In this document: positions 1 to 64,000 of the stretch, piece after piece
How positions within the stretch are numbered: position 1 is the first letter of the stretch
How the letters are laid out: each line of letters opens with the position of its first letter
Origin: Embleya scabrispora
GTDB taxonomy: Bacteria > Actinomycetota > Actinomycetes > Streptomycetales > Streptomycetaceae
Reading direction: 5' to 3'
Length of the DNA stretch: 64,000 nucleotides
NCBI RefSeq assembly: GCF_002024165.1
Contig: NZ_MWQN01000002.1
Coordinates: 682,001 to 746,000, forward strand
Program-made: the position numbers and the translations under genes
Notes under the pieces: model-generated
What the model saw: only the letters and a program-made list of their open reading frames with translations
Told to the model about the DNA's origin: nothing
Database searches by the model: none

Positions 1-210
1 CGGTCCGCGGGCCACCTCGACGCCGTTGACGGCCAGCGCGTAGCCGGAAAGGGCGACCAGGCGCGTGGGCACCCGCTCGGGGACCCGGTCCAACTCCAGG
101 ACGGCCCGCAGCGCGACGGTGTGCCGCCCGGAGGGCGGGCCGTCCGGCGACGCGGCCCAGATCCATCGGGCCCGCCAGCGTCCGGGCGGAAAGTCGTTGT
201 CGGCGATCAC
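1..210 (-). CDS. Probable alpha-L-rhamnosidase (GH78), N-terminal fragment
   Basis: The gene runs off the left edge, so only the first 70 residues are seen. The GTG start at 210 follows a GAAGGAA-type ribosome binding site. The fragment has a Trp-rich RARWIWA segment, then a beta-sandwich-like stretch ending in LAVNGVEVARGP. This resembles the N-terminal substrate-binding domain of bacterial GH78 rhamnosidases, where a WIW motif is followed by a VNG.x.GRGP turn. The catalytic domain is outside the window. Other sugar-binding beta-sandwich proteins share the VNG turn, so the family call is moderate. Confidence 0.55.
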   Translation of the reverse strand, partial: MIADNDFPPGRWRARWIWAASPDGPPSGRHTVALRAVLELDRVPERVPTRLVALSGYALAVNGVEVARGP

Positions 211-334
211 GCGATCGTTCCTTCGTGTCGGGGAAGTGGGTGCGGCCGGGTCGGGGAGGCGAGCGGCGCACCCGTACGCCCTGGGCCCTCGTACGCCCGG
301 GGCGGGTACCTGGGGCCGGTCCGGCGGCGCGGAG

Positions 335-355
335 CCCTCCGGGGCCGCCGGAGGG
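335..355. terminator. Hairpin terminator after the alpha/beta hydrolase
   Basis: CCCTCCGG and CCGGAGGG form an 8-bp perfect stem around a 5-nt loop, just past the stop of the minus-strand hydrolase at 359. There is no T-tract, as is usual for actinomycete terminators. Confidence 0.5.
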
Positions 356-358
356 GCC

Positions 359-1261
359 CTAACGGGCCAGATGCTCGCGCACCGCCGCCAGCCAGCGCTC
401 CGGCTGCTCGGTCTGCGGGCTGTGTTTGGCGCCGGCGATCACTCGCAGGCGCGCGCCGGGGATGCCCGCCGCGAACTGCTCCGCCGCGCCGCGCAGTCGC
501 CGGTCGTGTTCGCCGACCACGACGGTGACCGGGCAGGAGACCTCGGCCAGCCGGCCGACCAGCGACGGGTACGCGCCGAGCGCCCGCGCGCAGCCGACGA
601 ACGCGGCGCGGTCCATCCCGGCCAGCGCTCGCGACTGCCGCTCGCGGCGGGCCAGGTCCTCGGGCGAGGCGTCGGCGGGCGCGCGGGTGAACGGTTTGAG
701 CAGGGTGAGCAGCGGTCCGAGGCCCCATCGGCCGACCACGGCGTTCAGACCCCGGCTCAGCACCCGCTGGACCGCGGACGAGGTGGGTTCGGCGGCGGTG
801 TCCATCAGCACCAGGGAGCGCACCCGATCCGGGTGGGCCAGCGTGTACCGCAGCGCGAGCACACCGCCCATCGAGTGGCCGAGCAGGTCGAACGGCTCGG
901 GCAGCATGCGCTCGGTGAAGGACTCCAGGTCGGCCGAGAGGTGGTCGAAGGTGTAGGCCGACCGCTCGCCGAATTTGGCGCTGTCGCCGTGCCCGCGGTG
1001 GTCGTACGCGAGCACCCGGCGATCATGGGCGAGCAGCGGCGCCACGCCGTCCCAGTCGGCCGCGCTGCCCGCGAATCCGTGCAGCAACAGCAGCGGTGCC
1101 GCACCCGATCCGGGGTCGGCCGAGGGCAGGTCGCGGTATCGCAAATCCGCCGCCGACCAGGGCGAACGGGGTGGGTCGAGGTGATGCGCTCGGGCCTCGC
1201 CGCGGGTACCGCCGGCGAGGAGTCGGGATGATGCCGTCCACGAAAGCCTTCCATCTGGCAT
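359..1261 (-). CDS. Alpha/beta-fold hydrolase
   Basis: A 300-residue protein of the single-domain alpha/beta hydrolase family. The oxyanion HG dipeptide is in LLLLHGFAG (about residues 57-65). The nucleophile elbow GHSMGG puts the serine at 130. Asp253 (GEHD) and His280 (AKHS) complete the triad. There is no signal peptide, so it should be cytoplasmic; its substrate cannot be read from the sequence. I chose the ATG at 1261; the frame stays open further upstream, but that extension is low-complexity Gly/Arg and runs through intergenic repeats. It lies head to head with the transporter operon beginning at 1522, which also includes an esterase, so a functional link is possible but unproven. Confidence 0.85.
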   Translation of the reverse strand: MPDGRLSWTASSRLLAGGTRGEARAHHLDPPRSPWSAADLRYRDLPSADPGSGAAPLLLLHGFAGSAADWDGVAPLLAHDRRVLAYDHRGHGDSAKFGERSAYTFDHLSADLESFTERMLPEPFDLLGHSMGGVLALRYTLAHPDRVRSLVLMDTAAEPTSSAVQRVLSRGLNAVVGRWGLGPLLTLLKPFTRAPADASPEDLARRERQSRALAGMDRAAFVGCARALGAYPSLVGRLAEVSCPVTVVVGEHDRRLRGAAEQFAAGIPGARLRVIAGAKHSPQTEQPERWLAAVREHLAR

Positions 1262-1410
1262 GTATTCGATGTTAGCGTCCCGCCGTCGTGATGTGACACA
1301 CAAATCCCCCGGATTCCCGACGGCCCGGACCCCGCGCCCACCGTCTCGACTCCCGATCCGCCGTCGGACGTCGGTGCTCCCCGGCATCGCCCCACCTCCG
1401 CCCCCACCCG

Positions 1411-1474
1411 CGAACCCGCGATCCGAACCCGGGATCCGAACCCCGGCCCGAACCCGCGATCCGAACCCGGGATC
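1411..1474. repeat. 26-bp exact direct repeat in a divergent promoter region
   Basis: Two identical 26-bp copies lie at 1411-1436 and 1449-1474, each holding CGATCC and a CCCGGG-centred palindrome. They sit between the divergent hydrolase (start 1261) and the substrate-binding protein (start 1522). The sequence shows only the repetition; a role as operator is an inference from its position. Confidence 0.7.
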
Positions 1475-1521
1475 GAACCACCACTGATCCATTGCTTCCT
1501 TTGAAGGACAGGTGAGCCGTT

Positions 1522-2856
1522 GTGTTGCTCCGAGGAGACGGACCCGCTCCCGCGCGACGTATCGCTGTAGGCGTGCTGCTCGCCGCCTTCGGCCTGACCG
1601 CCGCGGCCGGCTGCTCGGTCGAGAAGAAGTCGGACGCCGAGAAGCCCTCGGGCCCGGCCGCCGCCCCGAGCGGCCCGGCCCGAGGCGTCACCGACACCAC
1701 CGTCAAGCTCGGCGTCGCCGCCACCGACCCCGCCCAGCTCAAGGCCTTCGGCGTGCCCACCGAGGGCCCGGCGAGCAAGGACCTGTACACCGCCTGGGTC
1801 GCCGCGCAGAACAAGCGCGGCGGCGTCCAGGGCCGCACGATCGAACTCGCCTTCCGCCCGTTCCTGCCCACCGGCCCGGCCGAGGCGCAGGCCGCGTGCG
1901 TGGAACTGAGCGAGGACAAGAAGGTGTTCCTGGCCATCGGCATCCTCACCGGGGACACCCCGCTGTGCTTCACCGAGACACACGGCACCCCCTACCTGGG
2001 CCAATGGGGCCAGTCCGCCGAGCGCGACCGCCGCTCGAAGGCCCCGTTCGTCGCCCTGGAGATGGCCGACGACCGGCAACGCGCCGCCGCCGTCAAGGCG
2101 TTGCTCGACCAGAAGTCGTTGCAGGGCAAGAAGGTCGCGCTCTACTGGGAGGCCCAGGACGCGGCCGTCACCAAGAACACCGTGAAGCCTTTGCTCGACG
2201 CGGCCGGCGTCGACGTGGTCGTGCAGACCCCGCTCGACGACTACGGCAAGGACCAGGCCGCCGGCGACCAGGCGTTGGACACGCTGGTGCAGAAGATGCG
2301 CTCGGCGGGCGCCGACACCATCCTCAACACGTCCAACTTCTCCAACCTGATGATCGCGCTGCAACGCGCGAACTGGCTGCCCGAGCAGGTGTACGCCACC
2401 TCGGCCCAGGCGTTGAGCCCGGCCGTGGTCAAGACCACCGGGATCAAGCCCGCCACCATGGAGCGGGTGACGGTGGCCGCGCCGTACATCCCGACCAAGG
2501 CCGAACTGCTGGCCGATCCCGGACTGACCGCGTGTGTCGAGGAGTACAACGCGGGCGGCAGCGGCGAGAAGTTCGACGCGGGCGCGGCGAGCCGCGAGGC
2601 GCTGAGCGCGGTGGCCAACTCGTGTGCCGCGTTCCGGCTGTTCGTCCAGGCGTCCGACGCCGCCGGCCGCGACCTGAACGCCGCGTCCTGGCAGCGCGGC
2701 GCCGAATCGTTGACCAAGCTCACCCTGCCGGGCATGCCGCTCGCCTCGCTCGGTGCCGGCAAGCACAGCGCGGGCGACGCGGTCGGCGTGTTCCGCTGGG
2801 ACGCGGCGCAGAGCCAGATGCTCCCGGCCGGACCGCCGATCTCCGCCGTCAAGTGA
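1522..2856 (+). CDS. ABC transporter substrate-binding lipoprotein (branched-chain amino acid type)
   Basis: A 444-residue type I periplasmic-binding protein of the Leu/Ile/Val-binding (Peripla_BP_6) family. A hydrophobic leader ends in the lipobox LTAAAGC, with Cys31 as the lipidation site, so it should be anchored outside the membrane. The mature domain shows the usual LGVAATDP and ILTGDTPLCFTE segments. The GTG start at 1522 is weakly supported: the GAAGGA box is about 14 nt upstream. It is the first gene of the 1.5-9.1 kb operon, 40 bp ahead of the MFS-LivF fusion, and presumably feeds the LivHMG fusion. The ligand is unknown; the family binds amino acids, amides, urea and aromatic acids. 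Confidence 0.85.
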   Translation: MLLRGDGPAPARRIAVGVLLAAFGLTAAAGCSVEKKSDAEKPSGPAAAPSGPARGVTDTTVKLGVAATDPAQLKAFGVPTEGPASKDLYTAWVAAQNKRGGVQGRTIELAFRPFLPTGPAEAQAACVELSEDKKVFLAIGILTGDTPLCFTETHGTPYLGQWGQSAERDRRSKAPFVALEMADDRQRAAAVKALLDQKSLQGKKVALYWEAQDAAVTKNTVKPLLDAAGVDVVVQTPLDDYGKDQAAGDQALDTLVQKMRSAGADTILNTSNFSNLMIALQRANWLPEQVYATSAQALSPAVVKTTGIKPATMERVTVAAPYIPTKAELLADPGLTACVEEYNAGGSGEKFDAGAASREALSAVANSCAAFRLFVQASDAAGRDLNAASWQRGAESLTKLTLPGMPLASLGAGKHSAGDAVGVFRWDAAQSQMLPAGPPISAVK

Positions 2857-2896
2857 GCCCGTGACGGCGCGCGAAATCCCCAGAAAGGCCGAGCAC

Positions 2897-5218
2897 ATGG
2901 ACGGCGGCACCGCCGCACCCCAGCGGGACGGCACCGGAGGCGAGCACGGCGATCTGGCCGACCTCGCCGGTGCGGTCCTGGACGAATCCCCTCCGACGGC
3001 CGCGCGACGGGCGTCGGGCCGGTCCCGGCGGTCCGCCGGCGGCGCCGACACCGCCCTCCCCGGTGTCGGCGCCGCCGGTGCCGACCCGGCCGGCAAACCC
3101 CCCGCCGAGGGCCCGACCCTGCGGCAGGGGCTGCGGCGCGGCGGCACCTCGGTGTTCACCGTGCTGCTGATCCTGACCGCGCTCGACGAACTCGAAGGCG
3201 CCGCGCTGGCGGTGCTCGCCCCCGACATCCGGGACAGCCTGGGCGTCGGCAACGGCACGATCGTCTTCCTCGGCGTCGCGGCGGGGGCGTTCACCGTGCT
3301 CGGCGCGGTGCCGATGGGCTGGATCGCGGACCGCTTCCGGCGCGGCCCGGTGATCGGCGCGTCGACGGCGTTCTTCGCGATGATGGTGTTCCTGTCGGGC
3401 TTCGCGATGAACGCGTTCATGTTCTTCTGGACCCGCTTCGGCGCGGGGGTGGCCAAGTCCAACAGCGGTCCCGTGCAGGGGTCGTTGCTCGCGGACACCT
3501 ACCCGATCGGGATCCGCGGCCGGCTCGGCGCCTCGATCGGGGTGAGCGGCCGGCTCTGCGCGGTGCTCAGCCCCCTGGTGGTCGGCGGGATCGCGGCGGC
3601 CGTCGGCGGGCCCGACGGCTGGCGGTGGGCCTACTACCTGCTCGGCCTGCCGGTGGTGGTCTTCGCCGCGTTCGCCTTCTTCCTGCCCGAACCCCCTCGC
3701 GGGCAGTGGGAGAAGACCGAGGTGCTCGGCGAGGTGATCGAGGACGAGAACCCGCCGCCGATCTCGATCGAGGCGGCGTTCGCTCGACTCGGCCGGATCC
3801 GCACCCTCAAGACGGTCATCCTCGCCTTCGCCGCCATGGGCTTCGGCCTGTTCACCACGCCCGTGCTCGGCAATCTGTTCCTGGAACAGGAGTACGGCCT
3901 GGACGCGTTCGAGCGCGGCATGGTCGGCACCGCGGGCGGCGTCGCCGGGTTGCTCGTGCTGCCGTTCGTCGGCCGCTACTACGACCGGCGGTTCCAGGAG
4001 GACCCGGCCCGCGCGCTGCGGTTGATCGGGCTGTTGATCGTGCCCTCGGCGCTGTTCGCGCCGCTCCAGTTCTTCGCTCCGAACCCGGTGCTGTTCGCCG
4101 TCTTCGGGGTGCCGCAAGTGGTGCTGCTGTCCTGCGCGTTCGCGCTGATGGGCCCGCTGATGCAGACGATCGTGCCGTATCGGCTGCGCGGTCTGGGCAC
4201 CGCGATGGCGTCGATCTACGTGTTCTTCATCGGCGCCACCGGCGGCGGTCTGGTCTCCGCGCCGCTGATCGACGGCTTCGGACCGCGCACCGCGGTGCTG
4301 ATCACCCTGGTCCCGGCCACCATCATCGGCGGCCTGCTGATCATGCGCGGCGCCGAGCACGTGCACGGCGACCTCGCGCTGATCGTCGCCGAACTGCACG
4401 AGGAACAGGCCGAACACGCGCGCCGACAGGCCGAGCCGGACCGGCTGCCGGTGCTCCAGGTCAACCACGTGGACTTCTCCTACGGCCAGGTGCAGGTCCT
4501 GTACGACGTCGGCTTCGAGGTGCGTCGCGGCGAGGTGCTGGCGCTGCTGGGCACCAACGGCGCGGGCAAGTCGACCATCCTGCGGCTGATCGCGGGCCTG
4601 GCCACCCCCGAACGCGGGGTGATCCGGCTGAACGGACGCACCGTCACCTTCGTCGCCCCCGAACAGCGGGTGCGGATGGGCATCGTGTCGCTGGCGGGCG
4701 GCGCGGGGGTGTTCCCGGGGATGAGCGTGCGGGAGAACCTGGAGATGGGCGCGTACATCCACCGCGCCGACCCCGACCTGGTGCGCGAGCGCATCGAGCG
4801 CTCGCTCGCGCTGTTCCCGCGGCTGGTCGAGCGGGCCGACGAGCCCGCCTCGGCACTGTCGGGCGGCCAGCAGCAGATGCTCGCGTTGGCGATGGCGCTG
4901 CTGCACGACCCCGAGGTGTTGCTGATCGACGAACTCTCGCTCGGGCTCGCCCCGGCGATGGTGGGCGAACTCCTCGAGGTGATCGAACGGCTCCGGGCCG
5001 AGGGACTGGCGATGATCGTGGTCGAGCAGTCCCTGAACGTGGCGATGTCGATCGCCGACCGGGCGCTGTTCCTGGAGAAGGGCCGCATCCGGTTCGAGGG
5101 CGCGGCGGCCGACCTGGCCGAACGCGACTTCGTCCGGGCGGTGTTCCTGGGCGGCGACGCGGGAGCGGACACCTCGGACGAGCGCAGCGCACCCGGAGAG
5201 AGCGTCGACCATGGCTGA
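2897..5218 (+). CDS. MFS permease fused to a LivF-type ABC ATPase
   Basis: A 773-residue chimera. Residues 1-80 are a Gly/Ala-rich cytoplasmic leader. Residues about 82-495 form a 12-helix major facilitator domain with an MFS loop (GWIADRFRRGPV). Residues about 517-760 are a LivF-like ATPase with Walker [10 protein letters not shown], signature LSGGQQQ, Walker B VLLIDE and the VEQ switch typical of LivF. The ATG at 2897 follows AGAAAGG at good distance. It overlaps the next gene by 8 bp, so the two are translationally coupled. LivF is normally a free subunit pairing with LivG; here it carries its own secondary transporter. Whether the MFS part transports, senses or anchors cannot be told. Confidence 0.85.
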   Translation: MDGGTAAPQRDGTGGEHGDLADLAGAVLDESPPTAARRASGRSRRSAGGADTALPGVGAAGADPAGKPPAEGPTLRQGLRRGGTSVFTVLLILTALDELEGAALAVLAPDIRDSLGVGNGTIVFLGVAAGAFTVLGAVPMGWIADRFRRGPVIGASTAFFAMMVFLSGFAMNAFMFFWTRFGAGVAKSNSGPVQGSLLADTYPIGIRGRLGASIGVSGRLCAVLSPLVVGGIAAAVGGPDGWRWAYYLLGLPVVVFAAFAFFLPEPPRGQWEKTEVLGEVIEDENPPPISIEAAFARLGRIRTLKTVILAFAAMGFGLFTTPVLGNLFLEQEYGLDAFERGMVGTAGGVAGLLVLPFVGRYYDRRFQEDPARALRLIGLLIVPSALFAPLQFFAPNPVLFAVFGVPQVVLLSCAFALMGPLMQTIVPYRLRGLGTAMASIYVFFIGATGGGLVSAPLIDGFGPRTAVLITLVPATIIGGLLIMRGAEHVHGDLALIVAELHEEQAEHARRQAEPDRLPVLQVNHVDFSYGQVQVLYDVGFEVRRGEVLALLGTNGAGKSTILRLIAGLATPERGVIRLNGRTVTFVAPEQRVRMGIVSLAGGAGVFPGMSVRENLEMGAYIHRADPDLVRERIERSLALFPRLVERADEPASALSGGQQQMLALAMALLHDPEVLLIDELSLGLAPAMVGELLEVIERLRAEGLAMIVVEQSLNVAMSIADRALFLEKGRIRFEGAAADLAERDFVRAVFLGGDAGADTSDERSAPGESVDHG

Positions 5219-8177
5219 CCTGATGACCCGCCAGATCGCCTTCGACGGTCTGGTCAACGGCCTGGCGATCGGCCTGATCGCGCTCGGCGTGGTACTCGTG
5301 TACCGGTCCAGCCGGGTGATCAACTTCGCGGTCGGCAACCTCGGCGTGATCGGCGCCGCGCTGCTGCCGCTGGCCGTGATCAACTACGGCGTGCCGTTGT
5401 GGGCCGCGCTGCTCGGCGCGCTCCTGGTCGGCACGCTCGCCGGCACCGTCGTCGAACTCGCGGTGATCCGACGCCTGTTCCACTCCGCCCGGGTCACCGT
5501 GCTGATCGCCACCATCGGCGTGGCCCAGGCGTGCGTGGCCGCGGTGCGCTCGCTGCCCGATGTGGACGGCGCGGTCCGGGCAAGCTACCCGGTGGCCATC
5601 GACGCCCAGTGGCAGATCGCCGGCGTGCGGGTCACCGGCGCCCAGGTGTGCGTCCTGGTCGTGGTGCCCGTCGTGGCCGGCGCGCTGACCTGGTTCCTCG
5701 GCCGCACCACCCGGGGCCGGGCGGTCACCGCCTGCGCGGAGAACCCCGACCTGGCCCGCACCGTCGGGATCAGCCCCAAGATCGTGTCCACCGTGGTGTG
5801 GACCATCGCCGGCCTGCTGTCCACGCTCGCGATGATCCTGATCGCCGGCCAGTCGGGCCGGGTCTCGGCCACCGCCGACCTGGGTCCCAACACCATGGTG
5901 CGGGCGATGGCCGCCGCGGTGATCGCCGGACTCACCTCGTTCCGCTGGTCGATGCTCGCGGGCGTGCTGATCGGCGTGCTCCAGGCGGCCGTTCGGTTCA
6001 ACTTCGTCGAACAGACCGGCCTGGTCGACTTCCTGCTGCTGTGCGCCGTGGTCACCGCGGTGTGGGTGCGCGCTCGGCGCGACGCGCGCACCGACCAGCG
6101 AGCCGGAAGCCGGGCATTCGCCACCGGACCGCGACCGGCCCCGATCCCCGAGCGACTGCGCGGGGTGTGGTGGATCCGGCACATGAGCAAGCTCGCGCTG
6201 ATCGTGCCGCTGCTGATCGCCGTACTGCTGCCGCTGGTGGTCACCCAGGCCTCCCGGCACCTGCTCTACGGCACGATCCTCGCGTTCGCGATCTGCGCCT
6301 GCTCGCTCACCGTGCTCACCGGCTGGGCCGGGCAACTCTCGCTCGGCCAGATGGCGTTCGCCGGACTGGGCGCGCTCACCGCCGCCGCGCTGACGCGTGG
6401 TTTGTCGATCGACATCGGCGGCGACCGCACCATCGCCTTCCAGGCCCTGCCGTTCGCGCCCTCCGTGCTGCTGGCCGCGCTGGTCACCGCCGCGCTGGCC
6501 GCGATCGTCGGCGCCGGGGCGCTGCGGGTGGACGGCATGCTGCTCGCGGTCAGCACCTTCGCGCTCGGCGTCGCCGCCGCGGCCTACCTGTACCGGCGGC
6601 CGTTCCTCACCGACGGCAACGCCTCCTCCGTGCCGATGCCCAGGGGCGACCTGTTCGGTCTGGACCTGGCCGACGAACGCACCTACTACTACGTGCTGTT
6701 GGTCGTACTGATCGTGGTCCTGGCACTGCTGGCCCGACTGCGCGCACACGGCATCGGGCGGCGCACCATCGCGGTCCGGGACAACCCGGAAGCCGCCGCG
6801 GCCTGCACCGTGCCCCCACTGCGCACCAAGGTCACCGCATTCGCCCTGTCCGGCGCGATCGCCGGCCTCGGCGGGGCGCTGCTCGCGGGCAGCGTGCAGA
6901 GTGTGCCGCTGACCGAACGGTTCTTCCAGGTATCGGACTCGTTGACCCTGGTGGCGATCGTGGTGATCGGCGGACTCGGCTCCACGATCGGTCCGGTGAT
7001 CGGCTCGGTGTGGGTGGTCGGCTTGCCGGCCTTCTTCCCCGGCAATGCGCTGGTGCCGCTGTTCGCCTCCAGCATCGGGCTGCTCGTCCTGCTCCTGTAC
7101 TTCCCCGGCGGTCTCGCCCAGATCGCCAACGCGGCCCGCGCCGCGCTGCTCGACTGGGCGGAGCGGCGGCTGCCCGAGCCGAGCGCGGCGTCGGCGCCGG
7201 CGTCGACGCGTGCGCCGAAACCGGAACGCCCCATGCGTGTTCGGGAGCGGGCCGCCGCCGAGGCCTCCGCCGCGGTCGACGGAACCGACGCGCCCGTGCT
7301 GGTCACCCGCGAGGTGTCCGTGCGCTACGGCGGCAACACCGCCGTCGACAAGGTCTCCATCGAGCTGCGCCCCGGCGAGATCCTGGGCCTGATCGGGACC
7401 AACGGCGCGGGCAAGTCCACCCTGCTCAACGCGATCGGCGGCTTCGCGCCGGCCACCGGCTCGGTCGAACTGCTCGGCCGCGACGTCTCGCGCCTGGCTC
7501 CGGCCCGGCGGGCCGCGCTCGGCCTGGGCCGCACCTTCCAGGCGGCCCGGCTGTTCCCCGAACTCACGGTGCGCGAAACGGTGTTGGTCGCGCTGGAGGC
7601 GCGCGGTCGATCCGGGCTCGCGGGTACCGCGCTGTTCCTGCCCGCCGCCACGCGCGCCGAACGCCGGCGGCGGGCCGAGGCCGCCGACCTGATCGACCTG
7701 GTCGGTCTGGGCCGCTACGCCGACACCCCGGTGGCCCGACTGTCCACCGGAACCCGGCGCATCGTCGAGTTGGCCAACCTGATCGCGCTCGACGCGCGGG
7801 TGTTGTGCCTGGACGAGCCGACCGCCGGCGTCGCCCAGCGCGAGACCGAGGCGCTGGGTCCCCTGCTGCTGCGGCTGCGCCGGGAACTGGACGCCGCGAT
7901 GATCGTGATCGAGCACGACATGCCGTTCATGATGTCGATCAGCGACCGGCTGTACTGCCTGGGCGCGGGCCGGGTGATCAGCGAGGGCACGCCGGAGGAG
8001 GTGCGCTCCGACCCGGCGGTGATCGCCGGCTACCTGGGCACCGACACCCGCGCAATCGACCGCTCCGGCGCCCTCGGAGCCGGCGCCCCCGGCGCGCCGC
8101 AGCCCGCCCCCGTTTCCGTTTCCGCCCCCGTTTCCGTCTCGCCGCACCTCGCGGCCGATCCCGCGCCGGAGAACTGA
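5211..8177 (+). CDS. LivH-LivM-LivG fusion: two permeases and an ATPase in one chain
   Basis: A 988-residue protein joining three subunits that are usually separate. Residues 1-295 are LivH-like ([16 protein letters not shown]). Residues about 320-640 are LivM-like, with the conserved [15 protein letters not shown] and a GGLGS loop. A linker leads to a LivG-like ATPase at about 697-945, with Walker [10 protein letters not shown], a departing signature LSTGTRR in place of LSGGQ, Walker [11 protein letters not shown] and the IEHD histidine switch. The tail is low-complexity Pro/Ser/Val. With the SBP and the fused LivF it completes a two-ATPase importer. It overlaps the upstream gene by 8 bp and is 3 bp from the esterase. 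Confidence 0.9.
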
Positions 8178-8180
8178 CCC

Positions 8181-9134
8181 ATGCCCCTGGACCCGCCGAT
8201 CCAACGCATCATCGACCTGCTCGCCGACCACCGTTCCGCCGACCCGCCGCCTGGCACGTTGGCCGAGCGGCGCCGACTCGCCAACGCCACGATGCGGCTC
8301 GCCTTCACCGGTCGCCCCGACGACGTCACCGCGACCGACCACCGGATACCGGTCGCGGGCGGCGAAATCACCGTGCGCATCCTGCGTCCGGCCGGACTGC
8401 CCGCCGCCGCACCGGCGTTCTACTTCATCCACGGCGGCGGCTGGTTCCAGGGCGACCTGGACACCGCCGAGGTGGAGTTGGGGCCGATCACCGCGCAGGT
8501 GGCCTGCGCGGTGGCGCTGGTGGACTACCGGCTCGCGCCCGAACACCCCTATCCGACACCGCTGGAGGACTGCGTCGCGGGCTATGCGTGGCTGCACGCC
8601 CACCACGCCGAGCTGGGCCTGGACCCGAGCCGGATCGCGGTCGGCGGGTGCAGCGCGGGCGGCAACCTCGCCGCGCTGCTGTGCCTGGTCGCCCGCGATC
8701 GGCAACTGCCGATGCCGGTCGCGCAGTTGCTGGACGTACCCGGCGTGGACCTGACCCGGATGGAACCCTCGGCCGGCCCCGAGGCGATCGCGGACCTCGG
8801 CGGCCTGACCCCCGAGGCCTGCAACGAGTTCTTCGACCTGTACCTGCCCGAGGGCGTCGACCCGCGCGACCCGCGCGTGTCCCCGCTGTTCGAGCCGGAC
8901 CTGAGCGGTCTGCCCCCCGCGGTGATCACCATCGCCGAGCACGACCCGCTGCGCGACCAGGGCGAGCGCTACCTGACCCGGCTGCACCAGGCGGGTGTGC
9001 CCGCCGCGGCCTTCCGCGTCCTGGCCCACCTGCACGGCGGCTGGGTCATCCCCGGCACCGTCACCCACGCCCTCGTGGGCGATCTGCGCGCGGCGTCGGT
9101 GCGCCGCGCCCTCGACGGCACGCTCGCCCCCTGA
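8181..9134 (+). CDS. HSL-type alpha/beta hydrolase (esterase/lipase)
   Basis: A 317-residue member of the hormone-sensitive-lipase family. HGGGW (84-88) supplies the oxyanion hole. GCSAGG carries Ser158; most members have Asp where this one has Cys before the serine. EHDPLRDQ and the late HLHGGW supply the acid and the histidine. There is no signal peptide. It begins 3 bp after the LivHMG fusion and is followed by a strong terminator, so it is the last gene of the transporter operon. A natural reading is that the imported compound, or its CoA-free ester, is hydrolysed by this enzyme; this is inference. Confidence 0.88.
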   Translation: MPLDPPIQRIIDLLADHRSADPPPGTLAERRRLANATMRLAFTGRPDDVTATDHRIPVAGGEITVRILRPAGLPAAAPAFYFIHGGGWFQGDLDTAEVELGPITAQVACAVALVDYRLAPEHPYPTPLEDCVAGYAWLHAHHAELGLDPSRIAVGGCSAGGNLAALLCLVARDRQLPMPVAQLLDVPGVDLTRMEPSAGPEAIADLGGLTPEACNEFFDLYLPEGVDPRDPRVSPLFEPDLSGLPPAVITIAEHDPLRDQGERYLTRLHQAGVPAAAFRVLAHLHGGWVIPGTVTHALVGDLRAASVRRALDGTLAP

Positions 9135-9136
9135 CC

Positions 9137-9185
9137 CCGGGGCGCGGCTTCGGTCATCCGCCGGACGACCGAAGCCGCGCCCCGG
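9137..9185. terminator. 19-bp perfect stem terminator
   Basis: Arms 9137-9155 and 9167-9185 are perfectly complementary around an 11-nt loop. It begins 3 bp after the esterase stop and closes the transporter operon. Confidence 0.85.
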
Positions 9186-9212
9186 TCGGATCCACCCCGT
9201 TTCACCCGCGTT

Positions 9213-9248
9213 CCATCCCCATCTCCATCCCCATCTCCATCCGCATCC
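9213..9248. repeat. 12-bp tandem repeat, three units
   Basis: The unit CCATCCCCATCT occurs twice exactly and once with two mismatches, in the spacer before the secreted hydrolase. No function is evident. Confidence 0.75.
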
Positions 9249-9344
9249 CCTCCGATCCACCGTCCCCGACGAAACACGCGCCATCGTCGTCCGATTCATC
9301 CGTTTTTGTTCTTTTTCACCCTCGCGTGACCTTTGGAGGTCAGG

Positions 9345-11342
9345 GTGTCCGTCCACATCCGCAGACAGCGGGCCACTCGGCACACCGCGGCCAGACGCCG
9401 CCTCGCCGTGTCGCTCGGCTCGGTCCTCGCCCTCGTCGCCGCGCTGTTCGGCGCGGTCCCGGCCGGCTCGACGCCCGCCGCCGCGACGCCGCTCGTGCAG
9501 GGCAGCGTCGCGCAGTACGGCGTCGCCACACAGCTCAACGTCCCCGTCACCATGGCCGACGGAACCGTGCTGCGGGCCGACGTCCGCACGCCCGCCGCCG
9601 CGGGCACCACCACCCCCGCCGCCGGATCGTTCCCGGTGCTGCTGATCCAGACCCCCTACGGCCGGGGCGGCGTCGAGGCCGAACTGTCCTGGTTCACCCA
9701 GCGCGGCTACATCACCGTCAGCGCCGACGTGCGCGGCACCGGCACCTCGGCCGGCTCCTGGTCGCCCTGGGCGCCGATCGAGGGCCAGGACGGCGCCGCA
9801 CTGGCGAACTGGGCCGCCGCGCTGCCGCACGCCGACGGCAAGGTCGGCCTCTACGGCGGCTCGTACGCCGGCATCAACCAGATCATGACCGCCGCCGCCG
9901 TCGGCCCGAACTCGCCGATCAAGGCGATCTTCCCGCTCGTGGCCGGCAACGACCTGTACCGCGAACTGGTCACCATGGGCGGCATCCCCGACTCCCAGTT
10001 CATGTCCTTCTGGCTCACCTACACCGGCATCTCGCACATGACCGCGCCGCTGGCCGAGGCACTGCGCGAGGGCTCGACCCAGAACATCCTGGACACCCTC
10101 ACCCTGGAGATCCAACACCTCGGCGGCGTCGCCCAATCCAACCTGCCCATCCTCACCGGCCTGCTCGGCGGCGGCGCGCAGGCCTACGACGGCACCTTCT
10201 GGCAGCAGCGGCGCCCCGCCGACATGCTGGCGAGCGTGGTCGCCAACGGCGTGCCCGCGTTCCTGGTCGGCGGCTGGTACGACCTGTTCCAGCGCGGCGC
10301 GTTGATGAACTACGCCGGACTGCAGAACGCGTGGGCCGGCCGCCCGGTCGGCGCGCCGATGACCGCCGACCAGCCGGTCACCGACCGCTACCAGCTCCTG
10401 ATGGGCCCCTGGTACCACGACCCGCGCCAGGACCCGACGCTCGACCTGCCCGCGCTGCACCTGCGCTGGTACGACAAGTGGCTCAAGGGCATCGACACCG
10501 GCATCACCGGCGCCGCGAACCCCAACCCGCTGCACGTCAAGGAACTGGGCACCAACCGCTGGCTTGACACCCGCGCCTACCCGTTCACCGGCGCCGACCC
10601 CACCCGCCTGTACCTGGACAAGGGCCGCACCGGCAGCGCCCCGGCCTCGGCCAACGACGGCGGGCTGAGCACGACCGCGCCCACCGCCAACGGCAGCGAG
10701 TGGATCAGCTGGACCGCCAACAACAGCCCGTGCACCCGCTCGACGGCGCAGTGGCTCGGCGGCTTCATCAAGGACCCGGCCTGCACCGACAGCAACACGG
10801 CACGGGAAACCGGGACCGGCTCGCTCGTCTACACCACGGCTCCGATGACCGAGACCAAGGTGCTGGCGGGCCCGATCGGCGCCACCCTGTACGCCCAGTC
10901 CAACACCCCCGAGACACACTGGGTGGTGACCGTCACCGACGTCGCCCCCGACGGCTCCTCGGTGCCGCTCAGCTCGGGCGCCCTGGCCGGCTCGCACCGC
11001 GCGATCGACCCGGCCAAGAGCTGGTACGCCCCGGACGGCAGCATGCTGATGCCGTACCACCCGTCGACCCAGGCGACCACCTCGTCCGTGCCGACGAACC
11101 AGGTCGTGCGCTACGACGTGGAGGTCTTCCCGACCTTCGCCTCGATTGCCCCCGGCCACCGGATCCGGGTGAACATCACCACCGCGGACACCCCGCACCT
11201 GTCCGCCACGCTGACCCAGACGCCGGGCTTGCTGGCCGGCATCTGGCAGCTCAAGTCCGGCCCCGCCAACCCGTCGTCGGTCACCATCCCGCTGGCGCCG
11301 GCCTCGGCGTTCGGCACGGCGTGCACGAGCGTGTGCCCGTAG
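9345..11342 (+). CDS. Secreted CocE/NonD-family hydrolase (S15 X-Pro peptidase-like)
   Basis: A 665-residue hydrolase. An Arg-rich N-terminus (RRRLAVSLG) and a hydrophobic stretch ending in PAAA form a signal peptide, so it should be exported. The core has TPYGRGG, DVRGTGTSAG and the nucleophile motif GGSYAG with Ser173, as in cocaine esterase and X-Pro dipeptidyl peptidases. The last 200 residues look like the jelly-roll PepX_C domain. I chose the GTG at 9345 because GGAGGT lies just upstream; a TTG 12 bp earlier would place that box inside the gene. It has its own terminator and stands alone. The family hydrolyses esters, amides or X-Pro peptides; which one applies is not visible. Confidence 0.87.
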   Translation: MSVHIRRQRATRHTAARRRLAVSLGSVLALVAALFGAVPAGSTPAAATPLVQGSVAQYGVATQLNVPVTMADGTVLRADVRTPAAAGTTTPAAGSFPVLLIQTPYGRGGVEAELSWFTQRGYITVSADVRGTGTSAGSWSPWAPIEGQDGAALANWAAALPHADGKVGLYGGSYAGINQIMTAAAVGPNSPIKAIFPLVAGNDLYRELVTMGGIPDSQFMSFWLTYTGISHMTAPLAEALREGSTQNILDTLTLEIQHLGGVAQSNLPILTGLLGGGAQAYDGTFWQQRRPADMLASVVANGVPAFLVGGWYDLFQRGALMNYAGLQNAWAGRPVGAPMTADQPVTDRYQLLMGPWYHDPRQDPTLDLPALHLRWYDKWLKGIDTGITGAANPNPLHVKELGTNRWLDTRAYPFTGADPTRLYLDKGRTGSAPASANDGGLSTTAPTANGSEWISWTANNSPCTRSTAQWLGGFIKDPACTDSNTARETGTGSLVYTTAPMTETKVLAGPIGATLYAQSNTPETHWVVTVTDVAPDGSSVPLSSGALAGSHRAIDPAKSWYAPDGSMLMPYHPSTQATTSSVPTNQVVRYDVEVFPTFASIAPGHRIRVNITTADTPHLSATLTQTPGLLAGIWQLKSGPANPSSVTIPLAPASAFGTACTSVCP

Positions 11343-11370
11343 CGGTGCCCGCTCGATGACGGCATGACCC

Positions 11371-11412
11371 ACACGCGCCCGGCCGGGGCAGGCTCCCCGA
11401 CCGGGCGCGTGT
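11371..11412. terminator. Hairpin terminator of the secreted hydrolase
   Basis: ACACGCGCCCGG pairs with CCGGGCGCGTGT (12 bp), with a further GGGG/CCCC pairing inside, 28 bp after the stop. Confidence 0.8.
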
Positions 11413-11505
11413 CCGTGTGCCCACCGCGCGACCGCGCCGCGCCGACCGGCGCCGTCCGCGACCTCCGGTCGGCGGGTGGGTTCGTGGCTCTGGGATCCTG
11501 GGCGG

Positions 11506-14500
11506 ATGCGCGTGGCACTGCTCGGGACGGTCCGGGCCCAGGGGGACGACGGGACGCCGATCGAGATCGGGGGCGTGCGGCTGCGCATGTTGCTGGCCCG
11601 GCTCGCGCTGGACGCCGGACACGTGGTGTCGGTCGACACGATCGTGGACGGGCTGTGGGGCACCGAACCCCTGGCGGACGCCGGCAACGCGGTCCAGACG
11701 CTGGTGTCGCGGCTGCGCAAGGTATTGCGGGCGGCCGGGGTGTCGGTGGACCTGGTCGGCGGCGGCTACCGGCTCGCGCTGCGCCCCGCGGACGTGGACG
11801 TGCGCCGCTTCGAGGAACTGGCCGCGCGCGGCCGACGGGAGCTGGCGGCGGACCGCCCGGCCGAGGCGGCCTCCGTGCTGGCCGAGGCGCTGGCCCTGTG
11901 GGAGGGGCCGGCGCTGGGCGACCTGGCCGACGCGCCGTTCGCCCGCCCGGTCGCCGCCCGCCTGGACGGGCTGCGCGTGGACGCCGCCGAGGACCGGTTC
12001 GAGGCGCACCTGCGGCTGGGCCGGCACGCCGAGGTACTGGCCGACCTGGAAGCGGCCTGTGCCGCACACCCGTTGCGTGAGCGCAGTGCGGCGATGCGGA
12101 TGCGCGCGCTGTACGCGGCGGGCCGCCAGGCCGAGGCGTTGACCGTTTTCGAGGAGGTGCGCGGCCGGCTGGCCGGGGAACTGGGCGTGGATCCCTCGCC
12201 CGAACTGCGCGAGACCCATCTCGCGGTGCTGCGCGGCGAGTTGGCGCGCCCCGCCGCCGCGCGTCCCGAGCCGGTCGCGGATCACCTGCCGACCCGGTTG
12301 ACCGGCTTCTTCGGCCGCGACGCGGAACTCGGGCTGCTCGCCGAGCTGATGGCCGGCTCCCGCCTGGTCACCCTGGTCGGCGCCGGCGGCGCGGGCAAGA
12401 CCAGGTTGTCCGTGGAGGCGGCGACCCGGCATCCGGCCCACGGGCGCGGCCGGGTCTGGTTCGTACCGCTCGCCGGCGTGGGCGGCGCCGACGGCGTGCT
12501 CGACGCGGTGACGACCGCGCTCGGCTCCTGGGACCTGCGCTCCTCCGACGCCCGCCCGCGCCGGACCGGGTCACCGCTGGAGCGGGTTGCCGAACTGCTC
12601 GATGTGGGCGAGGCCGTACTGGTCCTGGACAACTGCGAGCACCTGCTCGACGCGGCGGCGGAGCTGGCCTACGGCCTGCTCGACCGGTTGCCGCGACTGA
12701 CCGTGCTCGCCACCAGCCGCGAGCCGCTGGGCATCACCGGCGAGGCGCTGTGCCGGGTCGGGCCGCTGCCGGTCCCGGTGCCGATCCCCGAGCACGGCGC
12801 CGCGCCGGACCCGGACACGGTCGCGCAGGCCGCGTCGGTGCGGCTGTTCCTGGACCGGGCCGCCGCCGTGCGGCCGGGCTTTCGGCTGGACGCGGCCACG
12901 ATCGGCCCGGTGGTGGAGATCTGCCGGCGCCTCGACGGGATGCCGCTGGCCCTGGAGTTGGCCGCCGCCCGGCTGCGGGCGATGAGCGTGGAGCAGATCG
13001 CCCGACGGCTCGACGACCGGTTCCGGCTGCTGAACGCGGGCAGTCGGGCCGAGGCGCCGCGGATGCGCACGCTGCACGCGGTGGTGGAGTGGAGCTGGGA
13101 CCTGCTCGCCGAACCGGAGCGGATGCTCGCCCGCCGATTGTCGGTCTTCCCCGGCGGCGCGACCGTGGACGCGCTCGAAGCGGTGTGCTCGGACGGGGGG
13201 TTGGCCGCGGACGACGTGTTCTACGTGCTCGGCTCGCTGGTGGAGAAGTCGATCGTGGACGCGGTCGGCGACGGCGAACCGCGCTACCGGATGTTGGAGA
13301 CGGTACGCGCCTACGCGGCGGAGCAGTTGGACCGCGCCGGCGAACGCGCCGAGTTCGCGGGCCGGTTCGAGCGCTGGTGCCTGGACCTGGCGGAGCGGCA
13401 CGACCCGCTCCTGCGCACCGCCGCGCAGTTGGCGGCGCTGGCGACCCTGGACGCCGAGTACGCCAACCTGATGGCCGCGCTGCGCGCCATGCTGGACGCC
13501 GGCGCGGCCGAGCCCGCCGCCCGATTCGCCGCCGCGCTGTTCTGGTACTGGGGCATTCGCGGGATCGGCGCGCCGTTCGAGACGATCGTGCCGGAGGTGC
13601 TGGGCTTCGGCGACGCGCTGCCCGAGGCCGCGCGGGCCGCGTTCGGCGCGATGCACGTGCTGGCCGCGATCACCGTGCCCCGGCTCGCGGACAGCGAGGA
13701 GTTGCGCGCCGCGCTCGCCGAGTGTGCCCGGACGGACGTGGTCGCGCGCTATCCGGCACTCGCCGTCGGCCTGCCGCTGGCCGCCTTCCTGTCCGGGAAC
13801 GCCGAGATCGGCGAACGCGAACTGGCCCGGATGTCGAACGGGCCCGACCCGTGGGCGCGGGCATGCGCGCACTGGGCACTGGACTTCGTGTGCAGCGACC
13901 GCGGCGACTGGACCTCCGGCGCGTTGGCACGAGCCGAGGCGCTGCGCGGATTCCGGGCGCTGGGCGAGCGGTGGGGCCTGGCGTCGGTGTCGATGGCCGT
14001 CGGCTCGCACCACTCGATCCGCGGCGAACACGCGGCGGCCGTCGCCGCCTTCGAGGAGGCGGTGGCGCTCATGGCCGAACTCGGCTCCGAAGACGACCTG
14101 GCCATGTACCGGGGCATGCTCGCGGCGGAGCGTATGCGTGCCGGCGACCTGGCGGGCGCGGAGCGCGAATTGCATGGCGCCGAGGCGCGGGCGCGGGAGC
14201 GCGGCCACCGGCACCTGGAGTTGACCGTGCTCTCCGGCCGCGCCGAACTGCACCGCCGGAGGGGCGATTTCGCGGCGGCCGAGGCGGCGCTCGACCGGCT
14301 GGACGTCCTTGCCGAGAGCCTGTCGCTGCCCGCCGAGCTGGTCGGTGACCTGGTCGCCAAGGGCCGCGTGGCCACCCTCCTGGCCCGGGCCGCGAACGGC
14401 GGGGGCGACGATGTGTCCGGGCGGGTCCGGGAGTTGCTGGCGACCGGCTCGGCCGGCGCGATCCGGCGACGCGATTTCGCCGACGCCGCGCCGGCGGCGG

Positions 14501-14769
14501 AACTGCTCGCCGCGCTGTTGGAGGCGACGGGCCACCCGGTCGACGCGGCCGAGGTGCTGGGCCTGGGCACGGCGCTGCGCGGGATCTTCGACGCGGGCAG
14601 CCCGGATCTGCGCGCCCTGGTCGACCGACTCGTCGCGGTCCTGGGCGAGGACGGCCACCGGGCGGCCTACGACCGGGGCGCGACGTTGTCCCGGAACGCG
14701 GCGGCGACCGCGCTGACCGCCCGGCTCACCCTCGATGCCCGTGCCGACGCGGCGCCGAACTCAGCCTAA
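11506..14769 (+). CDS. SARP/AfsR-like transcriptional regulator (BTAD, NB-ARC, TPR)
   Basis: A 1087-residue large regulator. Residues 1-90 are an OmpR-type winged helix (DGLWGTEPLADAGNAVQTLV). About 95-245 is the bacterial transcriptional activation domain, rich in LRERSAAMRMRALY-type helices. A STAND/NB-ARC ATPase follows with P-loop VGAGGAGKT near residue 292, Walker B VLVLDNCEH, and GMPLALELAAARL. The C-terminal 400 residues are Ala/Leu-rich TPR-like helices. Such proteins activate secondary-metabolite or morphogenetic genes after nucleotide binding. The ATG at 11506 gives the standard family N-terminus MRVALLG. No biosynthetic cluster lies beside it, so its target is probably elsewhere. 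Its last 4 bases overlap the convergent VOC gene. Confidence 0.9.
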   Translation: MRVALLGTVRAQGDDGTPIEIGGVRLRMLLARLALDAGHVVSVDTIVDGLWGTEPLADAGNAVQTLVSRLRKVLRAAGVSVDLVGGGYRLALRPADVDVRRFEELAARGRRELAADRPAEAASVLAEALALWEGPALGDLADAPFARPVAARLDGLRVDAAEDRFEAHLRLGRHAEVLADLEAACAAHPLRERSAAMRMRALYAAGRQAEALTVFEEVRGRLAGELGVDPSPELRETHLAVLRGELARPAAARPEPVADHLPTRLTGFFGRDAELGLLAELMAGSRLVTLVGAGGAGKTRLSVEAATRHPAHGRGRVWFVPLAGVGGADGVLDAVTTALGSWDLRSSDARPRRTGSPLERVAELLDVGEAVLVLDNCEHLLDAAAELAYGLLDRLPRLTVLATSREPLGITGEALCRVGPLPVPVPIPEHGAAPDPDTVAQAASVRLFLDRAAAVRPGFRLDAATIGPVVEICRRLDGMPLALELAAARLRAMSVEQIARRLDDRFRLLNAGSRAEAPRMRTLHAVVEWSWDLLAEPERMLARRLSVFPGGATVDALEAVCSDGGLAADDVFYVLGSLVEKSIVDAVGDGEPRYRMLETVRAYAAEQLDRAGERAEFAGRFERWCLDLAERHDPLLRTAAQLAALATLDAEYANLMAALRAMLDAGAAEPAARFAAALFWYWGIRGIGAPFETIVPEVLGFGDALPEAARAAFGAMHVLAAITVPRLADSEELRAALAECARTDVVARYPALAVGLPLAAFLSGNAEIGERELARMSNGPDPWARACAHWALDFVCSDRGDWTSGALARAEALRGFRALGERWGLASVSMAVGSHHSIRGEHAAAVAAFEEAVALMAELGSEDDLAMYRGMLAAERMRAGDLAGAERELHGAEARARERGHRHLELTVLSGRAELHRRRGDFAAAEAALDRLDVLAESLSLPAELVGDLVAKGRVATLLARAANGGGDDVSGRVRELLATGSAGAIRRRDFADAAPAAELLAALLEATGHPVDAAEVLGLGTALRGIFDAGSPDLRALVDRLVAVLGEDGHRAAYDRGATLSRNAAATALTARLTLDARADAAPNSA

Positions 14770-15176
14770 TAGACCTGGAGTTCGAGGAGGTTGCCGTCCG
14801 GGTCGCGGACGTGGGCGCTGTGCAGGGTGGGGCCCCAGGCCGGGCGGTGGGTGGGCGGTGTGACGGGCCGGGCGCCGTGCGCCAGGCACAGGGCGTAGCC
14901 CGCGTCCAGGTCCGCGACTCGGCTGACCAGCATGGTGCGGTCCCGGGTCGCGCCCGGCGCGGCGGCCGGCAGGTCCTCGGTGTCGACCACTGAGGCGAGC
15001 ATCGCCCGGTCGAACAGGGCGAGCGCACCCTCGGTGCCCACGTCCCAGCTCGCGTACGGGCCGTTCTCGTCGCCCCTGGCCCGGGTGGCGCCGATCAGCG
15101 CGGGCAGCACCGCGTCGTAGAAGCGGAAACACTCGGTGAATCGGTCGACGAGCAGGCGTGGGTGGAGGGCGTCCAT
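14766..15176 (-). CDS. VOC-family (glyoxalase/dioxygenase fold) protein
   Basis: A 136-residue vicinal-oxygen-chelate protein. It starts with the typical LLVDRFTECFRFYDAVL and ends with HVRDPDGNLLELQVY, the conserved DPDGN.hE tail that holds the metal-binding Glu. It is divergent from a MarR regulator, with a palindrome between them, so it is probably that regulator's target. Substrates in this fold range from glyoxal adducts to antibiotics (bleomycin, fosfomycin), and nothing here chooses among them. Confidence 0.87.
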   Translation of the reverse strand: MDALHPRLLVDRFTECFRFYDAVLPALIGATRARGDENGPYASWDVGTEGALALFDRAMLASVVDTEDLPAAAPGATRDRTMLVSRVADLDAGYALCLAHGARPVTPPTHRPAWGPTLHSAHVRDPDGNLLELQVY

Positions 15177-15199
15177 CGAAACTCCTGTTCATAGGTGTG

Positions 15200-15226
15200 C
15201 ACCAATGATTGGTGTGACCCTACAAT
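15200..15226. promoter_or_regulatory. MarR operator and leaderless marR promoter
   Basis: CACCAAT-G-ATTGGTG (15200-15214) is a perfect 7-1-7 palindrome midway between the divergent VOC and MarR genes. A TACAAT -10 box follows at 15221-15226. Seven bases later is the MarR ATG at 15233, so the marR transcript is likely leaderless. The palindrome lies just upstream of that -10, as expected for autorepression. Confidence 0.75.
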
Positions 15227-15232
15227 AACGTC

Positions 15233-15676
15233 ATGGACGAGACCACGCCCCCGACGCTGACCGCGCTCAGCACCTACCTGCTGTCCCGTGTCGGCAAGGC
15301 GGCCCGGAATCGGCTCGGCGAGCAACTGGCGCTGCGGGGACTGCGGTTGTGGCACACGGCGGTGCTCGCCGCCCTGGCCGACTTCGGCGCGCACGCCCAG
15401 CGCGACCTCGCCGCACGCCTCGGCATCCATGCCAGCGATGTGGTCAAGGTGCTCGACGAACTGACCGCCGCCGGCTGGGTGGAGCGCACCCGTGATGCGG
15501 CCGACCGCCGCCGGGTGCGGGTCACGCTCACCCCGGCCGGGCGTGCCGCGCTGGCCGAGCAGGAGGCGGCGGCGCGCGCCGTACAGGAGGAGATCCTGAC
15601 CCCGCTGAACGCCGAGGAACGTGTGCTCCTGCACGACTTCCTGCTCCGGATGCACCACGAACTGCCGCTTCGCTGA
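15233..15676 (+). CDS. MarR-family transcriptional regulator
   Basis: A 147-residue winged-helix repressor. Helices in LGIHASDVVKVLDELTAAGWVERTRDAADRRRVRVTLTPAG give the typical MarR recognition helix and the DRR wing, with dimer helices at both ends. It probably represses itself and the divergent VOC gene through the palindrome at 15200-15214. The ATG is at the predicted transcription start. Confidence 0.92.
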   Translation: MDETTPPTLTALSTYLLSRVGKAARNRLGEQLALRGLRLWHTAVLAALADFGAHAQRDLAARLGIHASDVVKVLDELTAAGWVERTRDAADRRRVRVTLTPAGRAALAEQEAAARAVQEEILTPLNAEERVLLHDFLLRMHHELPLR

Positions 15677-15810
15677 TCCGAAACCGGGCGGCGCCCGCGC
15701 TCCGAGGCGCCGATTTGGCCTGCGGATTCAAAGTGTGTTCGAGTATCCGGGGACGGGCATGATCCGGTGCGGCGGCCGGACGAAGATCACGCGATCGGAG
15801 AGGAACACCA

Positions 15811-16413
15811 GTGAGCGATCGCGGGATCCGGGAGTACGGCCTCGACGGGGAGTTGGCACGTGTCGCGGGTGTCGAGGTCCGACTCGTCGTGGACGGCTTC
15901 GCGGCCTGGGGCCTGGAGTGGGTCGACGGGCCCACGGTCGACCGGATGCGCGCCCACGTGGCCGCCGTACGGGCCGGTCGGCGGGGCATCGCGCCGCCCG
16001 AACACCGGCTCGACTACCGACGCCGGCAGAGCCCGCGCGCGTGGGCCGCGCGGGCCGTCGCCGCGATGCGGGACGTGAGTTCGGTCCGGGCGGTGGCCGC
16101 CGGCGCGGCGCTGCGGCGCAACCACCCGGCGGGCCGAAACCGACGCCCCGGCGCGCTCCGGCCGGAGGACCACGCGCTGCTCGACCTGGTGCAGCGGCTG
16201 TACGAGGGCAGCGCCGACCCGGAGCGGGCCGACCGGCCGGAGGACGAGCCGCTGATACGGCGGCTGCTGGCCGAGGGCAACCAGTCCAGGGAGGCGATGT
16301 GCCGCATCCTCAACGACGCCGACCCCGACCTGGGCCTCGGCGCCGAGGACCTGCGCCGCACCGAGGCCGGGGGGCCGATCCTGCGCCTGGTGTCGGGGGA
16401 CTCGGGCCGCTGA
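15811..16413 (+). CDS. Hypothetical protein
   Basis: A 200-residue Arg- and Ala-rich soluble protein with no family I recognise. The GTG start is preceded by GGAGAGGA. There is no signal peptide or membrane segment. The C-terminal half is mostly acidic helices (LLAEGNQSREAMCRILNDADPDL) and the middle is a basic patch. It is monocistronic and convergent with the aminotransferase at 16445. The codon use looks coding, but the function is unknown. Confidence 0.7.
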   Translation: MSDRGIREYGLDGELARVAGVEVRLVVDGFAAWGLEWVDGPTVDRMRAHVAAVRAGRRGIAPPEHRLDYRRRQSPRAWAARAVAAMRDVSSVRAVAAGAALRRNHPAGRNRRPGALRPEDHALLDLVQRLYEGSADPERADRPEDEPLIRRLLAEGNQSREAMCRILNDADPDLGLGAEDLRRTEAGGPILRLVSGDSGR

Positions 16414-16444
16414 GGAGCACAGCGGCCGTGCGTGCCGCGCGCGC

Positions 16445-17611
16445 TCAGCCGAACGCCGCCACGAACCGTGTGCGCAGGTCGTCCAGCCGCTCGACGGGCT
16501 CGTTGGCGAAGACCAGGCGCAGATACGTGTCGCCCGCCGGGCCCCACCCGTTCATCGGTGTGGCCGCGACCCGGCCGAGTCGGAACAGCCGTTCGGCGGC
16601 GACCTCGGGCGGCAGGCCCATCGCGACCGTGTCGATCAGCAGCGACCAGCCGCCGTGCGGGCGGATGCACGGGTAGTCGGCGAGCCGGTCGAGGATCCGC
16701 TCGCAGCGGCCCTGCCAGATCGCGGTCGCGGCGGCGACGTCGGCGTCGGCGTCCGGTGCGGACAGCGCGGCGGCGACCGCCTCCTGCGCGATGCCGACCG
16801 GGCAGACCACATTGCTCAGGCCGACGAGTTTGACGTCGGCCATCAATTCGGCGGGGCCGACCACCCAGCCGACCCGCCAGCCGATCATCCGCAGTTCCTT
16901 GGCGGCCGAGCCGCAGGTGACGGTGCGGTGGGCCAGGCCCGGGTGCGCGGCGGGGTGGTCGGGGCCCTTGCCGTCGAAGCGGATGCGCTCCATCGCCGCG
17001 TCGTGGATCACCCAGCAGTCGTGCGCGGCGACCGCCCGGGCCAGCGCGTCCCAGTGGCTGCCGTCGAGCAGCGCGCCGGTGGGCATCGCCGGCGCCATCA
17101 CCAGCACGGCGGCGGTGTTCGGGCCGACGGCGGCCGCGAGTTCGTCCGGGTCGGTGTGCCAGCCGGCCGCGCTCGGCCTGCACGGCACGTGGCGCGGGAC
17201 GCCCCCGGCGAGGCGGATCCGGTTGACCAGGCCGGCGTAGATCGGGTCGGCGATCACCACCTCGCGTCCGGGTTCGACGGTGGCGAGCAGCACGTCGAGC
17301 ACGCCGTTGAGGCCGCCGGCCGCGTTGACCACCTCGGTGTCCGGGTCGTACGCGCGCCCCGCGATCCGGCCCACGTGCGCGGCGACGGCCGCACGAAGCC
17401 GGGCCGAGCCGTGGAACGGCAGGTAGCTGTTGGCGTCGTCGTCGTCGATCGCGCACCTGGTGGCGGCCAGTGCCACGGCCGGCGGGCGGATGTCGGTGTC
17501 CAGGTTCTCCAGGCGCAACAACTGCGGGTCGTGCGCGGCGTCGGCGGCGTCGCCGACCTTGTCCACGCCGATGCCCGGGATGTGCCGGAGGCGGGTTACC
17601 CGAGTGACCAT
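16445..17611 (-). CDS. PLP-dependent aminotransferase, class I/II
   Basis: A 388-residue fold-type I aminotransferase. The PLP lysine is Lys238 in CGSAAKELRMIGWRVGW. The usual NPxNPTG turn is altered to APAMPTG, and DDANSYLPFHGSARLR matches the N-terminal part. A late YLRLVFAN probably supplies the carboxylate-binding Arg. The ATG at 17611 follows GAGGGAG. It is divergent from an XRE-cupin regulator (start 17718), a common arrangement in which the cupin senses the substrate or product of the aminotransferase. The amino donor is not identifiable. Confidence 0.9.
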   Translation of the reverse strand: MVTRVTRLRHIPGIGVDKVGDAADAAHDPQLLRLENLDTDIRPPAVALAATRCAIDDDDANSYLPFHGSARLRAAVAAHVGRIAGRAYDPDTEVVNAAGGLNGVLDVLLATVEPGREVVIADPIYAGLVNRIRLAGGVPRHVPCRPSAAGWHTDPDELAAAVGPNTAAVLVMAPAMPTGALLDGSHWDALARAVAAHDCWVIHDAAMERIRFDGKGPDHPAAHPGLAHRTVTCGSAAKELRMIGWRVGWVVGPAELMADVKLVGLSNVVCPVGIAQEAVAAALSAPDADADVAAATAIWQGRCERILDRLADYPCIRPHGGWSLLIDTVAMGLPPEVAAERLFRLGRVAATPMNGWGPAGDTYLRLVFANEPVERLDDLRTRFVAAFG

Positions 17612-17642
17612 GATCCCGATCTCCCTCGAACGTGCCGGTAAA

Positions 17643-17665
17643 CTGGTACGTCGGTCCAGCATAAT
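17643..17665 (+). promoter_or_regulatory. Promoter/operator between aminotransferase and XRE regulator
   Basis: CATAAT at 17660-17665 is a good -10 for the rightward regulator gene. CTGG...CCAG (17643-17659) is an imperfect dyad abutting it. This is the only clear symmetry in the 106-bp divergent spacer. Confidence 0.4.
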
Positions 17666-17717
17666 GAACGACCCGATCACCGCAAGGGAAACCACACGAC
17701 CACCGCAGGGGAACCGC

Positions 17718-18254
17718 GTGACCATCGCCCGCGACATCGGCAACAACATCCGCGTCCTCCGCGAGGCGGCCGGCCACTCGCTCGCCGACCTCGCCGCGAG
17801 CGCCGGGCTGAGCAAGACCACGCTGCACGGCATCGAACAGGGCGAGGCCAATCCGACGCTCAGCACCCTGTGGGCGCTCGCCGCCGCGCTGGACGTGCCG
17901 TTGGGCGGCCTGCTCGACGGCGGCGCGTCGGTCGTCACGGTGGTCCGGGCCGACCGGGGCCCGAGGGTGCGCGGCGACGCGGTCCGGGCCCGCCTGCTGC
18001 ACCGGGTGCACGTGCGCGGCTGGGTCGAACTGTACGAACTCGACGTGGACACCGCCGAACAGGTGTCCGACCCGCATCGGCCCGGCGTGGAGGAGTGCCT
18101 GCTGGTCACCGAGGGTCGGGTGGAGACCGGACCGGCCGCCGATCCCAGGGAGTTGGCGGCGGGCGACTCGATCCGCTTCGACGCGGCCCGGCCGCACGTG
18201 TACCGGGGGCTGGACGAGCACAACCGGGCGGTGCTGCTGATGGTGCATCACTGA
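17718..18254 (+). CDS. XRE-family regulator with C-terminal cupin
   Basis: A 178-residue regulator. An N-terminal HTH_3 domain (IRVLREAAGHSLADLAASAG, then LSKTTLHGIEQGEANPTLSTL) is followed by a cupin_2 barrel with VEECLLVTEGRVETGP and FDAARPHVY. The GTG at 17718 follows AGGGGAA and gives the family-standard N-terminus. An ATG at 17664 is in frame but overlaps the probable -10. It should control itself and the divergent aminotransferase. The cupin likely binds a small ligand. Confidence 0.88.
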   Translation: MTIARDIGNNIRVLREAAGHSLADLAASAGLSKTTLHGIEQGEANPTLSTLWALAAALDVPLGGLLDGGASVVTVVRADRGPRVRGDAVRARLLHRVHVRGWVELYELDVDTAEQVSDPHRPGVEECLLVTEGRVETGPAADPRELAAGDSIRFDAARPHVYRGLDEHNRAVLLMVHH

Positions 18255-18297
18255 GCCCGGGGCCGCTGCCGCCGGATGTGGGCAGGGTCACCGTACT

Positions 18298-19470
18298 GTG
18301 ACCAACCTTCGTCGTGTCGCAGCGAGTTCGGGACGGTTGACTCCCGCTATGGCATCCTCATTCGCTCCCGGGGATCCGGTTCGGCCGGACCTGCCGGGGC
18401 CCTTCCACATCGGCACGATCGAGTTCCCGTTCTGGACCGGCGGGCCGGGGTTCACCCTCGCCAAGATCAGCTACCCGGCCGAATACGACGGCTGGATGGC
18501 CCCGGCCGACACGTCCGAGGGTTCGTACCCGTCGGTGATCATGGCGCCCGCGACCTGGACCGGTTCGAACATGTACGACTGGTTCACCGACTACGTGGTG
18601 CGGCACGGCTACATCGTCTTCCGCTACTTCCCGGAGAACATCCTCGCGCTCGACCCGCACATGCACGCGGACACCATCGGCGACGCCATCGACAAGCTGC
18701 TCGACATCGACGACGACCGGTTCAACCCGCTGCGCGGCCTGATCAGGAGGGACGCGTTCGCGGCGGTCGGGGTGTCCCTGGGCGGGGCCGGCGCGCTGCT
18801 CGCGGCGGCGCGCGACCGGCGCATCCGCGCGGTACTGGGCTTCGCCCCCGGCCGCAACGTGAAGCAGGCCGAGTTGTACGCGGGGATCGACGTCGAGATC
18901 CGCACGGTGGCCACCCCCACGCTGATCGTGTCCGGGCAGAACGACCGGATCTCCCCCGGATCGGGGGTGCACTACCTCGACCTGGTCCCGCGCGGCTACA
19001 AGGCGTACGTCGAGATCTCCGGCGGCAACCACGTGCAGTTCCTCGACCCGTGCGACGTGGACATCCACCTGCCCGGGCTGCCCCGGGACGGCAAGCCGGG
19101 GATCACCTTCGCCGAGCAGCACGCGATCACCAACGTGTACGCGACCGCCTTCCTGCACGCGGCGCTCAAGGGCTACGGCCACTGCGAGGCACACGTGTCC
19201 GGCGCGGAGGCGCTGCTGGCGCTGGCGAGCGGCGTACTCTCCGACCTGCGTTCGGAGGCGGGACCGCTGCCGCTGCCGTTCCCGGCCGCGCCGGCGGGGG
19301 TACGGGGCGCGGCGGCGGCAGCGGTGCCGGCGGCGGTCTCCGGCGACATCGTCGGCGCGGCCGGGACGCTGGCGTCGGCGCTGGCACTGCGGGTCAACGG
19401 GCTGGTACGGGATCTGGCCAGAGGGGTGGAACGGGTCACCACGGAGGTGGAGAAGCGGATCGCCCGGTAG
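18298..19470 (+). CDS. Alpha/beta hydrolase (dienelactone-hydrolase-like)
   Basis: A 390-residue protein. The nucleophile elbow GVSLGG carries Ser160. LIVSGQNDRISPG gives the acid and ISGGNHVQFLD the histidine. The core resembles PHB-depolymerase/dienelactone-type hydrolases. An Ala-rich C-terminal tail of about 80 residues is not needed for the fold. Start choice is uncertain: GTG 18298 gives the longest protein, while ATG 18349 (MASSFAPGD) would remove 17 residues. No export signal is seen. Substrate unknown; no operon partner. Confidence 0.8.
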   Translation: MTNLRRVAASSGRLTPAMASSFAPGDPVRPDLPGPFHIGTIEFPFWTGGPGFTLAKISYPAEYDGWMAPADTSEGSYPSVIMAPATWTGSNMYDWFTDYVVRHGYIVFRYFPENILALDPHMHADTIGDAIDKLLDIDDDRFNPLRGLIRRDAFAAVGVSLGGAGALLAAARDRRIRAVLGFAPGRNVKQAELYAGIDVEIRTVATPTLIVSGQNDRISPGSGVHYLDLVPRGYKAYVEISGGNHVQFLDPCDVDIHLPGLPRDGKPGITFAEQHAITNVYATAFLHAALKGYGHCEAHVSGAEALLALASGVLSDLRSEAGPLPLPFPAAPAGVRGAAAAAVPAAVSGDIVGAAGTLASALALRVNGLVRDLARGVERVTTEVEKRIAR

Positions 19471-19561
19471 CCGGGGGCGAAAGCCGGTCGGCGCTCGCCC
19501 ATTCGGTGTGGTTCGGTGTGCCGTGTGTTTCCGGGCCTCGACCGGCGTCGACCCTGAACCC

Positions 19562-19951
19562 ATGGGTGACCGTGAACCGACGACCAAAGCCGTGCTCGTG
19601 CCCGCCGGTGCCGACCTCGTCGGTGCGCAGGGCGTCCGGATCAGCGAACGGGTGTCCACCGCGACGGTGGGCTCCGCACGCCTGTGCGGGTTCTTCGCCA
19701 CGCTCGGACCGGGCGAGCGTACGGCCGTGCACCACCACGCGGAGGAGGAGACCGTCGTGCTGCTCACCGCCGGCAGTTGCGACGTCTTCTCCGGTGCCGG
19801 GCTGAGCGGCGGAGTGCACATGCGGGTGGGCGACGTCGTGTTCATCCCGTCCGGCTGCGTCCACCAGGTGCTGGCCGGGCCGCACGGCTTCACCGCGTTC
19901 GAGGTCAGATCGGGCGGCATGGACCGGACCGAACTGGTCGACCCCGCCTGA
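19562..19951 (+). CDS. Cupin-domain protein
   Basis: A 129-residue single-domain cupin. HHHAEEETVVLL carries the metal-binding H-x-H...E motif 1. VGDVVFIPSGCVHQV is motif 2 with the second histidine. The ATG at 19562 was chosen; an upstream in-frame start would add a non-conserved Cys-rich leader. It follows the hydrolase by about 90 bp on the same strand. Function beyond metal or small-molecule binding is open. Confidence 0.8.
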   Translation: MGDREPTTKAVLVPAGADLVGAQGVRISERVSTATVGSARLCGFFATLGPGERTAVHHHAEEETVVLLTAGSCDVFSGAGLSGGVHMRVGDVVFIPSGCVHQVLAGPHGFTAFEVRSGGMDRTELVDPA

Positions 19952-20144
19952 CCGCACCCCTCTACGCCGCCGACACGAGGAGGAGTGACGCGCGGATCCC
20001 GAGGAGCGGCCCGCGGGCCCGCTCGCCGGGTCGATACGGTTGGGGCTCGCGAGCGGCGATCGGCGCGGCCGAGGGGCGTGCGCGTGGGTCCGGATTCCCG
20101 GGCCGCCGACTCGATCGTCGGATCGTGAGCCAGGAGGCAGCGGT

Positions 20145-20504
20145 ATGGAAACGCGCGTCGTCGACAACCCGGCGAAGTCCCGCTACGAGATATTCATCGC
20201 GGCCGACAACGCCGCGGAGGGCGCCTCGGCCCCGGTCGCGCCACCGCTGCGGGCCGGCGAACTCGCGGGCTTCGCCGACTACTTCGTCAGCGGCGACGAG
20301 GTCGCCTTCACGCATACCGAGATCGAACCGCGCTTCGGCGGCCGGGGCCTCGGCGGGCGGCTGACCCACGCGGCGCTGGACGCGGTGCACGAACGGGGCC
20401 TGGGGGTGCTGCCGTACTGCTCGTTCATCCGCGACTGGATCGCCAAGCACCCGGAGTACACCGACCTGGTCCCGGAGGACCGCCGCGACGCCTTCGGGCT
20501 GTAG
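20145..20504 (+). CDS. GNAT-family N-acetyltransferase (YjdJ-type)
   Basis: A 119-residue short GNAT. VAFTHTEIEPRFGGRGLGGRLTHAALD contains the acetyl-CoA-binding RGxG loop. The VLPYCSFIRDWIAKHPEYTDLV tail is diagnostic of the small YjdJ/Gcn5-like group. AGGAGG lies 8 bp before the ATG. Convergent with the LysE gene. The acetyl acceptor is unknown. Confidence 0.9.
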   Translation: METRVVDNPAKSRYEIFIAADNAAEGASAPVAPPLRAGELAGFADYFVSGDEVAFTHTEIEPRFGGRGLGGRLTHAALDAVHERGLGVLPYCSFIRDWIAKHPEYTDLVPEDRRDAFGL

Positions 20505-20547
20505 CCCCCGGCCACGGCGGACGGCGATTCCTCCGGGCCCGTCCCGC

Positions 20548-21186
20548 CTACGACTCCACGGCCATCCGGATGCCCAGGGCGACCATCACCCCGCCGGACG
20601 TCTGCTCCAGTCGGCGCCGCACCTCGGCCCGGCCGAGCACGGTGCGCATGCGGCCGACGAACCACACGTACAGGCCGTAGAAGCCGATCTCGAAGGTGGC
20701 CCAGATCGCGGCCAGCGCGATCATCGTGGGCAGTTGCGGCGAACCGCTCGGGACGAACTGGGGCAGGAACGACATCGCGAACACCGCCGCCTTCGGGTTG
20801 GCCAGGTTCAGCGTCAAGGCCGCCCGATAGGCCCGCCACCCGCCGCCCGGCTCCTCCTCGCCCGCCGCCCCCTCGGCCGCGGCGGTGAACCCGGTCAGCC
20901 CGTCCCGCCGCGCGGCCCGGATGGCCTGCACCCCGAACCCGACCAGTACCACGGCTCCGACGACGCGCATGATGTCGTAGGCCAACTGCGACGCCGCCAA
21001 CAGCCCGGTCAGTCCGAAGGCCGCCGCGAGCCCCCAGACGAACACCCCGCTCTCGTTCCCGAGCACGGCCGCGAACCCGGCCCGCCGACTGCGCAACGAA
21101 TGCCGAATGATCAATACCGAACTCGGCCCCGGACTGACCGCGATCAACGCACAGGCGCCGAGAAACGCCAACAACGTATGAGTCAT
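20548..21186 (-). CDS. LysE-family amino acid/metabolite exporter
   Basis: A 212-residue inner-membrane protein with about six helices. The N-terminal FLGACALIAVSPGPSSVLII matches the LysE/RhtB signature (PGP), and ANPKAAVFAMSFLPQFV matches the NPK.hhFf motif. It should export amino acids or homoserine-lactone-like solutes. Immediately upstream lies a DHFR-like remnant on the same strand, so its promoter region may be new. Confidence 0.9.
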   Translation of the reverse strand: MTHTLLAFLGACALIAVSPGPSSVLIIRHSLRSRRAGFAAVLGNESGVFVWGLAAAFGLTGLLAASQLAYDIMRVVGAVVLVGFGVQAIRAARRDGLTGFTAAAEGAAGEEEPGGGWRAYRAALTLNLANPKAAVFAMSFLPQFVPSGSPQLPTMIALAAIWATFEIGFYGLYVWFVGRMRTVLGRAEVRRRLEQTSGGVMVALGIRMAVES

Positions 21187-21229
21187 GCCGGCATCCTGAC
21201 CCCGCAACACCCCGAACGGCCACCCATTT

Positions 21230-21380
21230 CGTGGCGAACAGCCGTTGTCCCGAGCCCAGGACGACGGGCTGGACCAGCGGATGCAGGTCGTCGACGAGCC
21301 CGGCCCGCCACAGCGAGCGGGTGAGGGCGACACTGCCGGAAACGTCGATGTCCCTGCCCGGTCGCCGCTTGAACTCGCCC
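21230..21380 (-). pseudogene. Remnant of a DHFR/RibD_C-family reductase
   Basis: The minus-strand reading RDIDVSGSVALTRSLWRAGL, then VDDLHPLVQPVVLGSGQRLF, matches the conserved C-terminal half of the bacterial DHFR-like (RibD C-terminal) family. No start, N-terminal half or C-terminal strand is present, and the frame runs on into the LysE gene. It is best read as a decayed fragment about 50 residues long. Confidence 0.65.
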
Positions 21381-21532
21381 CATCTTCGGCTCCACGTCGG
21401 TCGTGTTCGCCCTCGTGTCGCTCCGGCCGACTCGCGGCGGGCGGCGGCCGGAGCGGCGACCGGGCCGGGCCTACCCGGGCCGGCGCGTCCGGAGTACGGG
21501 GAGGTCGGCCGCGCGGCCCGGGACGGGGCCGG

Positions 21533-22088
21533 TCAGGCCGTCGGGATCCGATCGGCCGGCACCTCGTAGATGATTTCGAGGCCGTCCACCTCGTCCATCT
21601 GTTCGCCCGTCTCGACGAAGCCGAAGCCGCGGATGGTCGCGAGCGACGCGGCGTTGTCGGGGGAGATGGTCACCCGGACGATCCGCACGTCGGGCTCTTG
21701 GGCCGCGCGTACCAGCAGCGACGCGAGCATCGCGCGCGCGTAGCCTCGACGGCGCGCCTCCGGCACCACGGTATAGCCGATCTCCACCATGCCGTTCGCG
21801 TCCGGCGGCCCGTGATAGCCGGCGTAGCCGACCACTGCGCCGTCCGGTTCGGAGACCGCCGCCCGGACCAGCCACGGGGCGCTCGCCGGGTCGGCGGTCA
21901 CCTGGTCGAAGCGGTATCGCCACAACCGGCGCGCCTTTTCGGACACGAAGAATTCGGGCAGGTCGAGGCCGGTCTGTTCGCGGGCCTCGGCCAGGTCGCC
22001 GGCCAGCAGGGCGGTCAGCGGTCGGCCGACCAGCGGGATCCAGCGAACCTGCCGCTCGGGGTGGTGGACGGGGGCCGGGAGGCATCAT
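21533..22088 (-). pseudogene. GNAT N-acetyltransferase with apparent frameshift near the start
   Basis: The open frame from GTG 21946 encodes 137 residues with the GNAT core (EIGYTVVPEARRRGYARAML, SPDNAASLATIRGFGFVETG). However, the same frame continues upstream as RWIPLVGRPLTALLAGDL and LPEFFVSEKARRLWRYRF, the conserved N-terminal part of this GNAT group, and has no ATG/GTG/TTG before a TGA. Tandem ATGs at 22083-22088 sit one base out of frame. Removing one base in the five-G run at 22070-22074 joins them into a normal protein of about 184 residues. Either a real frameshift or a sequencing error would explain it. If GTG 21946 is used, a truncated enzyme would be made. Confidence 0.65.
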
Positions 22089-22298
22089 CGGGATGGTTCA
22101 CCAGCGGATCATCCGCGACGGCCGACCGGCCGTCCACCGCATTTCCCGACGCCCCTGCCGCAATCGCCCATTCGGACGCGGGCCGCCTCGCCTCGGCCCC
22201 GGCTCGCGCGGGCGCCGGCTCGCGCCGGTCCTCGCTCGCGCCGGGACCGGCCGCTCCCGCACCGGTCCCGGGCTTTCGCCCCGCCGAGCCCGAAGGGC

Positions 22299-23078
22299 TC
22301 AGTGCACCGAGAGTCCGCCGTCGACGAAGATCGACTGGCCGGTGACGTACGCCGAACCGGCACTCGCCAGGAACACCGCGGCGGCGGCGAAGTCCTCGGC
22401 CACGCCGTTGCGTCCGACCATGGTGCGGGCGGCCAGCGCGGCGACCCGCTCCGGGTCGGACGACAGCCGGGCGTTGAGCGGGGTCATCACGAACCCCGGC
22501 ACCAGCGTGTTGGCGGTGACGCCGTGCGGGGACCACGCCTCGGCCTGGGAGCGGGCCAGCGACTCCAACCCGCCCTTGGACACGCCGTAGACGCCGCTCT
22601 GCACGAACGCGCGGTGTGCCTGCTGCGAGGAGACGTGGATGAGCCTGCCGTAGCCGCGCTCGGCCATGCCGGGGCCGAACCGCTGCCCGAGCAGATAGGG
22701 CGCCGCCAGGTTCACCGCCATCGTGGCGTCCCACACGTCGTCGTCGATGTCGCCCATCGGCGGGCGCAGGTTGATCCCGGCGCTGTTGACCACGATGTCG
22801 GGCTCACCGAAGATCTCGGCCGCCGCATCCGCCGCGGTCCGTACCCCGGCACGGCTGCCCAGGTCGGCGCCCACCCAGGCCGCCTTGGCTCCTTGGCCGG
22901 TCAACTCGTCGACCGTGGCGACCAGTTCGGCCTCGCGCCGGGCGAGGACCACGACGCTCGCGCCCGCCCGGGCGAGTGCCCCGGCGATGGCCCGGCCGAT
23001 GCCGGAGCTGCCTCCGGTCACCACGGCGACCCGGCCGTCCAGCGAGAACAGTTCGGAGAGATATCCCTGCACGCTCAT
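22299..23078 (-). CDS. Short-chain dehydrogenase/reductase
   Basis: A 259-residue classical SDR. TGGSSGIG near residue 21 binds NAD(P). NSAG, HVSSQQ and YGVSKG give the Asn-Ser-Tyr-Lys tetrad, and the VTGQSIFVDGG tail is typical. ARR after the second beta strand suggests NADP(H) preference. It stands alone, with a possible terminator of the neighbouring MFS gene just upstream. Substrate unknown. Confidence 0.93.
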   Translation of the reverse strand: MSVQGYLSELFSLDGRVAVVTGGSSGIGRAIAGALARAGASVVVLARREAELVATVDELTGQGAKAAWVGADLGSRAGVRTAADAAAEIFGEPDIVVNSAGINLRPPMGDIDDDVWDATMAVNLAAPYLLGQRFGPGMAERGYGRLIHVSSQQAHRAFVQSGVYGVSKGGLESLARSQAEAWSPHGVTANTLVPGFVMTPLNARLSSDPERVAALAARTMVGRNGVAEDFAAAAVFLASAGSAYVTGQSIFVDGGLSVH

Positions 23079-23098
23079 GTCCGCACCCTAGTGACCGA

Positions 23099-23119
23099 CC
23101 CCCGTCGCGAAGGCGGGGG
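23099..23119. terminator. Hairpin terminator after the MFS gene
   Basis: CCCCCG and CGGGGG enclose a 9-nt loop, 50 bp past the stop of the minus-strand MFS gene and before the SDR start. Confidence 0.45.
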
Positions 23120-23168
23120 CCGGGTCGGAGCTTCGGGGTGACGCGGCGGTGTCGTCGGGTGTTCCGGA

Positions 23169-24386
23169 TCACCCACCGGAGGCGCCGCGCCGGGCGGGGA
23201 AGCCGTGTGCGCGGGCGCCGATCACCACGGCCAGGACCGGGACGAGCAGCACCAGCACGCTCCACGGGAAGGACGTGGCGCCGAGCCCGTCGAGCAGGAT
23301 CGCGCCGACCACGCCGCCGCCGGCCATCGCCACGTTCCACAGCGTGACGAGCACGGCCTGCGCCGCGTCCGCGTCCGCGCCGCCCGCCTCGCCCACGGCG
23401 GTCTGGAGAAGCGTGGGTGCGCCGCCCCAGCCCAGGCCCCACAGGATCGCCGCGAGATAGACCACGGCGTGGCTGTCGGAGAGCACCGCGAGCACACCGG
23501 CTCCGGCGGCGAACAACAGCGTGGCGGCGATGGTGAGCGCACGCAGCCGGCCGTGGATCTGCGCGCCCACGATCCAGATGGCGATGAGCGACGCGCCGCC
23601 GAACACGAGCAGGACCAGGTCGGTGGAGCCGTCCATGTCGACGTGGTCGAGGTAGGAGGCGATGTAGGTGTAGAGGATGGTGTGCGCCAGTACGAACACC
23701 AGCGTGACGAACAGGACGGGGCCCACCCCGGGAATGGCCACCGTGCGCAGCAGGGGCTTACGTTCGTCCGGGCGTTGGCCCGGGTGGTCCGGGACGAGCG
23801 CGACGATCCAGCCGATCAGCAGTACGGCCAGCGCGGTCATGATCCAGAACGTGGTGCGCCAGCCGAACGCGTCGCCGAGGAAGGTGCCGGCCGGCACCCC
23901 GAGGGACAGCGCGACCGGGATGCCGGCCATCACGATGGCGATCGCCCGGCCCTGGAGGTGCGCGGGCGCCAGGCGGCGGGCGTATCCGGCGAGCAGTGCC
24001 CAGGCCACGCCCGCGGCCACTCCGGCCACGAAGCGGGCGACCATGGTGAGCGGGTAGTTCGCCGAGACCGCGGTGACCGTGTTGGCCGCCGCGAAGCCGC
24101 CCATCGCGGTCAGCAACAGCCGTTTGCGGCGCCAACCGGCGGTGGCGGCCGACAGCGGGATCGCGGTCAGCGCGGTACCGATCGCGTAGATCGTCACGGA
24201 TTGACCCATCGCGGATTCGCCGACCCCGAGGTCGGAACTCATCGCGGGCAGCACCCCGGCCGGCAGCGTCTCGGTCAGGCTGGTCGTGAACACCGCGGTG
24301 GCCAGCGCCAACAGGGCGCCCATGGGCAGCTTTCGGTGGGCGATCGTGGTGTGGGAAGGTGATTGTGCGGTGATGTCGTTGCTCAT
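23169..24386 (-). CDS. MFS transporter, DHA1 (drug exporter) type
   Basis: A 405-residue 12-helix permease. It has the motif-C-like GIPVALSLGVPAGTFLGD in helix 5, which marks drug/H+ antiporters, and the family start PMGALLALATAVFTTSLTETLPAGVLP. Related to the CmlR/Pur8-like and arabinose-efflux group. Divergent from a MerR regulator, with a palindromic operator between, so it is probably induced by a toxic ligand sensed by that MerR. Confidence 0.92.
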   Translation of the reverse strand: MSNDITAQSPSHTTIAHRKLPMGALLALATAVFTTSLTETLPAGVLPAMSSDLGVGESAMGQSVTIYAIGTALTAIPLSAATAGWRRKRLLLTAMGGFAAANTVTAVSANYPLTMVARFVAGVAAGVAWALLAGYARRLAPAHLQGRAIAIVMAGIPVALSLGVPAGTFLGDAFGWRTTFWIMTALAVLLIGWIVALVPDHPGQRPDERKPLLRTVAIPGVGPVLFVTLVFVLAHTILYTYIASYLDHVDMDGSTDLVLLVFGGASLIAIWIVGAQIHGRLRALTIAATLLFAAGAGVLAVLSDSHAVVYLAAILWGLGWGGAPTLLQTAVGEAGGADADAAQAVLVTLWNVAMAGGGVVGAILLDGLGATSFPWSVLVLLVPVLAVVIGARAHGFPARRGASGG

Positions 24387-24401
24387 GCTGCGTATGCTCG
24401 A

Positions 24402-24423
24402 ACCCTCACATTGGTGTGAAGGT
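24402..24423. promoter_or_regulatory. MerR-type operator in the mfs/merR spacer
   Basis: ACCcTCACA-TTGG-TGTGAaGGT is a 9-4-9 inverted repeat with one mismatched pair. On the minus strand it is flanked by a TTGACC -35 box (24421-24426). MerR proteins bind such dyads between -35 and -10 boxes with long spacers. Confidence 0.75.
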
Positions 24424-24450
24424 CAAGCGACGAGACGTGAGGTGGATCAC

Positions 24451-24843
24451 ATGCGTATCGGAGAGTTGTCGGAGCGCACCGGTACCCCCCGACGACTGCT
24501 GCGCTACTACGAGGAACAGGGCCTGATCGTCGCCGATCGTTCGGCGAACGGATACCGGCACTACGACGAGTTCTTCGTGGACCGGGTGATGCAGATCAGG
24601 GGCCTGCTCGACGCCGGGTTGCCGACCCGGATCATCCGGCAGATCCTGCCCTGCCTCGACAAGCCGAGGATCATCCACTTCCCCGACGCGACGCCGGAGA
24701 TGATCGCCACGCTCGAACACGAGCGCGACCGGATGACCGAACGCGTCAACTGCCTGATCCGCAACCGGGACGCGATCGCCGAATACCTGGACGCGGTCCG
24801 CACCGACGACCGTTCCCTGGAATCGGTGGCGGCGTCGTCCTGA
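24451..24843 (+). CDS. MerR-family transcriptional regulator
   Basis: A 130-residue regulator. The N-terminal MRIGELSERTGTPRRLLRYY and the NGYRHYDEFFVDRV wing are typical of MerR. LPCLDKPRIIHFPDATPEM is the short effector region of the drug/redox-insensitive MerR group, followed by a coiled-coil dimer helix. There is no cysteine pattern for metal sensing. GAGGTGG precedes the ATG. It likely controls itself and the divergent MFS gene. Confidence 0.92.
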   Translation: MRIGELSERTGTPRRLLRYYEEQGLIVADRSANGYRHYDEFFVDRVMQIRGLLDAGLPTRIIRQILPCLDKPRIIHFPDATPEMIATLEHERDRMTERVNCLIRNRDAIAEYLDAVRTDDRSLESVAASS

Positions 24844-24906
24844 CGGGTACCGGCCCCTGACCCGTACCGGCCCCTGACCCGTACCGGCCCTGACCCTTGC
24901 CGGGCC
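24842..24906. repeat. Degenerate 16-17-bp tandem repeat after merR
   Basis: The unit GACCCGTACCGGCCCCT occurs about three times, followed by decayed copies. It begins at the merR stop. The rest of the spacer to 25102 shows nothing recognisable. Confidence 0.7.
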
Positions 24907-25102
24907 GACCCGTACCGCGCGAACACGCGCACCGACACGGCACCCGGGCCGTCCCCCCGGGGGCCCGAGTCCCTTTGCCCGCCCGCATTCGCCTCCGCGC
25001 GGGCGACGCACACCACCGCCGCCCCGCGCGCCCGAGGCATCCGGACCAAGTCGTGCCCGCAGGCCGACCCGGGCACCGGACGGCGGCCGTGCGGATGCCG
25101 AA

Positions 25103-25582
25103 CTACCCCAGCGGTGAGCCGGGTTCGTGGCCGCCGCCCGCCTGACGGGTGATCACCCCCATGCGGTTGGAGGCGTTGATCAGGGCGATGATGGCCACCA
25201 TGGCGGCGAGTTGGTCCGCGTCGTAGTGTTCGGCGGCCCGGGCCCAGACGTCGTCCGGGACACCGCCGGCGGCGTCGGCGATGCGGGTGCCCTCTTCGGT
25301 CAGTTCCAAGGCGGCGCGTTCGGCTTCGGTGAAGACGGTGGATTCGCGCCACGTGGCGACCAGGTTGATGCGGACCTGGTCCTCGCCGGCGTGTACGGCG
25401 TCCTTGCTGTGCGCGTCGGTGCAGAATCCGCAGCCGTTGATCTGACTCGCGCGGAGCATCATCAGGTCCCGGGTTCGGGACGGCACCGTCGAGTCGTTGA
25501 TGATCACCCTGCTCGCCGAGGCGAAGTGGCGCATGGACCTGGCCACGACCGGGCTTGCGAAGAGGTTCGAACGGGCTTGCAT
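25103..25582 (-). CDS. Carboxymuconolactone decarboxylase/AhpD-like protein of the ECF41 module
   Basis: A 159-residue CMD-family protein. The redox motif GCGFCTDAHSKDA contains the CxxC and downstream His typical of AhpD-like peroxidase partners. AAGGAG precedes the ATG. It is the last of three minus-strand genes (epimerase, sigma factor, CMD) and has its own ECF41-type promoter at 25630-25656. Carboxymuconolactone decarboxylases, oxidoreductases and epimerases are the conserved neighbours of ECF41 sigma factors. Its substrate is unknown; antioxidant function is inferred from the CxxC. Confidence 0.92.
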   Translation of the reverse strand: MQARSNLFASPVVARSMRHFASASRVIINDSTVPSRTRDLMMLRASQINGCGFCTDAHSKDAVHAGEDQVRINLVATWRESTVFTEAERAALELTEEGTRIADAAGGVPDDVWARAAEHYDADQLAAMVAIIALINASNRMGVITRQAGGGHEPGSPLG

Positions 25583-25629
25583 GGTGGGCTCCTTGCGGTT
25601 GACGGGAGAGAATCGGGTCACATGCACGG

Positions 25630-25656
25630 GACGAGATGGCCCGGCGGGTTGTGACA
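25630..25656 (-). promoter_or_regulatory. ECF41-type promoter of the CMD gene
   Basis: On the minus strand, TGTCACA (25656-25650) is followed after exactly 16 bp by CGTC (25633-25630), 48 bp before the CMD start. This is the known ECF41 -35/-10 pair. The same pair with the same spacing precedes the epimerase. Confidence 0.85.
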
Positions 25657-25683
25657 TGGCCCGGCACGAAAGACGGGGGCGGC

Positions 25684-26643
25684 CTACGCGCTGCCGTTGG
25701 CCCCTGGTTCCGTCGCGTGGCGGCGGTTCGCCTCGCGGGACATCGCCCAGGCGTCGGCCACCGGGCCCACGTGGGCCGGCTTGTCGGGGTTGAGCACGGT
25801 GCGGATCGTCTGGATCCGGCCGTCGAGGATGTCCAGGACCCAGGCGCTGACGACCCGACCGTCCCGGTCCCGGAAGACCGCGCCGGGCTGCCCGTTCACC
25901 TCGTGCGGCGTCACCACGACACCCACCAGCGCGATCTGCGGAACGGCGACGGCCAGCAGCCGGGTGACGTTTGCCAGGCCGAGCGTGTGGGCGGCGAAGA
26001 GGGGGGCCTTGCCGCCGCTGTCGCCGACCATGTGCACGTCCGCAGCGAGCAGTTCGCGCAGGGCGTCGACGTCGCCCTCTCGGAAGGCGTCGAAGAACCG
26101 CCCGGCGAGTTCCTCGCGTTCCCTGCGATCGGCCTCGAACCGGGGTCGACCCTCGTCCATGTGCCGCCGCGCCCGCACCGCGAGTTGCCGGCACGCGGCC
26201 TCGGAACGCCCCACGGCCGCCGCGATCTCCGGGAAGCCGAACGCGAACACCTCGCGCAGCACGAAGACCGCGCGCTCCAGCGGACTCAGCCGCTCCAGCA
26301 GCAACAGGGCCGCCATCGAGATCGAGTCGGCCAACTCCGCCGACCGTTCCGGATCCTGGTACGGGTCGGTCAGCAGCGGTTCGGGGAACCACGGCCCGAC
26401 GTACTCCTCCCGCCGCACCCGCGCCGACCGCAACACGTCGATCGAGATCCGGGTGACCACGGCGGACAGGAACGCCTTCGCCGACACCGGCCGCGTCGGC
26501 GACGCCTCGTAGCGCAGCCACGTCTCCTGTACCGCGTCCTCGGCCTCGCCGACACTGCCGAGGAACCGGTAGGCGATCGAGAAGAGCAGCGGCCGCAACT
26601 CCTCGAACTGCCGTGCCGCCCCGGCGGCTTCCCGGGGCGTCAC
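25684..26643 (-). CDS. ECF41-family RNA polymerase sigma factor with SnoaL-like C-terminal domain
   Basis: A 319-residue sigma factor. Sigma2 spans about 10-75 (DAVQETWLRYE) and sigma4 about 110-165. The linker has WFPEPL (85-90). The NTF2/SnoaL-like C-terminal domain has DSGGK (208-212) and NPDK (285-288). These correspond to the WLPEP, DGGGR and NPDKL motifs that define ECF41, where the C-terminal domain replaces an anti-sigma factor and tunes activity. The GTG start overlaps the epimerase stop by 4 bp (GTGA), so the two are coupled. The inducing signal is unknown. A 31-residue tail follows NPDK. Confidence 0.93.
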   Translation of the reverse strand: MTPREAAGAARQFEELRPLLFSIAYRFLGSVGEAEDAVQETWLRYEASPTRPVSAKAFLSAVVTRISIDVLRSARVRREEYVGPWFPEPLLTDPYQDPERSAELADSISMAALLLLERLSPLERAVFVLREVFAFGFPEIAAAVGRSEAACRQLAVRARRHMDEGRPRFEADRREREELAGRFFDAFREGDVDALRELLAADVHMVGDSGGKAPLFAAHTLGLANVTRLLAVAVPQIALVGVVVTPHEVNGQPGAVFRDRDGRVVSAWVLDILDGRIQTIRTVLNPDKPAHVGPVADAWAMSREANRRHATEPGANGSA

Positions 26644-27572
26644 GCCAACTCCTCCTCGAACCCCCGCCGCCACGACGGATGACGTGGTTCCCAGCCGAGT
26701 TCCCGCTTGGCCTTGGCATTGGCGAAACCACGGCCCTGGGTCATCATCACCACCGCCTGCTCCCCGGCGAGGAGTCGGGCGAGCCAGGTCGGGATCCGCA
26801 TCGGCCGCTTCGCCCCCGCGCACGCCGCCAGGTGCGGCAACCACTCGGCGGCCGGCGCCGGATCGTCGTCGACGATGTTGAACACCCCCGTCGCCCGGCG
26901 CTCCACCGCCGACACGGTGGCGCTCGCCGCGTCGTCGAGATGCACCCACGAGCTGTAGCCGCCGGCGCGCCCGACGAGGGGATACTGCCGCTTGCGCACC
27001 AGTTCGATCTGATCGTCGATGGCTCCCGGGCCGTAGAACGCGCCGTAGCGCAGGGCCGCGCCACCGGCCGCGAGCACCACGTCCTCGACATGCCTGATCC
27101 CGAGCATGCCCACGTGCGCCGCCGTGCCCTCCATCAGGTCCAGCGGATCCTCTTCGGTCTTGACCCAGCCGCCGCGGCGGATGCCGTTCCAACTCGCGTA
27201 GCTCTGCGCCACAACATGGGACACCCCGGCCGCCTTCGCGGCGGCGAGCAGATGGTCCGTCCCCTCGGTCCGCAGCCGGTTGGTGACGGCGAACCAGCGA
27301 TCCGGGTGGCGCAGATCGGGTTTGCCGGCGTGGGTCGGCGAGATCGCCGTCATCTGGTGCACGATCGTGTCCGGTCGTGCCCTTGCCACCGCCGCGTCGA
27401 CCGAAGCCGCGTCGAGCCCGTCCATCACCACCGCGTCGGCGCCCAGTTCGGCGAGCACGCCCAGCTTCGCCGCGCTCGTCGTGGTCGCCGTGACGTGATG
27501 CCCACGCGCCACGAGCTGCGGCACCAGCCGCCGCCCCAGAACCCCGCCCCCGCCTGCCACGAACACCCGCAT
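26640..27572 (-). CDS. NAD(P)-dependent epimerase/dehydratase of the ECF41 module
   Basis: A 310-residue extended-SDR protein. MRVFVAGGGGVLGRRLVPQL supplies the GxxGxxG dinucleotide site. HQMTAISPTHA and the late RYGAFYGPG are typical of NmrA/epimerase-like proteins; the catalytic Tyr-Lys pair is not obvious. It is the first gene of the module, with an ECF41-type promoter at 27615-27641, and is translationally coupled to the sigma factor. It is thus both target and carrier of the sigma factor transcript, giving positive autoregulation. Confidence 0.88.
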   Translation of the reverse strand: MRVFVAGGGGVLGRRLVPQLVARGHHVTATTTSAAKLGVLAELGADAVVMDGLDAASVDAAVARARPDTIVHQMTAISPTHAGKPDLRHPDRWFAVTNRLRTEGTDHLLAAAKAAGVSHVVAQSYASWNGIRRGGWVKTEEDPLDLMEGTAAHVGMLGIRHVEDVVLAAGGAALRYGAFYGPGAIDDQIELVRKRQYPLVGRAGGYSSWVHLDDAASATVSAVERRATGVFNIVDDDPAPAAEWLPHLAACAGAKRPMRIPTWLARLLAGEQAVVMMTQGRGFANAKAKRELGWEPRHPSWRRGFEEELA

Positions 27573-27614
27573 ACCCGCCACCCTTTCGGATCGGAAACCG
27601 GCCTCACGACCCGA

Positions 27615-27641
27615 GACGAGACAGCCCCGCCGGGTGTGACA
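27615..27641 (-). promoter_or_regulatory. ECF41-type promoter of the epimerase-sigma operon
   Basis: On the minus strand, TGTCACA (27641-27635), 16 bp, then CGTC (27618-27615), 43 bp before the epimerase ATG. Identical in both boxes and in spacing to the promoter at 25630-25656. Confidence 0.85.
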
Positions 27642-27670
27642 TCGCGGTTTCGGGCGGCGGCCGGCGCGCC

Positions 27671-28045
27671 CTATGCGCTGCGGATCCGCTCGACACCCGC
27701 GCGGCGCAGGGCCGCCGCCAGGTTGTCGCGGGCCGTGGTCTGCGCGGCGATCCGGGCATCCAGTACGGCCAGCCGGTCGAGGGCGATGCGCAGGGCGGTA
27801 TCCGACGGGGGGCGGGCGGCGACGTCGACCCCGGCGTCCAGGCAGGGCAGGAACGCCCGTACGTCGTCCAGGGTCAGGCCGACGGCGAGCAGGTCCCGGA
27901 TCGACCGGACCCGGGCCACCGTGCGCTCGTCGTACTCCCGGTAGCCGTTCGCCGCCCGCGCCGACTCGATCAGCCCCGCCTGCTCGTAGTGCCGCAACGC
28001 GCGCGGGGTGGCCCCGGTCGCGTCCGCCAACTCCCCGATCCGCAC
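27671..28045 (-). CDS. MerR-family transcriptional regulator
   Basis: A 124-residue MerR protein: RIGELADATGATPRALRHYE and NGYREYDERTVARV form the DNA-binding part, and FLPCLDAGVDV is the short effector turn. The GTG at 28045 gives the family-standard N-terminus. It lies 129 bp downstream of, and on the same strand as, an SDR gene whose promoter holds a perfect MerR-type dyad, so it probably regulates that gene. Confidence 0.9.
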   Translation of the reverse strand: MRIGELADATGATPRALRHYEQAGLIESARAANGYREYDERTVARVRSIRDLLAVGLTLDDVRAFLPCLDAGVDVAARPPSDTALRIALDRLAVLDARIAAQTTARDNLAAALRRAGVERIRSA

Positions 28046-28174
28046 CCGACCCTCCCGGCCCGCCTGGACGGGTCGACACCCCGGCCCGATCCCCCCGATC
28101 CTCGCACGGCGGCTATGCCCGGACCGGTGGAACCCCCGCCGTCGGCGCAACGGGTCCGGCCCACCGGCCGGGCC

Positions 28175-28939
28175 CTAACCCACGACCGCGCCGCCGTCGA
28201 CCGGGAGCACGACGCCCGTGACGAAGGAGGCGCCCGGAGCGGACAGGGCCGTGATGGCCCACGCGATCTCCTCCGGGGTGGCGATGCGGCCGAGCGGGGT
28301 GTGCGCCAGTTGCCAGGCGCGGATGGCGGCCTGCCGTTCGGGGCTCACCCCGTTGTGGTCGGCGATCGGGGTGCCGACCGCGCCGGGGGCGACCGCGACC
28401 ACCCGTACGCCGCGCGGGGCCAGTTCGACCGCCCAGCTGCGGGTGAGCAGTTCGAGGGCGCTCTTGGTCGCGGCGTAGAGCGAATTGCCCGGCCACGCGC
28501 GTTGGCCGACCGAGGTGGTGATGTTGACGATCACGCCGCCGGCGTACTCCAGGAGGGAAAGCGCGGCCTGGGTCAACAGGAGCGGGGCGATCAGGTTGGT
28601 GGCGAGCAGCGGGTCGATCGTGGCGCGGGTGTAGGCGCCCAGCCCGCCGGTGCCGACGACGCCGGCGTTGTTGACCAGGACGTCGAGCCGGCCGTGCGCC
28701 TCGGCGATGCCGCGGACGACGCGCTCGGGTTCGCCCTCGGCGGTGATGTCGGCGGTGAGCGGGATGATCCGACCATGGCCCTCGGCCGTCTCGGCGAGTG
28801 GTTCGGGGCGGCGGCCGACGGCGATCACGTGGGCGCCTTCGGCGGCGTACGCGCGGGCCGCGGCCCGGCCGATGCCGGTGCCGGCGCCGGTGATCAGCAC
28901 GACGCGGGGGCCTGCGGTGCGGGTTTCGGTGGTGTCCAT
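28175..28939 (-). CDS. Short-chain dehydrogenase/reductase, MerR-controlled
   Basis: A 254-residue classical SDR: TGAGTGIGRAAARAYAAEG for cofactor, GRR suggesting NADP(H), NNAG, NITTS and YAATKS as the catalytic set, and FVTGVVLPVDGG at the end. The ATG at 28939 sits just after the dyad at 28953-28976. It pairs with the MerR gene downstream, a frequent MerR/SDR cassette. Substrate unknown. Confidence 0.92.
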   Translation of the reverse strand: MDTTETRTAGPRVVLITGAGTGIGRAAARAYAAEGAHVIAVGRRPEPLAETAEGHGRIIPLTADITAEGEPERVVRGIAEAHGRLDVLVNNAGVVGTGGLGAYTRATIDPLLATNLIAPLLLTQAALSLLEYAGGVIVNITTSVGQRAWPGNSLYAATKSALELLTRSWAVELAPRGVRVVAVAPGAVGTPIADHNGVSPERQAAIRAWQLAHTPLGRIATPEEIAWAITALSAPGASFVTGVVLPVDGGAVVG

Positions 28940-28952
28940 GCGGCGATGCTCC

Positions 28953-28976
28953 GACCCTGCCGCCAACGGCAGGGTC
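28953..28976. promoter_or_regulatory. MerR-type operator, 24-bp perfect palindrome
   Basis: GACCCTGCCG-TTGG-CGGCAGGGTC (minus strand) is a perfect 10-4-10 dyad. TTGACC overlaps its distal edge as a -35 box. The layout matches the operator at 24402-24423: the same TTGACC and the same TTGG/CCAA centre. Confidence 0.8.
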
Positions 28977-29103
28977 AAGCGCACATCGACGCGGGCGGCT
29001 CGGCGCGCACATCTCGAACACGGGTGCGGTGCGGGGACGTACCCTTGCGGATTGATCCCCTGGCCGGCCCCTGGCCCGTTCCACCCGTAGGCGGAGGTTG
29101 TAG

Positions 29104-30159
29104 ATGTCCCAACCCGCTCCCCGTTCGCGGCCGCTCCGTACCCGGATCGCGATCTTCGGCGCCGGCAGCATCGGCGGCTACCTGGGCGGTCGGCTCGCCG
29201 CGTTCGCCGACGTCACGCTCGTCGGCCGACCGGCCCTCGCCGACGCGCTCCGGGACGGGTTGACGGTGACGGGGGCGGGCCGGCCCCCGACGGTGGTCGA
29301 GTCCGGGCGGCTGACCGTGGCAACCACGCCCGACGCGGTCGCCGGCGCCGACTTCGTCCTGGTCACCGTCAAGTCGGCGGCGACCGCCGAGGCCGGCCGG
29401 GAACTGGCGGGGCGGCTGAGCCCGGCCGCGCTCGTGGTCAGCCTGCAGAACGGGATACGCAATCCCGCCGTGTTGCGCGCCGCGCTGCCCGCGCACACCG
29501 TGTTGGCCGGCATGGTCCCGTTCAACGTCGTACGCACCGAGCCCGCCGTGTTCCACCAGGGCACCTCGGGCGCGCTGATGATCGACGCCAACCCTCGGGC
29601 GCTGCCACTGGTCGACGTGCTGGTCGAGGCGGGCGTACCGATCCAGGTCCGCGAGGACATGCCCGAGGTACAACACGCCAAGCTGCTGATGAACCTGAAC
29701 AACGCGATCAACGCGCTGTCCGGCCTGCCGCTGCGCGACCAACTCGGCCGGCGCGACTACCGGGCCTGCCTCGCGCTGTGCCAGGGCGAGGCGCTGGCCG
29801 CGTTCCGGGCCGAGGGCATCCGCCCGGCCAAGCTCGGCCCCGCCTCCGCCGCGCGCACCCGACGACTGCTCTCGCTGCCCGACCCGCTGTTCCGCCGGTT
29901 GGCGAGTTCGACCCTGCGGGTGGACGCGCAGGCCCGCTCCTCGATGTGGGAGGACCTCGAACGGGGCCGGCCCACCGAGATAGACAGCGTCCAGGGCGAG
30001 ATCCTGGCCATCGCCGAGCGCAACGGCCTGACCGCACCGGCCAACGCGCGCCTGATCGAACTGATCCGCGAGGCAGAGGCCGCGCCGCCGGGGAAATACC
30101 GCCACTGGAGCGGCGCGGACCTCCTCGCCGAACTCACCCGGGCGGTCGCGGCGGCCTGA
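29104..30159 (+). CDS. 2-dehydropantoate 2-reductase-like (ApbA/PanE) protein
   Basis: A 351-residue ketopantoate-reductase-family protein. IAIFGAGSIGGYLGGRLAA is the NADP-binding start. VKSAATAEA and SLQNGIRNP match conserved strands. EVQHAKLLMNLNNAINAL carries the catalytic Lys, and SSMWEDLERGRPTEID carries the acidic residue and substrate loop. GGAGG lies upstream of the ATG. It would make pantoate for coenzyme A, but actinomycetes carry several paralogues and no other pantothenate genes are near, so it may act on another 2-oxo acid. Confidence 0.87.
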   Translation: MSQPAPRSRPLRTRIAIFGAGSIGGYLGGRLAAFADVTLVGRPALADALRDGLTVTGAGRPPTVVESGRLTVATTPDAVAGADFVLVTVKSAATAEAGRELAGRLSPAALVVSLQNGIRNPAVLRAALPAHTVLAGMVPFNVVRTEPAVFHQGTSGALMIDANPRALPLVDVLVEAGVPIQVREDMPEVQHAKLLMNLNNAINALSGLPLRDQLGRRDYRACLALCQGEALAAFRAEGIRPAKLGPASAARTRRLLSLPDPLFRRLASSTLRVDAQARSSMWEDLERGRPTEIDSVQGEILAIAERNGLTAPANARLIELIREAEAAPPGKYRHWSGADLLAELTRAVAAA

Positions 30160-30206
30160 TCGGCCCGCGGAGGCGGTCGCGGCGGCCGGATCGATCGCGG
30201 CCCGCC

Positions 30207-31205
30207 TCACCAGCCTCGCGCGGCCCGGATCAACCGCTGTTCCACCAGGCCCAGATGCGGGTGCTGCGCCGCGCCCGCGCGGCGTACCAGGAAGCCGGTG
30301 TTGATCGGCGGGTCGTCGGGGGTGAGCAGCGCCACGAGCGCGCCGGTCGCCAGCTCCGCCGCGCACAGGTAGCGCGGCAGGACGGTCAGGCCCGCGCCGG
30401 CGACCACCGCGGCCAGTACGCCGCGCAGGTCCGGGACGGTGATCGCGGCACGTTCGGTGAGCCGGGTGCCGAACACGTGTCGCCAGTAGCGGCGGGCGAT
30501 CGGCAGATCCTCGGCGTAGCTGACCAGCGGGATCCCGCGCAGCGCGGCGGGGCCCTCGGCGGCGATCCGCGCCGGGTCGATCCGGCGCGCCCACACCGGC
30601 GCCGCGACCAGCACGAACTCCTCGTCCATCAGCGGTACGGCGGCCAGCGTCCGGCCGCGCGGCCGGGTCGTGGCGAGCACGAGGTCGTGCCGACCCGCGC
30701 GCAGCCCCTCGAGGAGGTCGTCGGTCAGCCCGGTGGCGATCCGCAGCAGTACGCCGCGCTCGATCAGCGGGGCCAGCGCGGGCAGGACGAGCGTGCACAG
30801 GATGTCGGCGGGACCGGCCAGGTGTACCGGCTCGGCCGGCGGGTCGACGCCGAACCGGTCCGGCTCGGTCACCTCGGCGAGCGCGTCCAGCGGCGCCGCC
30901 ACCCGCACCGCCAGGTCGTCGGCGACGGGTGTGGCCGCCACACCCCGGGGCAGCCGCTCGAACAGCGTGCGTCCCAGTCGCCGCTCCAGCGTTCGGATCT
31001 GGGTGGTGACCGTGGGCTGGGACAGGCCCAGGACCCGGGCGCCACCGGTGAACGAGCCGGCGCGGTGTACGGCCAGGAAGGTGCGCAGCAGACTCAGGTC
31101 CAACGGGCCGCGCACGTCCGGTATCGCGGACGTCGGAGCGGACGTCGGCGTCGGAGCGGATGGCCGCTCCGCGCCCACCGACCCATCGGAATTCACATGG
31201 CTCAT
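30207..31205 (-). CDS. LysR-family transcriptional regulator
   Basis: A 332-residue LysR protein. After a 35-residue Ser/Thr/Pro leader comes the winged helix, LSLLRTFLAVHRAGSFTGGA and LGLSQPTVTTQIRTLERRLG, then a periplasmic-binding-like effector domain. The ATG at 31205 was chosen; the frame stays open upstream over non-coding sequence. It is divergent from a DJ-1/PfpI gene, its likely target. The 133-bp spacer shows no unambiguous T-N11-A site. Confidence 0.92.
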   Translation of the reverse strand: MSHVNSDGSVGAERPSAPTPTSAPTSAIPDVRGPLDLSLLRTFLAVHRAGSFTGGARVLGLSQPTVTTQIRTLERRLGRTLFERLPRGVAATPVADDLAVRVAAPLDALAEVTEPDRFGVDPPAEPVHLAGPADILCTLVLPALAPLIERGVLLRIATGLTDDLLEGLRAGRHDLVLATTRPRGRTLAAVPLMDEEFVLVAAPVWARRIDPARIAAEGPAALRGIPLVSYAEDLPIARRYWRHVFGTRLTERAAITVPDLRGVLAAVVAGAGLTVLPRYLCAAELATGALVALLTPDDPPINTGFLVRRAGAAQHPHLGLVEQRLIRAARGW

Positions 31206-31338
31206 GAGGGAGAGCCTATTTGAACCCCGATGGGTGGGCGATCTACGTTCGAACCCGACGGCGCGAGGCTGTGCCGGCCGATCGCACGCGGACGCCCGGG
31301 CACACCCCGCTCGGCCGTCCCGAATGGAGGGATGACAG

Positions 31339-32034
31339 ATGGCGAAGATCCTGTTCGTGCTCACCGGGGCCGACCACTGGACGCTGGCCGACGGTACCCG
31401 GCACCCGACCGGCTTTTGGGCGGACGAGGCGGTCGCCCCGTTCGAGGCGTTCACCGCGGCCGGTCACGAGGTCGTGGTGGCCACGCCCGGCGGGGTCGTG
31501 CCGACCGTCGACGCGGCGAGCCTGGCTCCGGATGTGAACGGCGGTCCGGGCGGGGCCGCGGAGGTCGCCGCGGGCCTGGACCGGTTCGCCGCGCTGCGTG
31601 CGCCGCTGGACCTGGCCGAGGTCGAACTCGCCGACTACGCGGCCGTGTTCTACCCGGGCGGACACGGGCCGATGGAGGATCTGGCGGTCGACGCGACCTC
31701 CGGCGCGCTGCTCGTCGCGGCGCTGGCCTCGGGCAAGCCGCTGGGTGTGGTCTGCCACGGGCCGGCCGCGCTGCTGGCCACGGCGGACGCGGACGGCACG
31801 TCGCCGTTCGCCGGCCGTCGGATGACCGCGTTCACCAACGCCGAGGAGACCCAGGCGGGATTCGGCGAGCGGGCGCACTGGCTGCTCCAGGACCGGCTGA
31901 TCGACCTGGGCGTCGACTTCCGCGAGGGTGGCCCGTGGGCGCCGAACGTGGTCGTCGACGACAACCTGTACACCGGCCAGAACCCGGCCTCGGCGGCCCC
32001 GCTCGCCCGGGAGATCGTCAAGGCCCTGGGCTGA
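31339..32034 (+). CDS. DJ-1/PfpI family protein (type 1 glutamine amidotransferase fold)
   Basis: A 231-residue protein of the HchA/DJ-1 group. FWADEAVAPFEAF carries the conserved acid (Glu30). VVCHGPAALL is the nucleophile elbow with Cys139. VFYPGGHGPMEDL is another family block. Members act as glyoxalase III or deglycases and as stress chaperones. GGAGGG precedes the ATG. The divergent LysR gene suggests inducible expression. Confidence 0.9.
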   Translation: MAKILFVLTGADHWTLADGTRHPTGFWADEAVAPFEAFTAAGHEVVVATPGGVVPTVDAASLAPDVNGGPGGAAEVAAGLDRFAALRAPLDLAEVELADYAAVFYPGGHGPMEDLAVDATSGALLVAALASGKPLGVVCHGPAALLATADADGTSPFAGRRMTAFTNAEETQAGFGERAHWLLQDRLIDLGVDFREGGPWAPNVVVDDNLYTGQNPASAAPLAREIVKALG

Positions 32035-32052
32035 CCTCGGCCCCCGCGGCAC

Positions 32053-32080
32053 GGCCCGGGGCGCGGGTGCGCCCCGGGCC
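32053..32080. terminator. Bidirectional terminator
   Basis: GGCCCGGGGCGC and GCGCCCCGGGCC form a perfect 12-bp stem with a GGGT loop, between the convergent DJ-1 and MFS genes. Confidence 0.85.
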
Positions 32081-32108
32081 GAGTGGCCGGTGGGCATTGC
32101 GCGCCGCA

Positions 32109-33638
32109 TCAGTGCTCCGGCGGCGGGAACACCACGGTGGTGGCGGCGCCCGACGTGGAGGTGCCGATTCGGATCGATCCCGAGACGGGCTCGGGCACGG
32201 GCGGTGCGGCGGCCTCGCGCGGGGCGGCCTCGGGCGGGGCGGGTCGGTTGCCGGCGGGGGGCGGCGCCGAGGGGTTGAGCAGTCGCGCGGTCGGGATCAG
32301 GACCGCGGTGAGGACGGCGACCACGGCGAACGAGGTGTTGAGCGAGGCGTGGTCGGCGATGGCGCCGACGATCGCGGGGGCGATCAGGCCGGACGTGTAG
32401 GTCACCGTGGCCACGCCGGCGATGGACCGGCTCGGATTCTCGCCGATACGGCCCGCCGCCGCGAACGTCAGCGGCAGCACCGCGGCCACCCCGACGCCGA
32501 GCAGCGCGAAGCCGAGCATGGCGGGCAGGGGGGAGTGCGAGGCGGCGACGACGGCCGCGCCGACGGTGCTCAGGGCCGCGCCGGCGCGGATCGTGCGCGT
32601 CACCCCGAAGCGGTCCACGACCGTTCCGGAGAGCAGTCGGGCGACGGCCATCGTGCACGCGAATCCGGTGAAGGCGAGGGCCGCGACGCCGGGGGAGGCG
32701 CCGGCCACCTCCTTCAGGTGGACCGCGCTCCAGTTCGCCCCGGCGCCCTCGGCGAACACCCCGCAGAAGCCGACGGCGCCGATCGCGAGTACGGCCTTGG
32801 ACGGCAGCGCGAAGCGCGGTGGGGCGTCGGTGTCGGCGCCGCTGCCACCACCGGTGACGGCCGGCCGCGCGTCGAGCAGGTTGCGGCCGGCGAACCAGCC
32901 CGTGACCGCGAGCAGTACGCCCAGCCCGGCCATGTGCAGTCGGGCGTCCAGTCCGGCGAACGCCGCCGCCGCGCCCACGCCCGCGCCGAACAGCGCGCCA
33001 GCGCTCCACATCCCGTGCAGCAGGGGCAGCGTCGAGCGCTTGACCCGCTGCTCGACGACGAGGCCCTGCGTGTTCATCGCCACGTCGGACATCCCGGCCC
33101 CGACGCCGAACACCAACAGCGCCGCGCACAACCACCCGAGTCCGGGCGCGGACAGGGGCAACAGCGGCACCGCGCACCACAGTGCGATCAGGCACCGCAG
33201 CGCGGTCCGCCCCCCGTGCCGATGCACCAGCGAAGCAGCCAACGGCATGGCCAACGACGCCCCCACGGCAGGCGCCGCAAGCGCGACCCCCAACTGCCCC
33301 GCACTCAGATCCAGATGCCCCTGCAACCACGGCAACCGCGCGGCGAACCCGCCCCCCACGGACCCATGCACCGCAAACAGCAGGCAGGCCGCAACCCGAG
33401 CCCGCCCGGCCTCCCCGGCGTCACCACCGCCCACATCACCCGCACCGCCCCCCTCACCCGCGCCGACGCGTCCGCCCGCATCGCCCAACCGACCCGCGTC
33501 GGCGATCTCCGGCCCGGTGCCCCTCTCGTCAGCGGTCATGCACCCGGCCGCGTCGCCCACTCGACCCGCGTTTCCCGCCTCGTCCGCGCCGCGTCTGTCG
33601 CCCGTGTTCGGAGTGCCCTGGATGTGTGTCTCGGTCAT
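32109..33638 (-). CDS. MFS transporter with long Gly/Asp-rich N-terminal extension
   Basis: A 509-residue permease. The first 75 residues are low-complexity (Gly, Ala, Asp, Glu), and the tail is Pro-rich. Between them lie 12 helices, with the VHRHGGRTAL loop and GVGAGMSDVAMNTQGLVVE typical of FucP/YbjJ-like (inner-membrane MFS) proteins. It is divergent from a ROK regulator, which often pairs with sugar permeases, so a sugar or sugar-derivative substrate is plausible. An internal start near 33420 is possible if the extension is not translated. Confidence 0.87.
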   Translation of the reverse strand: MTETHIQGTPNTGDRRGADEAGNAGRVGDAAGCMTADERGTGPEIADAGRLGDAGGRVGAGEGGGAGDVGGGDAGEAGRARVAACLLFAVHGSVGGGFAARLPWLQGHLDLSAGQLGVALAAPAVGASLAMPLAASLVHRHGGRTALRCLIALWCAVPLLPLSAPGLGWLCAALLVFGVGAGMSDVAMNTQGLVVEQRVKRSTLPLLHGMWSAGALFGAGVGAAAAFAGLDARLHMAGLGVLLAVTGWFAGRNLLDARPAVTGGGSGADTDAPPRFALPSKAVLAIGAVGFCGVFAEGAGANWSAVHLKEVAGASPGVAALAFTGFACTMAVARLLSGTVVDRFGVTRTIRAGAALSTVGAAVVAASHSPLPAMLGFALLGVGVAAVLPLTFAAAGRIGENPSRSIAGVATVTYTSGLIAPAIVGAIADHASLNTSFAVVAVLTAVLIPTARLLNPSAPPPAGNRPAPPEAAPREAAAPPVPEPVSGSIRIGTSTSGAATTVVFPPPEH

Positions 33639-33651
33639 GGCCGGAAAATTA

Positions 33652-33668
33652 TCAGGCAGGGTTCCTGA
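33652..33668. promoter_or_regulatory. Candidate ROK operator
   Basis: TCAGG-N7-CCTGA is a perfect short dyad in the 59-bp spacer between the divergent MFS and ROK genes, within an AT-rich patch (AAAATTATCAGG). ROK repressors often bind related A/T-flanked dyads. Confidence 0.55.
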
Positions 33669-33697
33669 AAGAAAGTCTTTGCGTAGGATCGGTTCCC

Positions 33698-34870
33698 ATG
33701 ACCGTCACCGCCCGTACCGCCACGCCGAGCACGTGTCGTGCGATCAACGACCGCCTGGCCCTCGATCTGCTGATCGAGCACGGCCCCCTCACCGCCGCCC
33801 AGCTCAAGACGCTGACCGGACTCTCCCGCCCGACCGTGGCGGACCTGGTCGACCGCCTCGGCAGCGCGGGACTGATCCACCTGGCCGGCGAATCGGGCAC
33901 CCGCCAACGCGGCCCGAACGCGCGGTTGTACGGGATCGTCGCGGAGCGCGCCTACATCGCCGGCCTGGATGTCCGCCTGGGCGGCGTCGAGGTGGTCGTC
34001 GCCGACCTGACCGGCCGGATCGCCGCGTCCGGCACACTCGCGATACCGGCGAACCGGGAGCCGACCCGCGCCATCGCCGACGTCCTGACCCTGGTCGACG
34101 ACACCGCCGCCCGCGCCGGCGCCGAGACGCTGCACACGTTCGGCGTCGGCGCACCCGGTCTGATCGACCCCGTCACCGGCAACCTGGGCGTGGAGGACTT
34201 CCTCCCGGCCTGGCACGCCCTCCTGCCGGCCGCGCTCCGCGACCGCGGCCGGGTGGTCCTGGAGAACGAGGCCAACCTCGCCGGCATCGCCGAACAGCGC
34301 TTCGGCGCGGCCCGCGGCCTGGACACGTTCGTCCTGGTGTGGCTGGGCCAGGGGATCGGCGCCTGCGTGATGCTGGACGGCCGGCTGCGCCGCGGCATGT
34401 CGGGCGGCAGCGGCGAGTTGGGCTTCCTGCCGGTCCCGGGGACGGGCCGGCTGCCGTCGCGGGCGGACTGCGAAGGCGGCTTCCAGAGCCTGGCCTCGGG
34501 CGCCGCCGTGGAGGAGTTGGCCGCCCGGCACGGCCTCACCGGTACCGCCGAGGACTGCGTACGGGCCGCGGCGGAGCGGGACACCGGGGCGGGAGCCGCG
34601 TTCCTGGACGAACTCGCCGACCGGGTGGTACTCGCCGCCGCCGCGCTCGCCGTCATCCTCGACCCGGGCTGCGTGGTGCTGGGCGGGGAGACCGGCCGGG
34701 CCGGCGGCGCGGCCCTCGCCGGGCGGGTCGAGTCCCGACTCGCCGAGCTGACGCCCCTGCCCACCCGGGTCCTCGCGGGGACCGTCCCGGGCAGCGCGAT
34801 CCTGGACGGAGCGGTGCTGACCGCCCTCGACGACGCCCGCGACGACCTGTTCGGCAGCCCACAGCGCTGA
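33698..34870 (+). CDS. ROK-family transcriptional regulator
   Basis: A 390-residue protein. The N-terminal winged helix (LDLLIEHGPLTAAQLKTLTG, LSRPTVADLVDRLGSAGLI) is followed by a ROK domain: GVGAPGLIDPVTG, ENEANLAGIAEQRFGAARG and GACVMLDGRLRRGMSGGSGE. The Cys-rich zinc motif of ROK kinases is reduced to a single Cys (SRADCEGGFQ), so sugar kinase activity is unlikely. The ATG at 33698 begins the family-standard N-terminus. Likely represses itself and the divergent MFS gene. Confidence 0.92.
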   Translation: MTVTARTATPSTCRAINDRLALDLLIEHGPLTAAQLKTLTGLSRPTVADLVDRLGSAGLIHLAGESGTRQRGPNARLYGIVAERAYIAGLDVRLGGVEVVVADLTGRIAASGTLAIPANREPTRAIADVLTLVDDTAARAGAETLHTFGVGAPGLIDPVTGNLGVEDFLPAWHALLPAALRDRGRVVLENEANLAGIAEQRFGAARGLDTFVLVWLGQGIGACVMLDGRLRRGMSGGSGELGFLPVPGTGRLPSRADCEGGFQSLASGAAVEELAARHGLTGTAEDCVRAAAERDTGAGAAFLDELADRVVLAAAALAVILDPGCVVLGGETGRAGGAALAGRVESRLAELTPLPTRVLAGTVPGSAILDGAVLTALDDARDDLFGSPQR

Positions 34871-34927
34871 GCCCACCCGAACCCGCCGCCATGCCCGACG
34901 CGAAGCCCGAACGGCCCGCGTCCCGCA

Positions 34928-35773
34928 TCACGCCCGATACGTACCCGAGAGCATGCCCGCCGGCGCCACCGCGCTCCACGCGTCGAAGAGTTCGGTGACG
35001 TTCGAGTAGCGCTCCGCCGGGTCGCGCCGGGTCGCCCGTTCGACCACCGCGAGTTGCGCCAGGGTGCCGCGCCACGCGCGTTCCTCGTCGCCCGCGTCCA
35101 GGAGCAGGCGCAGCGTGCGGCCGAGCAGGAACACGGTGCCGGCCCGAGTGACCAGCGCGCCGCGCCGACTGTGCTCGGGCGGCATGTAGCGGGTGGACCC
35201 GGACAGCCGGGCGCAGTCGAGCACGAACGGCGCGCTGCGGTACTCGTCCAGGTCGATCAGGTGCACCCGACGCGCCGAAAAGTCGTAGAGCACGCAGCCG
35301 TCGTACCAGTCCACCCCGACGTAGCCGGCCGCGTCGATCAGCCGGTGTGCGTCGAGGATCGCGTCCAGGGCCGCGTGCACGTCGTCCAGCGGCAGTGCCC
35401 GAAAGCGGGCCAGCGGCGAGGCCGCGCCGGTGCGCAGCAGCCTGCCCGCACGTTTGACGGTCGAGTGGTACAGCACCTCGCCGGACTGCCACGGCCCCAC
35501 CGTCACGGGCACACCGCCGGCGCTGAAGGTGTGCAGCACGGGCACGATCGCCGGGTGCCGGACGTGCGCGTGCAGGTCGATCGCGCGACGCAGGCTGAGC
35601 GCGGACGCCGGGTTGGGGCCGGTCTTGACGAACCAGTTCCCCTCGGCGTGCACTCCGTAGGAGACCGCACCCGAATCCTGGTCACCGAAGGTCGTGTGCA
35701 CGGTTCCGATCGAGCGCAGGAAGGCGGCGGGATCCTGCGGGGTGTCGACGGCGTCGAGCAAGGGGTGCGGCAC
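34928..35773 (-). CDS. Degenerate serine/threonine protein kinase-like protein
   Basis: A 281-residue single-domain kinase homologue without membrane segment. WFVKTG supplies the ATP-binding Lys. The catalytic loop reads VGVDWYDGCVLYD, keeping the Asp but with Cys where Asn is usual. The DFG is replaced by LIDLDEY. STRYMPPEH is the APE-like segment, and ERATRRDPAERY is the conserved C-lobe Arg block. The changed metal-binding residues leave catalysis in doubt. Monocistronic; convergent with the ROK gene. Confidence 0.82.
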   Translation of the reverse strand: MPHPLLDAVDTPQDPAAFLRSIGTVHTTFGDQDSGAVSYGVHAEGNWFVKTGPNPASALSLRRAIDLHAHVRHPAIVPVLHTFSAGGVPVTVGPWQSGEVLYHSTVKRAGRLLRTGAASPLARFRALPLDDVHAALDAILDAHRLIDAAGYVGVDWYDGCVLYDFSARRVHLIDLDEYRSAPFVLDCARLSGSTRYMPPEHSRRGALVTRAGTVFLLGRTLRLLLDAGDEERAWRGTLAQLAVVERATRRDPAERYSNVTELFDAWSAVAPAGMLSGTYRA

Positions 35774-36677
35774 GGCAATCGGCCTTTCCTGACGGATGTC
35801 CGGGACCCGCCGCCCGGGGGTCGGCAGCGTGGACGGATCGAACTGGTGGGCATCGGGTCCTTACGGCGAAGGTAGCGCCCCCGACAAGGCCGATGGGCCG
35901 TTTTCCGCGGAAGCCCCGCAGATGAGGAGCCCGGGAAGCCGGAAAGGGAACAAAAATTCGAACACCGACGTCCCGAAACCGGCAATCCCGCAAGCACATT
36001 GCCACCCACCACCCGACGAGGCGGAGCGCGGAGGTCCGCCGCGTTCCGCCTCGCCCGCCGCACCACGGAGGGGCCTCCCCAAAGGCGTTCCGCGGGGCTA
36101 TTCAATCCGGTTCGGCCCGAACCCCGCCGGATCGGCCGGCACGCTACCCCGATCGCGTCAGGACCCGGGGGAATTGCCTGCACACCGGATCAGACCAGCC
36201 ACAAAGCCGGCTCGGACCCTGCCACGTTAGCCCCGCCCACACCCCCTCCGACAGACGATTACCAGCCACAACCCCAAAGTCCAGCCACCCCACCCACAGC
36301 CCAACCCCCGCCCCCAGAAAGCAACTTCAACCCACCCCCACCCCCACCCCACCGCCCACCCCCGAGGCGCGTCAGCGCCCCCGCCAGGGGCCACCCACGC
36401 GATCGACGCGCGAAGCGCGGAGAGCGGCGGAGCCGCCGCTTGTCTTTTGGGCTGGGCGACCCGGAGCGAAGCGGGGGAGCAGAAAAGCGGTGCCTCGCGA
36501 GCCGGCGCGAAGCGCCCAACAAAAAGCCGCCGCCACCGCCACGACCCCGGCCCACCCCTACGCTCCCGTCGCGACCGCGCCCACACCCCCACGCCGCGAC
36601 CACACCCCCCGCACGCCCTTCCACCCGAGCAACCCAAGCTCCCGCCCCCTGCCCAACCCGCCCGCTATGCTCGGGAC
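35774..36677. other. 900-bp gene-free, G-poor and hairpin-rich spacer
   Basis: No convincing gene is visible. It holds an 8-bp-armed hairpin at 36018-36052, a run at 36331-36363 that is almost only C and A on the plus strand (a G-quadruplex-type sequence on the minus strand), two stem-loops with GAA triloops at 36407-36419 and 36504-36516, and a long stem at 36423-36440. TATGCT at 36666-36671 is the probable -10 for the trp leader. The long open frames here are low-complexity (Pro/Arg/Thr) and look non-coding. Confidence 0.7.
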
Positions 36678-36719
36678 ATGCATCGTGTATCGGTTACGAG
36701 TTGGTGGCGCTCCACATAG
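36678..36719 (+). CDS. Tryptophan leader peptide (13 residues, tandem Trp)
   Basis: The 13-residue ORF MHRVSVTSWWRST ends in TAG at 36717-36719. It has two consecutive TGG codons at 36702-36707, right before the 5' arm of a hairpin. TATGCT lies 6 nt upstream, so the message is probably leaderless, starting at the A of the ATG. Streptomyces trpRS1 is known to be controlled by ribosome-mediated attenuation. Stalling here when charged tRNA-Trp is scarce would favour the antiterminator and synthetase expression. Confidence 0.85.
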   Translation: MHRVSVTSWWRST

Positions 36720-36774
36720 GAGCGACCGCCCATTCGGGCCTGACCAGGGTCGTTCGTACGGACGGCCCTTTTTT
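36708..36774 (+). promoter_or_regulatory. Trp attenuator: pause hairpin, antiterminator, terminator
   Basis: Hairpin 1 is CGCTCC-ACATA-GGAGCG (36708-36724), beginning right after the Trp codons. The terminator stem spans 36747-36768 (9-11 bp) and is followed by TTTTTT (36769-36774), a true intrinsic terminator. The segment 36720-36727 (GAGCGACC) can pair over 8 bp with 36748-36755 (GGTCGTTC). This alternative stem destroys both hairpin 1 and the terminator. A ribosome stalled at the TGG pair would block hairpin 1 and release this segment. Confidence 0.85.
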
Positions 36775-36844
36775 CGTGTCCCCAAGGAGACGGGCGAGTG
36801 CCGTGCCGACGGCGGCTCACCGACCATCCACCGGGAGACCGACC

Positions 36845-38005
36845 GTGCTCGACACCACCAGCACCGCCACCACCGCCACCACCAGCACCACCACCGCAAC
36901 CACCGCAACCACCCCAACCACCCCAACCACCCCAACCATCACCACCAGCACCACCACCACCCCAGCCACGCCCCCCCAAAGCGCCGAGCTGGAGAAGCTC
37001 ATCCAACACAAGCCCGGCCGGTTCCGGGTGCTCACCGGTGACCGCCCGACCGGCCCCCTCCACCTCGGGCACTACTTCGGCACGCTGCACAACCGCGTAC
37101 GGCTCCAGGATCTCGGCGTCGAGGGATTCCTCATCATCGCCGACTACCAGGTACTGACCGACCGCGACGTCGCCGACCGCCTGGTCGAATACGTCGAGGG
37201 CCTGGTGCTCGACTACCTGGCCATCGGGATCGACCCCGACCGCACCACCATCTTCACGCACAGCGCGATCCCGGCGCTGAACCAACTGTTGCTGCCGTTC
37301 CTCAGCCTGGTCTCGGTCGCCGAACTGAACCGCAATCCGACCGTCAAGGACGAGATCGCGCACTCGCGGCAGGCCGCCGTCAGCGGGCTGATGTTCACCT
37401 ACCCCGCCCACCAGGCCGCCGACATCCTGTTCTGCAAGGGCAATCTGGTCCCGGTCGGCCAGGACCAGCTGCCGCACATCGAACTCACCCGGTCCATCGC
37501 CCGCCGGTTCAACGACCGCTACCCGACCGGCGGTCGGCCGGTCTTCCCCGTGCCCGACGCGCTGCTGTCGGCCGCGCCGCTGCTGCTCGGCACCGACGGC
37601 ACCAAGATGAGCAAGAGCCGGGGCAACGCGATCCCGTTGGGGGCGAGCGCGGACGAGACGGCCCGGCTGATCCGCGCGGCCCGGACCGACGCCGACCGGC
37701 ACATCACCTACGATCCCATCGCCCGGCCCGGCGTGGCCGGCCTGGTGCTGTTGGCCGCGCTGTGCCAGGGGCGCGACCCGCACGCGGTGGCCGAGGAGAT
37801 CGGCACCGCCGGGGCCGCCGCGCTGAAGCGGACCGTCACCGAGGCGGTGAACGAGTTCCTGGCCCCGATCCGGGCCCGGCGCGCCGAGTTCGCCCGCGAT
37901 CCCGAGCAGGTCCGGCGCGTGTTGCGGGCGGGCAACGAGCGGGCGAACGCGGTGGCCGACGAGACGTTGCGCGAGGTTCGGACGGCGATGGGCGGCATGT
38001 ACTGA
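36845..38005 (+). CDS. trpS: Tryptophanyl-tRNA synthetase, auxiliary (TrpRS1/II) type, with Thr-rich N-terminal extension
   Basis: A 386-residue class Ic synthetase that charges tRNA-Trp. GDRPTGPLHLGHYFGTLHNR carries the HIGH motif as HLGH, and GTKMSKSRGN is KMSKS. The RPTGPLHLGHYFG form matches auxiliary, indolmycin-resistant TrpRS enzymes of streptomycetes rather than the housekeeping type. Residues 4-45 are almost only Thr with Ala, Ser and Pro and are absent from usual family members. The catalytic core starts at about residue 50. The GTG at 36845 follows GGGAGA; no in-frame start nearer the core is evident. Expression should be controlled by the attenuator 70 bp upstream. Confidence 0.9.
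   Translation: MLDTTSTATTATTSTTTATTATTPTTPTTPTITTSTTTTPATPPQSAELEKLIQHKPGRFRVLTGDRPTGPLHLGHYFGTLHNRVRLQDLGVEGFLIIADYQVLTDRDVADRLVEYVEGLVLDYLAIGIDPDRTTIFTHSAIPALNQLLLPFLSLVSVAELNRNPTVKDEIAHSRQAAVSGLMFTYPAHQAADILFCKGNLVPVGQDQLPHIELTRSIARRFNDRYPTGGRPVFPVPDALLSAAPLLLGTDGTKMSKSRGNAIPLGASADETARLIRAARTDADRHITYDPIARPGVAGLVLLAALCQGRDPHAVAEEIGTAGAAALKRTVTEAVNEFLAPIRARRAEFARDPEQVRRVLRAGNERANAVADETLREVRTAMGGMY
36854..36975 (+). repeat. ACC-type microsatellite inside trpS
   Basis: Runs of ACC mixed with AGC, GCC, GCA-ACC and CCA-ACC triplets encode the Thr-rich leader of TrpRS. The region is nearly devoid of G on the plus strand. Triplet slippage would lengthen or shorten the leader without a frameshift. 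Confidence 0.85.
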
Positions 38006-38036
38006 AGGGCGCCGACCGAAGCGCCGCACGGACGGC

Positions 38037-38069
38037 GGTTGCGGCAGGCCGCCGTTGCCCGCCGCAACC
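38037..38069. terminator. Hairpin between convergent trpS and MFS genes
   Basis: GGTTGCGG pairs with CCGCAACC (8 bp) around a 17-nt loop, 32 bp after the trpS stop and 13 bp past the MFS stop. Confidence 0.5.
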
Positions 38070-38081
38070 CCGTCCCGCCCC

Positions 38082-39683
38082 TCAGCGGGCCGCCGCCCCC
38101 GTCCGCGCCGCCCGCCCTTCAGCCGCCGTGTCCACCGGCGGCCGCTCCCGCATCAGGAACGCCACCACCACCGCCGACCCGAGCAGCACCGCCGACCCGG
38201 TCCACAGGGCCAGGTGCAGACCGTCGATGAACGCCGTCGAGGCGGCCTCGCGCACGACCGGCGGCGCCGAACCCAGGTGCCCGATGCCCCCGCCGCCACC
38301 GGACGTGCTCGCGTCGACCACCTGCCGGGCCTGGTTCGGCGGTACGTTCGCCCGGTCCAGGAGGTCGCCCAGCCGACTCGACATCCGCGCCGTGAGGATC
38401 GCGCCCAGTGCGGCGATGCCCACCACGCCGCCCAGTTCGCGCGCGGTGTTGGAGACCGCCGAGGCCATACCGGCCCGGGCCGGTTCGACCCGGGACATCA
38501 CCGCGATCGAGATCGGCGTGAAGCACAGGCCCATGCCGCCGCCCAGGAACGGCAACACCCAGCAGAACTCCAGGTACGTCACGTCCTTGCCGTAGAAGGA
38601 CAGCCCGCCCAGCGCGATCCCGCACATCGTCAACCCGACCACCAGCGGTACCCGCGGCCCGATCCGGCCCGCCACCCGCCCGGAGATCGGCGCCGCGATC
38701 ATGATCGCCAGGGTCGACGGGAACGACGCGAACCCGGCCTCGGTCGGCGTGTACCCGAGCACGTCCTGGAGGTAGAGGCCGAGGAAGAAGAACGCGCCGA
38801 ACATCCCGAAGCTGACCGCGAATCCGCCCCACACGGCGGCGCCGATCACCCGGTCGCGAAGGAAGCCGACATCGAGCATCGGCTGGGCGGCCCGCAGTTC
38901 GACCCCCACGAAGCCGACCAGCGCGACCACGGCCAGCGCGCCGGCGCCGAGCACGCGGGCCGAGGTCCAGCCCTGGGCCGGGCCCTCGATCAGCGCGAAC
39001 ACCAGTGCGCCGACGGCGGGTACGCCCAGGAGCACGCCCGGTACGTCGAAGCGACCGCGGCGTTCGGCGAACTCCGGCAGCACCAGGGCGCCGATCACGA
39101 TCCCGGCCACGCCGATCGGCACGTTGATCCAGAACACGCTTGCCCAGCCGAACGCGTCCACCAGCGGACCACCGATCGCCGGGCCCAGCGCCAGTCCCGC
39201 GCCGGAGACCCCCGACCAGATGCCGATCGCCCGGGCCCGCTCCCGGTCGTCGGTGAACACGTGCCGGATGATCGACATGCTGCCCGGCAACAACAGCGCG
39301 CCGCCGACGCCCTGGACCGCGCGACCGGCGATCAGCGCCGCCAACGAGCCGGCCAGCGCGCAGACCACCGATCCCGCCGTGAAGATGCCGAGGCCGATCA
39401 GGAAGACCCGGCGCCGGCCGTACCGGTCGCCCAGTGTGCCGCCGGTGAGCAGCAGCGCGGCGAAGACGAGGCTGTAGCCCTCCATCACCCACTGGAGCCC
39501 GCTGACTCCGGCGTCGAGGTCGCGGTCGATGCTCGGCAGCGCGTTGGACACCACGACGTTGTCGAGCATCGCCACGAACAGCGCCACACACAGCGTGGCC
39601 AGGACCAGCCCCTTGCGCGGCGCGCCGGCCCGGTTCGACCCGGACCCCGGCCCCGCTCCCGACTCGGGGAACTCGTGCGACAT
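38082..39683 (-). CDS. MFS multidrug exporter, DHA2 (EmrB/QacA, 14-helix) type
   Basis: A 533-residue permease. FVAMLDNVVVSNALPSIDRD is the DHA2 motif D1 region. GDRYGRRRVFLIGL is motif A. SGAGLALGPAIGGPL is motif C of drug/H+ antiporters. The 14-helix layout fits. It should expel hydrophobic drugs or antibiotics. Start ATG 39683. Two TetR-type operators lie 9 and 29 bp upstream, and the divergent TetR gene at 39881 is the obvious regulator. Confidence 0.93.
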   Translation of the reverse strand: MSHEFPESGAGPGSGSNRAGAPRKGLVLATLCVALFVAMLDNVVVSNALPSIDRDLDAGVSGLQWVMEGYSLVFAALLLTGGTLGDRYGRRRVFLIGLGIFTAGSVVCALAGSLAALIAGRAVQGVGGALLLPGSMSIIRHVFTDDRERARAIGIWSGVSGAGLALGPAIGGPLVDAFGWASVFWINVPIGVAGIVIGALVLPEFAERRGRFDVPGVLLGVPAVGALVFALIEGPAQGWTSARVLGAGALAVVALVGFVGVELRAAQPMLDVGFLRDRVIGAAVWGGFAVSFGMFGAFFFLGLYLQDVLGYTPTEAGFASFPSTLAIMIAAPISGRVAGRIGPRVPLVVGLTMCGIALGGLSFYGKDVTYLEFCWVLPFLGGGMGLCFTPISIAVMSRVEPARAGMASAVSNTARELGGVVGIAALGAILTARMSSRLGDLLDRANVPPNQARQVVDASTSGGGGGIGHLGSAPPVVREAASTAFIDGLHLALWTGSAVLLGSAVVVAFLMRERPPVDTAAEGRAARTGAAAR

Positions 39684-39691
39684 GGCTCTCC

Positions 39692-39724
39692 CTAACAGCG
39701 TTAGTCGATCCCTAATGGTGTTAG
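39692..39724. promoter_or_regulatory. Twin TetR operators
   Basis: CTAAC-AGC-GTTAG (39692-39704) is a perfect 5-3-5 dyad. CTAATGGTGTTAG (39712-39724) is a near copy. Their starts are exactly 20 bp apart, two helical turns, placing two repressor dimers on the same face just upstream of the exporter start. Confidence 0.85.
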
Positions 39725-39880
39725 ATTGCAATGCGCCGCCGCCCGGCGCAAGGGGATTCGTCCGACCCGGGTTTGCGACGCGACGCGAATGCGGAAGGAA
39801 ATCGACCTGATTCCGGGGGAGTATCGACCGAACGAGGTCGACGGCAACGCCCTCGGCGGAGTCGACGACGAGGAGTGGGT

Positions 39881-40609
39881 ATGACGGGCAAGGGCCGGGC
39901 GCGACCGGACGGCACGCGCAAGCGGCCGGCGGTGACCCTCGACGCACTGGTCGAGGCGGGCCTGACCGTGCTCGAACGCGACGGCCTCGACGCGCTGTCG
40001 ATGCGCTCGGTCGCGGCCGAACTCGAGGTACGGGCACCGTCGTTGTACTGGCACGTGCGGGACAAGGAAGAGTTGTTGGACCTGCTCGCCGACGGCCTGC
40101 TCGGTCGCGGCGCCCGCGAACTGCCGCCGACGCACGGCGACTGGCGCGTCGATCTGCGCGAACTCGCCTGGTCCTTCCGAAGGTTCCTCAAGGCGAACCG
40201 GGATTCGGTACGGGTCCTGATGGGTCGTTTCCCGTCCGGGCCGGGGATGGCGCCGGTGCTGGAGCATCAGCTCGCCGTGCTGGACGAGGCGGGCTTCGAC
40301 CGGCAGGACGCGGCCTACATCACCTACGGCCTGGGCCTGCTGGTGAGCGGATTCGTGTACAGCGAGCAGCGGCCGATCACCGCGGCGGTGGCCGCCGGAG
40401 TGCCCATCGGCGAGGCGGTGTCCGCGATCGGCGACACCATCGCGGCGTTCCCGGCGGACACCTACCCGCACCTGGTCGCGGCGGCTCGCGAACTCACCGC
40501 CCCAAACATCGACGAGCGCTTCACCTTCGTCCTGGAACGCTTCCTGGACGGTCTGGTCGCGTTGCCCCGCCGACCGAAAACCGAACCGCCGGCAGCCGCC
40601 GACGCATGA
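39881..40609 (+). CDS. TetR-family repressor of the divergent exporter
   Basis: A 242-residue repressor. The HTH is LEVRAPSLYWHVRDKEELLDLLADGLL, the TetR/TetR_C (class tetracycline repressor) pattern with LYWHV. The C-terminal ligand domain matches TetR_C. GAGGAG sits before the ATG at 39881. Binding of the exporter's substrate presumably lifts repression at 39692-39724. Confidence 0.92.
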   Translation: MTGKGRARPDGTRKRPAVTLDALVEAGLTVLERDGLDALSMRSVAAELEVRAPSLYWHVRDKEELLDLLADGLLGRGARELPPTHGDWRVDLRELAWSFRRFLKANRDSVRVLMGRFPSGPGMAPVLEHQLAVLDEAGFDRQDAAYITYGLGLLVSGFVYSEQRPITAAVAAGVPIGEAVSAIGDTIAAFPADTYPHLVAAARELTAPNIDERFTFVLERFLDGLVALPRRPKTEPPAAADA

Positions 40610-40978
40610 CCGATCGCGACCCCGCCCATCCGCTGCGTCACGATGCGTCCGTCGACGCGCCCGCCGATCCGCCGCGCCAATGCGGCGAGTTCACCAGCTA
40701 TCAACCCGTCCTGTGCCCAACAGGGCGGTATTCGGTGGACGGTGGGGCGGTCCATCCAGGACAATCCGCCGTCGGACCGCTGGCAAGCGATGAGTTTCGG
40801 GGCGCCGGACGGTCCGAATCTCGGTATGGCACACAGCAGTAACGGCACCGCACGGTTGGCTACGCGCGGTGTTGCGGACAGCCTTGGTCGCGCGTTCTCG
40901 AACCCGGCACAGAGCTGACTCCGTGAAGTCGATCGACCGCTGCTTCCGTTCGGAATCAGCCCGTCAGCTGGGGGATAC
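40610..40978. other. Gene-free spacer before the MMPL gene
   Basis: About 370 bp with lower GC and no reading frame I can support; the codon pattern breaks down in all frames. It presumably holds the MMPL promoter. CTGGGGGA just before 40979 is its ribosome binding site. Confidence 0.5.
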
Positions 40979-43108
40979 ATGAACCGGATCAAGGCGCTTG
41001 CGGCGTTGCCGTGCGGGCGCCGATCCAAGTGGGTCGTGCTGGCGTTGTGGGTGGTGCTGCTCGTTGCGGCGGCGCCCCTGGCGAGCAAGCTGACCGACGC
41101 GCAGAACAACGAGGTCTCGTCGTGGCTGCCGGCCGACGCCGAGTCCACGAAGGTGATCAACGAGCAGAAGGACTTCCGTCCCGACACCACGGTGCCCGCC
41201 GTGGTGGTCTACGAACGTTCGTCGGGCCTGACCCAGGCGGACCAGGACGCGATCGTCGCCGACCGTACGGAGTTCGGTAAGGCCAAGGGCGTGACCGGCA
41301 AGATCGAGGACACGAGCTTCGACAAGGACCGGAAGGCCGCCCAGATCCTGGTCCCGATCGGTATCAAGGACGGCGGCTGGAACGATCTCGGTGACGCGGT
41401 CGACCAGCTCAAGAAGGCCCTGAAGGACAACCCGACGGGCCTGAAGTCCTACGTCACCGGCCCCGCCGGGCTCGGCGCCGACCAGGCCGAGTCGTTCGAG
41501 GGCATCGACGGCACGCTGCTCTACGCCACCCTCGGCGTGGTGGTGCTGATCCTGCTGTTCACCTACCGCAGTCCCGTCCTGTGGCTGCTCCCGGTGATCT
41601 CGGCCGTGGTGGCGCTGTTCAGCGCCCAGGCCGTGGTGTACCTGTTCACTAAGGCCGGCCTGGTCGTCAACGGGCAGAGCGCGGCCATCCTGACCGTGTT
41701 GATCTTCGGTGCCGGAACCGACTACGCGCTGCTGCTGATCGCGCGCTATCGCGAGGAGTTGCACCGGTACGAGGACCGGCACGAGGCCATGGCGGCGGCG
41801 ATGTTCCGCGCCGGACCGGCGATCGTGGCCAGCGCCGCCACCGTCGGCGTCGGCATGTTGTGCCTGATGGCCGCCGAGATGCAGTCCACCAAGGGCCTGG
41901 GCCCGGTCTGCGCCCTCGGTGTCCTGGTGGGCCTGATCGCGATGACCACGCTGCTGCCCGCGCTGCTCGTGATCGTCGGCCGCTGGGTGTTCTGGCCGGT
42001 GCGTCCGAAGTTCGAGCCGGACGCGATCACGCACGACGAGAAGGGCGTCTGGGCCCGGGTCGGCCGGAAGATCTCCGGCGGCCCCCGCGTGGTGTGGATC
42101 ATCACCGCGGTCATCCTCGGCGTGATGACCATCGGCCTGACCAACCTCAACGGCGACGGCATCGCCAACAAGGACTCCTTCACCAACAAGCCGCAGTCGA
42201 TCCACGGCCAGGAGGTCTCGGAGCGCTACTTCCCCGCGGGCTCCGGCGACCCGATCGTGGTGATCGGCAAGGAGTCCGCCGCGGCGGCGCTGATCCAGGC
42301 GATCCAGGGCACCCCCGGGATCGCCCCCGGCCAGGTGCACCAGACCGGTGCGGTGGGCGGCCGGGTCCAGATCGAGGCGACGATGATCGCGTCGCCCGAC
42401 TCGAAGGCGGCCAACGGCACCGTCGAGCGGGTACGCGACTCGGTGCACGGGGTTCCGGACGCCGCGGCCAAGGTCGGCGGCGGTACCGCGACGCGCATGG
42501 ACGTCACCTCGGCGTCCGAACACGACGACAAGGTGATCATTCCGCTGATCCTGCTCGTGGTGCTGATCGTGCTCGGCCTGCTGCTGCGGGCGGTGGTGGC
42601 GCCGCTGGTGCTGATCGCCACCGTGGTGCTGTCGTTCGCCGCGGCCCTGGGGATCAGCGTGTTCACCTTCGAGCACCTGCTCGGCTTCAAGGGCACGGAC
42701 GTCGGCTTCCCGCTCTTCGTGTTCGTGTTCCTGGTGGCGCTCGGCATCGACTACAACGTGTTCCTGATGAGTCGGGTGCACGAGGAGTCGAAGCGCCACG
42801 GCACCCGACGCGGCATGCAGATCGGCCTGGCCGCGACCGGTGGCGTGATCACCTCGGCCGGCCTGGTGCTGGCCAGCACGTTCGCGGTGCTCGGCACGCT
42901 GCCGATCGTCGCGTTCGCCGAGATGGGCTTCACCGTCGCGCTCGGTGTGCTCCTGGACACCTTCATCGTGCGCTCGGTCCTGGTCACCGCACTGACCCTG
43001 GACATCGGCCGCAAGATCTGGTGGCCGAGCAAGCTGGCCGAACACCCGGACGAGGACGACCCGGAGCCGGGCGGCGGCGACACCCGCGAGGGCGTACTGG
43101 TCGGCTGA
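40979..43108 (+). CDS. MMPL/RND-superfamily transporter
   Basis: A 709-residue membrane protein with two repeats of one helix, an external domain and five helices. ILIFGAGTDYALLLIARYREEL and VFLVALGIDYNVFLMSRVHEE are the paired G.(T/I)DY motifs thought to carry the proton path. The C-terminus is short, hydrophilic and acidic. Actinobacterial MMPL proteins export lipids, siderophores or antibiotics. No TetR lies immediately upstream other than the 39881 gene, on the same strand 370 bp before. Confidence 0.93.
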   Translation: MNRIKALAALPCGRRSKWVVLALWVVLLVAAAPLASKLTDAQNNEVSSWLPADAESTKVINEQKDFRPDTTVPAVVVYERSSGLTQADQDAIVADRTEFGKAKGVTGKIEDTSFDKDRKAAQILVPIGIKDGGWNDLGDAVDQLKKALKDNPTGLKSYVTGPAGLGADQAESFEGIDGTLLYATLGVVVLILLFTYRSPVLWLLPVISAVVALFSAQAVVYLFTKAGLVVNGQSAAILTVLIFGAGTDYALLLIARYREELHRYEDRHEAMAAAMFRAGPAIVASAATVGVGMLCLMAAEMQSTKGLGPVCALGVLVGLIAMTTLLPALLVIVGRWVFWPVRPKFEPDAITHDEKGVWARVGRKISGGPRVVWIITAVILGVMTIGLTNLNGDGIANKDSFTNKPQSIHGQEVSERYFPAGSGDPIVVIGKESAAAALIQAIQGTPGIAPGQVHQTGAVGGRVQIEATMIASPDSKAANGTVERVRDSVHGVPDAAAKVGGGTATRMDVTSASEHDDKVIIPLILLVVLIVLGLLLRAVVAPLVLIATVVLSFAAALGISVFTFEHLLGFKGTDVGFPLFVFVFLVALGIDYNVFLMSRVHEESKRHGTRRGMQIGLAATGGVITSAGLVLASTFAVLGTLPIVAFAEMGFTVALGVLLDTFIVRSVLVTALTLDIGRKIWWPSKLAEHPDEDDPEPGGGDTREGVLVG

Positions 43109-43124
43109 TCCGGTAGTGCACGAC

Positions 43125-43163
43125 CGGAGGGTGGTGGGCGGATCCTTCGCCCACCACCCTCCG
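43125..43163. terminator. 16-bp perfect stem terminator of the MMPL gene
   Basis: Arms 43125-43140 and 43148-43163 pair perfectly around a 7-nt loop, 17 bp after the stop. Confidence 0.9.
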
Positions 43164-43279
43164 CTGCTGTCCACGTACTCCCCCGTGGTGTCGAGTGCGC
43201 TGCATGCCCGCGGTCCGCGGGGTGGAAACGGGGAAATACCCCGCTCGGAAAGGAGATCGGCCGATCGACGCGATCGTGT

Positions 43280-44152
43280 TCACGTGCTCGCCGTGTCGCG
43301 GCACGAACGCCCGTCGATGGACGAGGACGTCGGCTTGTAGCGACTGATCCAACCCGGTTCCTGCAACGGTATCTGCGGCAGTGATCGTTGGACGTCGTTG
43401 ATCCAGTCACTGCTTTCCACGTATTCCTTGACGATCGCCGTCAGGCGCCGGCAGTCGGCGCGATGGCCCTTGGGGAGCCCGATGCCGTAGTGCTGCGGCG
43501 CCCCGATGGTCAGGCCGGGGACCACCCGGAATCCGGCGGCGCCGTTCAGGTTCGCGAAGCCGTACAGGATGGTCTGATCCGTCGAGATCGCGGCCACCCG
43601 ACCCGCCTTCAGGTCTTCCTCGCACGCCACAGCGTCGGCCTCGACCAACACGTCCACCCTCGCGGTACGCAACTGTTCCAAGGCGGTTTCCGACGTGGTT
43701 CCCTCCCACGTGCACACACGTTTTCCGTCCAGGTCCGCCATGGCCTTGATGTCCGCGCCCTCCCGGCCGACCATGAATCCCTGGTAGGTGGTGAGGTACG
43801 GGCCGACGAAGTCGATCTGCTTCATGCGCACGGCGGTGATGGAAAAGGACCCGACCACCAGGTCGACCCGGCCCTCGAGCAGCTTCGGGATCCGGTCGAA
43901 GGCGGATACTTCCGTAGGGACGACCGCCTTGATCCGCAACTTCTTCTCGATCATCTGCTCCAACAGGTAATCGGTGCCCGACCGGGTGTAGCTCTGCAGC
44001 AGCGAGACGCCGGGAAGGTCGTTCTGCATGCCGATCGAGATCGAGGACTTGCCGAAGAACTCCGGGTCGGACGTTTCGGCCGCGCAGGCGACGGGCGTCA
44101 GTGCGGCGAGCAGCAGGCATCCGGCCCGGCGTCGAAGGGTCTTCGTGTTCAT
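43280..44152 (-). CDS. Amino-acid-type solute-binding lipoprotein (SBP_bac_3)
   Basis: A 290-residue type II binding protein. A short leader ends at the lipobox LTPVAC (Cys23). EVSAFDRIPKLLEGRVDLVVGSFSITAVR and VDFVGPYL-like IDFVGPYLTTYQGFMVG are hallmarks of glutamate/glutamine-type binding proteins, and ADLDGKRVCTWEGTTSE is the second-lobe start. No permease or ATPase gene is adjacent. It follows a membrane protein by 18 bp on the same strand, so the pair may sense rather than transport. GC is slightly lower and wobble more relaxed than in the neighbours. Confidence 0.87.
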   Translation of the reverse strand: MNTKTLRRRAGCLLLAALTPVACAAETSDPEFFGKSSISIGMQNDLPGVSLLQSYTRSGTDYLLEQMIEKKLRIKAVVPTEVSAFDRIPKLLEGRVDLVVGSFSITAVRMKQIDFVGPYLTTYQGFMVGREGADIKAMADLDGKRVCTWEGTTSETALEQLRTARVDVLVEADAVACEEDLKAGRVAAISTDQTILYGFANLNGAAGFRVVPGLTIGAPQHYGIGLPKGHRADCRRLTAIVKEYVESSDWINDVQRSLPQIPLQEPGWISRYKPTSSSIDGRSCRDTAST

Positions 44153-44170
44153 CCGTTTCGTCGGTCTCCC

Positions 44171-44917
44171 TCAGTCGTGCACGATCGCGGTCGCCACGGA
44201 CACGTTCATGGCACAACCCGCGTCGGTGTGCAGGGTCAGCGCGGCGCTGACGCCGCTGCGCAGTCCGCCGAGCGCGAGATCGACGGGAGTGCCGGCGACG
44301 ACCCGCTCCACCACGACGGGACGACCTCGGCCGGTCAGCGCCACGTCGAGCCTCGTCTCCGGTACGCAGGACTGGGTTCGGCCGTCGGCGTCCTCGACCG
44401 CGAAGGTCAGGCGCAGGTGGGTACGGCGCGGCGTGCCGTCGATCACGAGGTCGATGCGACCGCCGTCCGACACCGATCTCGCGTGCGTGACCTCCACCCG
44501 CCCGGTGACGTCGACCTCGCCGTGGACGCGCAGGTACTCGGTCCACACACAGGCGGCGATGACGCAGGCGAAGGAGAGCACGGTCATCAATACGCGGTCT
44601 CGTTCCGACTCCAGAAGCGCGAACGCGCGTACCCCGGTGGCCATGACGGCGACGACCATCAACAGGTGGATCCATCGGGACGCGCCCTGCGGCCCACTGG
44701 GACTCCGAAGCAGAGCCGTGCCCACCAGCGCGCCGACCAGGAGGAACGGCGGCAGGCGCCACTTCTTGGTGCCGTCGGCGAAGACGTTGATGATGACATC
44801 GCCCATCACCCTGGCGATGGCGGACGCGTCGCGGCCTCGGGCAAGGGCCCATGGCCACGCCGGGCCGCCCGCTTCGCCGGGAACCCTGCCCCGGGTGCCG
44901 TCGGTGTCGGGTTTCAT
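44171..44917 (-). CDS. Hypothetical membrane protein, partner of the solute-binding lipoprotein
   Basis: A 248-residue protein of no family I recognise. Residues 1-60 are cytoplasmic (GDVIINVFADGTKKWRLPP). Three helices follow: LPPFLLVGALVGTALL, WIHLLMVVAVMATGVRAFAL and VLMTVLSFACVIAACVWTEY. The C-terminal 130 residues look like an external beta-rich domain with Cys residues (QSCVPETRLD, DAGCAMNVS) that could form a disulfide. ATG 44917. It is 18 bp upstream of the binding lipoprotein, so the two are co-transcribed. Confidence 0.72.
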   Translation of the reverse strand: MKPDTDGTRGRVPGEAGGPAWPWALARGRDASAIARVMGDVIINVFADGTKKWRLPPFLLVGALVGTALLRSPSGPQGASRWIHLLMVVAVMATGVRAFALLESERDRVLMTVLSFACVIAACVWTEYLRVHGEVDVTGRVEVTHARSVSDGGRIDLVIDGTPRRTHLRLTFAVEDADGRTQSCVPETRLDVALTGRGRPVVVERVVAGTPVDLALGGLRSGVSAALTLHTDAGCAMNVSVATAIVHD

Positions 44918-45312
44918 CCTCGCGTGCCCCGGACCGGTCCCGGTCGGTGTCCGCGATGGGCATCGCCCACGACCTTCTCGATCCGGGCCGCCGCGGTCGG
45001 CAGTTCGGACATCGGGTACTCCGATCCATGGGACGCGAACGCGCGCCCGAAAACGCCTCCCGTGCCGGGGAGGAGATGAGGTTGCCTCTTGTATCGGGGC
45101 GCGATGGCTTCCGGAACTCGCCCGATGCACTCGCCATGCGCAATGGCGCGTACGCCACTTCGGCGGCAGTGCGTGAATCGTTCGTCACCCGCGGTGTCGA
45201 GTCTGATACATGCGCGAGCCCGCCGGGTGGGATTCCGCGAAATCCCGGGGAAAAGAAGCGCGATCGGTCGGCGGCCCGTCGCCCGAGGGCCGGGCAGCCC
45301 CCTCGGCGCCTC
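44918..45312. other. 395-bp spacer without a supported gene
   Basis: This separates the membrane-protein/lipoprotein pair from the MerR gene. I see no coding pattern on either strand. It should contain the promoter of the 44171-44917 gene, but no convincing boxes stand out. Confidence 0.45.
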
Positions 45313-45337
45313 GGTGGGCGGACCACGTCCGCCCACC
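45313..45337. terminator. 11-bp perfect stem terminator of the TipA-like MerR gene
   Basis: GGTGGGCGGAC-CAC-GTCCGCCCACC, 10 bp past the stop of the minus-strand regulator. Confidence 0.85.
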
Positions 45338-45347
45338 GTCCGCGGAT

Positions 45348-46289
45348 CTACGCCCGGGCGCGGAGCGCCGCCGTGAACCACGCGAAGACCGGGGCCGCGC
45401 TGGGCCAGGCCGGCCAGTTGTTGATGATGCCGAGCAGGGCCCAGTAGCGTTCCGCGCGAGGGTCGGCGCCCACCTCCATCCGCTCCACCAGCGACGCGAC
45501 GAAGGCCGCGTCGGCCGGGCGGCCGAAGGCGGTCGCATAGGCCGCGATCAGCTCGGTGACCACCGGCTCGGCCGCGGCCGAGGTCGGCTCGATCCCGGCC
45601 GCGAGGGCCGCCTCGACCCGCTCCCGGGTGAGTTCGGACAGCCGCTCGTAAGTGCCCCGGGGGAGCTCGTTCGGGCGATCGCGCGCCTGGTACTCCGCCA
45701 TCCGCCGGATCGACGCGCGGAAGTCGGGGTCGGTGACCAGTTCGCCGAGGTCGACCCACGCCTCCAACTGCTTCTGGGTCGGATCGTCCGGCAGGCTCGG
45801 CAGTCCGCAGCGCATCCTGGCCAGGAAGTCCGGATCCACGTCCAGGTCGGCGAAGGTCGCGTCGAGGAAGTCGGTGATCAACTTCCGGCGCTCCTCGTCG
45901 GACAGTCGGGCGAGTTCGTGCATCAGATTCATCTCCTCGGGACTCGAACCCCGCCCGGCCACCGCGCGCAGTACGGCCCGACGCAACCGCAGCGTCTCGA
46001 TCTGCGTGTCCAGCGCCCGCGCGTGCGCGTCGGCGACCTCGGCGACGGTGACCTCGCGGGCCAACACCCGCTGGATGGTCGCCAGGTCGACGTCGAGATC
46101 GCGCAGCGTGCGCACGAGTTCGAGACGGGCCAGTGCGTCGACGTCGTACAGTCGGTAGCCGGCGGGACTTCGTCGGGTGGGCGGCACGACCCCCGCGTCC
46201 GCGTAGAACCGGATCGTGCGGACCGACAGACCGGTCCGTCGAGCCAGGTCGCCGATCGAATACAGGGGCGCGCCGTCCATGTCCCTCAC
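45348..46289 (-). CDS. MerR-family regulator, long (TipA/BmrR-like) type
   Basis: A 313-residue regulator. YSIGDLARRTGLSVRTIRFYADAG and SPAGYRLYDVDAL form the DNA-binding domain, then a coiled coil, then a helical 190-residue effector domain (TipAS-like) rich in acidic and aromatic residues (AWVDLGELVTDPDF). The GTG at 46289 has GGAG 8 nt upstream; ATG 46280 is an alternative. It probably autoregulates through the palindrome at 46296-46314, and binds a drug-like ligand. No obvious target lies beside it. Confidence 0.88.
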   Translation of the reverse strand: MRDMDGAPLYSIGDLARRTGLSVRTIRFYADAGVVPPTRRSPAGYRLYDVDALARLELVRTLRDLDVDLATIQRVLAREVTVAEVADAHARALDTQIETLRLRRAVLRAVAGRGSSPEEMNLMHELARLSDEERRKLITDFLDATFADLDVDPDFLARMRCGLPSLPDDPTQKQLEAWVDLGELVTDPDFRASIRRMAEYQARDRPNELPRGTYERLSELTRERVEAALAAGIEPTSAAAEPVVTELIAAYATAFGRPADAAFVASLVERMEVGADPRAERYWALLGIINNWPAWPSAAPVFAWFTAALRARA

Positions 46290-46295
46290 CGTGCC

Positions 46296-46314
46296 GTCTC
46301 CACCCGGTGGAGAC
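46296..46314 (-). promoter_or_regulatory. MerR operator, 19-bp palindrome
   Basis: GTCTCCACC-C-GGTGGAGAC is a perfect 9-1-9 dyad directly upstream of the MerR gene. On the minus strand ACTTGAG precedes it, giving a TTGAGT-like -35. Such CTCC...GGAG dyads are typical of drug-sensing MerR regulators. Confidence 0.8.
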
Positions 46315-46383
46315 TCAAGTCCGAACCCCGAGGGTACGGCCGCCGAGGCCCGGGCCGGATCGGCAGCCGGGCCCCGGCCGGGA

Positions 46384-48015
46384 TCAGCCCTTGAGCCCGA
46401 TCCGGTCCATCAGCACCATGCCGTCGTTGCTCAACACCATGCCCACCACCGTCGACCGGTGGAACGCGGTGACCACCGACGACTGGTACGTCCACAGCGG
46501 CGCGTCCTGCTTGAGCTGCGCGGCGACCGCCGTGTAGGCGGCCTTGCGCTGCGCCGGGTCGTTGGTCGTCCGGGCCTGGTCCAGGTTCCGGTCGACGGTG
46601 GGGTTCGCGTACAGCAGGTAGTTGTTCGGGCTGGTGCTGTAGAGGTTCACGTACAGCCCGGGCTCGGCATCCGAGAGGTAGTAACTGAACATGGCCGCCT
46701 GGTAGTTCTTGTTGATCACGATGTCGGTCTGGAACGCGGCGATCGGCATCGGCGCGATCTTGACCGAGATGTTCCGCAGCGCGCGGAGCGAGGTCATGAT
46801 GTATTCGGCGGTCCGCTGCGCGTTGGCGTTCTGCGGGATGGAGTAGGTGAAGTCGAGCGGCTTGCCCTCCGCGGCCAACTCGTCGAGCAGCCGCTGCGCC
46901 TGCGCACGGTCGGTGCGCTGGACGGTCTCGGTGCCCGCGTCCACGAGCGGGCTCTCCGGCGGGAAGATGCTGTGCGTGGGCGTACCGTTGCCGCTGAACG
47001 AGATCTTGTTCACCTCGTCCGCGTCGAGCGCGAGGTGCACCGCGCGCCGGGCGCGCACGTCGTCGAACGGCGCGCGCTTGGTGTTGAAGTAGATCGACTC
47101 GCCGCCGATGATCGTGACGGTCTTGGTCTCCAGGCCCTTCTGCCCGGCCCTGACCGGGTCCTCGGCGTTGACCGAGACCTTCATGTCGGCGCCGCCGGAG
47201 TAGACCGTCTCCAAGCCCTGGGTGCTGTCCTGGATGACCTTGAACACCACGGTGTCGGCGTACGGCTTGGCCGCGCCCTGCCAGTAGCCGCGGTTCTTGA
47301 CGAAGGTCATGTGGTCGCCGGTGGTCCACTCCTTGAAGGTGTACGGGCCGGCGCCGACGGGGTTGCGGGCGAAGCCGGCCGGGTCCTTGCGGTACGCGGT
47401 CGGGGAGACGATGAACGACAGGTTCGAGGCCACGATGTGGTCGAAGTTGGCGTTCGGGCCGGTGAGGGTGACCTTCAGGGTGGTCGGGTCGACCACCTCG
47501 GTCGCCTTGACCGCCGCGATCGTGCCCGCCTGGTACGACTTGCGCGCCGGCGCGGCGTGCTCGTCCCAGGTGAACTTGACCGCCGTCGCGTCGTACGGGG
47601 TGCCGTCGGAGAACTTGACGTCGGGCTTGAGCTTGAGCGTCCAGGACGCGTTGCCCGGGTCCGGGGTCAGGCTCTCGCCGATCTGCGGCATCACCTTGCC
47701 GGTCTTGGCCTCGTGCCAGAACAGCGAGTCGTACACCGCGTTGAGTCGGCTGTTGTCGGTGTACGAATTGCTCAGCGCGCCGAACGGGTCCATCGAACGC
47801 ATGTCGCTCGCCATCGCCACCGTCAGCGTGCCGCCGGACCCGGGTGCCACCGTGGAGGTGTCCGCGTCCTTGCCGGCCGTGTCGCCGCCGCCGCACGCGC
47901 CGAGCACCAGACACGCGGCGACGGCGGGGACCACGGTGCGCACGATTCGCCCGACGGGCACGTCCGCTCGGGCGCCGGGGCGGGCGGGGTCGGGATGCTC
48001 ACGTGCGTTGTCCAT
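46384..48015 (-). CDS. ABC substrate-binding lipoprotein, family 5 (peptide/nickel type)
   Basis: A 543-residue SBP_bac_5 protein. The lipobox LVLGAC lies at about residue 41. SMDPFGALSNSYTDNSRLNAVYDSLFW is the N-terminal family block, KPDVKFSDGTPYDATAVKFTWD is the signature, and NPVGAGPYTFKEW follows. ATG 48015 was chosen as the first start with a normal lipoprotein leader. There are no DppBCDF genes nearby, so it is an orphan binding protein that must use a distant permease. Its promoter region holds the repeated motif at 48193-48251. Confidence 0.92.
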   Translation of the reverse strand: MDNAREHPDPARPGARADVPVGRIVRTVVPAVAACLVLGACGGGDTAGKDADTSTVAPGSGGTLTVAMASDMRSMDPFGALSNSYTDNSRLNAVYDSLFWHEAKTGKVMPQIGESLTPDPGNASWTLKLKPDVKFSDGTPYDATAVKFTWDEHAAPARKSYQAGTIAAVKATEVVDPTTLKVTLTGPNANFDHIVASNLSFIVSPTAYRKDPAGFARNPVGAGPYTFKEWTTGDHMTFVKNRGYWQGAAKPYADTVVFKVIQDSTQGLETVYSGGADMKVSVNAEDPVRAGQKGLETKTVTIIGGESIYFNTKRAPFDDVRARRAVHLALDADEVNKISFSGNGTPTHSIFPPESPLVDAGTETVQRTDRAQAQRLLDELAAEGKPLDFTYSIPQNANAQRTAEYIMTSLRALRNISVKIAPMPIAAFQTDIVINKNYQAAMFSYYLSDAEPGLYVNLYSTSPNNYLLYANPTVDRNLDQARTTNDPAQRKAAYTAVAAQLKQDAPLWTYQSSVVTAFHRSTVVGMVLSNDGMVLMDRIGLKG

Positions 48016-48192
48016 GCGTGCGCCTCGTTTCGCTCGGTGCCTCGACCCCACAGGGCCGGTCGGAGGCGGAGCGTAATCGAAGCGGCGAACGATCTTTGTC
48101 GCGCCTTTTCGGGTAGTGATGGACGTTTCGCCGCATGCATGCGGCGAGTTGCCCGCCGGGCGGGAGCCCTCGTCCGCCGACGAGGACTCCCG

Positions 48193-48251
48193 TGACGGTG
48201 CGTCAGTACCGAAAACTGACGGTGTGTCAGTAGTGGACCGACCGTGTGTCA
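48193..48251. promoter_or_regulatory. Three spaced copies of a TGACGGTnYGTCA palindrome
   Basis: Copies at 48193-48205 (TGACGGTGCGTCA), 48216-48230 (CTGACGGTGTGTCAG) and 48239-48251 (degenerate, overlapping the phoD stop). Spacing is about 22-24 bp. They lie 180-235 bp upstream of the family-5 SBP start. A perfect 18-bp palindrome (48129-48146) lies between. A related dyad is upstream of phoD. Confidence 0.65.
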
Positions 48252-49805
48252 GCGGGTCGGGCGCAGGGTCTTGCTCCACAGGACGGTGGACGCGGCGTCG
48301 CGCAGATTGACCGTCAGGTTGCCCGACGGGCCGTCGATCTCGACCTCGCCGAAGTGCTGGAAGCCCTCCAGCGGCGAGAAGTTCGCGCGCGGCGGGGCGT
48401 GCACGAACTCGGCCTTCGGGCCGAAGGTGCCGTCCAGCGCGTTGGGGCCGAACGCGCCGGCGTTCAGCGGGCCGGAGACGAACTCCCAGAACGGGTCGAA
48501 GTCCTGGAACGCGGCCCGTGACGGGTCGTAGTGGTGCGCCGCGGTGTAGTGCACGTCGGCGGTCAGGAACACGATGCCCCGGACGCCGCGGCGCTGCGCG
48601 GTGCGCAGGACCGTGGCGAACTCCATCTCCCGACCCAGCGGCTTGCCCGGGTCGCCCTGCGCGACACCCTCCTGCGCGTTGGCGCCGTCCGGTACCACCA
48701 GGCCCAGCGGCAGGTCGTTGGCGATCACCTTCCACGTGGCCCGACTGCGCGAAAGACCCTCGATCAGCCACTCGCGCTGCCGGTCGCCGAGCATGCCACG
48801 CTTGGGGTCGGCGTAGCGGTTGTCGTCGTTGCGGTCCTTGTAGGTGCGCATGTCCAGGACGAACACGTCCAGGTGCCGGCCGAAGGACAACTTGCGGTAC
48901 ACCCGGTCGTCGCCGATCGGCACCCACTCGCGGAACGCCTGCTCGGCCCGCGCGGCGAGCACGTCGACGCGCTTCTCGGTGTAGCGCGCGTCGTCGAGGA
49001 GCTGACCCGGGTACCAGTTGTTGCGCACCTCGTGGTCGTCCCACTGGTTGATCTGGGCGACCTCGGCGGTGAACGCGCGGTAGTTGCGGTCGAGCAGGTT
49101 GTACGCGAACTGGCCCCGGTACTCGGTCAGCGACTCGGCGACCTTGGACTTCTCCGGGGTGACCACGTTGCGCCAGATCCGGCCGTCGGGCAGCGTGACG
49201 CTCTCCACGAGCGGGCCGTCGGAGTAGACGGTGTCGCCGCTGTGCAGGAAGAAGTCCGGGCGCAGCCGGCGCATCTGCTCGAAAATGGTCATCCCGCCCA
49301 GGTCGGGGTTGCTGCCCCAGCCCTGGCCGACACAGTCGCCCGACCACAGGAAGCGCACATCGGAGCGGCTGCGCTCGTGCGGCGCGGTGACCAGCGAGCC
49401 GGTGATCGCCTCGCCGGCCGCGCCGCGCTCGCCCTCGACCCGGACGCGATAGTGGATCCGCTTGCCCGCCGGCAGGTCGCGCAGCCGGACCCGGCCGGTC
49501 AGGTCGCCGTCGGGGGTCAGCCACGGTCCGCGGATCCGGCAGGCGTCGCGCAGGTCGGGCCGGGTGCCGTACTCGACGATCAGTCGACCGGGCCGGTCGG
49601 CGCGGCCCCACACGATCGCGGAGGACGCGGTGACGTCGCCGCTCTGCACGCCGTGGCTCAGCGCGGGCCGGCCGGACGCGACGAACGCGGGCGCGTCCGA
49701 CGTCGAGGCGGAGGCGGAGCCGGTGCCCAGGACGGGGGCGATCGCCAGGCCGGCACCGACGACGGAGCCGGTGCGCAGGAGGGTCCTTCTGTCCACTGAT
49801 GTCAT
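48249..49805 (-). CDS. phoD: Alkaline phosphatase/phosphodiesterase, PhoD family, Tat-exported
   Basis: A 518-residue enzyme. The Tat signal is DRRTLLRTG followed by a hydrophobic run and ASAST. A PhoD_N domain (HGVQSGDVTASSAIVWGRAD) precedes the metallophosphatase core: WSGDCVGQGWG, HSGDTVYSDG, NQWDDHEVRNNW and LTADVHYTAAHHYDP hold the Fe/Ca ligands. It releases phosphate from phosphodiesters or monoesters outside the cell. An upstream stretch resembling weak Pho repeats is not convincing; a dyad at 49852-49866 is clearer. Confidence 0.93.
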   Translation of the reverse strand: MTSVDRRTLLRTGSVVGAGLAIAPVLGTGSASASTSDAPAFVASGRPALSHGVQSGDVTASSAIVWGRADRPGRLIVEYGTRPDLRDACRIRGPWLTPDGDLTGRVRLRDLPAGKRIHYRVRVEGERGAAGEAITGSLVTAPHERSRSDVRFLWSGDCVGQGWGSNPDLGGMTIFEQMRRLRPDFFLHSGDTVYSDGPLVESVTLPDGRIWRNVVTPEKSKVAESLTEYRGQFAYNLLDRNYRAFTAEVAQINQWDDHEVRNNWYPGQLLDDARYTEKRVDVLAARAEQAFREWVPIGDDRVYRKLSFGRHLDVFVLDMRTYKDRNDDNRYADPKRGMLGDRQREWLIEGLSRSRATWKVIANDLPLGLVVPDGANAQEGVAQGDPGKPLGREMEFATVLRTAQRRGVRGIVFLTADVHYTAAHHYDPSRAAFQDFDPFWEFVSGPLNAGAFGPNALDGTFGPKAEFVHAPPRANFSPLEGFQHFGEVEIDGPSGNLTVNLRDAASTVLWSKTLRPTR

Positions 49806-49851
49806 GGATACGTGTGTAGTGGCGCCGGGCGACGTGGGGGCGAACGCCGGT

Positions 49852-49866
49852 TTGACGGTTCGTCAA
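49852..49866. promoter_or_regulatory. Palindrome upstream of phoD
   Basis: TTGACG-GTT-CGTCAA is a perfect 6-3-6 dyad 47 bp before the phoD ATG. Its core TGACGGTTCGTCA matches the copies at 48193-48230. On the minus strand it contains a TTGACG -35-like box. Confidence 0.6.
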
Positions 49867-50038
49867 GACTGGTCGGCGGGCCGGGGTGAACCCGCCCGGC
49901 GACCTGCGGTCGAGGACGCGGCCGGTACGGTGGGCGGCGGCTTGTCCGGGTCCTTCCCGGGAGTGATCGTGGTCAAGTCCGTCGCCCGCGCGGCCGATAC
50001 CTCCGACGACGTGCCCACGTTCCGGAGGAGACCCACCC

Positions 50039-50842
50039 GTGCCCTCGCTCGCCCGTGTCACCGCCCCCCTCGCCGCCGCCGGCCTCGTGCTCACCGGGCT
50101 CGCCGCGCCCACCGCGCACTCGGCGCCGGCCGCGCCGACGTCCAGCTACGCGGCGCTGGGCGATTCGTACAGTTCGGGGGTGGGGGCGGGCGACTACCTG
50201 CCCGGCGGCGGCGACTGCAAGCGCAGCGCCAACGCGTACCCCTCGCTGTGGCATCGGGCGCACCCGGCGGCGGAGTTCGCCTTCGCCGCCTGCTCCGGCG
50301 CGACCACCGCGCAGGTGCTGGGCGGGCAGACGTCCGTATTGAGCGCCGGCACCACGCTCGTGACGATCAGTGTCGGCGGCAACGACGTCGGCTTCGCCGA
50401 CACGATCCGCACGTGTGTGCTCGGCACTGATCGGGACTGCGCGGACGCGGTGGCGACGTCGCGGGCGTATACGCGCGACCGGCTGCCGGCCGACCTGGAC
50501 GCCACCTACGCGCGGATCCGGCTGCTCGCGCCGCGTGCGCGGCTGGTGGTGCTCGGGTATCCGCGTCTGTTCGAGCTGGGCGGTTGCCTGTTCGGGCTGA
50601 GCGAGGCCAAGCGGCGGGTGCTGGACGAGGCGGCCGACATGCTGGACGAGACCACGGCCGGGCGTGCGGCGGCGGCCGGCGCGGACTTCGCGGACGTACG
50701 GGACCGGTTCGCGGGCCATGGGGTCTGCGGGGCGGACGAGTGGCTGCACGGGGTGACGTTGCCGCTGGACGAGTCGTACCACCCGACGGCGACGGGGCAG
50801 GCGAAGGGGTATCTGCCGGGATTGGTCGCGGTGGCGGGGTGA
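50039..50842 (+). CDS. Secreted SGNH/GDSL hydrolase
   Basis: A 267-residue esterase/lipase. The signal peptide ends near AHSAPA. ALGDSYSSGVGAGDY carries the block I Ser, SVGGNDVGF is block III with the oxyanion Asn, and DESYHPTATGQ carries the catalytic Asp and His. Cys pairs (CKRSAN, ACSG, CVLGTDRDC) suggest the disulfides typical of Streptomyces extracellular lipases. GGAGGA precedes the GTG start. Confidence 0.92.
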   Translation: MPSLARVTAPLAAAGLVLTGLAAPTAHSAPAAPTSSYAALGDSYSSGVGAGDYLPGGGDCKRSANAYPSLWHRAHPAAEFAFAACSGATTAQVLGGQTSVLSAGTTLVTISVGGNDVGFADTIRTCVLGTDRDCADAVATSRAYTRDRLPADLDATYARIRLLAPRARLVVLGYPRLFELGGCLFGLSEAKRRVLDEAADMLDETTAGRAAAAGADFADVRDRFAGHGVCGADEWLHGVTLPLDESYHPTATGQAKGYLPGLVAVAG

Positions 50843-50891
50843 GCGGCGGCGCGGCACGTGGTGGTGCGGCGCGTGGCGGGCCGTGCGTGGT

Positions 50892-51878
50892 TCAGGTCGG
50901 GCCCTCGGTCAACACCTCGCCGAGCGCGGTGCGTTGGTAGCGGACCGAGCGCCCCACCCGCAGGCCGGTGACCAGCCGGGCGCGGCGCAGTACGGCCAGG
51001 TGGTCGCCGACGGTGCCCAGGGGTAGGTTCAGCCGGGCGGCCAGTTGTGTGGTGGTGGCCGGGATGTGCAACGCGCGCAGGATCAGCGCGCGCGTGCCGC
51101 CGAGCAGGTCGGCCAACGCCGCGTCGTCGGAAGGGGCCGGGGCGCCCAGGAGTTCGGCCACGCCGCGGGCCGGATAGACGATGGCGTACGGCCACGGCGG
51201 CTCCACGTAGACGATGCTCGCGCCGAACGCCGAGGGCACGAACAACAACCCCGCGCCGCCGAGCACGATCGTGCCGGTGCCCTGGTGGCCGCCCACCTCG
51301 ATCGCGCCCTCGTCGTGCCAGCGCAGCCGGGGCGACAGATCGCTCAGCGCGGCGCCCCAGCCGTAGGTGGTCAACCGTCCGGCGGTGCGCACCAGATCGT
51401 GCTGCAACACGGCGTGCAGCGCCGGCCACTCCGGCTCGAGCAACGTGGCCCACGCCGCCTCGATCGCGTCCGCGAGCCGGGCGACCACGTCGGGTGCCTC
51501 GAACAGCGCGCGCGCCGCCGCGGACGGCGGGCGCAACCCGGCCAGATTGCGCGCCAACTCGCCACGGGCGCGATCCAGCGGAGTGGCCCGTACCGCGGTG
51601 AGCTCGTCCCCGATGCCGGTCGGTATCCCCGCCGGCGGCGGATGCAGGAAGTCGGCGTTGTAGCCGCCGCGCCGATACAGCGAGGTCATCGCGGCGACCG
51701 CCGGCATCTCCCGCCGCAGCCGCTCGTACGCGGGCCGCAGCCGCTCGATCCACGGCCGCAGCGGCCCGGCGCGATGACTGCCCGCGAGGGTCCGCAGCAC
51801 CAACACCGTCTCGCCCAGCGGGGAGATCGCGAACCTGCTGCGCGCCACGTCGGCCGGTCCGACCTCGATCCTGAGCAC
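50892..51878 (-). CDS. DUF5937-type regulator with C-terminal ArsR-like HTH
   Basis: A 328-residue regulator. The long N-terminal domain (VLRIEVGPADVARSRFAISP, then helical) resembles DUF5937, and the winged helix is at the C-terminus (PATTTQLAARLNLPLGTVGDH, LAVLRRARLVTGLRVGRSV). GTG 51878 was chosen because GGAGG lies 5 nt upstream. It is divergent from an MFS gene with a clear dyad between, so it likely controls that exporter. Confidence 0.85.
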   Translation of the reverse strand: MLRIEVGPADVARSRFAISPLGETVLVLRTLAGSHRAGPLRPWIERLRPAYERLRREMPAVAAMTSLYRRGGYNADFLHPPPAGIPTGIGDELTAVRATPLDRARGELARNLAGLRPPSAAARALFEAPDVVARLADAIEAAWATLLEPEWPALHAVLQHDLVRTAGRLTTYGWGAALSDLSPRLRWHDEGAIEVGGHQGTGTIVLGGAGLLFVPSAFGASIVYVEPPWPYAIVYPARGVAELLGAPAPSDDAALADLLGGTRALILRALHIPATTTQLAARLNLPLGTVGDHLAVLRRARLVTGLRVGRSVRYQRTALGEVLTEGPT

Positions 51879-51906
51879 CGACACCTCCTGCCCGCAGCCT
51901 GTCAGG

Positions 51907-51924
51907 TTTCGGTGTGTGCCGAAA
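51907..51924. promoter_or_regulatory. Operator between DUF5937/ArsR-like and MFS genes
   Basis: TTTCGG-N6-CCGAAA is a perfect dyad in the 85-bp divergent spacer and the only strong symmetry there. Confidence 0.65.
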
Positions 51925-51963
51925 GCTTGGCCCGGGCCCGGCGCGCCTCGGCAGGCTCGCCGC

Positions 51964-53232
51964 ATGATCGGTGACGATGTCGGACCGGCGACCTACCGGG
52001 AGATCTTCGCGGTGGGCGCCTTTCGGGTGCTTTTCGGTTCCTACGTACTCCTGCTGGTCGGCGACACCGTGCGGATGCTCGCGCTCGCGGTGCTCGTCTA
52101 CGAACGCACCGGATCCCCGGCGCTGTCCGCGCTCGCGTACGTGGCGGGCTTCGTGCCACAGGCGTTCGGCGGGGCGCTGCTGCTCTCACTGACCGACCGG
52201 CTGCCGGTGCGGGCGGCGATGGTGGGCTACGACCTGATCCGCTGCGTCATGGCGCTGGTGCTCGCGGTCGACGTGCTGCCCGTGTGGGCGGTGCTGGTGC
52301 TGCTCGCGAGCGTGGGCCTGGTCAGCCCGGTCGCGGGTGCGGCTCGGCAGCGCACCCTGCCCGAACTGCTGCACGGTGACGCCTATGTGCTGGGCCGCTC
52401 GGTGTTCGGGGTGACCGCCGGGGCGATGCAGGTGCTCGGGTACGCGGTCGGCGGGGTGCTGCTCGCGCTGGTCGGGCCGGGCGGCGCGCTGGTGTTCGCC
52501 GGGGCGGTGGCGCTGGTGTCGGCGTTGGTGGTGCGCTTCGGGCTGGCGCGCGGGACGGCGGCGCAGGGCGGCGGGGCCGAGGCGAACGCCGCGGGCGAAG
52601 CGGGCGGCGGGGCCGAGTCGCGGGCTCGGCCCGAAGGCACGATACGTGCGACGTGGCGGGTCAATCGCGAACTGCTCGGCGATCCGGTCGTACGCGGCCT
52701 GCTGCTGGCCCAGTGGGTGCCGGCGAACCTGGCCGTGGCCGCCGAGGGGGTGATCGTGCCGTACGCGCCCGATTCCGCGGGGCTGTTGTACGGCTCCACC
52801 GCCGCCGGGATGCTGCTCGGCAATCTGCTCGTGGGGCGCTTCGTCCGGCCGATCCGACGGGAGCGGCTGGTGCCGTGGCTGGCGCTGCAACTCGGTGTCC
52901 CGCTGCTGTTGGTCGCCGCGAGCCCGCCGGTGGGGGTGACGGCCGCGCTGTTCGTGCTCTCCGGTGCGGGCTTCGCCTACCAACTCGGTCTGCAACGCCG
53001 GTTCCTGGCCGCCGTCCCGAAGGCGGGCACCGGGCAGGCGATGGGGCTGGCGATGACCGGGACGATGACCCTCCAGGGCGCGAGCATGGCCGGGGCCGGC
53101 GCACTGGCCGGGGTGGTCGACCCCGGGCATGTGATCGCACTGTCCGGCGTGGCCGCGGTCATCGGGACGGCCATGGTGTGGCGGATGTTGCGGCCCGGGG
53201 ACGTGCCGGTGGCGAAGGCCGCGGTGGTGTGA
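51964..53232 (+). CDS. MFS transporter (MFS_3/enterobactin-exporter-like)
   Basis: A 422-residue 12-helix permease. FGSYVLLLVGDTVRMLALAVLVYERTG is the typical helix 1-2 start of this group; SPVAGAARQRTLPELL and RLVPWLALQLGVPLLLVA follow. The central loop is Gly/Ala/Glu-rich. Start ATG 51964. Paired with the divergent DUF5937 regulator, so probably an inducible exporter. Confidence 0.88.
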   Translation: MIGDDVGPATYREIFAVGAFRVLFGSYVLLLVGDTVRMLALAVLVYERTGSPALSALAYVAGFVPQAFGGALLLSLTDRLPVRAAMVGYDLIRCVMALVLAVDVLPVWAVLVLLASVGLVSPVAGAARQRTLPELLHGDAYVLGRSVFGVTAGAMQVLGYAVGGVLLALVGPGGALVFAGAVALVSALVVRFGLARGTAAQGGGAEANAAGEAGGGAESRARPEGTIRATWRVNRELLGDPVVRGLLLAQWVPANLAVAAEGVIVPYAPDSAGLLYGSTAAGMLLGNLLVGRFVRPIRRERLVPWLALQLGVPLLLVAASPPVGVTAALFVLSGAGFAYQLGLQRRFLAAVPKAGTGQAMGLAMTGTMTLQGASMAGAGALAGVVDPGHVIALSGVAAVIGTAMVWRMLRPGDVPVAKAAVV

Positions 53233-53322
53233 GCGGGTGGCGGGGGATCGGTCCGACTTCCGCGCGGCCTCGTGCGGCAAAATCGCCTTCGGGATTTCGT
53301 TCCGACATTCTGTGCGCCGGGA

Positions 53323-53349
53323 TGTCGAGAACGGTGGGCCGACTCCGAC
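53323..53349 (+). promoter_or_regulatory. Candidate ECF42 promoter for the yciI-sigma operon
   Basis: TGTCGA (53323-53328), 17 bp, CGAC (53346-53349), 57 bp before the YciI start. It fits the TGTCGA/CGA-type boxes reported for ECF42 sigma factors. Only one copy is seen in the window. Confidence 0.55.
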
Positions 53350-53405
53350 CCGGATACGAGCGGCCCGCAGGGGCCGAAGGCAGTACGCGCACGAGGAGCG
53401 AAGTC

Positions 53406-53768
53406 ATGAAGTTCATGTTGCTGATCTACAACCGCCCCGGTTTCGTGGAGGAGCTTTCCGAGGCGGAGCGCACCGAGTTGTTCGGCGAGGTCGACGCGAT
53501 CATGGCCGAGCTGACCGCGTCCGGTGAACTGCTCGGCGGCGAGGCGCTCGCCGACCCGGCGCAGACCAGGACGGTCCGGGTACGGGACGGGGTGCCGGCG
53601 GTCACCGACGGCCCGTTCATGGAGGCCAAGGAGCACTTCGCGGGTTACCTCCTCGTCGAGTGCGAGAGCACCGAGCGGGCCACCGACATCGCCGCCCGCT
53701 GGCCGGACGCCAAGCGGTGGGCGATGGAGGTGCGGCCGGTGATGTCCGAGTCGGGGACGGAGATGTGA
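53406..53768 (+). CDS. YciI-like (DGPF domain) protein
   Basis: A 120-residue ferredoxin-fold protein. The family motif is TDGPFMEAKEHFAGYLLVECES, with DGPF at its head; MKFMLLIY is the usual start. These proteins are the conserved neighbours and targets of ECF42 sigma factors. GGAG precedes the ATG, and the stop overlaps the sigma factor GTG by 4 bp. Its biochemical role is unknown. Confidence 0.93.
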   Translation: MKFMLLIYNRPGFVEELSEAERTELFGEVDAIMAELTASGELLGGEALADPAQTRTVRVRDGVPAVTDGPFMEAKEHFAGYLLVECESTERATDIAARWPDAKRWAMEVRPVMSESGTEM

Positions 53769-55015
53769 GCCGGGACGCGCCCGCCGAGGACCTGCTGCGG
53801 GAATTGGCCCCGCAGGTCCTCGGTGTGCTCGTCCGCCGACACGGCCAATTCGACGCGTGTGAGGACGCCGTACAGGAGGCGCTGCTCGCGGCGACCGTGC
53901 AGTGGCCGGCGGACGGGCTGCCCGACCACCCGTTCGGGTGGTTGCTCACCGTGGCCGACCGGCGGCTGATCGACCACTGGCGCAGCGAACGTGCCCGGCG
54001 CAACCGCGAGGAGCGGTTGGCCGCACAGGCGCCGGCCGACGAGCAGGTGGCGCCCGCACCCGACGGGGAATCGACCGGCGCCCACGACGACGCGTTGACC
54101 CTGCTGTTCCTGTGCTGCCACCCGGCGCTGTCGGGGGCCTCGCAGGTGGCGCTGACGCTGCGTGCGGTCGGCGGCCTGACCACGGCCCAGATCGCGGACG
54201 CCTTCCTGGTCCCCGAGGCCACCATGGCGCAGCGGATCAGCCGGGCCAAGCAGCGGATCAAGGCGGCGGGCGGCCGATTCGGCACCCCCGCCGGGCCCGA
54301 CGCGATCGAGCGGCTCCGAGCGGTGCTGCACGTGCTGTACCTGATCTTCAACGAGGGCTACACCGCCAGTTCGGGCCCGGACCTGCACCGGACCGACCTG
54401 ACCGCCGAGGCGATCCGGCTCACCCGCGCGGTACACCGGCTGCGGCCGGACGACGGTGAGATCGCCGGGCTGCTGGCGCTGATGTTGCTCACCGACGCGC
54501 GGCGGCCCGCGCGGACCGGTGCCGACGGCGCGCTGATCCCGCTCGCCGAGCAGGACCGGACCCGCTGGCATGCCGGGTCCATCCGCGAGGGCACGGCCCT
54601 GGTCACCGACGCGCTCACGTGGGGGCCGCCGGGGCCCTACCAGGTTCAGGCCGCGATCGCCGCGGTGCATGCCGAGGCGGCGCGGGCCGAGGACACCGAC
54701 TGGCCGCAGATCCTCGCGCTGTACCGGCTCCTCGCCCACCTGTCCCCGGGGCCGATGGTCACCCTGAACCAGAGCGTCGCGGCGGCGATGGTGCACGGCC
54801 CGCAGGCCGGCCTGGACCTGCTGGACACGCTGGCCGGGGACGAGCGCATGGCCGGCCGGCACCGGGTCTGGGCGGTACGGGGCCACCTGCTCGAACTGGC
54901 CGGGGACCGCGAGGCGGCCCGGGAGGCGTACCGTACGGCGGCCCGCCGCACCACGAGCCTGCCGGAGCGCCGCTACCTGGAGATACGCGCGGCGCGGGTG
55001 GGCGGGGGCGCCTGA
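53765..55015 (+). CDS. ECF42-family RNA polymerase sigma factor
   Basis: A 416-residue sigma factor. Sigma2 (about 8-80, DACEDAVQEALLAA) and sigma4 (TLRAVGGLTTAQIADAFLVP) are followed by a roughly 200-residue TPR-like C-terminal domain. HVLYLIFNEGYTASSG at about 189-204 is the hallmark of ECF42. No anti-sigma gene is present; the C-terminal domain is thought to replace it. The GTG overlaps the yciI stop (GTGA), so translation is coupled. The signal is unknown. Confidence 0.93.
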   Translation: MSRDAPAEDLLRELAPQVLGVLVRRHGQFDACEDAVQEALLAATVQWPADGLPDHPFGWLLTVADRRLIDHWRSERARRNREERLAAQAPADEQVAPAPDGESTGAHDDALTLLFLCCHPALSGASQVALTLRAVGGLTTAQIADAFLVPEATMAQRISRAKQRIKAAGGRFGTPAGPDAIERLRAVLHVLYLIFNEGYTASSGPDLHRTDLTAEAIRLTRAVHRLRPDDGEIAGLLALMLLTDARRPARTGADGALIPLAEQDRTRWHAGSIREGTALVTDALTWGPPGPYQVQAAIAAVHAEAARAEDTDWPQILALYRLLAHLSPGPMVTLNQSVAAAMVHGPQAGLDLLDTLAGDERMAGRHRVWAVRGHLLELAGDREAAREAYRTAARRTTSLPERRYLEIRAARVGGGA

Positions 55016-55108
55016 GAGGAGTCTCCGCGGAGTGTGTTCGGCGCCGATGTCGGTCTTCGCGCGCAGCCGGTGACCCTGGCCGGCGGCAAGCCGCGGGTCG
55101 ATCGTGGC

Positions 55109-56143
55109 CTACGGGGCGGGGTGGGTGGACACGCGTCGACGCGGGCGGCGGGAGCGGTGGCCCGTGCGGTCGCCGACCAGGGCGGCGAGGCGGTCGAGGC
55201 CGGCGTCGATGCGGGCCGGGTCCAGGTCGCCGCCGGACAGGCGCAGCCGGTGGGCGGGTCCGATGCCCGGGTCGTAGAAGTGCGCCATGGGCGTCCACAA
55301 CACGCCGAACTCCCGGGCGGACACCTCGAGTAGCGCGTCGTCGACCACGAACGGAACGGTCAGCACGGTGAACGGGCCACAGGCCGGGCTGTGCCAGTGC
55401 ACTCGGCCGGCCAGTGGGCCGTGGCCGAAGCGGCCGGCGAGGCCTTCGAGGAGGTGGCGGGGGTTGTGCAGGTATACGCGTGCGGCCCAGGTGGTTCGGT
55501 CGCGGGTGCCGGTGGTGACGGGTGGGATGTGGCCGCTTCGGGTGAAGGTGTCCACGTGTATCACCCGGCGGCGGGTGTCGAGGGCGTGCAGCGACGGCGG
55601 GCGGTGGTGGGGGTCGGCGGTGGCGGGTACGGGTGCCGGGCCGTAGGGGTCGTCCTCCAGGATCGGCAGGTCCAAGTCGGCGACGAGATCGAGAAGTTCG
55701 TGGCGGGCGGGCAGGTCCAGGCCGATTCCGGCCGGGGTGGCGAAGTCGGGGACCAGGTACAGCGCTCGGGGGCGCAGTCCGGCGGCGCGGGCGCCGTGTA
55801 CCTGGGCGGCGAGGTCGTCGAGGTCGACGCCGCGCGGGCCGTCGGCGACGGGGACTACCGGCAGTTCGGCGAGGCGGGCGGCGCGGGTGAGGCCGATGTA
55901 GGTGGGCGCGACGGCCAGGACCACGTCCCGATCCGAACGGCGCAGCGCCCGCAACGCATGGGCGAGCGCCTCCTGATGCCCGTCGGCCGGCTGGGTGCGG
56001 GCCGGGTCGACGGGACGTCCGGCGGCCAGGGACACCGCGCGCGGGTAGCGGTCGGCGACCTCGTCGAGCAGGGCGGTCGAGCGCAGCACGGGGTCGACGC
56101 GCGCCGGGGCGATCGACGAATCGGGCGTCCGAATCGGGCTCAT
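55109..56143 (-). CDS. Aminotransferase-like protein lacking the PLP lysine
   Basis: A 344-residue fold-type I homologue, shorter than the usual 400. It keeps AVSLAAGRP, VLAVAPTYIGLTRAARLAELPV, VPDFATPAG, LEDDPYG and the C-terminal RLRLSGG. But the Schiff-base motif SFSK reads TFTR (Arg202), and the segment that should hold the YGxTxG loop between residues 45 and 55 is missing. It therefore should not be an active transaminase as written. The ATG at 56143 follows GGAGG, and codon use is normal. It could be a decaying gene or a repurposed non-catalytic protein. Confidence 0.78.
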   Translation of the reverse strand: MSPIRTPDSSIAPARVDPVLRSTALLDEVADRYPRAVSLAAGRPVDPARTQPADGHQEALAHALRALRRSDRDVVLAVAPTYIGLTRAARLAELPVVPVADGPRGVDLDDLAAQVHGARAAGLRPRALYLVPDFATPAGIGLDLPARHELLDLVADLDLPILEDDPYGPAPVPATADPHHRPPSLHALDTRRRVIHVDTFTRSGHIPPVTTGTRDRTTWAARVYLHNPRHLLEGLAGRFGHGPLAGRVHWHSPACGPFTVLTVPFVVDDALLEVSAREFGVLWTPMAHFYDPGIGPAHRLRLSGGDLDPARIDAGLDRLAALVGDRTGHRSRRPRRRVSTHPAP

Positions 56144-56346
56144 CGCACCTCCGTTGCCGCACTCGCCGGGCCGCCGACCCGGTGCGCGGGCCGGGGGATC
56201 GCCGGTTGGCGACGAGGCTAGGAGGGTGATGCGCGGGAAGGGCGGGATCTGAGCAAAACGTGAGGTTCGAGGGGCGGGTCGGGCTGTTGGTGGGGGCTCG
56301 GCCGTTGCCGTGTCCCAGGGCGCGGCGGGTCGGGGCGCCGGCCTGC

Positions 56347-56985
56347 TCAGGGTGTGGGGCGGTCCGAACGGGCGGGGCGCGCCGGGCGCCACATCGTGGT
56401 GACCACGTGCCCGGTGTCCAGGGTGACCGTGTCGAGGGTGGTGAAGCCCGCCCGCTCGTAGCGCGCGTTGTTGGCCGGGTTGCACGACTCGAGGTAGGCG
56501 GGCTCGCCGAGGGCGTCGATCCGGGCCAGGTTCTCGGTCAGCAGGCCCATGCCGAGGCCGCGGCCGCGGTGGTCGTCGTGGGTGGCCAACAGGCTCAGAT
56601 AGAAGTGCGGTTCGCTCGGTTGCGCGTCGCCGAGCAGTTCGAAGATGCGCAGGATTCCGTCGGCGGTGGGGCGATCGGTGAGCTCGACCAGGAACGTCTC
56701 CAGGTCGCTCTCCTCCTCCGCCGCCAACTCGCTCGCGCCCGGCGGGATCCACAGTGCGGCGGCCTCGACGTGCTCGGTGACCAGCGTCCAGGGGTGACGC
56801 AGCGCGGAGCCGGCGAGCAACCGCCACAGCCCGGCCGCCTGTTCGGCGCGACGCCCGACGTCGGGAAATGCCGGTCCCCACATGGGGTCGTCGAAGAACG
56901 CGGTGGTCAGCGCGGCGACGATCGCATCGGTGTCGGCGCTCGTCGCCACTCGTGCCGGTACGGGGTGGTACGGGGAAGTGCTCAC
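56347..56985 (-). CDS. GNAT-family N-acetyltransferase
   Basis: A 212-residue GNAT. DPMWGPAFPDVGRRAEQAAGLWRLL is a helical N-lobe, and LLATHDDHRGRGLGMGLL is the acetyl-CoA loop (RGRGLG). ESCNPANNARYERAGF is the motif-B strand and Asn. The GTG start is at 56985. It is close to Streptomyces puromycin-N-acetyltransferase-like proteins in length and layout, but that function is not established. Confidence 0.9.
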   Translation of the reverse strand: MSTSPYHPVPARVATSADTDAIVAALTTAFFDDPMWGPAFPDVGRRAEQAAGLWRLLAGSALRHPWTLVTEHVEAAALWIPPGASELAAEEESDLETFLVELTDRPTADGILRIFELLGDAQPSEPHFYLSLLATHDDHRGRGLGMGLLTENLARIDALGEPAYLESCNPANNARYERAGFTTLDTVTLDTGHVVTTMWRPARPARSDRPTP

Positions 56986-57322
56986 CCGCCCAGCCTAGTT
57001 CGACCCCGCCGGCAGCCCGCCGTATCCCCGCTGGTCAGCCCGAACGCGCAGGCATACGGGGCGATTTCCGTCGACCGGCGGACCGATTCCGCGCGCCGGA
57101 TGGGCCCGCCGTCCACCTCCGCACTCCCGACCGCCGACGGGTCGAACGGGAGCGCGGGTCGGATCGACCACCTCCCACCGAACGAGAGCGCGGCGGCCGG
57201 CAACCTCCTCCCCGAGGGCGACCGAATCGGACGCGGTCGACACCCCGCCCGCCCCGCCTCCGCCCGAGTACAACCACCTGGTCGTCGCCCCGGACTGGCG
57301 TGGCGGGGTCGTCGTCGGGTAG
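56986..57322. other. 337-bp spacer, nothing recognised
   Basis: A GC-rich stretch between divergent genes. Open frames exist on both strands but are compositionally unlike the neighbours and have no ribosome binding sites. Confidence 0.4.
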
Positions 57323-57652
57323 ATGTCGACCATGACCGCACGAGCAGCCCAGCCACCTCCGAACCGCAGCGTCGGCGGTCACCACCTACCCGTCCAACTC
57401 AGCCCACTCGCGCGCCGCCTTGCCCCGGCCGGCATCGCGCTACCGGTCCTGATCCTGGCCGCCACCCTGTTCGCGGTGGCCGCCGACACCAACGCGTCAG
57501 GTGCCCGCGCCCTGTGGATCCCGGCCGCGATCGGCTCCATCATCGGAGCCGGAATCGCCTGGACCGACATCCTGATCGTCGTACACCGCCGCCGCCCATC
57601 GGGCCGTTCCCTCCCGCCCGCCGGCGACCGGCCCCGGAGCACGGATGGCTGA
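57323..57652 (+). CDS. Small hypothetical membrane protein
   Basis: A 109-residue protein. Two hydrophobic segments (GIALPVLILAATLFAVAAD and ALWIPAAIGSIIGAGIAW, TDILIVV) are flanked by basic tails (HRRRPSGR), suggesting a hairpin with both ends cytoplasmic. The ribosome binding site is weak. No family recognised. Confidence 0.5.
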   Translation: MSTMTARAAQPPPNRSVGGHHLPVQLSPLARRLAPAGIALPVLILAATLFAVAADTNASGARALWIPAAIGSIIGAGIAWTDILIVVHRRRPSGRSLPPAGDRPRSTDG

Positions 57653-57794
57653 CCGCGGCCCGTGACCGCCCCGCACCGGGTGGGGCCGGCGGCGTCGCGT
57701 CACACCGGCGTGCGGTGTCGCGCCGGACGTCTTCCGCGAGTTGCCGGGTGCGGCGCCGGAGTGGGCATCCGCCTCGACGAGGTACGGCCCGCAG

Positions 57795-58787
57795 CTACCC
57801 GGAGGTCGGCCCGCCCGGCGGCGCCGCCCCGGCCGCGGCCAGCCGTCCGGCCAACTCGTGGCAGCGGGCGCCCAGTTCCGGCGGCGCGAGCACCTCGAAG
57901 GGGTGGCCGAGCAGCGCCACGTGCATGAGGACGTAGTCGAGGCTGCCCCCGCCGCTGACGACCTCGCAGCGGTCGTCCCCGCGCGGGTGGACGACGGCCG
58001 CCGACGGGGGGATCTGCGCGCGTACCGTCTCGGCCGGCGCGTGGACCAGGAAGCGGGCCCGATGCGCGTACACCCGACTCGCCACACCCTCCTGCACGTA
58101 CGCCGCCGCGTCCGGCGCGGCCCGCGGCCGAAAGCGCCAGGTCCGGGCCGACACCCCGGTCATCCGGTCGACCCGGAAACTGCGCCAGCCGTCCCGGTCG
58201 AGGTCGTACGCGAGGAGATACCAGCGTCGATCGGAGGCGACCAGCCGATACGGCTCGACCCGCCGCCGCCGTACCTCGCTCCCGGACGGGTAGTCGAAGC
58301 CCGCCTCGACCTCGTCCCGGCACGCCCCCGCCAGCGTCATCACCACCTCGGGGTCGACGGGCGTACGTCCCCGGCCGAAGAACTCCACCGAACCCGACAG
58401 CGCCCGCACCTCGTGCCGCAACCGCGCGGGCAGCACCCGATCGAGCTTGGTCAACGCCCGGAGCGCGGCCTCCCCGGCACCGGCGACCGCGCCGCCCGCA
58501 CCCGCCAGCAGCGAGACCGCCGTCGCGATCGCCTCCTCGTCGTCCAGCAGCAGCGGCGGCACCTCCTGCCCCGCCCCGAGCCGGTAGCCCCCGCCGACCC
58601 CCTGTCCGGCGTGCACCGGATACCCGAGCACCCGCAGCCGCTCCACGTCGCGCCGCACCGTCCGCGCCGTGACCCGAAGCCGATCGGCCAACTCCGCCCC
58701 GGTCCACACCCGACGCTGCTGCAACAACCCGAGCAACGTGAGCACCCGCTCCGTGGTCCCCAACTCGCCACCGCCCGCCACATCCAT
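57795..58787 (-). CDS. WYL-domain (YafY-like) transcriptional regulator
   Basis: A 330-residue regulator. ERVLTLLGLLQQRRVWTGAE and RLRVTARTVRRDVERLRVLG form the N-terminal winged helix. The central WYL domain includes VEPYRLVASDRRWYLLAYDLDRDGWR (WYL present) and FRVDRMTGV. The C-terminal WCX extension is present. ATG 58787 was chosen; the frame extends further but without conservation. Divergent from the VOC gene, its probable target. WYL domains sense nucleic-acid or small ligands. Confidence 0.92.
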   Translation of the reverse strand: MDVAGGGELGTTERVLTLLGLLQQRRVWTGAELADRLRVTARTVRRDVERLRVLGYPVHAGQGVGGGYRLGAGQEVPPLLLDDEEAIATAVSLLAGAGGAVAGAGEAALRALTKLDRVLPARLRHEVRALSGSVEFFGRGRTPVDPEVVMTLAGACRDEVEAGFDYPSGSEVRRRRVEPYRLVASDRRWYLLAYDLDRDGWRSFRVDRMTGVSARTWRFRPRAAPDAAAYVQEGVASRVYAHRARFLVHAPAETVRAQIPPSAAVVHPRGDDRCEVVSGGGSLDYVLMHVALLGHPFEVLAPPELGARCHELAGRLAAAGAAPPGGPTSG

Positions 58788-58912
58788 GCCTTCCAGCGTG
58801 CCAGAGAAAGCGGACCGATCCTGTCCTCGATGCGTGCCAGCATTGCCGAGGTGGGAGGAGCGGCAAGAGCCCCCACGACGATCCACATCCGATCTCACGA
58901 ACGGACCACCCC

Positions 58913-59374
58913 ATGAGCCGGCACATCCAGATCACCTTCGACGCCCACGACCCCAAGGCCCTGTCCACCTTCTGGCGCGACGCCCTCGGCTACGTCCACC
59001 CCGCCCCGCCCGGAGTCGACCTGCCCGAGGGTGCCGACCCCCTCGCCGCCTGGGACGACTTCCTCGCCCGCGTCGGCGTCCCGGAGGACCAACGCAACTC
59101 GCGGTCGGCCATCGAGGACCCGGACGGCCGGGGCCCGCGCGTGTTCTTCCAGCAGGTACCGGAGGGCAAGTCCGCCAAGAACCGCGTCCACCTCGACGTG
59201 CGCGCGGCCCCCGGCCTCCGGGGCGACGACCGCATGGCAGCCCTCGAAGCCGAATGCGCCCGCCTCGAAGCCCTCGGCGCCAAGCGGGTACACCGCCAGG
59301 ACCCCGCCCCGCCCCTCGACGCCGGCCACATCGTCATGACCGACCCGGAAGGCAACGAATTCTGCCTCGACTGA
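58913..59374 (+). CDS. VOC-family (glyoxalase-like) protein
   Basis: A 153-residue protein. HIQITFDAHDPKALSTFWRDALGY is the first beta-alpha-beta-beta module, RVHLDVRA the metal-ligand strand, and HIVMTDPEGNEFCLD the closing DPEGNEFC signature of the glyoxalase_6 group. The WYL regulator is divergent, and two GCGTGCCAG direct repeats lie in the 125-bp spacer. Substrate unknown. Confidence 0.9.
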   Translation: MSRHIQITFDAHDPKALSTFWRDALGYVHPAPPGVDLPEGADPLAAWDDFLARVGVPEDQRNSRSAIEDPDGRGPRVFFQQVPEGKSAKNRVHLDVRAAPGLRGDDRMAALEAECARLEALGAKRVHRQDPAPPLDAGHIVMTDPEGNEFCLD

Positions 59375-59646
59375 CTCCGGGCCCGAGACCGCCCCGATAC
59401 CGGCCGCCCCCAGGGCCCCGGGTCCGCGCCGTAGGGGGCGATGACCGGTGGAGGCGGTCTCGGGCGTTCGGCTCGGCCGGGAGTCGGGCCACGCGGCTTG
59501 GTGTGGTGGCCATCGTGAGGTACGGCGCGGCGCCGCCGCGAGATCCGAGCGGCGCGACGTGGGCCGCAACGAGGGCAATCCGCCCACTGCGGAGCGTGAT
59601 CGATCGGCGACGCCCAGGTAAACGGCGTCGGATCATCGGGAAAACC
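59375..59646. other. Spacer upstream of the chitinase promoter
   Basis: About 270 bp without a supported gene. A GGCGCGGCGCCGCCGCGAG-like palindrome near 59524 is the only structure noted. Confidence 0.4.
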
Positions 59647-59689
59647 TTGACACGCTCTATTGGTCTGGACCACTTTGGCCTAGACCAAT
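59647..59689 (+). promoter_or_regulatory. Chitinase promoter with two DasR-type (dre) sites
   Basis: TTGACA (59647-59652) is a consensus -35. Two adjacent near-palindromes follow: ATTGGTCTGGACCACT (59659-59674) and TTTGGCCTAGACCAAT (59674-59689). Both match the dre consensus around TGGTCTAGACCA bound by DasR, and the direct repeats known from Streptomyces chitinase promoters. GlcN-6-P would relieve repression, coupling expression to chitin breakdown. Confidence 0.85.
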
Positions 59690-59766
59690 AAGCGCGCAGG
59701 GCGGGCTGTCGCGCAGGCAGTCCCATCGCTACCACCCACATCGCTTCTCCACGCACGGAGGCAGTA

Positions 59767-61725
59767 GTGGCACGCGTTCCGCACGTTCCGCGAGCGAAGT
59801 CCCCTCGCCGCGGGCATCCCACCATCGCCGCCCTCGCGGCGATCACCCTGGCCGGCGCCGGTCTCACCCTCGTGGGCGCCGGCAGTGCCCGGGCGGCCGA
59901 CAACCTGGTGAGCAACTCCGGCTTCGAGGACGGACTTTCCGGCTGGACCTGTTCGGCCGGCTCCGGCGCGGCGGCGAGCACCCCGGTGCATGCCGGCACC
60001 GGAGCGCTCAAGGCCACCCCGGCGGGCGCGGACAACGCCCGCTGTAGCCAGACCGTCACGGTCCTCCCGAACTCCGCCTACACGCTGAGCGCCTGGGTCC
60101 AGGGCAGCTACGTCTACCTGGGCGCGACCGGCACCGGCACCACCGACCCGTCCACGTGGACGCCGGGCGCCGGCACCTACCAGCAGCTCACCACCACGTT
60201 CCGGACCGGTCCGTCCACCACGTCCGTCACCGTCTACACCCACGGCTGGTACGGCCAACCGGCCTACTACGCCGACGACATCACCCTGTCCGGACCCGGC
60301 GGCAGCACCCAGATCCCGGCCGCGCCCACCGGTCTGACCGCGGGCACCCCCACCGACACGAGCGTTCCCCTCTCGTGGAGCGCGGTGCCCGGCGCGACCG
60401 GCTACAACGTGTACCGCGACGGCGCCAAGGTCCAGTCCGTGACCGGGACTTCCGCCACGGTCACCGGCCTGACCCCGTCCACCGCGTACTCCTTCCAGGT
60501 CACCGCGACCAACTCCGCCGGCGAGTCCCCCAAGTCGGCGACCGTGAGCGCGAGCACCACCGGCGGCGGTACCCAGATCCCCGCCACCCCGACCGGTCTC
60601 ACGGCCGGCGCGCCGACGTCCACGAGCGTTCCCCTCTCGTGGAACGCGGTGCCCGGCGCGACCGGCTACAACCTGTACCAGAACGGCGCCAAGGTGCAGA
60701 CCGTGACCGGGACTTCCGCCACCGCCGGCGGACTGACCCCGGCCACCGCGTACAGCTTCCAGGTCAGCGCCACCAACGCGGCCGGCGAGTCGGCCAAGTC
60801 CGGCGCGGTGACCGCGACCACCACCAACGGCGGAGGCGGCGGCACGCTGCCCAAGCACGTACTCACGGGCTACTGGCAGAACTTCAACAACGGCGCCACC
60901 ATCCAGACCATCGCCCAGGTGCCCGCCGAATACGACATCATCGCGGTCTCGTTCGCCGACGCCACCGGCCAGGCGGGCGGCGTATCGTTCACCCTCGACC
61001 CGGCGCTGAACTACTCCGAGGCGCAGTTCAAGGCCGACATCGCGGCCAAGAAGGCGGCCGGCAAGAAGGTGATCATCTCGGTCGGCGGGGAGAAGGGCAG
61101 CGTCTCGGTCAACAGCGCCTCCGCCGCGAGCAACTTCGCCAACACGCTGTACACCCTGTTCCAGAACTACGGGTTCGACGGCGTCGACATCGACCTCGAA
61201 AACGGCATCAACTCCACCTATATGTCACAGGCGTTGCGCTCGCTCTCCGGCAAGGTCGGCCCGAGCCTGGTGATCACCATGGCGCCGCAGACCCTCGACA
61301 TGCAGTCGACCGGCACCGAGTACTTCAAGACCGCGCTGGCGATCAAGGACATCCTCACCGTCGTCAACACCCAGTACTACAACAGCGGGGCGATGCTCGG
61401 CTGCGACGGCAAGGTCTACAGCCAGGGCACGGTGGACTTCATGACCGGACTGGCCTGCATCCAACTCGAAGGCGGCCTGGCGCCCTCGCAGGTCGGCCTC
61501 GGCCTGCCCGCCTCACCGCGCGGCGCCGGCTCGGGCTACGTCTCGCCGACCGTCGTCAACAACGCCCTGGACTGCCTGGCCAAGGGCACGGGGTGCGGCA
61601 CGTTCAAGCCGAGCAAGACCTACCCGGGTCTGCGCGGCGCGATGACGTGGTCGACCAACTGGGACGCCCTGAACGGCAACCAGTTCTCCAACACCGTCGG
61701 CCCGCACCTCGACACGCTGCCGTAG
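59767..61725 (+). CDS. Secreted chitinase, GH18, with CBM and two FnIII modules
   Basis: A 652-residue exochitinase/endochitinase. A signal peptide ends at ARA (about residue 43). A carbohydrate-binding beta-sandwich (45-178; [13 protein letters not shown]) and two FnIII repeats (182-265 and 270-355) precede the GH18 barrel (360-652). DGVDIDLE (471-478) holds the catalytic Glu478. Cys residues in the barrel ([18 protein letters not shown]) probably form disulfides. The GTG start lies after the dre promoter. Followed by a repeat-filled terminator and a second chitinase. Confidence 0.93.
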
Positions 61726-61731
61726 CGCCAC

Positions 61732-61834
61732 CGGGGCCTGTCCGGAACCCGGGGGATCCGGTGAGATCCCCCGGGATCCACCGAGATCCATCGGGATCCA
61801 CCGAGATCCATCGGGATCCGCCGGACAGGCCCCG
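61732..61834. terminator. Terminator stem enclosing 20-bp tandem repeats
   Basis: CGGGGCCTGTCCGG (61732-61745) and CCGGACAGGCCCCG (61821-61834) are a perfect 14-bp inverted pair. Between them lie 20-bp units (GGGATCCaccGAGATCCatc) repeated about three times, each with a GGATCC palindrome. The pair can act as a large cruciform or bidirectional terminator. Confidence 0.7.
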
Positions 61835-61902
61835 CCCGGGCCGGACCACGCGACCGGCCCGGGCTCCCCGCACCGTCCCGTCCCGACCACGCGAGGAATC
61901 CC

Positions 61903-64000
61903 ATGTCCGGATCCACCAGCGTCCGTCCCCCCACGCGAGCACGCGCCAAGCGGCTGCGCCCCCTCGTCGCCGCGACAAGCACCGCGTTCCTGACCGCCGC
62001 CATGCTCACCGTCGCCGGCGGCGGTGCGGCCGACGCCGCGGACACCGCCGGTGCCGCCGAACTGGTCCAGAACGGCGGCTTCGAAACCGCCCTGACCGGC
62101 TGGACCTGCAGCGCCGGCAGCGGCGTCGCGGTGACCACCCCGGTGCACGCGGGCACCGGAGCCCTCAAGGCCACCCCCGCCGGCAGCGACAACGCGCGCT
62201 GTTCGCAGACCGTCACCGTGCAGCCCTCCTCGGACTACGTGATCTCCGGCTGGATGCGCGGCAGTTACGTCTACCTCGGGGCGACCGGCACCGGAACCAC
62301 CGACCCGTCCACGTGGACCGGCTCCGCACCGGACTGGACCCGCCTGACCACGAACTTCCGCACCGGGCCGAGCACCACCTCGGTCACCCTGTACACGCAC
62401 GGCTGGTACGGCACCGGTGCCTACTACGCCGACGACCTCTCCCTGGTCGGCCCCGGCGGCACCACCCAAATCCCCGCCACCCCCACCGGATTGGCCGCCG
62501 GCGCGCCGACCGCGACCAGCGTCCCGCTGTCCTGGACCGCGGTACCCGGCGCGACGAGCTACAAGGTCTACCGCGACGGGGCGTTGGCGCAGACCGTCAC
62601 CGGCACGAGCACCACGGTGACCGGACTGACCCAGGCCACGGCGTACAGCTTCCAGGTCAGCGCGGCCAACTCGGCCGGGGAGTCGGCCAAGTCGGCCCCC
62701 GTCACCGCGACCACCACCGGAGGAGGCACCCAGATTCCCGCCACCCCGACCGGCCTCGCGGCCGGCGCGCCGACCACGACCACCGTGCCGCTGTCGTGGA
62801 CGGCGGTGTCCGGCGCGAGCGGCTACAACGTCTACCGCGACGGGGTGTTGGCGCAGTCCGTGACCGGCACCGGCGCGACCGTGACCGGACTGACCGCCGC
62901 CACCGCGTACGGCTTCCAGGTGAGCGCGACCAACGCGGCCGGCGAATCGGCCAAGTCGGCGGTGCTCACCGTCACCACCGCGACCGACGGCGGCGGTGGC
63001 CAACTGCCCCCGCACGCGCTGATCGGCTACCTGCACGCGAGCTTCGCCAACGGCGCGGGCTACACCAAGATGGCCGACGTACCCGCGAGTTGGGACGTGA
63101 TCAACCTGGCCTTCGGCGAGCCGACGTCGGTCACCTCCGGCGACATCCGGTTCAACCGCTGCCCGGTGACCGAATGCCCCGGCGTGGAGAGCGACGCCGA
63201 CTTCAAGGCCGCCATCCGGGCCAAGCAGGCGGCCGGCAAGAAGGTACTGATCTCGATCGGCGGCCAGAACGGCCAGGTGCAACTGTCCACGACGGCCGCG
63301 CGCGACAAGTTCGTCCAGTCCGTCGGCGCGATCATCGACACCTACGGACTCGACGGCCTGGACATCGACTTCGAGGGCCACTCGTTGTCCCTGAACACCG
63401 GCGACACCGACTTCAAGAACCCGACCACCCCGGTGATCGTCAACCTGATCTCGGCGGTCAAGACGCTCAAGGCCAAGTACGGCAGCCGGTTCGTGCTGAC
63501 CATGGCGCCGGAGACGTTCTTCGTGCAACTGGGCTACCAGTACTACGGGGCCGGGCAGTGGGGCGGCCAGGACCCGCGCTGCGGCGCCTACCTGCCGGTG
63601 ATCTACGCCCTGCGTGACGACCTGACCCTGCTGCACGTGCAGGACTACAACTCCGGCTCGATCATGGGCCTGGACAACCAGTACCACAGCATGGGCGGCG
63701 CCGACTTCCACATCGCGATGACGGACATGCTGCTCACCGGCTTCCCGGTCGCGGGCAAGACCGAGAACATGTTCCCGGCGCTGCGCCCGGAGCAGGTCGC
63801 GATCGGCATGCCGGCCTCGACCCAGGCGGGCAACGGCTGGGTGTCCACCACCGAGGTCAACAAGGCCCTGGACTGCCTGACCAAGGGCAGCAATTGCGGG
63901 AGCTACCAGACCCACGGTGTGCGTCCGAACCTGCGGGGCCTGATGACCTGGTCGATCAACTGGGACCGGTTCAACAACCTCGAGTTCTCGCGCAACTTCG
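61903..64000 (+). CDS. Second secreted GH18 chitinase (3' end outside the window)
   Basis: At least 699 residues. The signal peptide ends near ADAAD. A CBM and two FnIII modules closely repeat those of the upstream gene ([31 protein letters not shown]). The GH18 barrel (from about 368) is of a different subgroup: DGLDIDFEG with Glu491, and longer loops (FFVQLGYQYYGAGQWGGQD). The ATG at 61903 has GAGGAA upstream. Only a few residues are missing at the C-terminus judging from the first gene. No dre site is seen immediately upstream, so it may depend on read-through. Confidence 0.92.
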   Translation, partial: MSGSTSVRPPTRARAKRLRPLVAATSTAFLTAAMLTVAGGGAADAADTAGAAELVQNGGFETALTGWTCSAGSGVAVTTPVHAGTGALKATPAGSDNARCSQTVTVQPSSDYVISGWMRGSYVYLGATGTGTTDPSTWTGSAPDWTRLTTNFRTGPSTTSVTLYTHGWYGTGAYYADDLSLVGPGGTTQIPATPTGLAAGAPTATSVPLSWTAVPGATSYKVYRDGALAQTVTGTSTTVTGLTQATAYSFQVSAANSAGESAKSAPVTATTTGGGTQIPATPTGLAAGAPTTTTVPLSWTAVSGASGYNVYRDGVLAQSVTGTGATVTGLTAATAYGFQVSATNAAGESAKSAVLTVTTATDGGGGQLPPHALIGYLHASFANGAGYTKMADVPASWDVINLAFGEPTSVTSGDIRFNRCPVTECPGVESDADFKAAIRAKQAAGKKVLISIGGQNGQVQLSTTAARDKFVQSVGAIIDTYGLDGLDIDFEGHSLSLNTGDTDFKNPTTPVIVNLISAVKTLKAKYGSRFVLTMAPETFFVQLGYQYYGAGQWGGQDPRCGAYLPVIYALRDDLTLLHVQDYNSGSIMGLDNQYHSMGGADFHIAMTDMLLTGFPVAGKTENMFPALRPEQVAIGMPASTQAGNGWVSTTEVNKALDCLTKGSNCGSYQTHGVRPNLRGLMTWSINWDRFNNLEFSRNF

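Follow-up and report, generated by a model that had tools for sequence, protein, structure and literature searches.

The window, the whole 64,000-nucleotide stretch of the 10.96 Mb Embleya scabrispora genome that we analyzed, holds a tight four-gene operon on the forward strand. The first gene encodes a substrate-binding lipoprotein of the Liv type (SBP; 1522..2856, + strand), with a GTG start and, judged by eye, a lipobox (alignment A6). After 40 bp comes the MFS-LivF fusion gene (2897..5218, +; 773 aa), in which a Spinster-like MFS domain, including TM12 and a stalk helix, spans 3119..4432 (residues 75–512) and a LivF-type ATPase domain spans 4454..5152 (residues 520–752). This gene overlaps by 8 bp with a LivH-LivM-LivG fusion gene (5211..8177, +; 988 aa) composed of LivH (5229..6092, residues 7–294), LivM (6183..7169, residues 325–653) and LivG-type ATPase (7299..8045, residues 697–945) domains. 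A gap of 3 bp separates it from the last gene, an Abhydrolase_3 esterase of the hormone-sensitive-lipase type (8181..9134, +; Pfam and NCBIfam). Both fusions and all of their domains are assigned from Pfam and structure models, with NCBIfam in addition for LivH, NCBIfam and motifs for the two ATPases, and a PDB profile match for the MFS domain. A sequence-only reading of this DNA had described the same gene order, overlap and gap, and the coordinates and Pfam agree with it.

The best start for the MFS-LivF gene is the ATG at 2897, eight bases after AGAAAGG, with the stop at 5218. A GTG at 2753 was rejected as the start, since it would overlap the SBP gene and AGAAAGG precedes the ATG at 2897. 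Within this single frame Pfam finds both MFS_1 (E = 1.9e-34) and ABC_tran (1.6e-28), so a covalent link joins the MFS to one ATPase of a Liv-type importer, as the earlier reading had proposed. The LivH-LivM-LivG frame matches BPD_transp_2 twice (E = 9.1e-57), ABC_tran and BCA_ABC_TP_C.

Downstream of the operon lies a CocE/NonD hydrolase gene (9333..11342, +; mechanical start) with, by eye, a signal-peptide-like N-terminus; it stays adjacent to the operon in four related loci. On the other strand, beside the operon, are a divergent alpha/beta hydrolase (359..1492, −), whose mechanical frame runs through a repeat array and whose true start is probably further in, and the 5' end of an alpha-L-rhamnosidase gene (1..210, −) that extends beyond the window (whole gene L222:9913-12210) and is followed, outside the window, by a gene for a GH3 enzyme. 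Two repeats are present: a 13-bp tandem repeat of 5.5 copies (window 1411–1479) between the divergent hydrolase and the SBP gene, and a short 12-bp/6-bp repeat (window 9212–9250) between the esterase and the CocE-type gene. A large BTAD-type regulator (window 11476–14769) adjoins the cluster, and Embleya sp. NBC_00888 (L053) has one there too.

Transporter classifications keep ABC importers apart from MFS carriers, and the usual Liv layout comprises five separate subunits and no MFS. The fusion loci depart from this separate-subunit, MFS-less arrangement. Like Liv/HAAT importers and the urea importer Urt, they encode two LivH/LivM-type permeases, intact LivF/LivG motifs and often a linked SBP; they differ from both in the multi-domain fusions, in the MFS on LivF and in equivalog scores below cut-off, and from Liv/HAAT importers also in gene neighbors that, around Embleya, do not point to amino acids. 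In LivF, K558, S559 and T560 are invariant and D678 and E679 are kept in at least 90% (alignment A3); in LivG, K735, D868, E869 and H902 are invariant (alignment A4). Scores against the curated NCBIfam equivalogs fall short (181 of 441 bits for LivF, 203 of 362 bits for LivG), and lie far under the cut-offs for LivF, LivG, UrtD and UrtE. The window SBP reaches no Pfam or NCBIfam cut-off; the three SBPs scanned from related loci all match Peripla_BP_6 (PF13458), and phmmer with one related SBP found no match in the PDB.

Distribution, layouts and history of the fusion

An assembly error joining two genes that are separate in close homologs would have undone the sequence-only reading. A pattern scan for the MFS half over contigs of 84,980 species, the one search that reached phyla beyond Actinomycetota, yielded 21 loci in Embleya, a strain labelled Streptomyces, Acidimicrobiia, other actinobacterial MAGs and one "Acidobacteria" MAG. 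In whole genomes, and with stand-alone MFS matches included, matches were present in 8 of 61 relatives (E 1e-40) and in 7 of 396 genomes phylum-wide (E 1e-60), the own genome being counted in both, and in 49 of 247 genomes (E 1e-30) from the class of genome G318, which we took as Acidimicrobiia because it contains Candidatus Microthrix. The fusion was found in all four Embleya genomes searched (our own and three others) and far outside the genus; the MFS half in the window is 99% identical to its counterpart in Embleya hyalina.

We classified 120 loci, of which 13 were near-identical duplicates and 107 distinct. MFS and LivF share a single open frame in 96 of the 107, and the other 11 are nine stand-alone MFS genes, a scaffold gap (L103) and a contig end (L188); stand-alone MFS genes were fetched deliberately, five more of them (L170–L174) lying outside this tally, so these counts are not frequencies. 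The only split case among close homologs is L103, where a run of N separates MFS from LivF. With 96 of 107 loci fused and the one split explained in this way, an assembly artefact is ruled out. The MFS-LivF fusion is genuine and kept in many actinobacterial species, and the search for the same domain order across actinobacteria that had been proposed as a check comes out in its favor.

We rejected the locus labelled Acidobacteria (L029, JADFOM010000059.1) as evidence of spread beyond Actinomycetota, since the matches in its phylum group are the same actinobacterial genomes that other searches returned, and the label is probably a mistake. Some genomes carry several copies of the MFS family, at five places in G004 and six in G537, perhaps for different substrates. 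In one draft genome (L059:3484-6243) the LivF half matches partially, with 57% similarity, below its neighbors, perhaps owing to a local frame error.

The MFS is directly N-terminal to LivF in 96 of 96 fused loci; the order of LivH, LivM and LivG is shuffled. With square brackets marking genes, the layouts are [MFS-F][H-M-G] in 40 loci, plus 14 cut so that only H is visible; [H-M][MFS-F-G] in 30, of which 15 are truncated and do not show H; [MFS-F][H-M][G] in five; and [H-M-G][MFS-F] in one. The remaining six are cut or single forms. At L219:5371-10557, LivH, LivM, MFS, LivF and LivG occupy one 1729-codon frame with all five parts confirmed by Pfam. In the related L218 there are still two genes, and the single frame may be a true single-chain transporter or result from a sequencing error or the loss of a stop codon. 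The sequence-only reading had also held that the two ATPases must meet as a heterodimer. On this point the family suggests a LivF-LivG pair beneath LivHM, the arrangement of other Liv importers, which would give one MFS unit per ABC core, and the [H-M][MFS-F-G] layout places both ATPases on one chain.

An SBP of the window's family is present in 48 of 79 loci longer than 6 kb (near-duplicates included; 14 of the 48 had gone into the profile): 48 of 70 loci with fused or split MFS-LivF versus none of nine with stand-alone MFS. A linked SBP was not found in 14 marine Acidimicrobiia loci.

The LivF tree unites the fused LivF domains, whatever their layout, with those of five MFS-less systems in a single clade (100/99). 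These sister systems, arranged as [F][H-M-G], [H-M][F-G] or [H-M-F-G], thus share the LivF clade with the fusion and differ in having no MFS match within the fetched stretches; L165 and L166 group with layout I and L167–L169 with layout II, and some sister systems co-occur with the fusion in the same genomes (G437, G601). LivH, LivM, LivF and LivG lie in a single frame without MFS at L168:8698-13026 (by Pfam) and L169:6671-11629 (by tblastn only). One row labelled as a plain LivF in this tree, L151, proved to be the ATPase of fusion L204; the "generic" group comprises 13 others and L151.

In the tree of MFS domains (78 rows, including 14 stand-alone genes), L204:7787-10030, an MFS-LivF fusion of the same architecture, falls inside a stand-alone clade (100/99), apart from the other fusions. 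A single origin of all fusions was rejected by the AU test (p = 1.6e-10 with the fused rows alone and L170 left out; p = 0.00084 with L170; p = 0.015 with L170 and L097), and one clade of the fusions minus L204, with L170, was not rejected (p = 0.42); the groups were named after inspection of the tree, and three rows (L204, L206, L170) sit on long branches. Two or more independent fusions are favored by these trees, not proven.

The MFS half and its stalk

A profile of 50 MFS domains from three layouts, searched against the PDB, ranked HnSpns first (8e-35), followed by Spns1 (1.5e-27), SPNS2 (1e-20) and then a D-galactonate transporter (4.8e-18). By this profile comparison the MFS is closest to Spinster carriers among solved structures. 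The top NCBIfam model is a D-galactonate-transporter subfamily, with a score far under its cut-off. Foldseek, run with both structure models, was uninformative for the MFS, the 50 matches listed all being ABC proteins.

Sixteen residues are invariant in all 50 domains, at identities down to 23%, including D145, R146 and R149 of motif A, D200, R207, W242, R243, G269, E272, R340 and R431. An MFS half devoid of conserved residues, which would have counted against the sequence-only reading, is therefore not what the family holds. We mapped residues by hand onto HnSpns through the printed alignment, using the residue roles given in PMC9440201. The HnSpns relay D87-R91-D142 corresponds to D145-R149-D200, each kept in 50 of 50. 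The hinge glycine is likewise kept in every domain and the hinge arginine in 47, and the position of R122, the RxxxG arginine, is Arg in 43. Unlike in HnSpns and SPNS2, an ABC ATPase is attached and the glutamate of the TM4 proton switch, E129, is replaced by Lys in 42 domains and Arg in 3 (other residues in 5, Glu in none). The position of D41 holds Glu in 20, Asp in 14 and Gln in 11, and the TM1 substrate arginine, R42, is kept in only 12 of 50. TM1 has extra acidic residues, D97 (42/50) and E98 (41/50); that region is truncated or misaligned in the five third-layout rows, whose full sequences have no Asp-Glu pair. As read from the alignment, the gate of the MFS is intact and the classic Spinster proton switch is absent; as 45 of 50 domains have Lys or Arg at the TM4 position and only 12 keep the TM1 arginine, classic Spinster proton coupling is doubtful. 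We rejected the idea that fusion caused this loss, as the stand-alone MFS L097 carries the same TM1 Asp-Glu and TM4 Lys.

Against four close relatives, dN/dS (Nei-Gojobori) was 0.078–0.146 for the MFS half versus 0.033–0.154 for the ATPase half. Purifying selection acts on both, and the MFS is as constrained as the ATPase. For the linker, the same comparison gave 0 to 0.728 over 25 codons. In the AlphaFold2 model of MFS-LivF (37 sequences; pLDDT 82.6, pTM 0.77), TM12 and the linker are predicted as a single helix, residues 463–512, terminating just ahead of the ATPase; the LivH-LivM-LivG model has pLDDT 81.1 and pTM 0.82. The stretch from TM12 into the ATPase measures 55–57 residues in 69 of 72 rows (near-duplicates included), the other three being unaligned there. 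A frame filter had removed L014, L015, L029 and L103, the first three apparently since a neighboring ATPase was picked. Fusion L204, outside this set, has by eye a longer linker. The letters of the stalk are thus less constrained than its length.

Gene neighbors and substrate

Among the companions of the operon, which the sequence-only reading had proposed to map, glycosidases recur around Embleya; the neighbors differ between clades. Of 16 loci from the window's family or order (L010, on a short contig, left out), 10 have a GH3, rhamnosidase or GH1 gene, against 0 of 19 arbitrary 20-kb regions from our own and two related genomes, a contrast biased by queries drawn from the same loci, by five of the ten being orthologous and by the few controls. 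Esterase genes are also near many members around Embleya. By eye, and with mechanical starts, six of the glycosidases have no signal-peptide-like start, which would fit import of an intact glycoside. Among distant members, a rhamnosidase is found at L071 and L105 and a GH1 enzyme at L067.

The 24 Acidimicrobiia loci of layout I have other neighbors, with acyl-CoA dehydrogenase genes at 9, CoA-ligase at 7, amidohydrolase at 10 and proline racemase at 8 (counts for which that class supplied no control regions); almost none of these families are found with layouts II and III. In the marine Acidimicrobiia L020, L021, L023, L027 and L028, CoA-ligase and acyl-CoA dehydrogenase genes lie directly upstream of MFS-LivF, with proline racemase in some, hinting at a different substrate there. 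Since neighbor genes differ between clades, substrates are probably clade-specific, and one common substrate for all members is unlikely. We set aside amino acids as the substrate around Embleya, where the gene neighbors lend them no support.

Models for a carrier tethered to an importer

The explanation that we find best, held at a little less than even confidence, is a Liv/HAAT importer whose LivF would bear a working Spinster-type permease through the continuous TM12 helix, the permease handling a lipophilic compound, either a partner or a product of the conjugate taken up. The SBP and ABC core would bring in an amphipathic conjugate; for the loci around Embleya this is probably a glycoside carrying rhamnose or acyl groups. 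Cytoplasmic glycosidases and esterases would trim it. The tethered unit would act at the same spot, moving that lipophilic compound (an aglycone or acid), and the LivF ATPase would be mechanically coupled to the gate of the MFS. The MFS would then be a working alternating-access unit and not a dead anchor. We counted in favor of this explanation the one-frame fusion, the layouts, the linker length, the invariant residues, the dN/dS values, the SBP linkage, L204 and the glycosidases. Against it we counted the replaced TM4 switch, the D-galactonate ranking in NCBIfam, the marine loci without SBP, the varying neighbors and the variable stalk letters, as well as the MFS-less sisters, which show that such a Liv core can dispense with an MFS.

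That the fusion is kept in many species, and perhaps arose more than once, suggests that both carriers act as one machine. In the strongest form of this idea, which is possible though doubtful, ATP turnover by LivF and LivG would drive or gate the Spinster-type MFS via the TM12 stalk, combining conjugate import with product movement, or with hand-over of a membrane-borne substrate, in one obligate complex that was fused at least twice.

The MFS could instead resemble a transceptor, sensing substrate or product and gating the LivF ATPase through the stalk while transporting little or nothing. Speaking for this are the replacement of the proton switch in 45 of 50 domains, with motif A, D200, W242-R243 and G269 invariant in all 50, the continuous helix and the nearly constant linker length. 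Regulatory domains fused to transporters are, moreover, a known theme (PMC10710835). Yet the stand-alone L097 has the same TM1/TM4 pattern, which hence marks no fused regulator, and the entire MFS is constrained like the ATPase, so we regard this role as rather unlikely.

Still less probable is that the MFS serves mainly as a membrane anchor or assembly aid for LivF, with transport a relic. Sister systems in the same LivF clade lack the MFS and their core would function alone, but an invariant gate network across 50 domains would be superfluous for anchoring, the dN/dS of the MFS is as low as that of the ATPase, and to our knowledge the LivF of other Liv systems requires no anchor. Finally, the lost TM4 switch and the helical stalk into LivF could mean that the ATPase pair also serves the MFS, ATP turnover driving or unlocking a second translocation path in place of proton coupling, but the same charges occur in L097, which has no ATPase, and we know of no ATP-driven MFS, making this very unlikely.

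Full-text literature searches aimed at the fusion found no description of an MFS-LivF union; an earlier mention is possible, and the survey of MFS C-terminal fusions by Willson et al. 2019, cited in PMC10710835, lay outside these searches. Fusion partners of MFS carriers listed in the available part of PMC10710835 are CBS, cyclic-nucleotide, PAS and UspA domains, with no ABC ATPase among them. MFS-LivF shares with those carriers a soluble domain behind TM12; it differs in that this domain is no sensor but a catalytic ATPase belonging to another transporter. The individual parts are already known, and their union seems to be undescribed. To the sequence-only reading, the analysis adds the likeness of the MFS to Spinster carriers, the varied order of the Liv domains, sister systems that lack the MFS, and opposite-strand genes for the rhamnosidase and the GH3 enzyme.

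If the proposed importer with its tethered permease is true, a conserved covalent union of a full MFS with one ATPase of an ABC importer would mean that both transport mechanisms can be mechanically linked. It would offer a natural system for learning if ATP hydrolysis could control the gate of an MFS or power its transport, for which the MFS-less sister systems, some of them co-resident, are a ready-made control.
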